Source of the DNA: Candidatus Altimarinota bacterium
GTDB taxonomy: Bacteria; Patescibacteriota; Gracilibacteria; GCA-2401425; JAJOLG01
DNA: 10,697 nucleotides
NCBI GenBank assembly: GCA_021129445.1
Contig: JAJOLG010000004.1
Coordinates: 3,250-13,946 of the forward strand
Direction of reading: 5' to 3'
Shown: positions 1 to 10,697 of the stretch, one piece after another
How the letters are laid out: each line of letters begins with the position of its first letter
Position numbering within the stretch: position 1 is the stretch's first letter
Notes under the pieces: generated by a model
Seen by the model: only the letters and a program-made list of their open reading frames with translations
Told to the model about the DNA's origin: nothing
Databases searched by the model: none
Translations under genes and position numbers: made by a program

Positions 1-357
1 AGATGACTGAATGCGCGAAAATTTTTTAAATTTTCTCGAGGAAAGTCCGGGCAACAGAAGACAGGTTAGCGGTTAACAACCGTCTGCAAATATGAAAATA
101 TTTGTACGAGATAGTGTCACAGAGACGAGAAATTTCTTCGGAAATGGAAATGAAACGCCGTAATTTCTTAATTTTTTCGGAAATCTGGAAATCGGGTGGA
201 AATTTTTCCACTGAAAAACCTTAGCTGTTGCAACCTGGGGTTGGATTAACGGGCCAAGAAGGTCTTCATTCTCCGTTTTTCCCAGGGCTTGAATTTTAGA
301 GTAATCTAAAATCTAGATAAATATTCAGATAAAACAGAACCCGGCTTACGATCATTT
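1..357 (+). ncRNA. rnpB: RNase P RNA, bacterial type A-like
   Basis: This is the catalytic RNA of ribonuclease P, which trims 5' leaders from pre-tRNAs. The universal CR-I core GAGGAAAGTCCGGGC lies at 38-52, and the matching CR-V core ACAGAACCCGGCTTAC lies at 334-349. A CR-II-like stretch (gatagtgtcacagag) begins near 110. Terminal helix P1 can form between AGATGA (1-6) and TCATTT (352-357), and P2 between CTGAAT (8-13) and ATTCAG (323-328), so the molecule looks complete or lacks only a few 5' bases. Internal stems are AT-rich compared with E. coli. No clear intrinsic terminator follows before the converging gene that ends at 367. Family assignment is firm; exact ends are inferred from P1. 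Confidence 0.96.
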
Positions 358-366
358 AAAATTTTT

Positions 367-1173
367 TTAATTTCATTGGTATCCAAAATCCACAATTTTT
401 GCTGGTAAAAATCAAATAAGTCTTGCCAAATCTTCAAATCTCCATTTTAAATGCTCTAATTTTTCAATTACACCTCTCAGAGCAATGTACATTTCCCGGT
501 TTATTAAAAAACTTTGGTATCTATCAAGAGCTTTTTTTACCACAATTTGCTGTTTTTCTAAAAATTCTTCAACTTCAAAATCATTTGTTTTTGTATCTGA
601 TAAAAAATCTTTGATAAATCATCAAGGTTCTAATTGTATTGAATCATTGAAATTTCAAAGCTCACAGGAGAAGATAAGAAAATCAAGGTAAACTGAATTT
701 TGTAAAACTGATGTCGGTATGTTTGCTGGTCAATTTTTTAATTTTTTTATTTTTTTACTTTCTAAATAATTTTTAACAAAAAAATCTGTTCAGGTTCAAG
801 TTTTAAATTTTTCTAAAAGTTTTAAATATTTTTTTTCAGAAGTTTTTCATTTTTGTTTTGCTTCATCTTCTTCTGCGAATTTTTTAATTACATATTCTAT
901 TGCGATTGAAAATTTTTCATCTTGCATTTTGATGAAATTTTTATTGATTTGTTTGATTTTTTCTAGTTTTGTTCAGGAAGTATCTTTATTAATTTTTAAC
1001 CTTTTTGAGTCAATAAAATTTTTAAATTTTTTATTATCTATTTTTAAATTTGGATTTTGCATTTGAAAATAGTTGGCAATATTTTTAGTATCACAAATAT
1101 TTTCAGCAAAAATCTTCTGAGAAAATCAGAAAAAAAATGCTGTTGCGATGATAATTATTTTTAAGGTTTTCAT
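367..1173 (-). CDS. Secreted hypothetical protein, 268 aa (table 25)
   Basis: The frame is open for 268 codons only if TGA is glycine (about 11 in-frame TGA against two GGN codons by hand count) and stops at TAA. The protein begins MKTLKIIIIATAFFFGF and has a classic signal peptide with likely cleavage after residue 23 (KIFA|EN). The rest is Lys/Asn/Glu-rich, with probable helices and two or three cysteines. I recognise no catalytic motif and no family. No Shine-Dalgarno sequence precedes the ATG; a TATAAT box sits only 15 bases upstream, so the leader would be very short. The gene converges on rnpB with nine bases between its stop and the end of helix P1. Export is well supported; function is unknown. 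The start could only shift to internal codons, which would remove the signal peptide. Confidence 0.85.
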
Positions 1174-1188
1174 AAAATTGACTTTTTT

Positions 1189-1194
1189 ATTATA
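1189..1194 (-). promoter_or_regulatory. -10 box of the 268-aa secreted protein gene
   Basis: On the minus strand the hexamer reads TATAAT, a perfect sigma-70-type -10, 15 bases before the ATG at 1173. No good -35 is visible (candidates around TTGTAT are weak and badly spaced). The inferred transcript would start about eight bases before the ATG, giving a nearly leaderless mRNA, which fits the lack of a ribosome binding site. Confidence 0.4.
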
Positions 1195-1195
1195 T

Positions 1196-1216
1196 TTTGT
1201 ATTGTAAAAATACAAA
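1196..1216. repeat. Perfect 8-bp palindrome next to the -10 box
   Basis: TTTGTATT (1196-1203) and AATACAAA (1209-1216) are exact reverse complements around a five-base loop, GTAAA. The structure lies immediately upstream of the minus-strand TATAAT, where a -35 element would be. It could be an operator for the secreted-protein gene, or chance in AT-rich DNA. Confidence 0.4.
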
Positions 1217-1592
1217 TGATCTATTTTGGTCCAGGCCCCCATTTTTTTGAGGGACAAGCGAAAAATAAGACTATTTTTAATCGAATAGTTTTTTTATTTT
1301 CTTTTTTTCATTATTCCAATTATCAAATTTTTTTCCATAATTTATTATTTTTCCTAATTAAAAAAATTTTTTCCACACTTACAAAAATTTTTTTAGTAAA
1401 AAAAAATATTTTTATCATCTGTAAAATAATTTTTTGGGAAAAATATTTTTTTTTGAGTAAAATTTTGTGATTTAATTAAAAAAATTGATAGGTTTACAGA
1501 ATATTATTGGGGGTGAAAAAAATTTTTTGGCTTCAGGGAGAGGTGTTTTTTGTTGATTTGATGATGGTTTTTTGGAGAGAAAGAGGGTTTTT
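1217..1592. other. Intergenic AT-rich stretch with G-rich 3' part
   Basis: No convincing gene lies here. Bases 1217-1480 are dominated by T and A runs, with one GC-rich island near 1230-1260 (ggtccaggccccc ... gagggac) whose GTCC and GGAC ends could pair. From about 1490 to 1592 the plus strand becomes G-rich (gggggtg, cagggagaggtg, ggagagaaagaggg), directly ahead of the 434-aa gene. The last G-rich block can serve as its ribosome binding site; the rest may be an RNA leader or an unrecognised N-terminal extension. Confidence 0.5.
1583..1587 (+). promoter_or_regulatory. Shine-Dalgarno-like site of the 434-aa gene
   Basis: GAGGG, within gagagaaagaggg, ends five bases before the ATG at 1593. 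It is the only purine-rich site with good spacing in front of any protein gene in this window and decides the chosen start over TTG codons further upstream in the same open frame. Confidence 0.45.
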
Positions 1593-2897
1593 ATGGCTTG
1601 ATGACCTGAAACAATAAAAACTGCACCGCAACAAGAAACCATAGAAACAAAACAAGAGAGATTAAAAGAGTTAAAAAAACAGAAAGAATTCAAAGATTTT
1701 CAATCAAATTTAGTTAATGAATATGTAAAATGGAGGTATTCTAATAAAAACAATGATGCAAATAATTTTGAAGAATACATTCTTAAAAATAAAGATAAAA
1801 TAAAAGATTGAAATAAATATTTATCTGATACAAAAGATAAAATGTCAATTTGAGTTATTCAAGATGTTATTGAAGTTTGAGAGAAAAAATTTGAAACTTT
1901 AAATAAAAGTAAAGAATGAAGAGAGGCTGCTTTATGAGCACAGGCTCTTGAAACTGTTAAAGATATAGATTTTTCGAGAATTTTTGAGAGTGAATGATGA
2001 ATTATTGCGGCTTGATTATCAATGTTGGCGATTTTTAAAATGAATAAGAAACTTTGATATTGATTATTATGAACAATTTGAGCTTTATTTTTATGAAATA
2101 AGGTGACTCAATGATGATTGAATGATATATTTTGAAAAGCTGTTTGAAAACAATTAGACAATCTACATTTAACTGATATTGAAGATGTTCGGAAGAAGGA
2201 GTTTGTTTTATGATCTAAAAAAGAAGTTTTGTGATTCTCAGAAATCATGAAAATGAAAAAAGAAGATTTTTTGGAAGATGCTAAAAAATATGAAAAATTA
2301 AAAGATGTTTATCTTTGAAAAAATAAAAATCCAGATTTTAAAAATAAACCAGACTTTTTAACAGATAAAGAATATGCTTGAATTTTATTAAAATTTTTGG
2401 CTAAAAAATGATGAGGAACTCTTGTTAAATGACAATGAATTAATGAGTTAAATGATAAAGCAATTAGTAATTGATTTAATCAAATTAAAAAATGAAATTT
2501 AAATTATGTTTGGCAGTTTGTTAATGAAGAGGTTGAAAGTACTTTAAGTGGTGATTTTAAATGGCTTTTAGAAAATGGGAAAGATATTACTTATGAAACA
2601 TTTAAATTAGCGAAAAATTCTTGAATTCTTGATTTTTTTAAAGAAACAAAAGATGATTTTAAAGAAATTTTTGGAAACACTGCATTTTTGCAATATAAAG
2701 ATTGAAAATGGCATATTTTAGATAAAGTGTGATGAGAATGAAATGAAAATATTGTTGTTGAATCATGGGATGCAACAAAAAGAATGGCTATTTTATCTTA
2801 TAAATGAATTACTGAAACTTTTAGCTGGATGGTATGATGAGAAAACCCTGTTGATGAATTGAAAACATGGTTAAAAAGCCCACAGCAAAATCAATAA
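1593..2897 (+). CDS. Hypothetical protein with central membrane hairpin, 434 aa (table 25)
   Basis: A 434-codon frame with many in-frame TGA codons ends at TAA. It begins MAGGPETIKTAPQQETIETK, a polar Lys/Glu-rich segment with coiled-coil character to about residue 130. Two short hydrophobic stretches at about 137-170 (IIAAGLSMLAIF, a KMNKK turn, then LGYGLLGTIGALFLG) could be a membrane hairpin or one bent segment. The remaining 260 residues are soluble-looking, Lys/Asp-rich and contain several tryptophans. No signal peptide and no family that I recognise. It is transcribed alone and followed by a strong terminator 20 bases after the stop. The frame stays open upstream to 1476, so a longer protein from a TTG start (1485 or 1527) is possible, but the ATG has a well-placed GAGGG. 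Reality of the gene is firm; function is unknown. Confidence 0.85.
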
Positions 2898-2914
2898 AAA
2901 AATAATTAAAATGA

Positions 2915-2940
2915 AAAAAATCTCCAACCGGAGATTTTTT
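2915..2940. terminator. Bidirectional intrinsic terminator
   Basis: ATCTCC (2920-2925) and GGAGAT (2930-2935) form a stem with loop AACC; an A run lies before it and a T run after it, so it works on both strands. It ends the 434-aa gene on the plus strand and tRNA-Ala on the minus strand, which converge here. Confidence 0.85.
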
Positions 2941-2953
2941 AATAACTAATTTT

Positions 2954-3030
2954 TGGTGGAGCATATCGGAGTTGAACCGATTACCTCCTGCGTGCAAGGC
3001 AGGCGCTCTAGCCAAATGAGCTAATGCCCC
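2954..3030 (-). tRNA. tRNA-Ala(UGC)
   Basis: The minus strand folds into a full cloverleaf. The acceptor is GGGGCAT with ATGCTCC and includes a G3-U70 wobble, the known identity element for alanyl-tRNA synthetase. The anticodon loop CTTGCAC gives anticodon UGC. The T arm has GGTTCAACTCC, and CCA is encoded at the 3' end. Length is 77 bases with CCA. Confidence 0.97.
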
Positions 3031-3047
3031 AAAAATTTAGCCGAAAA

Positions 3048-3075
3048 AAAATAATAATTTAAAAAAAAAATGCAA
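3048..3075 (-). promoter_or_regulatory. Putative promoter of tRNA-Ala
   Basis: On the minus strand TTGCAT (3075-3070) and TATTTT (3053-3048) are 16 bases apart, with 17 bases from the -10 box to the tRNA. The tRNA-Gln/Gly/Pro promoter has the same layout (TTGATT, 16, TATTTT). The surroundings are poly-T, so the match is suggestive only. Confidence 0.4.
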
Positions 3076-3200
3076 GAGGAAATTTAAAAAATTTTTTTAA
3101 AATTGAAATTTTTTATTAAAAATCCATATTTTTACATTTTTTACAATCAAATTAAGTTTATTTTTACGAAAAAAAATGTAATATCTTCTGATTTAAAAAA

Positions 3201-5639
3201 ATGAAAACAAAAACAAAAACATTAAAGGCTTTAATTTGATTGATGGTTGCATTTGTATTTTCAACAAATGTATTTGCCGGATTTTATATTTCAGTAGATA
3301 ATTCTTATGCTTGAAAATCAACAGAAATTATTACTTCAAATGTCTGAAAAAATGTAAAAGCAAAAATTTCAATTGAAAAACCTGATGGGCAAAAAGTTTT
3401 TATAAATGCAAAATCTTGAAATGATTGAAAAATTTATTCAGAAATTTTGTGATATCATACAAAAAAAAAATGAAAATATAATGTTGAAATTAATTTGGAC
3501 AATTGAGATTCTGCGGAAGAAAATTTTATAGTTTACCCATGAAAATTTTCTATTTCAAAATCAAAATTTTTTGCATCTGAAAAATCCATTTCTGCCAAAG
3601 TTGACAAAGCTGATATTTTTGTCAAAGCTGTCGATAGGTATTGAAATCCTATTAAATGACAGAAAATTACAATAATTTCTTCGAGAACAGAAGATAAATT
3701 TTTAAATTGAAATGAATGTAGAACTGACACTGATTGACAATGTATTTTTTCTGTAAAATCTTCAAAAGAGTGAAATTCAACTTTTACAGCAATAAATTTA
3801 TCAGAAAATAAAGTTTTTAATCAAAGGGTAAAAATTATTTTTTACACACCAGAAGAGAAAAATGCAGTTGGGTGAAATCCATATTTGGCAAGTTTGCTTG
3901 ATATAAATGATTGATGATTGCTTCTTAATGAAAATCAATTTTGAGTTATTGATTGATTTAAAATTGAAACTTCTGATCAAATTGTGTTAAATTCTGATGA
4001 TAATTTTATGAAAATTTCTGCAATTGATGTAGATTGAAATATTGTAAAAGATTATCAATGAGAGATTCAAATTATGATTCTAAATGATGAAAATGCAGTT
4101 TTGCCATGAGAGTGAAAATATAAATTTAGTAAAGAGGATCAATGAACTCATGAGTTTTCGCTTTCAACGGTTTTTACAAGATCGTGAAATACTAAAATTG
4201 AAGTTTACGAATTAAATAATTGAGAAATAAATTTTGATGTTAAATGAGTAAAAAGTTTGATAGTTGAAGAGAAACAAGAGCAATCTTTAAATTTAAATGA
4301 AAAAGAATTAAAAATTATTTCTCCATCAAATTGAATAAAATTGTGAAATAATTTAGTTCAAGTTTCGTGAAAATGAACACCTTTTACGGATTTAAAAATT
4401 TATGTCAATGAAAAAAAGGAGTGAGATTTAATTCCGGTTGATAAAGATTGATTTTTTTCTGTAAAAATAAATTGATTAAGAGAGTGAGAAAATAAAATTC
4501 ATGTGACAGAAAATCAGTGAAATAAAAGAAGTTCAAACGATGTAAGTGTATTTATCGACACAACTGAGCCGGTTGTGACAGATTTAGAAATTTTTCCAAA
4601 AGAGATTGAAACCGAAGAAAATTTTAATTTAAAAATTTATTCTGAAAAATGACTTTCTTCTGTAAAAACTTTGGTTAATTGAAATATTGAAGTTTTAAAA
4701 CCGGTAATTTGAGAAATGTGAGCTTATGAGGCGAATATTTTATGACCTTCTGAGTCTTGAATTTATCCAATTGATGTGATTTTAGTGGATTCTATGTGAA
4801 ATAAATGAACTTATAAAAATCAATGAGAATTAAAAGTTAAAGAAAAAATAAAATTACCGGCTGATAAAATTGATATGATAGATTCAACAATTGTTTGAAA
4901 TACATTAAAATTAAAATGGCAGGTGCCAAATTCTCAAAATGAGATTAAAAATTACGAAATTTATTTGTGAGAATCTGAAAAATCTCTGAAATTATTTTGA
5001 ACTTCAAAAGTAAATGATGTCAATATTGAGAATTTAAAATGGGAAACACAATATTTCATTTGAATAAAATCAGTAAATGAGTTTTGAATGAAATCGGAGA
5101 TGTCAGACTTGAAAATTGTTAACATTTGAAAAGATCCAAAAAAACCACAAGAGCATGGTTCGGCATTGACAGAGTTTTTTAACAAAAAATCATTAACTTG
5201 ATTTGCATGAAATTCCAGAGTGACTTTAAAATGGACAAATTTATCATCAGATTCTGTAAAATACAAGATTGAATATTGAATTGATAAAGATTTTTTGGAA
5301 GAAACAATTTTCACAAAAGATAATGTGCAAACATATCATATTCAGGATTTAATCAATTGACTCGATTATTATTTCAGAGTTTATTGAGTTGATGAAGATT
5401 GAAATCCGGTTTCTAAATGAACAGAGATTTTAAAATTAACACCGCAATGAGTTGCACAAGTTCAATATTGATGATTTGTTGATAAAAATTCTTATAAAAT
5501 TGATGATATTGATCAAGTTGTAAAATCGAAAAATTGAAAAAATACAAAAACTTGACCAGAGTTATATTTTCTTTTGGCAATTGCACTTTTACTTTGAGAT
5601 TTTGCTCACAGAAAATTATTTGCAAGAAGAAAAATTTAA
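3201..5639 (+). CDS. Surface protein with Ig-like and fibronectin III domains, C-terminal anchor, 812 aa
   Basis: The frame is continuous for 812 codons with TGA as glycine (about 64 TGA against four GGN by hand count). A signal peptide MKTKTKTLKALIGLMVAFVF is cleaved probably after A26 (NVFA|GF). Residues about 135-210 resemble an invasin-type Ig domain (VKAVDRYGNPIKGQ). About 370-455 is a bacterial Ig repeat (ISPSNGIKLG ... VSGKGTPFTDLKIYV) ending in IDTTEP, followed by another Ig-like segment to about 550. Two fibronectin III-like modules occupy about 552-640 and 655-755. A hydrophobic helix at about 787-803 (YFLLAIALLLGDFA) is followed by HRKLFARRKI, so the protein is probably anchored with its bulk outside, as expected of an adhesin or envelope protein. 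No Shine-Dalgarno site. The C-ending codons GCC, GAC and GTC cluster at 3591-3632, where the 9-base repeat lies. Domain boundaries are approximate; ligand unknown. Confidence 0.9.
3591..3632 (+). repeat. RYTGMCARA repeat run inside the surface-protein gene
   Basis: TCTGCCAAA (3591-3599) and GTTGACAAA (3600-3608) are adjacent 9-mers, followed by a degenerate copy containing GTCAAAGCTGTC. They are read in codon phase 0 (Ala/Asp-Lys). The codons GCC, GAC and GTC used here are uncommon in the rest of the gene. Confidence 0.5.
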
Positions 5640-5648
5640 AAAGTTGAA

Positions 5649-5675
5649 ATTGACAAAACTGACAGAACTGCCAAA
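5649..5675 (+). repeat. Three tandem RYTGMCARA 9-mers after the surface-protein gene
   Basis: ATTGACAAA, ACTGACAGA and ACTGCCAAA follow one another without a gap, beginning ten bases after the stop. The last copy is also the left arm of the terminator that follows. Confidence 0.7.
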
Positions 5676-5692
5676 AATTTTGGCAGTTTTTT
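5666..5692 (+). terminator. Intrinsic terminator of the surface-protein gene, built from the 9-mer
   Basis: AACTGCCAAAA (5666-5676) pairs perfectly with TTTTGGCAGTT (5678-5688), and a T run extends to 5692. The arms contain a direct (5667-5675) and an inverted (5679-5687) copy of the 9-base repeat. Confidence 0.85.
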
Positions 5693-5745
5693 AATTTGTG
5701 TTTGATTGTTTTTTAATTATTTTATTTAAAATAATTTTAAAAAAA

Positions 5746-6723
5746 ATGACAATAAAAAAATTTTTATCAGATAATAAAAAAAAATTTTCTCAACAGGATT
5801 TAGAATTTTTTTTACAAAAAGTTTTAAATTGTGATAAAAAATTTTTATTTTTAAATGAAAATTTTTCAATTCCAAAAGAAAAAATTTTGGAGCTAGAAAA
5901 ATTTTTAGAAGAAAAAAAACAATGATTTTCAGTTGCATCAATTATTTGAGAGAAGAATTTTTATTGAAGGAAATTTTTTATTGATAAAAATGTACTTGTG
6001 CCAAGGGAAGAAACAGAAGATATGATTGCTTTTTTGCAAGGAAAAATTTGATGAGAATTTTACTTACCTGAAAAGAAAAATTTTTTAGATATTTGAACTT
6101 GATCTGGTGTTATTCCAATAACTTTGATTTTAAATATGTTGGAAAAAGAAACTGAATGATTTTTCGATTGAAATTTTGAAGTTGTTGAAGATATTTTATG
6201 AGATATTTTTATTGATGAAGATGAGAAAAATGAGTTTAATAAAGGTGTAAGAGCTGATATTGTTACTGAGTTTTATTCTAAAAATATTTTTTATGCATCG
6301 GATATTTCTGAAAAAGCTTTAAAAGTTGCAAAAAAAAATGCAAAAAATTTTTGAGTAAAAATAAAATTTTTTCAATTAGACTTATTAAAAAATTTGCCAA
6401 AAAAATTAAAAAATGAAGGAATTTTTTTGATAACTGCTAATTTACCATATGTTGAAGAAAAAATCAAAACTGACAAAACTGCCAAAGTTGACAACTGAAT
6501 TTCAATGGAGCCAGACTTGGCACTTTATTCATGAGAAGATGGTTTACAGCATTATTTACAGCTTTTTGAAGAATTAAAAGATGTTAAATTTAAATATTTA
6601 ATAATGGAAATGGCGCCGTGGCAAACTGACAAAATTGCCAAATTATATTCTTATTTTTGAAAAACTCAAGTTTATTTGGATCTTGGTGGAAAAAAAAGGG
6701 GGGTTTTTTTAAAAAGTCAATAA
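5746..6723 (+). CDS. prmC: Release factor glutamine methyltransferase PrmC/HemK, 325 aa
   Basis: PrmC methylates the glutamine of the GGQ motif in peptide-chain release factors, using S-adenosylmethionine. After a Lys-rich N-terminal helical domain (about 1-75) comes ASIIGEKNFYGRKFFIDKNV and then LVPREETE, matching the family block YxxGxxxFYG...VLxPRxETE. The SAM-binding motif DIGTGSG lies at 115-121, with its first two glycines encoded by TGA. The substrate motif is NLPY at 232-235 (family consensus NPPY), followed by EPDLALYSGEDG. Length is in the usual range or slightly long; part of the excess is TDKTAKVDN at 242-250, which coincides exactly with three 9-base repeats. The ATG at 5746 matches the family start; an in-frame GTG at 5698 would only add a hydrophobic AT-derived tail. 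No Shine-Dalgarno site. In a UGA-recoded lineage RF1 is expected to be the substrate, because RF2 would read UGA as stop. Confidence 0.92.
6469..6495 (+). repeat. Three tandem 9-mers inside prmC
   Basis: ACTGACAAA, ACTGCCAAA and GTTGACAAC are contiguous and in codon phase 0, encoding TDK, TAK and VDN. They sit in the variable loop after the NLPY motif. Both GCC alanine codons of prmC fall in copies of this motif (here and at 6625-6642). Confidence 0.7.
6625..6642 (+). repeat. Two tandem 9-mers inside prmC
   Basis: ACTGACAAA (6625-6633) and ATTGCCAAA (6634-6642) encode TDK and IAK in codon phase 0, near the C-terminus of PrmC. Confidence 0.5.
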
Positions 6724-6828
6724 GATTCAGTATCTCATGTTTCTAATTTTGACATTTGATATCATAAAATCAAATCTTCAAAAGTTGAAATATCAAAATT
6801 GTTTAAAAAAAATTTAGTCAAATTTTAA

Positions 6829-6860
6829 AAAATAAAAGAATTTGCTTTTGTTTATTTTTT
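6829..6860 (+). terminator. Weak possible terminator after prmC
   Basis: AAAATAAAAG (6829-6838) can pair with CTTTTGTTTATTTT (6845-6858) with a small bulge, and T's follow. It lies 106 bases after the prmC stop and overlaps the deaD -35 box, so it may be fortuitous. Confidence 0.25.
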
Positions 6861-6870
6861 TTACTATATT
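6842..6870 (+). promoter_or_regulatory. Putative sigma-70 promoter of the DEAD-box helicase
   Basis: TTGCTT (6842-6847) and TATATT (6865-6870) are separated by 17 bases, the optimal spacing. Transcription would start near 6877 and leave a leader of about 155 bases before the ATG at 7033. Confidence 0.5.
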
Positions 6871-6969
6871 ATTTTAGTTATTTTTTACTGGATCCATTTT
6901 GCAAAAGTCGGGCTGCAAAAAGTGATTTTGCAAAAAATGATATTTTATTTCTGATAAAGTATTTTTACG

Positions 6970-6993
6970 AATTTATTTTTTGTAAAATAAATT
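6970..6993 (+). repeat. Perfect 10-bp hairpin in the helicase leader
   Basis: AATTTATTTT (6970-6979) and AAAATAAATT (6984-6993) are exact reverse complements around the loop TTGT. No T run follows, so it is not a standard terminator. Being A/T only, it may be chance. Confidence 0.35.
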
Positions 6994-7032
6994 TATTTGA
7001 AATGTAGTTTTTAAAAAATAATAATTAAAATT

Positions 7033-8850
7033 ATGAGTGTAGAAAAATTTAGAAAATTGTGACTTTCAGAAGAAATTTTGAAAGCTTTGGAGGAAAAATG
7101 ATTTGAAAATCCATCGGAAATTCAGGAAAAAACAATTCCTCTTTTATTAAATTCAGATAAAGATGTTTTAGGTCAAGCACACACTTGATCGTGAAAAACA
7201 GCTTGTTTTGCATTGCCATTAATTCAGAAAATTGAAGCGAATTCAAAAAATATTGAAGCCTTGATTTTGGCTCCAACCAGAGAAATTTCAATTCAAATTA
7301 CAAAAGAAATCAACTCTTTTAAATGAGCGAAAAAAATTAAGATTGTAAATCTTTATTGAGGTCAATCGATTACAAATGAAATGAGAGATTTAAAAAGATG
7401 ACCAAGTATTGTGATTTGAACTCCTTGAAGAACAATGGATCATTTGAGAAGAGGGACTTTGAAAATTTGAAATATTAAATATTTTGTTTTGGATGAAGCT
7501 GATGAAATGTTGAATATGTGATTTAAAGAAGATATTGAAACTATTTTGGAGTCTTGTCAACAAGATAAAAAAATGATTTTCTTTTCTGCGACTATGCCAA
7601 AAGCGATTTTGGATATTGCGAAAAAATTTATGAAAAATCTTGAAATTGTGAAAGTTGCTTGAAAGCAAGTGACAAATGATAAAATTCAGCAAATTTATTA
7701 TCAAGTTCAGAGAAAAGATAAATTTCAAGCTTTGTGTAGAATTGCTGATATTCATCAGGATTTTCATTGAATTGTATTTTGTAGAACGAAAAATGATGTT
7801 GATGAGGTGGTTGTAAATTTGCAGGCGAAATGATATTTTGCAGATTGACTTCATTGAGATGTAAAACAGTCTTTGAGAGAAAAAATTCTTGCAAAAATGA
7901 AGGATAAAAAAATAAATATTTTGGTTGCGACTGATGTTGCAGCGAGATGAATTGATATTAAAGATTTGACACATGTAGTAAATTACTGAATTCCAGATGA
8001 TTGAGAGGCTTATACTCACAGAATTTGAAGAACATGAAGAGCATGAAAAACTTGAATTGCAATTACTTTTGTAACTCCTGCGGAAAAAAGAAAATTGATG
8101 AATATTCAAAGGACGATTAAAACAAATTTGGAATTTTGAAAAATGCCAGAGGTAAAAGAAATTTTAAATTCAAAAAAAGAAAAAATTTTAGAAGAGTTTA
8201 AAAATCACTCATGAATTGAAAATAAGTTATTTGTTGATTTAGCATGAAAAATTTTAGAAAAATCAGAAGATTCAAAATTAGTTTTAGCTGCAATTTTGGA
8301 AAAATTTTATTGAAAAGATTTTTCTTCTGATAGATATTCTGCGACAAATAATACATGATGAGCATTTTGATGAGATAGAGATTTTTGAAGAGACTGATGA
8401 AGAGAAAGATGAGAAAGATGAAGATGACCTAAAAAACTTCAAGATTGAATGACAAGATTATTTTATGCAAAATGAAAAGATGATTGATTAACACCAAAAG
8501 AAGTTGTGGATTTTGTGCAAAAAAATATAAAAATTGAATGAAATAAAATTGATGATATTTGAGTTTTTTGAGAATTTACATTTTTAAATCTACCAACAGA
8601 AAAAGCTGAAGAGCTGATAGATAAAGCATGATTTGAAGATTGAAGAAATATTTTGGTAAAAGCTAAAAAAAGAGAGCCGAGAGAATGATGATTCTGAGGA
8701 GATAGATGATGACAAAGATCTTTTAGGTGAAGGTGATGAGACAGATGATGAAATAGAGGTTTTTGATGAAACAGACGAGGTGAGAAAAAATGATGAGGAA
8801 AATGATTTTGATGATTTAAAAAGATGAATAAAAGAAAAAGTAGAGATTAA
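7033..8850 (+). CDS. deaD: DEAD-box RNA helicase, DeaD/CsdA/DbpA type, with RGG patches, 605 aa
   Basis: This is an ATP-dependent RNA helicase, a family used in ribosome assembly and in remodelling mRNA in the cold. In order it shows the Q motif FENPSEIQEKTIP (about 24-36), motif I AHTGSGKT (49-56), Ia PTREI, TPGR, DEAD (154-157), SAT (185-187), GIVFCRTK, ATDVAARGIDI and HRIGRTGRAGKTG (329-341). Most of the glycines in these motifs are TGA. A DbpA-like RNA-binding domain follows at about 473-550 (TRLFYAKGKDDGLTP). It is flanked by two Arg/Gly/Asp-rich patches, about 437-466 and 552-600, the second being a typical RGG tail. The ATG at 7033 gives a normal N-terminus; no Shine-Dalgarno site is present. 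It appears monocistronic, with its own promoter, long leader and terminator. Family is certain; DeaD rather than DbpA or RhlE is a best guess. Confidence 0.93.
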
Positions 8851-8861
8851 AATTTTTTAAA

Positions 8862-8904
8862 ACTGCCAAAAAAATGTCAAAACTGCCAAAAAATTTTTGG
8901 CAGT
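8862..8904 (+). repeat. 9-mer copies after deaD: two direct, one inverted
   Basis: ACTGCCAAA occurs at 8862-8870 and 8882-8890, with ATGTCAAA between them, and TTTGGCAGT is inverted at 8896-8904. Either direct copy could pair with the inverted one. Confidence 0.65.
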
Positions 8905-8908
8905 TTTT
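8881..8908 (+). terminator. Intrinsic terminator of deaD, built from the 9-mer
   Basis: AACTGCCAAAAA (8881-8892) pairs with TTTTTGGCAGTT (8894-8905), and the T run continues to 8908. The stem core matches the terminator at 5666-5692. An extra upstream AACTGCC at 8861 could form an alternative stem. Confidence 0.85.
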
Positions 8909-8966
8909 GTTTTATTCTTAATTTTTTTAGTTTAAATTACTTTTTTTGAGTTTTTTAAAAAAATAC

Positions 8967-8994
8967 TTGATTTTTTTTAATAAATAAATATTTT
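8967..8994 (+). promoter_or_regulatory. Putative promoter of the tRNA-Gln/Gly/Pro cluster
   Basis: TTGATT (8967-8972) and TATTTT (8989-8994) are 16 bases apart, the same arrangement as in front of tRNA-Ala. The -10 box ends 21 bases before tRNA-Gln. Confidence 0.4.
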
Positions 8995-9015
8995 TTTGTG
9001 GCTTAAAATGTTTAT

Positions 9016-9090
9016 TGGGAATTCGCCAAGCGGTAAGGCACCAGTTTTTGGTACTGGCATTCGGGGGTTCGAATCCCTCATTCCCAGCCA
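9016..9090 (+). tRNA. tRNA-Gln(UUG)
   Basis: A complete cloverleaf with acceptor TGGGAAT and ATTCCCA, discriminator G and encoded CCA. The anticodon arm CCAGT and ACTGG encloses the loop TTTTGGT, which gives anticodon UUG. The T arm contains GGGTTCGAATCCC. First of three clustered tRNA genes. Confidence 0.97.
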
Positions 9091-9104
9091 TTATTTTAAA
9101 ATTT

Positions 9105-9179
9105 GCGGGTGTCGTATAGTGGCTATTACCTCGGCCTTCCAAGCCGATGACAGGGGTTCGATTCTCCTCACCCGCTCCA
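9105..9179 (+). tRNA. tRNA-Gly(UCC)
   Basis: Acceptor GCGGGTG pairs with CACCCGC, with discriminator T and encoded CCA. The anticodon arm TCGGC and GCCGA encloses CTTCCAA, which gives anticodon UCC. It reads ordinary GGA/GGG codons, which are the minority glycine codons here. It is not the UCA-anticodon tRNA-Gly that must read UGA, which lies outside this window. Confidence 0.97.
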
Positions 9180-9201
9180 AATTTTAGATTGCAAAAAATA
9201 T

Positions 9202-9278
9202 CGGGGTGTAGCTCAGTTGGCTAGAGTGCGTGCTTTGGGAGCATGAGGCCGCAGGTTCAAGTCCTGTCTCCCCGACCA
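9202..9278 (+). tRNA. tRNA-Pro(UGG)
   Basis: Acceptor CGGGGTG pairs with the 3' strand ending CCCCG (one mismatch or wobble region near the arm end), with discriminator A and encoded CCA. The anticodon stem CGTGC and GCATG encloses TTTGGGA, which gives UGG. The T arm has GGTTCAAGTCC. Third gene of the cluster. Confidence 0.96.
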
Positions 9279-9289
9279 TTATGAATTTT

Positions 9290-9319
9290 GACAAAAAAGT
9301 TTTTTTGTCTATTTTTTTT
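9290..9319 (+). terminator. Terminator of the tRNA cluster
   Basis: GACAAAAAA (9290-9298) pairs with TTTTTTTGTC (9300-9309), followed by TATTTTTTTT. It starts 11 bases after tRNA-Pro. Confidence 0.7.
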
Positions 9320-9343
9320 GTGTAAAAAATAATGTTATAAAGT

Positions 9344-9595
9344 ATGCAATTTATAGACCTGAAAACAGATTATGGCATTTAAAAAAATTTGTAATCAAAT
9401 AATGTTTTAATTGCATTTTAAATGCAATTTTAGAATTTGAGTGAATTAAAATGAAAAGAAAAAGAAAGAATTGATTTAATTTACAATGCATATGCAAATA
9501 ATATTCCAATATGAATGATTCAAGAAATATTTTCGATTAAAACAGAGGCAGAAATTATTGATATTGTGAAGAAGAAAAATGAAGAAATGGAATAA
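9344..9595 (+). pseudogene. Relic of an Rpn-family PD-(D/E)XK nuclease/transposase
   Basis: Two ends of one gene appear to survive. From the ATG at 9344 the sequence reads MQFIDLKTDYG and, after a shift of one frame near 9375, AFKKICNQIMF to a TAA at 9408. The known N-terminus of Rpn (recombination-promoting nuclease, putative transposase) proteins is close to FIDLKTDxAFKKIFG. After a TAG, an open frame from a TTG at 9437 gives 52 residues, including KGKEKERIDLIYNAYANNIP and IGMIQEIFSIKTEAEIID, ending at TAA 9593-9595. This is like the Lys/Glu-rich, helix-turn-helix-like C-terminal tail of the same family. The catalytic middle, roughly 200 residues in family members, is missing. Alternatively, the second part is an independent 52-aa protein and the first a coincidence. 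The relic sits just downstream of a tRNA cluster, a common site for mobile DNA. Confidence 0.5.
9409..9429. repeat. Perfect 10-bp inverted repeat between the two relic halves
   Basis: AATTGCATTT (9409-9418) and AAATGCAATT (9420-9429) flank a single T. It begins within the stop of the N-terminal fragment and lies just before the C-terminal fragment, at the inferred deletion junction. It may be a hairpin terminator (TTTTAG follows), a deletion scar or a later insertion. Confidence 0.45.
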
Positions 9596-9610
9596 TAATT
9601 TTTTATTTTT

Positions 9611-10697
9611 ATGAAAAATACAATAATATTTTTATCTATTGTTGTATTTTTTTGATTAAATCAAAATATTTTTGCATATTCGCAAGAAGTTATTTTTTCT
9701 GAAATTCAGCGGATGTGAACTACTAATTCGTCATTTGATGAATGGATTGAGTTAAAAAATTTATCAGGAAATGATATTGATTTAAATTGACGGGTGGTTG
9801 TTTCAGAGGATTGAACTCCAAATATTTCCTTGCAAAGAGTGATAAAATCTAATTGATATTTCCTCTTAGAAAGAACAGATGATAATTCTGCTTATCAGGT
9901 AAAATGAGATTTGTTTTATTCTTGATCTTTGGAGAATTGATGAGAAGTTTTATTATTAAAAAATAAAAATTGAGAGATTGTTGATATGGTTGATTGATGG
10001 AGTGCTTGAAAGTCTTCCGGTAGAGTTTCAATGTTGAGAGATGAAAATTTAAATTGGGTTGATTGAATTATGGATTGAGATCCAAAGTCAAGTTTTTCTG
10101 AAAGTGTTAATGGTAATCAAGATTGATGAGGTATGATTGAAAATTGAAATGATGAAATAAATTGAAACTGACAAAACTGACAGAGTTGACAAAGTGATCA
10201 AGACTCCGATGGAAATGTTTGAAATGATATGCAAGATCAGTCGGACACTTGAAATAGTGGGTGAAGTCAAGGTGATCAAATTTTAGATATTTCAAGTTTT
10301 GATTTTGACTTTCAATCCCCTTCTTATATTTTAAATAAAGAAGATAAAAATCAATCTGAATTTTTTTGTGATAAATCAAAAAGTGAGTGTAAAATTAATT
10401 TTAATTTTGAAAAAACTTTTGAAAATTCACCTGATTGATATTCAAAATCAAAATTTTATTGTAAAATAAAATTTTGAGATTTAAGCACAGATCAAGAAAA
10501 TAAATGTAATCCAAACACTGTCATTTTTCCAATTTGAGAAACAAAAATTGAGTTTGAAGTTTTTTTAAAAGAATGAAATGTTTTGCAATTTAAAAAGGAA
10601 ATTACAATAAAAAATATTGAAAGTCAAAGTAGTCAAAACTGACAAAATTGACAAAACTGACAAAATAACTCAAGTGCCCCTGTGTCTAAAAGAAAAG
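9611..10697 (+). CDS. Secreted lamin-tail-domain protein, 3' truncated by the window
   Basis: The frame is open for 362 codons (TGA as glycine) and leaves the window. A signal peptide MKNTIIFLSIVVFFGLNQ is cleaved probably after A22 (IFA|YS). Residues about 27-150 form a lamin-tail domain (LTD): VIFSEIQRMG, FDEWIELKNLSGNDIDLNG, then SLENGGEVLLLKNKNGEIVD and a closing SGRVSMLRD strand. LTDs are beta-sandwich modules often found on exported bacterial proteins, including surface proteins and nucleases. A Gly/Asn/Gln/Asp/Ser-rich linker (about 165-230) contains the 9-base repeat read as GQN units. A Cys-containing segment follows (FFCDKSKSECKINFNF), then a second GQN tract near 345. The C-terminal function is not visible. 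No Shine-Dalgarno site; the ATG is 15 bases after the relic's stop codon. Confidence 0.87.
10167..10193 (+). repeat. Three tandem 9-mers in the LTD gene
   Basis: ACTGACAAA, ACTGACAGA and GTTGACAAA are contiguous. They are read in a different codon phase from the copies in prmC and the surface-protein gene: here TGA-CAA-AAC, giving Gly-Gln-Asn or Gly-Gln-Ser. Confidence 0.7.
10638..10664 (+). repeat. Second run of three tandem 9-mers in the LTD gene
   Basis: ACTGACAAA, ATTGACAAA and ACTGACAAA are contiguous and again read as Gly-Gln-Asn triplets. Two degenerate AGTCAAA copies precede them. Confidence 0.7.

Follow-up and report, generated by a model that had tools for sequence, protein, structure and literature searches.

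The window, by which we mean the whole stretch of 10,697 nucleotides that was analysed, runs from base 3250 to base 13946 of scaffold C15, which is 13,946 bases long and belongs to a MAG of 672,893 bases, 77 contigs and 95% completeness. Its genes are interrupted unless TGA codes for an amino acid, and they fit genetic code 25, the code of Gracilibacteria and Absconditabacteria in which TGA is Gly; all four protein genes lie on the + strand (Table 1), and the window additionally encodes RNase P RNA and four tRNAs. In composition C15 matches the other contigs of the bin, with TGA making up 7% of codons and a GC content of 26%. The contig stops 32 bases past the last repeat copy. Genome-wide counts used nearly the whole genome, with 11 contigs below 3 kb (about 24 kb) reading as N; at least five contigs of the MAG look like standard-code contaminants, and five contigs using the standard code were excluded from background counts.

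Table 1. Genes, repeat copies and predicted terminators in the window.
Feature	Position	Strand	Remarks
Surface protein, Big_1 + fn3 domains	3201..5639	+	code 25; conserved across class
Copy A (doubtful)	3592..3608	+	surface-protein gene; no additional residues in protein alignment
Copy B	5647..5675	+	units ATTGACAAA ACTGACAGA ACTGCCAAA right 3' of surface-protein stop codon; last = terminator 5' arm
Intrinsic-terminator-like hairpin	5664..5690	+	AGAACTGCCAAAAATTTTGGCAGTTTT, then T; arms = direct + inverted unit copies; -14.0 kcal/mol, z -4.35
prmC, release-factor glutamine methyltransferase	5749..6723	+	code 25
Copy C	6467..6495	+	prmC; ACT GAC AAA ACT GCC AAA GTT GAC AAC = T-D-K-T-A-K-V-D-N
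Copy D	6623..6642	+	prmC; AAACTGACAAAATTGCCAAA = Q-T-D-K-I-A-K
DEAD-box RNA helicase with DbpA domain	7033..8850	+	
Copy E	8862..8890	+	two ACTGCCAAA units, 20 bases apart, 3' of helicase stop codon
Intrinsic-terminator-like hairpin	8879..8907	+	AAAACTGCCAAAAAATTTTTGGCAGTTTT, then T; -15.6 kcal/mol, z -3.3; stem core as at 5664-5690
LTD (lamin tail domain) protein	9611..10696	+	gene truncated by contig end
Copy F	10165..10193	+	linker 3' of LTD domain; AAC TGA CAA AAC TGA CAG AGT TGA CAA (N-G-Q-N-G-Q-S-G-Q)
Copy G	10636..10665	+	LTD gene; AAC TGA CAA AAT TGA CAA AAC TGA CAA, (N-G-Q)x3

The nine-base motif RYTGMCARA matches the window 21 times, as against 2.67 +/- 1.65 in dinucleotide shuffles, none of which reached 21, and 2.3 expected at the rate of the remaining genome. 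The initial annotation had listed seven tandem runs; five of these are real, and the loci with several copies number six, all within 5649-10664. Tandem runs of two units lie at 6469-6486 and 6625-6642, and runs of three at 5649-5675, 10167-10193 and 10638-10664. The first of the three-unit runs continues straight into an inverted copy (5679-5687), giving a terminator hairpin, and the locus as a whole spans 5649-5687. The sixth locus, 8862-8904, had also been taken for a tandem run and is in fact two copies spaced 20 bases apart followed by an inverted copy that forms the 3' arm of a hairpin. The run drawn at 6469-6495 loses its third unit (6487-6495, GTTGACAAC), which does not fit the motif, and in the one drawn at 3591-3608 (TCTGCCAAA-GTTGACAAA) only the second unit fits. 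Copy A, which adds no residues to the protein, may be a chance match. Single matches at 2509, 5165 and 5573 are at background level. The repeat is unevenly distributed along the contig, the first 8.8 kb of which holds no multi-copy locus, and it is confined to it: adjacent pairs of the motif occur eight times on C15 and nowhere else in the genome, and only 2 of 131 loci outside C15 have more than one copy. There is no enrichment in the usable genome beyond this contig, where 133 matches were observed and 137.3 are expected under a third-order Markov model; the test proposed in the initial annotation thus came out against a genome-wide signal.

The actual repeat unit is a 20-mer, AAACTGACAAAACTGCCAAA, that is, two of the 9-bp units. 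It is present at six sites in 5.0 kb, two each in prmC, in the LTD-domain gene and in Rho-independent terminators, in a single orientation throughout, in two coding phases and in non-coding DNA, and 18-20 of the 20 bases are alike between copies across these settings (at 5656-5675 in copy B there is one mismatch to the family consensus). With up to two mismatches allowed, the window has seven matches and the remaining usable genome none. The family also emerges from scans to which the motif was not supplied. Among 18-mers with at most two mismatches in at least three separate gene or intergenic contexts, it tops the multi-gene short repeat families in the 622 kb scanned (six loci, four contexts); the sole other entry is a three-locus 18-mer on contig C7, which may lie at chance level. 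A plain 18-mer scan at the same tolerance gave two families of six loci, this one and a repeat lying within about 0.9 kb of contig C18, and none of five simulated genomes reached six loci. Exact 16-mer repeats spaced 100-2000 bp number 42 genome-wide (many of them one C18 stretch) against 1-5 in simulations. Between the arrays, the exact 16-mer TGACAAAACTGACAGA is common to copies B and F and another, CTGCCAAAGTTGACAA, to copies A and C; one 16-mer in common proves little by itself, because C15 also holds exact 16-mer repeats unrelated to RYTGMCARA.

The likeness between copies lies in the DNA. Under code 25 the repeat has, as had been noted from the sequence, two readings, T-D-K/T-A-K in prmC and G-Q-N in the LTD gene, and two clusters (5649-5687 and 8862-8904) are intergenic. 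The prmC copies stand in phase 0 (TDKTAK, TDKIAK); in the LTD gene the phase is a different one (NGQ). What is conserved is the DNA, which yields two peptides, rather than one amino-acid motif kept while its codons vary. The copies also use codons that are rare in this genome, where GCC makes up 5% of the Ala codons, GAC 11% of the Asp codons and AAC 10% of the Asn codons, and such C-ending codons occur in coding copies of both phases. Both GCC codons of prmC (6481, 6637) fall within the copies, as the initial annotation had said; GAC is present in prmC outside them as well. DNA-level copying is therefore favoured over convergent peptides, given the phases, the non-coding copies, the rare codons and the exact 16-mers specific to particular arrays. 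Protein-level convergence alone is disfavoured by the first three of these. The earlier proposal that the sequence is maintained as DNA or RNA and not as protein holds in its DNA-level part (phase independence, presence outside genes, rare codons), but "maintained" goes too far, as the copies might just be of recent origin.

The two prmC copies, which lie 156 bases apart, have a single difference over 20 bases. When 25 PrmC proteins (that of the window and 24 orthologs) are aligned, the loop from NLPY to EP has 19 residues here compared with 12-16 in the orthologs and 12 in the nearest relative compared, and copy C (TDKTAKVDN) fills the excess of 3-7 residues. Copy C is thus probably an insertion. 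Copy D (QTDKIAKL) aligns gap-free with QTEEIKKI of the nearest relative's PrmC; being colinear with it, copy D is not an insertion. The ungapped alignment suggests that copy D may be the older sequence of the two, and its closeness to copy C, both in bases and in distance, makes it a possible donor. Around copies C and D there are no target-site duplications and no likeness of the flanks past about 20 bp. At least one copy stands where orthologous proteins have fewer residues. Among the candidate roles first put forward, that of a 9-bp repeat whose insertion leaves reading frames intact fits best.

Outside the genes the repeat forms hairpins. Those at 5664-5690 and 8879-8907 have the features of predicted intrinsic terminators, namely a G+C-containing stem, a T run and a place 3' of a stop codon, and they have the arm AACTGCCAAA in common. 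They are the only pair of distinct terminators on the same contig in the genome that shares an arm of at least 8 bp; the scan counts bidirectional hairpins twice, and only the distinct C15 pair was used. Inverted pairs of the unit, a habit known from terminators made of DNA uptake sequences, occur in no hairpins of the genome but these two. The genome has many terminators whose left arm is A-rich. Several copies contain TTGACA, a potential promoter -35 box, and a promoter role was rejected, promoter-like sites being at about the level of shuffles.

The comparison covered 288 genomes of the class, with the genus represented by a single genome and the order by two; with no close relative among them, an empty site cannot be shown at the DNA level. 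The 288 class genomes gave only background-level matches to the tandem element, and the nearest relative's prmC lacks it. A collection of bacterial genomes gave scattered and, among the matches listed, mostly single matches, and a scan of viral contigs likewise scattered and mostly single ones. The context scan applied to 400 kb of another code-25 genome returned nothing above three contexts. Local families are in principle not peculiar to this genome: the nearest relative carries six near-identical terminator-like hairpins, all on the same strand in a 14-kb part of a single contig, with none of that family elsewhere in its 1.3 Mb.

We consider it fairly probable that these sequences form a family of short dispersed repeats that is young and restricted to this stretch, with a 9-bp unit and a commonest copied piece of about 20 bp. 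Over some 5 kb a short segment would have been copied to neighbouring places, and the probable route is a short-patch process between close sites, for example template switching or ectopic repair; literature searches on template-switch insertions in bacteria gave nothing on point. The source may have been copy D or one of the terminators. The arrays would then have been lengthened or shortened by slippage of 9 bp, and copies would have been retained where they were harmless, in a PrmC loop, in the low-complexity linkers of the LTD protein and in intergenic DNA, where a unit together with an inverted copy would make up the stems of the two terminators. Coding copies keep the frame because their length is divisible by three, and with TGA read as glycine the unit has no stop codon in any sense-strand frame. 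The copies themselves would presumably be without function. Several points count against copying. Neither copy D nor copy A is an insertion, copies C and D show no target-site duplications and no longer flank likeness, the common orientation of all six loci is one that an RNA-level function would also give, and the unrelated exact 16-mer repeats of C15 weaken the weight of any one 16-mer in common.

The strongest competitor, which we nevertheless think unlikely, is coincidence: N-G-Q linkers of the LTD protein grown by slippage, a T-D-K helix of PrmC and two terminators that happen to be built alike would have been joined under one degenerate motif. It is helped by the position of copy D in a conserved protein segment, by copy A, which came without an insertion, by the low complexity of the LTD linkers and by the abundance of terminators with A-rich left arms. 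But the scan that knew nothing of the motif recovers the family, with nothing comparable elsewhere; the agreement of 18-20 bases in 20 spans different phases and non-coding DNA; the coding copies carry rare C-ending codons; and no other distinct terminators on a common contig share so long an arm.

Somewhat less likely still is a cis-acting RNA or DNA element (a binding, processing or attenuation signal) limited to this gene neighbourhood and kept by selection. It would suit such an element that the six loci share an orientation, that the genes along which they lie all run the same way, that copies occur both inside and outside coding sequence and that two of them form parts of terminators. 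The element is, however, missing from the nearest relative's prmC, and no tandem was seen in the other class genomes sampled; the positions within genes are unrelated, one copy fills an extra-long loop, promoter-like sites do not exceed shuffles and no regulator is known.

That the contig was mis-binned from another code-25 organism having the repeat genome-wide is very improbable. A MAG of so many contigs, some of them contaminant-like, invites the suspicion, but it was rejected on TGA use and GC that match the bin, and neither the uneven density of the repeat nor the 0 of 288 class genomes with a tandem beyond background agrees with it.

DNA uptake sequences (DUS) are spread over whole genomes, with copy numbers ranging from hundreds to thousands. 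The neisserial and Pasteurellacean ones (about 10 bp, inside genes, inverted pairs acting as terminators; PMC2397512) resemble the present repeat in length (about 9-11 bp), in their place within genes and in the terminator habit, but a DUS/USS-like signal, one of the roles first proposed, is rejected for this assembly as extremely improbable, provided that the contig does not come from another genome rich in the motif, there being no over-representation outside the one contig, tandem pairs only on it, and a genetic code and GC by which that contig fits its bin. With no enrichment elsewhere in the genome, the repeat looks like recent local copying rather than an uptake signal.

The repeat family has partial parallels. 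Rickettsia palindromic elements, 100-150 bp long and genome-wide, are inserted in frame into genes and have non-coding copies too. The present repeat shares with them and with MITE-like inserts the frame-keeping insertion into genes and the non-coding copies; it is, however, only about 20 bp long, local to one contig and palindromic at the terminators only, rather than a long palindromic or terminal-inverted-repeat element in genome-wide copies. The hypervariable PTD gene of a Gracilibacterium (BD1-5) consists in part of 9-mer repeats with over-used GAC codons (PMC6851277), and the two cases are alike in the code-25 Gracilibacteria, the in-frame 9-bp tandem units, the predicted extracellular protein, the over-use of GAC and a repeat region that disrupts short-read assemblies. 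The PTD repeat, however, is in one gene with one reading (PTD) and was taken as protein selection, whereas the repeat described here involves several neighbouring genes, two phases and terminators. Heptanucleotide tandem repeats are dispersed in the genomes of Calothrix, Nostoc and Xanthomonas (PMC4692102). They too have a short unit in few to many copies within and between genes, and the present repeat likewise has at least two tandem copies at several places, though neighbouring ones; they differ in being spread genome-wide (186 loci in Xcc), mostly intergenic, and with a 7-bp unit that is G-rich in the case of Xanthomonas and Nostoc, compared with 9 bp and confinement to about 5 kb here.

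The analysis removes a tempting false lead, namely that this candidate-phylum bacterium has an uptake signal. It leaves a clean case in which local copying has apparently brought short DNA into linkers, terminators and a core gene. We speculate, as a rather doubtful extension, that bacteria of this order may have a copying process that seeds families of short DNA over a few kb, with neighbouring terminators, loops and linkers sharing sequence. If the local pattern is general, new protein loops, linkers and terminators could arise from it in a simple manner, and it could serve to gauge how much local copying takes place in uncultured genomes.

Local families of short repeats are in principle not unique to the window: the nearest relative compared, a member of the same order (G001), carries on its contig C4 six near-identical terminator-like hairpins of sequence CCCACTCTTKCGAKCGGG, spread over 14 kb among restriction-modification-like genes and all in the same orientation. 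No further copies of this hairpin were found in the rest of that 1.3-Mb genome. Besides the window's own family, the only strong short repeat family in the window's genome lies on contig C18 (locus L026, about 12081-12960), where GATTGAGATTGA-like units are densely repeated over about 0.9 kb; under code 25 these would encode Asp-Gly repeats, if that frame is coding.

Genomic features located in the window and in the relative G001
Feature	Location	Strand
tRNA-Gly(TCC)	window 9105-9179	
Terminator-like hairpins, G001	L305 (G001:C4:20001-40000) 6024, 7063, 9202, 10092, 18536; G001:C4:39990	+

TGA makes up about 6-7% of codons in the window's genome, and ARAGORN detected no tRNA with the anticodon UCA, matching the TGA codon, in the 60 loci scanned (L009-L068), which cover the genome save for the remaining small contigs. 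Five contigs, C21 (L031), C60, C62, C64 and C66, look like contamination within the bin, since they stay open under the standard code, are almost devoid of TGA codons and use GGN heavily. In G001, the sole other genome of the order in the comparison, neither the surface gene nor prmC (L247, compared with window 5749-6723) contains an in-frame TGA. This contrast between the two genomes implies either that the genetic code changed inside the order or that the placement is wrong.

Follow-up and report, generated by a model that had tools for sequence, protein, structure and literature searches.

The hairpin that follows the surface-protein gene in this stretch of DNA is most probably an ordinary Rho-independent terminator to which a locally confined family of 9-bp repeats lends its left arm, and not a DNA uptake sequence. 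The stretch analysed (the window, 10,697 nt) comprises bases 3250–13946 of one contig, in a genome of 672,893 bases and 77 contigs. We surveyed a 20-contig sample (322 kb of 673 kb) and ran pattern searches over the whole genome. Long open frames were found in all 20 sampled contigs only when TGA was read as an amino acid. Translation with code 25 (TGA = Gly), which is established for Absconditabacteria/SR1 (PMC8080830), gave sensible proteins in the window. In addition to rnpB and four tRNAs, the window contains the following genes and terminators:

3201–5639, + strand: gene whose 812-aa product (code 25) is a secreted or surface protein carrying Ig-like and fibronectin type III domains (Pfam Big_1, fn3, Glucodextran_B)
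5664–5692, + strand: terminator T1, with a 12-bp stem, a 3-nt loop and a T6 tract; the third 9-mer of array 1 serves as its left arm
5698–6723, + strand: prmC-type methyltransferase gene, of the release-factor glutamine methyltransferase family, following T1
7033–8850, + strand: gene for a DEAD-box RNA helicase, followed by T2
8879–8907, + strand: terminator T2, a 13-pair hairpin with the stem of T1, separating the helicase gene from tRNA-Gln
9611–10697 of the window: gene for a lamin-tail-domain protein with Asn/Gly/Gln-rich linkers, running off the contig end right after the last 9-mer array

The C-terminus of the 812-aa surface-type protein consists of a hydrophobic segment followed by a basic tail (TGPELYFLLAIALLLG..RRK). 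In the single same-order genome and in most other class genomes searched, the prmC homologue lacks any internal TGA, so those relatives seem to follow the standard code, as opposed to the TGA = Gly of the window's genome.

T1 starts 24 nt past the stop at 5639, on the same strand as the surface-protein gene. Its arms (5664–5675 and 5679–5690) form 12 pairs, 11 Watson–Crick and one G–U, around an AAU loop; four of the 12 are G–C pairs, and the U-tract (TTTTTT, 5687–5692) comes directly after the stem. The fold has a predicted energy of −14.0 kcal/mol (z −4.1), and none of 200 shuffles was as stable. By its stem, U-tract, fold energy and position after the stop, T1 fits an intrinsic terminator like the others of this genome, and from these features we infer that it ends transcription of the surface-protein gene as an ordinary Rho-independent terminator. 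RNA polymerase would pass the stop codon, make the 12-bp hairpin and the U-tract 24 nt further on, and release the transcript before reaching prmC.

The sequence-only reading had described three 9-mers passing directly into a perfect hairpin, a terminator made from the repeat. The three units (ATTGACAAA, ACTGACAGA and ACTGCCAAA) do lie directly adjacent at the positions claimed and run into the hairpin, whose right arm is formed by the inverted copy TTTGGCAGT (5679–5687). The pairing is perfect across the ten loop-proximal pairs and not across the full 12, one of which is G–U. The idea of a terminator built from the repeat holds as well: T1 qualifies by sequence as an intrinsic terminator, and its left arm is the final unit of the tandem run. 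T1 shares with other intrinsic terminators the G+C-containing stem, the short loop, the U-tract and the place just after a stop codon; it differs from them in that its left arm ends three tandem 9-mers and that a terminator with the same stem lies 3.2 kb away.

A hairpin built from inverted 9-mers had also prompted the proposal that, in the manner of Neisseria, a DNA uptake motif has been put to use in T1 as a terminator. The Neisseria DUS and Haemophilus USS terminators likewise have a stem made of a short motif and its inverted copy (PMC1852404, PMC2397512), and a relative with UGA as glycine is thought to import DNA via ComEC, ComEA and pili (PMC8080830). A check for competence genes, suggested along with the proposal, gave a divided answer: ComEC and several T2SS/T4P-type (T2SSE-type) ATPases are encoded, whereas a search for the ComEA-type HHH_3 domain returned no match. 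The presence of ComEC and pilus-type ATPases makes competence plausible, yet nothing links it to the 9-mer motif.

The frequency and arrangement of the motif argue against this proposal. Uptake sequences in Neisseria and Pasteurellaceae number 927–1,965 per genome listed and lie within 17–57% of the best terminators (PMC1852404). Where those species have hundreds, the whole 673 kb here holds two AACTGCC...GGCAGTT hairpins, both in the window (T1 and T2). The motif AACTGCCAAA occurs 11 times in the 673 kb, with seven copies on the window's contig, and no 8–10-mer in the 322-kb sample was over-represented as an uptake sequence would be. The sample contained 46 terminator-like intergenic loci, 35 of them no more than 150 nt past a gene end (median 19 nt). 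Enrichment of AACTGCC/GGCAGTT stems, put forward as a test of the claim, did not appear: a CTGCC/GGCAG stem was present in two of the 46 (again T1 and T2), and the stems of the other 44 were diverse and lacked this core. Close same-strand pairs of uptake sequences are almost nonexistent, with 0–1 ++ pairs per genome in real USS (PMC1852404); the 9-mer arrays, in contrast, are all on the + strand, and their copies regularly stand in same-strand tandem. An uptake sequence would be expected in similar number on both strands. At the scale sampled, an uptake sequence is ruled out by the genome-wide counts together with the survey of terminators and the arrangement of the copies, and we regard its reuse as a terminator as highly improbable. 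With this falls the tempting claim of an uptake-sequence system in a bacterium with UGA as glycine, which, if true, would have been surprising.

The second terminator, T2, was absent from the sequence-only reading and, like T1, is preceded by related 9-mers. The T2 region (8862–8907) also carries a perfect spare copy of the left arm, ACTGCCAAA, 20 nt upstream, which could pair alternatively with the right arm. T1 and T2 have the stem and the preceding run of related 9-mers in common, and align poorly outside these. Among 1035 pairs of terminator loci in the sampled 322 kb, they form the only pair with identical 10-nt arms. They are also the only sampled terminators with an upstream unit that resembles the left arm at 7 or more of 9 positions in the exact 9-nt register. 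Identical arms combined with exact-register upstream units, found at no other sampled terminator, indicate that the arrangement is more than chance.

Six tandem arrays of the repeat unit, AYTGMCARA, lie between 5649 and 10664 (about 5 kb). The arrays consist of two to three or more units each (18–36 bp), and occur in two coding frames and at two intergenic sites:

5649–5675, + strand: array 1, ATTGACAAA (5649–5657), ACTGACAGA (5658–5666) and ACTGCCAAA (5667–5675), after the stop codon; period 9, 3.3 copies
6469–6494, + strand: array 2, ACTGACAAA ACTGCCAAA GTTGACAAC inside prmC, read T-D-K T-A-K V-D-N
6625–6642, + strand: array 3, ACTGACAAA ATTGCCAAA inside prmC, where homologues too have Q-T/A-E/D..
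8862–8890, + strand: array 4, ACTGCCAAA-AA-AATGTCAAA-ACTGCCAAA before T2, with a 2-nt spacer
10167–10193, + strand: array 5, ACTGACAAA ACTGACAGA GTTGACAAA in the lamin-tail-domain gene, N-G-Q N-G-Q S-G-Q in code 25
10638–10664, + strand: array 6, ACTGACAAA ATTGACAAA ACTGACAAA in the lamin-tail-domain gene, N-G-Q three times

A search of the 673 kb for the tandem 9-mer with at most one mismatch found no array outside the window's contig. The exact tandem pattern had five matches in its own genome and was absent from all 352 other class genomes searched, and among 9-bp-period arrays of the 20 sampled contigs no other unit was common to two arrays. An AT-rich genome could in principle produce such a resemblance between arrays by chance and through low complexity. 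At 15/18 identity the dispersal test does not discriminate, as on several other contigs some 18-mer is present in 6–8 scattered copies. A 9-mer with comparable enrichment exists on one other contig, where nine of its ten copies lie within about 0.8 kb. When the search was restricted to 18-mers at 16/18 identity with at least six G/C, however, only the window's contig had copies across several genes and intergenic gaps. Rare codons in the copies and the identical 10-nt arms of T1 and T2 are further points against chance, which we consider an unlikely explanation. The local 9-bp repeat is real and of modest interest.

The coding copies are read in two frames, as TDK–TAK in prmC and as NGQ in the lamin-tail gene. 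In the prmC copies, GAC encodes Asp in three of three cases and GCC encodes Ala in two of two, although these codons make up 11% of Asp and 6% of Ala codons, respectively, genome-wide. TDK/TAK sites elsewhere in the sample are never spelled ACTGACAAA or ACTGCCAAA. In the NGQ units of the lamin-tail gene, AAC accounts for four of five Asn codons, compared with 2 of 35 elsewhere in the gene and 9% genome-wide. Such rare codons suggest a common DNA rather than a common protein sequence, and this codon evidence points to the copies in prmC and the lamin-tail gene reflecting shared DNA. Array 2 occupies a loop of prmC, bounded by NLPY and EP, which exceeds by several residues the length found in 10 homologues; these are distant, making the exact gap uncertain. 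The usual NGQ spelling in the genome is AATTGACAA, used at 10 of 20 NGQ/SGQ sites elsewhere, so the lamin-tail arrays alone could be low-complexity Asn-Gly-Gln linkers. A pure protein-level repeat of NGQ linkers was rejected, as it covers the lamin-tail gene at most and neither the other-frame prmC arrays nor the intergenic ones.

The restriction of the motif to one contig would also be expected if the stretch had been acquired from, or belonged to, another organism with the 9-mer genome-wide. The contig nevertheless looks native, because it carries the only rnpB and prmC of the bin, uses code 25 like the other contigs and has a typical tetranucleotide composition; for the same reasons a misbinned contig is unlikely. 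The absence of the tandem motif from the 352 class genomes also speaks against a foreign source, as does the comparison of two exact patterns with viral contigs, which gave no match and on which a phage origin was rejected. We therefore judge a foreign origin of the stretch to be quite improbable. A scan of genome contigs for relatives recovered a distant helicase homologue only.

A functional reading, in which the arrays are iteron-like binding sites for a regulator or an RNA-binding protein acting on the gene cluster, draws on their single strand, their common 9-nt spacing and the usual number of three units; the rare codons would suit it too, as they suggest a constraint on the DNA or RNA sequence. 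Four of the six arrays, however, lie inside genes and are scattered over 5 kb, they hold no conserved position relative to promoters, and no known motif was recognised in them. Binding sites of this kind thus seem improbable.

The preferred reading, an ordinary terminator with an arm from a local repeat family, leaves a puzzle: within a single 5-kb stretch, one 9-bp unit is present in coding DNA of two frames and in two terminator regions. The left arm of T1 is the unit that closes a short tandem run from the local AYTGMCARA family on the + strand. Local slippage or short-homology copying most likely spread the repeat, and one unit was probably captured as a terminator arm, or arose from one, both at T1 and at T2. 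Taken together, the sequences point to a short DNA repeat that spread locally and happened to furnish a terminator arm. The direction may have been either way, with a terminator arm seeding the arrays or the arrays supplying the arm. A more far-reaching version, in which the unit is a DNA element of mostly three-unit blocks that spreads locally, inserting in frame into genes and providing terminator arms by a copying process so far undescribed, appears doubtful. The region offers a small example for the question of how streamlined genomes come to contain spreading short repeats.

Rickettsia palindromic elements are short dispersed palindromic repeats, about 100 bp or more in length, whose insertions into genes keep the reading frame. 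The repeat described here resembles them in occupying both coding DNA, in frame, and intergenic DNA. It differs in its 9-bp tandem units, its array length of 18–36 bp, its non-palindromic sequence and its confinement to 5 kb, and nothing indicates that it is mobile. Bacterial minisatellites and low-complexity linker repeats are similar in their frame-keeping 9-bp period and in the N-G-Q linkers, whereas the unit in the window is also found in another gene, in another frame and at two intergenic sites. As a contrast, we used another stretch (L020:12087-12948), where many Asp-rich repeats (GATACTGATTGAGATTGA) are confined to about 0.9 kb and resemble an ordinary in-gene repeat.
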